NCBI RefSeq assembly: GCF_040054535.1
Contig: NC_090785.1
Coordinates: 5,823,501-5,887,500, forward strand
Reading direction: 5' to 3'
DNA length: 64,000 nucleotides
Origin: Antennarius striatus
Taxonomy: Eukaryota; Chordata; Actinopteri; Lophiiformes; Antennariidae
Part shown: in pieces, positions 1-64,000 of the stretch
Numbering within the stretch: position 1 is the stretch's first letter
How the letters are laid out: every line of letters begins with the position of its first letter
The notes under the pieces: model-generated
What the model was told of the DNA's origin: nothing
The model's input: the letters and a program-made list of their open reading frames with translations, nothing else
The model's database searches: none
Program-made: the position numbers and the translations under genes

Positions 1-1728
1 CCCTCCTCTTGACTCCACTTCCTCTCTGCTCCCGGTACACCCCACCGGGAACTCCTCCCTCGGTTGGGATCTGATGTATAACCCCGCGCCGCGGGACGAA
101 CCGATAGACTTAAAGGTCCGCCCTGTGTCGTCGCTGTGTTCTTCTGACAGAAGTTTTGAAACAAAAACAACGACAAACTTCGGAAAAGAAACAAGATGAT
201 CATCATCAACTGTTTTTCCTTCTCATAAAACACAAGACTCGAAACCTGTGATTGCAACCCGAGGTGCGACTCATATGTAAGTGCATTGTGATGAAAACTC
301 TTCCACTTCCTATGACATAGAACTGCTGCACATGTCTGGAACCGCTGCTGGCAATACTGACATTATTACTAGTAATAACACGTCCAGACTGACATGACAT
401 GGAACTGTTTGAAAGTTCCAGGGAGCTTGAGTTAAGTTTTAATCTGATTCTCATTGAAATAGTGAATTTTAAAAAAAAATTTAAAAAAAGGATGGAGACA
501 AAGTTGTGAAAAGTTCACAGTCATATTTAAGAACTTCACATGATACAGACACTGCAGGCTGTAGAGGGAAACACTAAACCACATTTCATGCTGGATCTCA
601 ACCCCAATTTGTTGCTGTAATTCATTTTTTGTATGGCAACTATGTTTTTGACTGAACTGTTTCTGTTTATGAGTCTCTATGCCCTCATGTGTATTGAATT
701 ACACAATTGATCACGCTCTGTGGACATGCAGTCTGCCCCACCTCACGTGCCTGGCTGACCTTGCCCTGGGGCTTTGCCGTAGAAGGGATCTGTGACGGTC
801 CACGGGTGTACAGTCGGCTCAGATGTCTGCTCCTGAACTCTTGGGACCTGCTGGCACGTCGTCTTTAAATAGATAAGCACTTTAGTTGTGTATGCCTGTG
901 AGGAGCCATGACCTCGGGTTATTTCTCTAGTCTAGCTGTGTCTCAAGATGATTCAGCAAAACATGGCTCTTCTATAATAGCTCTCCAAGCTCAAAATAAA
1001 GTAGATAGAACTGGAAGGGTCATGTTTTTTATTCATCTCCCAATGGGAATTGACAGAAAAGTATCAGCTTGGTGTGTTTATCTTTGAGACTAAAAATGTG
1101 AGAGAACAATAGACTTCATGGAGATGTTTAATCAGACAAGTGACAATGTCTCTGCAAGCATTCCGGACATAGAATGATATTTTAGATTGTGTAAAAGTGT
1201 CAAAATCCAAACGTTTTGCCGGACTTATATGATAGTTAAGTTAATATAGTCACATTTTGGACTGCTGGTTGGACAAAGTAGCAATTTCAAATCATAGTCA
1301 CCGCGAGTTACTTAGAAATGGTGTGGTGTACTTTCCAGTTACTTGCATATAAATTCAGGGACTGATTATTCACATATTAATAATCATATTCATCAATATT
1401 TAGCTGCATTCCTTGGCCCTCAAGACGACTGATATTTTCAGATCAAGAACTGTGACTGTGATCAAGAACTCTTGCTTAAAAGCTTGTACATACTGACTCA
1501 CTCATGCTGACACATGACCCACTGACATTTATATATATTTTTCAAATCCATATCTGGTTTCTCTTTGTTTTACACTTGCATGTTCTCCCTTTGTTTGAAC
1601 AGTCTTCTTTGCATAATTTAACATATAACATCCTTTCAATAGTTGTAAAATTTGGGACATCTGCAGGCTGCTGTCACACATCTGAACAGTATTTTATGAT
1701 TAATGTTGTTTTGCTGTTCTCTCCCCAG
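1..1728. other. Upstream region of the ABC transporter; no gene recognised
   Basis: I find no open frame here that resembles a known protein. Bases about 40-150 are GC-rich with several CpG sites, unlike the AT-rich DNA that follows, and could be a promoter or 5' UTR exon. The rest looks like an intron or 5' flank: a good polypyrimidine tract and AG at 1727-1728 precede the first recognised coding exon, which implies at least one upstream non-coding (or unrecognised coding) exon. I could not place its donor site. Confidence 0.4.
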
Positions 1729-1738
1729 AGGGTCTGCC

Positions 1739-26625
<24,887 letters not shown>

Positions 26626-27301
26626 AAGAAACTGCAACTCAACTTTGGATGCGAGCTGTAACGCCACAAAGCGGAATACCGAAATTGCACAAAAAGCCTT
26701 ATCCTGCTGTGCTATGAAAGTGACATTTCAGGAATTACGCACATTCTTTTGGCTGAAATATGTATCTTTTCCTTTTTTTTTTTTCAAAACCAAAGACCAA
26801 ACAAAGACATTTATGATGGGTACATCAATCCTCATTGAGCAAAGACATACCAGCCTGCATTTCTTTGCCATCTTTTCACAAGAGGTGCATGAAGGAGACC
26901 AAATGATTAACTTTTAGTGAAATAGAGCAATGGCTGCTTTACTCATGGCACTTTATATTTTATGCAGACACATGTAAGAACATGCAGTGCTTCCTCTCCC
27001 CCTGGAGGCCAGCTAATCAGTGAGACCATAATTTACTTTACTATAGGTCTTTTTATTTTTCAGCTTCACTTTGCTGGAATTTAGTGTTACGACATTCTTA
27101 GTTAGCATTTATTAAATGCAGAATATTTAACAGAATATGAGTCCATGACCATTCTTATTAGGCACTTTCTCTACATTAAAATGTTATTTTCTGTTCTTTA
27201 TGCATTTACTTCATGTTACCTTTTTATGCAAAATGTTACAAAAATGCCTAGAGCATACTTTCAGGTCATCCATGTTTATTTAGCCTGTGTTCAAGTACTG
27301 T

Positions 27302-27573
27302 CCATCCATCCATCCATCTTCTTACACTTATCCGGGGTCGGGTTGCTGGGGCAGCAGCTTAAGCAGGGAAGCCCAGACTTCCCTCTCCCTATAGCCACTT
27401 CGTCCAGCTCCTCCTGGAGAATCCCAAGGCGTTCCCAGGGCAGCCGGGAGACATGGTCTCTCCAGCGTGTCATGGGTCGTCCCCGGGACCTCCTCCCGGT
27501 AAGACGTGCCCGGAACACCTCACCAGAGAGGTGTCCAGGAGGCATCCTAACCAGATACCCGAGCCACCTCAAG
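27302..27573 (-). mobile_element. 3' tail of a Rex3-like (RTE-clade) LINE in the ABC-gene 3' UTR region
   Basis: The minus strand encodes a LINE C-terminal tail: RWLGYLVRMPPG, then a GRRSRGRP segment, then RLPWERLGILQEEL. It ends in a short 3' UTR with tandem GATG units (CATC units on the plus strand at 27302-27317). A GATG-repeat tail is the known signature of Rex3 in fish; the family name rests on that and on recall. It is a different family from the LINE at 59206. Only the last 270 bases are present. Confidence 0.7.
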
Positions 27574-27992
27574 TACTGTATTTTGGAATAACCTAAATCC
27601 AAATGCTGAAGTATAAACTCTGCACTTTCTACACAGATGGATATATTTTTCTTAATATTCAACCAGCAAGGTAGTCCCAGTATTGAAGATGCCATTGGTT
27701 TTTTTTTTTGTTGTCATCTATTTGCAATATTGCCACAGTGCAGCATTGTATATTGTATATTATGCTAATGTGGCGCATCAAAGACGGCATTTTCAGATGT
27801 ATTTTTAGAAATCTGGCAATTGTAAACTTTGGCCTTATATAAAAGCATACATTAGATTTGTTGAGCAAACACGAAGCATTTCATAACTTCATAATGCACC
27901 AAGGTATTACTGGGATTGCCTTTATACACTTGAGATTGTAATGTTGTAATATTTCTTATCCGTTTTTTTTTTAAATAATGGATGTGTATTTA

Positions 27993-27998
27993 AATAAA
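27993..27998 (+). terminator. Candidate poly(A) signal AATAAA for the ABC transporter
   Basis: First AATAAA in an AT-rich context well downstream of the stop codon. Using it would give a 3' UTR of about 1.4 kb that includes the Rex3-like fragment. An AATAAA overlapping the stop codon at 26621 is too close to be used alone. Confidence 0.35.
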
Positions 27999-28242
27999 AA
28001 TGAGTACTTCTACATATGACAAAAGTTGGATTTTGTGTCTCAAGACACTTCGATTGCAGCACACACCTATTCCACTACTGAAAATGTGCCATAATGAGCA
28101 TGGTAACATAACTGGAAATTGCAAAGCTGCACAGTGAAAGTGGATTCTTGTCTACTATAGGAGTGCCACGGTTTGAGTCTCAAGGGAAGCTGGCCGGCAA
28201 AACTGATCATTTGATTTGTCATCAATCTTATCAACTGATAGT

Positions 28243-28428
28243 CGAGGATGTAGCTCATTGGTAGAGCACATGTATCACATGTATGCTGCTCTGGGTCCAA
28301 TTCCCAGCATCTGCAGTCCTATGAGGGCACAAGCCAGTGTCGACTGTAGGACGGTCCCAAGCCCGGATAAATGCACAGGGTTGCGGCAGGAAGCGTGTAA
28401 AAAAAATTCCTAAACAAATATGAACGGG
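28243..28428 (+). repeat. tRNA(Ala)-like SINE whose body matches the 5' end of the RTE-like LINE
   Basis: The head looks like a decayed tRNA-Ala: box A TAGCTCATTGGTAGAGCA (28251-28268) and box B GGGTCCAATTCC (28293-28304). From about 28324 the body (GGCACAAGCCAGTGTC, then GGTCCCAAGCCCGGATAAAT, then GGGTTGCG.CAGGAAG) matches the first ~110 bases of the LINE starting at 59206. It is a SINE and not a functional tRNA gene, because the acceptor stem does not close. Confidence 0.75.
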
Positions 28429-28459
28429 GGAGGGTAGTTTGAATGGGATCAGCATTTCT

Positions 28460-28930
28460 GTCCGTGTAGGTTCCGTTATCCAGGTCATGGTTATCCAAAG
28501 CTGTTTAAATCAATCCACTGGAAGTTAAGAAAGTTCTAGAAGACGTTTCGTCTCTCATCCAAGAGACTTCTTCAGTTCTGAAGGTGGCTGATCATGTCCC
28601 AGGTTATTAACCCTGTGTGGTCAGTGCTACTCACATTCCAACGACCATCGTTGAAACCTGTCTGGCTCCTCAACGATTGTTGGTGGGGGTGTCAAAGGGG
28701 GTCGCTGAGATGGTAGTTGTATGGTAATGAGGGTCATTAGCATGAGACACATCACCTGGGTCAATCTGCTGAGACGATCTTTTTAGGAGTTTTGAAAGGA
28801 CATGATTGTAAATGGGAGAAAGGTGTTGTCGCAGATCACCTCCCCCGTACAGAGATGGCTTCTCCACTTCTCCACGTCAAAGTGGAGAACTTTCTTAACG
28901 TCCGGTGGATTGACTAAAACAGCTTTGGAT
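28460..28930 (-). mobile_element. Truncated Penelope-like element with 13-bp target duplication
   Basis: Bounded by the direct repeat GATCAGCATTTCT (28447-28459 and 28931-28943). The minus strand reads, in order: an inverted piece of the terminal repeat (28930 to about 28885); an open segment (about 28867-28670) with PSLYGGGDLRQHLSP, which matches the conserved stretch after the GIY-YIG endonuclease of vertebrate Penelope-like proteins; a short untranslated part; a hammerhead ribozyme; and the terminal repeat out to 28460. Reverse transcriptase and most of the endonuclease are missing, so the copy is 5' truncated. The inverted end piece is a known feature of Penelope integration. Confidence 0.75.
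28533..28584 (-). ncRNA. Hammerhead ribozyme with intact core
   Basis: Read on the minus strand: CTGAAGA (28575-28569); stem II GTCTCT (28567-28562) with AGAGAC (28555-28550); GAAA (28549-28546); then CGTC (28545-28542), with the predicted cut after the C at 28542. Stem I is TTC-A-GAA before the core, pairing with TTC-TA-GAA after it. Stem III is the loopless palindrome ACGT, implying a dimeric minimal hammerhead. All invariant core bases are present. Confidence 0.75.
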
Positions 28931-28943
28931 GATCAGCATTTCT

Positions 28944-31300
<2,357 letters not shown>

Positions 31301-31325
31301 TTTGAAATGCCGGGATCTAGCCTTA

Positions 31326-31332
31326 CCGGAAG
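31326..31332 (+). promoter_or_regulatory. ETS/GABP-type motif in the presumed med12 promoter or 5' UTR
   Basis: CCGGAAG lies about 75 bases upstream of the med12 start codon, in the first CpG-containing stretch after a long AT-rich interval. ETS sites near the start are common in TATA-less housekeeping promoters; the role here is inferred. No TATA box is seen. Confidence 0.4.
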
Positions 31333-31390
31333 CACGTTTCGTTGTTGAAGCTCGTTTCAGTTTGCTCGAGGAGGAAAGCCCTGGCTGTGA

Positions 31391-53943
<22,553 letters not shown>

Positions 53944-54776
53944 TCATGCTTGTTGGTAGCAGTGTGTGGAGAATATAAACCCTCATTATGTGGGGAGTCA
54001 GAGCTCTGCACCTCAATGTGTCCAACCCCATTTATTATGGTAGGAGGGGGAGACTGTTCAAGACAAGGACCACCAAACAGATGAAGAAATATCGAATAAC
54101 TTCAGTGTAATTATGGATTATGAAAGGAGTGAACCTGCTCTGAGGGAAATAGATAATGGTTAATAATGGAAAGGTCTATGTAAAAATAGTACCAGAAAAT
54201 ATAAGAATGCATTTTTTATTTTATTTCAATTTGTACAATTTTTTTCAGTTTTGTGTATTTCTCATTAAAAAAATCATGGCTGTTTTCATGTCTTGCACTT
54301 GTTATGGCTTACCTGTATATTCTATTTGAAAACCTTTGAATGACACCTTGTTTGGTATCAAACAATTAGTTCTATAAAAATAAGGATGCTGTCATGCAGA
54401 CACATTTTGGGGGGAAATGGAGGATTCCTCCAAGGAGATGAAAATCTAATGTGTACAGCAGGTGACTTAACACAATTTTTGCCTGAAAGAGACTGATTGG
54501 ACACATTTAGCTGATACATCAGAGTGCATTTCCTTCAAGGGATTGTCTGCCTCCACAATAATAATGGCTTAATTTCCATTAGAACTGTTGGTGTCAGTGT
54601 CTGCATTCTGTGCAGTCATGACTCCTTAAATAGCTGAATGTGAATTGAAACATCACTATATTGCTGCATAGTGTCTCACCGAAAAGCGAAAGAGATATAA
54701 CTGAAGCAAACTCCCAAGATAAAATGAAAACGTTTTACTGAATCAGTGTACAGGGAACACCATACCACTCCTAGTG
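53944..54776. other. med12 3' UTR and convergent mars2 3' UTR
   Basis: There is no coding sequence between the two stop codons. The med12 side has ATTAAA at 54264-54269. The minus strand has overlapping AATAAA signals at 54225-54215, the nearest that I find for mars2. If both are used, the two 3' UTRs overlap by about 50 bases or more. Confidence 0.45.
54264..54269 (+). terminator. Candidate med12 poly(A) signal ATTAAA
   Basis: It lies about 320 bases past the med12 stop codon and after a T-rich stretch. ATTAAA is the commonest variant of the signal. Confidence 0.45.
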
Positions 54777-57451
54777 TCAATGTAGTTTTTTTGATTTTGC
54801 AGTTCTCTGATTTACATTTTGACCCTCCAAGCGACTAAAAAGCACCCCAGAGTCAAATCCCAGTGATCTTCCTTCGAAAGGACAGTCCATTCCCTGATAG
54901 CTTGGTAGGAAGTTGATGTGTGACCAGCTTCTCTCATCTGGTTGCACTCCAAGTCTGGACAGCAGCTTGTCAGAAATCTCTGGAACAACTGGCTGGAGAA
55001 GTGTGCCATAAATTCGCAGGCATTCAAAAGACACGTGGATAATTGTATCTAGCCAGCGCTGGTCTTTGCTGATCCTCCTATCCAACTTCCAAGGTGTGTG
55101 GCGCTGAACAAACCCATTAGTCTGCCTCACGCATGTACCAATAGCCTCCAAAGCTTTGAATACATGCATGTTCTTGTAATGCTGCTCCACCACAGAAGGG
55201 AGATGTTTCACAGCATCCAACATGTGGTAGTCTTCCATCTTGACCCGGCCTCCTGGTTGGCTTGGGAAGGACTCAGGGCAGAAAGAAGGGTAAATCTGAG
55301 CCGGATTAAGACCTGGAGCTGTGCAGCGGTTAAGCAGACCACCCAAAGAGTCAGCAAGCTCTGCATTGAGCAGCTTTATGGCTCTGTCTTCCGTGTAGTC
55401 ACAATCTGAGTCTGGGACACCCTGACGGAGAAGAAAATACCTCATACCATCAGTTGTGAAGAAACGTGAACATTCTAGGGGATCCACCACATTACCTACA
55501 CTTTTAGACATCTTCTTTCCTCCCACAGTCCAGTGAGAGTGCACATGTATTGTCTGTGGCAATGGCAGTCCAGCCCCTAGAAGAAAACATGGCCAGTATA
55601 TGGCGTGAAATTTTAGGATGTCCTTTCCAACAATGTGGTGGGCCACACTCCACCATTGGTCGTGTTTGTCTGGATAGCCAGCTACGGTTAGGTAGTTCAC
55701 CAGAGCATCTAGCCAAACATAGATGGTTTGCTCGGCGTCACCCGGGACTGGGATGCCCCACTGAAGGCGTTTTCTCTGGCGGGAGATGGAGAGGTCAGGA
55801 AGGTCATCCTGCAGCCACTGGAGAACAGCCTGGTAGAAACGATCAGGCTGTATGGCTCGGGGATTTTCCCTCAGCCAATCAAGCAGTGGAGATCTAAACA
55901 TGGACAAACGAAACATGTAGTTCTCCTCTCTCATCCACTCCAACTGTAAAGAGTGGAGAGAAGAGAGATGTGTTGCTTAATTTTATTTCTGCTTTAACGT
56001 AATACTAAATACATTCGTACGAGAAGGAAAATCTTTTTCAAATTCTTGCTAAGAGTTGGATGAGAAGATCAATACTGCCCTCATATTTGACCAATCAATA
56101 TGAATCAGCTGCCAACAGATGCTTAACATTGCATAAAGACTGGTAATAGAGGAAATATCAAGTTTGAATTTGTCTGATCGCAGAAAAAAAATCATGGAGT
56201 CTCTGCCAGTCGCTTCTCTCAGCTATTAGGCAGAGCAGGAATAGATGGCCCCCAGTCCAGGACTAATCTGGGACAGAACTCACAAATACAAATGTTGATT
56301 TAACATTGCTTTGTCTGTCCAGTTTTGTCTCTAAAATGACACTGTTATTACTTTGTAATACTGAAGCTCAAGTTGATCCTCTTTATAGACCTCTGATGGC
56401 ATTATGAAGGTTTTACATTCCTTTACTTCAGAAAGCTTCTCTAACCTAGATGACATTACACAATTTTCTGTTGATGTGAAAACTGACTATAAAGTGTACA
56501 TTCAGTTGAGGCCCTTATAATTTTGCACAGTATCTTTTCAAAAATAGCACTACAATCCCAACATGACTCTCATTACCTCGTGACCACTCTCCAGCGAGAC
56601 CTTGATCTTCTTCCCTGACGAGTCCAAAGCATCGCCCACCTGCGACGATGCCAAGAAGCTTTCGTCTTGAGTCGAGTACCAGCCTTCATAACTCCCCTTG
56701 TAGATTAGCCCTTTGTTCATAAGCACTGACCAAAAATGCTTTACAGCGCGATGGTGTCTCTGTTCAGTCGTTCTTATGTAGTCTGTGAAGGATATGTTGC
56801 TGCTGCTAAAGAGATGTCTAAATCTCTCTGACACATCAGTGCAGAAAGTGAGGGGATCTTTTCCTGCAGCTTCAGCGGCTAGCTGAATTTTCAAACCATG
56901 TTCATCTGTGCCTGAATGCAAAACAATGGAATTAATGAATTATTATTAGCTTGAATAAATGTTCAAAAACAAACAAAAAAATAAACCATAAATTTAATCT
57001 TGTTTGAAATGCTGAATTAATCTCATTTCACATGAATACATAATTTCATTTTCTACACACAGACTCCTAGAACAATCTTTATTGTGACTGTGGATTGGGA
57101 ACATCACATCTTAACAATAGCAAAAAAGTCTACATATGGGTTGAGATTTTGGTGATTGTAATATTTACCTGTTGCAAACTTTGACTTATAACCCCGAAGG
57201 AGCTTATACCTGTGGAAGCAGTCAGCCATAACAGCTGAATACAGGTGTCCCAGATGAGGGGATGCATTGACGTAGAAAATGGGAGTTGTAATGTAGTAAC
57301 TCCTGTCGGTCTTGGCTGAACGTGCGCCCGAAGGTCTCAACACAAGGATTCTCTGATGTCTCAGAAGAGTTGAGATGAATGGGCTGTGAACAGCCCAACA
57401 GTTTCTGGTGACAGCTAAAAACGTCGCCCTCATGACTGGATAGCACACCAT
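54777..57451 (-). CDS. mars2: Methionyl-tRNA synthetase 2, mitochondrial; 3 coding exons, 594 aa
   Basis: Charges mitochondrial tRNA-Met in the matrix, a class I synthetase reaction. Coding exons in transcript order: 57451-57169, 56911-56577, 55943-54777; they join in frame to 594 residues against 593 in human. The N-terminus is basic with few acidic residues, as expected of a mitochondrial targeting peptide, and reaches about residue 50 before the catalytic core begins at [18 protein letters not shown]. The class I signature HLGH is at 66-69 and KMSKS at 350-354. The middle carries the methionine-pocket stretch WGIPVPGD and the WLDALVNYL segment; the C-terminal helical anticodon-binding domain ([14 protein letters not shown]) is complete. 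No zinc-knuckle insert or C-terminal appended domain is seen, as expected for the mitochondrial form. The human gene is intronless in its coding part as I recall; here two introns interrupt it. Confidence 0.95.
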
Positions 57452-58277
57452 GCATACACGAAGACCAACTCACGACATTTGCTCCAGGAACTGAAAATGA
57501 TCTGGTTTGTTCCCACGCGTCCCGGCCTTTCCTTTAGCTAGCTACAACATCGGTTGATAAACATGCGCGAATAATTCCAACCACTATAGGGAAAACAACG
57601 CGAAGAGTTCATGAACTACCAGTCACTTAAACTCACTAGACCAAATAAATTTTCTCTAAACTTGCTGCATGTGTACTTTACTAGCGTGTCAAGGTTAGCG
57701 GCTTCTCCGGCTTGATAAATGTAGAATCCTACTACGACGAAGGTATACCCCTCCTACTCTGCCTTTGATTGGTTAGTAAGTTTTGGGTTGGGAGCGCATG
57801 ATGAGTAATGGTTGGTCAGAATTGTGGGAAGAAGGAGACGTAAGCCAATCACAAGTAAAGTAGGGCGGGTCATGGTGTAGCCATAGTAGAATTGTCCTTT
57901 CACTTCCTGTTTTGTGAACAACAAGGAAGCGTCTGCTGACAACCAACCAATCAGTTGTCTTATTCAATGAACTCCGCAGCTAACGTGAACGGCGTAGACG
58001 CGACATTTGATGTAAAATATTTTAGAAAATATCAGACGACTGCTAAATTGAGTAAATGATTCATCTGTATCCAAGACAAGTTAGATAAGTCGTTATCTGG
58101 TGATTACAGGAGATCTCTATCCTCCTTAGTACTAGTTTCACACTCACAGTTGTAGGGCGAGTCAGCCTATCATGTGATTTAAGCATAAGACATCTGTTGG
58201 AGTCTTCAAGAGAACTTTGCTTCTCATAGAAGTTTTCAAACTTTTGTGGGCACATTTTTTGTTATACTTTGTTACAG
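57452..58277. promoter_or_regulatory. Shared head-to-head promoter interval of mars2 and nipa2-like gene
   Basis: The two start codons lie 826 bases apart on opposite strands. Between them are ATTGG (57768-57772, a CCAAT box on the minus strand), CCAAT at 57845-57849 and 57947-57951, and an ETS-like ACTTCCTG at 57902. No TATA box stands out. The AG at 58276-58277 directly before the nipa2-like ATG looks like a splice acceptor, so that gene probably has an upstream non-coding exon within this interval; the site was not located. Confidence 0.5.
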
Positions 58278-63415
<5,138 letters not shown>

Positions 63416-64000
63416 TTTAATCGCTACTTCTAAATTCTGAAGTTTGAACGCACACTACATGTTGACAGACACAACGGTACTAAAAGTGAATGTTGTTCTG
63501 TTATCTATTGCATTGGTATTGCTACACTGGAACTTAATTTATTTTCTCATTGCTTCTTCTGATCATCCACATCTTTTTTACATTGGTTTTGAAAAACAAA
63601 GTATGAAATCACAATTAGTAGCACAATTTTTAGATTGGTGGGAATTTAAGTTGTGTTACTGTACAATATGTGAAGTTTAAGAAATAGAGGTGAAGGATTA
63701 CTATCAAAGCTCTCAACTTTGTTTCAAATATTGCCGGCACTTTGGAAAGGGCTACATTTTTTACAAGATTTTACACATCAACTACAGACGTCGGTAGATT
63801 AGTGGGATGCAACAAGGTATGCAGTTGATATTAAACATGAGAATATTTCCTGATAGTTGGACCTAATTAAACCAAGTGTGTACATAGTGGACAATGCATA
63901 GTGGACATAGTGGTCCTATATTGCACAATGTTATAACATGTGATGTTACTCCTGACAAATGTACTGTATACAGATTTGGTAACAACGTAGGGTTCTTGCA
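63416..64000 (+). other. 3' UTR and downstream flank of the nipa2-like gene
   Basis: No further coding sequence is recognised. An ATTAAA at 63830-63835 is a possible poly(A) signal. The 78-codon open frame at 63444-63680 lies within the presumed 3' UTR and has no recognisable domain. Confidence 0.4.

Follow-up and report, generated by a model that had tools for sequence, protein, structure and literature searches.

The window analysed here, 64,000 nt of Antennarius striatus DNA, contains a 471-nt insertion on the minus strand (28460-28930), whose limits are given by a target duplication and by the ends of two arms. The flanking repeats (GATCAGCATTTCT, at 28447-28459 and 28931-28943) are identical over 13/13 nt. 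When 20,000 random pairs of window positions were compared with the same slack, a common word of at least 7 nt was found in 357 pairs, of at least 8 nt in 107, of at least 10 nt in 17 and of at least 13 nt in one; the 13-bp target duplication claimed in an earlier note on this DNA is thus borne out. Read on the minus strand, the insertion holds the C-terminal tail of an open reading frame (64 aa, 28673-28864) and a long arm (28460-28576), a segment of 117 nt common to genome copies that runs from the core of a hammerhead motif (28530-28585; core 28542-28575) to the 3' end of the element and includes a tail of 33 nt (about 28460-28492). At its 5' side the insertion closes with a short arm on the plus strand (28886-28930), which lacks the tail and is an inverted piece, 45 nt long, of the 3' end of the element itself. 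One comparison of this piece with the opposite end gave 50 nt at 88% complementarity, and a second gave 45 nt at 91% identity. Because its 5' side carries this inverted arm, the copy is not the plain 5' truncation that the note had described. The sequence and its relatives in the genome support identification of the insertion as a fragment of a Penelope-like element (PLE) that carries a hammerhead and lies inside a 13-nt duplication.

A second PLE copy is located at 22111-22236 on the plus strand and spans the region from the start of the hammerhead to the end of the tail. It is 93.7% identical to the first copy over 126 columns, and its core is broken by a change of GAAA to AAAA. Judged by eye, the sequences that flank it, ACATTCAGTTC and ACATGCAGTTC, agree at 10 of 11 positions (22103-22247 overall); the automatic repeat search chose another 9-nt match.

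Translation of the window on the minus strand gives the peptide PSLYGGGDLRQHLSPIYNHVL..., and the 64-aa tail as a whole reads PSLYGGGDLRQHLSP.... A search of the 548-Mb host genome (42 contigs) returned at least 150 scored matches to this tail, the window's own included, which is a lower bound as they came from 632 first-look candidates. The first relatives listed are 70-80% identical to the peptide, and several sit at the end of longer open frames, in agreement with the PLE peptide proposed earlier. The ORF of endonuclease-bearing PLEs codes for a telomerase-like reverse transcriptase and a GIY-YIG endonuclease, and four such longer frames were compared with Pfam. Two of them matched both a reverse transcriptase and a GIY-YIG domain below the curated cut-offs (L041: RVT_1, E 5e-5, and GIY-YIG, E 0.0049; L047: GIY-YIG, E 0.00043, and RVT_1, E 0.0055), and the other two (L043 and L044) had no Pfam match. 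The 64-aa tail alone found no match in Pfam or in a PDB sequence search, tblastn found none in phages, and none of the 23 stretches in viral_contigs that fit the peptide pattern was confirmed. The reading of this peptide as the tail that follows a GIY-YIG endonuclease is weakly indicated by the sub-cut-off domain matches and by the PLE proteins of fish.

The hammerhead of the window copy reads, on the minus strand, CTGAAGA - A - GTCTCT - TGGATG - AGAGAC - GAAA - CGTC. All letters of the core (CUGANGA ... GAAA ... UH) are there together with stems I and II, stem II being formed by GTCTCT and AGAGAC and closed by TGGATG. The complete core that had been claimed is therefore found as far as its letters go; the claim had passed over one extra, unpaired A between CTGAAGA and stem II. 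An extra A at the same place occurs in a viroid hammerhead. Stem I is short, and stem III is indeed no more than the palindrome ACGT without a loop. Cleavage would be expected after C28542, the same position as was predicted before.

The motif was also searched for with covariance models. Rfam 15 at gathering level found no hammerhead in the whole window, although its models may not see the PLE type, and with E values up to 10 it found none in 28300-29100 or in 28500-28610. The lack of a covariance-model match had been put forward as evidence against the motif and, taken with Rfam, that test is negative. Monomer and dimer folds computed with ViennaRNA returned no hammerhead. A model built from 16 genome copies, with the window copy left out (model R1), scored 83.4 bits at 28530-28585 (minus) and 77.9 bits at 22108-22163 (plus), and its third match in the window reached 15.5 bits (E 0.2). 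The match at 28530-28585 speaks for family membership, not for catalysis.

Across the host genome, the pattern CTGANGA...GAAACGTC matched 685 times and the reversed pattern 112 times, which is more than chance. Hammerhead patterns searched in viral_contigs and genome_contigs gave no match. In 47 distinct 34-nt forms taken from among the pattern matches listed, the six positions of stem II are paired in 244 of 282 cells, with all six pairs present in 18 forms. When the 3' letters were shuffled 2000 times among the forms, paired cells averaged 237.6 (sd 2.2) and never exceeded 246; pairing in stem II is therefore in modest excess. The covariation lies mainly in one pair, which is CG in 25 and TA in 15 of the 47 forms; among the 16 aligned genome copies, 12 have UA and 4 have CG at this pair. 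Stems I and II of these 16 copies show pairing in 97.9% of their cells, compared with 95.8% after shuffling, and the number of further pair types is not above that of the shuffles. The hammerhead also lies downstream of the ORF tail in loci that were found by the ORF tail. Among 18 such loci (L030-L047, of which L031 and L047 overlap), 16 have at least one arm that starts at the core, 22 arms in all, and CTGANGA and GAAA are both kept in 14 of these 22.

It could be that the hammerhead letters no longer function, whether in this copy alone or throughout the family, and are a relic within a sequence kept for another reason, such as binding of the element's protein or a role as its start region. 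The absence of an Rfam match, the loss of G12 in the second window copy and the 8 of 22 ORF-tail arms that lack an intact core are all consistent with a relic, as is the finding that ribozyme mutants of the anole PLE insert equally well in vitro (PMC11167929). Conservation of the core letters and of stem II, where many copies show a two-sided change of one pair, points the other way, and the anole ribozyme does cleave when the protein is present (PMC11167929). We consider a relic possible but doubtful.

PLEs with hammerheads have been published before, in keeping with the earlier statement that hammerheads are known from PLEs (PMC6155905; PMC7229834; PMC11167929). PLE hammerheads are described as usually lacking helix III (PMC6155905) and as minimal type I variants (PMC7229834), and the title of Lunse, Weinberg and Breaker (2017) states that such variants cleave RNA as dimers. 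The motif reported here resembles the minimal type I hammerheads of PLEs (Cervera and De la Pena 2014; Lunse, Weinberg and Breaker 2017) in having no closed helix III, the feature described for PLE hammerheads in PMC6155905, and this family has the extra A before stem II, a comparison made by description and not by letters. With hundreds of pattern matches in the genome and a published association, neither the motif nor the copy is unusual.

The closest known systems belong to the Penelope/Poseidon clade. The anole (Anolis) element PAc shares the hammerhead at a repeated end region, two adjacent start sites of reverse transcription and the tail (PMC11167929). Its protein acts on both strands, cutting and extending them; reverse transcription begins at two adjacent internal sites of the RNA, and the tail seen in genomic copies is the stretch between them. 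Its hammerhead cleaves only with the protein present (PMC11167929). Pen2a of the rotifer Adineta vaga has inverted pseudo-LTRs (pLTRs) with duplications, and one of these pLTRs optionally bears a 31-bp tail (PMC3846280); inverted pLTRs and short 3' extensions are listed among the peculiarities of PLE copies (PMC8969392). The insertion in the window differs in its 33-nt tail, its 13-nt duplication and the retention of only the ORF tail. All parts of the element are already known, as is the combination of PLE and ribozyme, and so this copy by itself adds little. Its mirrored ends record how such elements insert.

The ends of related insertions were surveyed in 67 sequences, namely the two window copies plus genome loci that either the ORF tail or the ribozyme pattern had brought in, a sample that is a small part of the family. 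L029, which is the window copy, and L006, which is the same place as L009, were dropped; L031 and L047 overlap. Ends were classed as short (76-95) or long (at least 110) with a slack of 7 nt, class limits and slack having been fixed after a first look in which some arms overran narrower limits. Arms of the element's 3' end were found in 64 of the 67 sequences and number 104, of which 53 are long and run through the 33-nt tail, 34 are short and 17 are neither. The two end types lie about 33 nt apart, in line with the 3' tail of 30-40 nt that PLEs may carry. Within 4 kb there are 25 inverted pairs of arms, which, like the window copy, fit the pseudo-LTRs of PLEs, often accompanied by an inverted end piece. 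Duplications of 7-14 nt flank 17 of the 25 pairs, as expected for the variable target duplication of PLEs, compared with 1.8% of random window pairs reaching at least 7 nt.

The pairing of the two end types is regular. A long arm is combined with a short one in 21 of the 25 inverted pairs; where the scored duplication is 7 nt or more this holds for 17/17 pairs, at 8 nt or more for 12/12 and at 10 nt or more for 10/10; random pairs of window positions reach the latter two lengths in 0.5% and 0.09% of cases. If end types were dealt independently at 53:34, the chance of 12/12 would be near 1e-4, a figure that ignores relatedness among the copies. Four long-plus-short pairs have no scored duplication. 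The remaining four pairs (L003, one of L013, L020 and one of L044) are short plus short or long plus long; none had a duplication scored in the survey, and two of them span a second pair of their own locus. L020 is a possible exception, with a 12-nt repeat located 14 nt outside its right arm. L030, which combines a long and a short arm and has a 14-nt repeat, was missed by the survey because its right arm was cut short. The inner sequence may continue from either arm. Tails and inverted ends are known features of PLEs; strict long-plus-short pairing in duplication-flanked inverted insertions may be new. The PAc and Pen2a papers describe the tail as optional or as a feature of part of the copies, whereas each duplication-flanked inverted pair scored here carries exactly one, and no statement of strict end pairing was found in the part of the PLE literature covered.

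Starting from the observed anatomy, duplication, family and tailed-plus-untailed pairing in relatives, we infer an order of steps, the template used and a possible cleavage of this copy's RNA. The target would be opened by a staggered cut about 13 nt wide, with target-primed reverse transcription on both strands. A first reverse transcription would start at the distal of two adjacent RNA sites, producing the 33-nt tail, and extend beyond the hammerhead into the last part of the ORF. A second would start at the proximal site on the opposite target strand and copy only about 45 nt. Joining of the two DNA ends head to head would then account for the 13-nt duplication as well as the inverted ends. 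Since its stem III is not closed, the hammerhead of the transcript would depend for cleavage on a dimer or on assistance by the element's protein.

We assign a probability of about 0.8 to insertion by target-primed reverse transcription on both strands with head-to-head joining. A two-strand mechanism is favoured by relatives built alike and by a duplication and inverted arms that coincide exactly with the insertion's ends, and the two-strand cutting and extension and the two start sites of the anole PLE also argue for it (PMC11167929). The weak reverse transcriptase and GIY-YIG matches of ORF-tail relatives and the position of the hammerhead downstream of the ORF tail speak for a PLE-based explanation. 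Points that count against it are the absent Rfam match, the ViennaRNA folds without a hammerhead, the Pfam scores below cut-off, the four short-plus-short or long-plus-long pairs among 25, and the dispensability of the anole ribozyme in vitro, where the start sites are moreover equal on both strands (PMC11167929). A stricter rule, in which each of two adjacent start sites serves one target strand and the same site is never used twice, seems to us to stand at even odds. It would imply coupled, asymmetric priming, for example by one RNA or one protein dimer serving both strands; such coupling is proposed here and is not reported in the in vitro work on the anole PLE. The genome-wide comparison yields a rule, open to testing, by which the two reverse-transcribed ends of PLE insertions would be made and joined.

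An inverted arm could also arise from a single reverse transcription if the DNA end folded back and primed a second synthesis on itself. The inner junction of the window copy has, by eye, a short palindrome (TTCTCCACTT...AAGTGGAGAA), and the rotifer PLE paper argues for self-priming from palindromes at inverted junctions (PMC3846280). Fold-back alone would not stop the second arm at the other start site, however, and all 17 duplication-scored pairs end at two different sites; that the inner sequence can continue from either arm also disagrees with it. We regard self-priming as improbable relative to the two-strand mechanism. A non-autonomous DNA transposon with terminal inverted repeats, in which peptide and hammerhead are incidental, would explain the inverted ends and the flanking duplication and is scarcely credible, given that the ends are the element's own 3' end and unequal by the tail, that inner lengths vary from 161 to 1378 nt in the 17 duplication-scored pairs, that some copies have no inverted arm, and that ORF-tail relatives extend into frames with reverse transcriptase and GIY-YIG matches.

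The window holds another candidate ribozyme, which lies at a LINE's 5' end. The LINE frame (59292-62303) matches RVT_1 (5.9e-37) and Exo_endo_phos (7.8e-9), and at the LINE's 5' end, 59198-59276 (plus), Rfam reports twister-P1 with 46.1 bits (E 5.5e-9), under the gathering score of 67.2. This fold may represent a twister by which the LINE RNA acquires its 5' end. Twister ribozymes cut between U and A, and the putative cut point would fall just before (A)AUGUAGCC. Among six LINE 5' ends in the loci examined, those of the window, L008, L036, L056 and L067 start at ATGTAGCC, where the query itself began, and that of L009 starts five bases later. The only agreement among the preceding letters is a single A, shared by four of five copies. 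The LINE starts fall about where a twister would cut. The U position at the cut, which comes from the flank, is T in L008 and L036, A in L056 and C in L067; the window copy has T for the first A, and 12 nt of the twister core are missing from L067.

Left of the PLE insertion, a tRNA-like element at 28244-28384 (plus) matches the same twister family weakly (22.6 bits, E 0.033) and has no UAA at the cut. Rfam calls its first part (28244-28315) a tRNA, although ARAGORN found no tRNA in the whole window. L040 contains a similar tRNA-like element with a twister-like fold at about 590-720, again without UAA at the cut. These elements are probably a SINE composed of a tRNA and the LINE 5' end. In an alignment of eight twister-like sequences, whose helices follow the Rfam match apart from one placed by eye, pairing covers 94.0% of cells (87.8% when shuffled), four pairs change on both sides (2.1 when shuffled, four being reached in 30 of 500 shuffles), and covariation is 0.256, compared with 0.138 for shuffled and at most 0.111 for slid alignments. 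No report of a twister in a fish LINE or SINE was found by title or abstract in the part of the literature covered, and the word is absent from the text of a review of fish mobile elements. HDV-like ribozymes act at other LINEs and, if active, the LINE twister would be another ribozyme class doing the same task. A second, broken LINE copy is present at 18658-20274, where two stretches match the LINE's 3' part (61559-62334) in inverted orientation, with identities of 95% and 97%.
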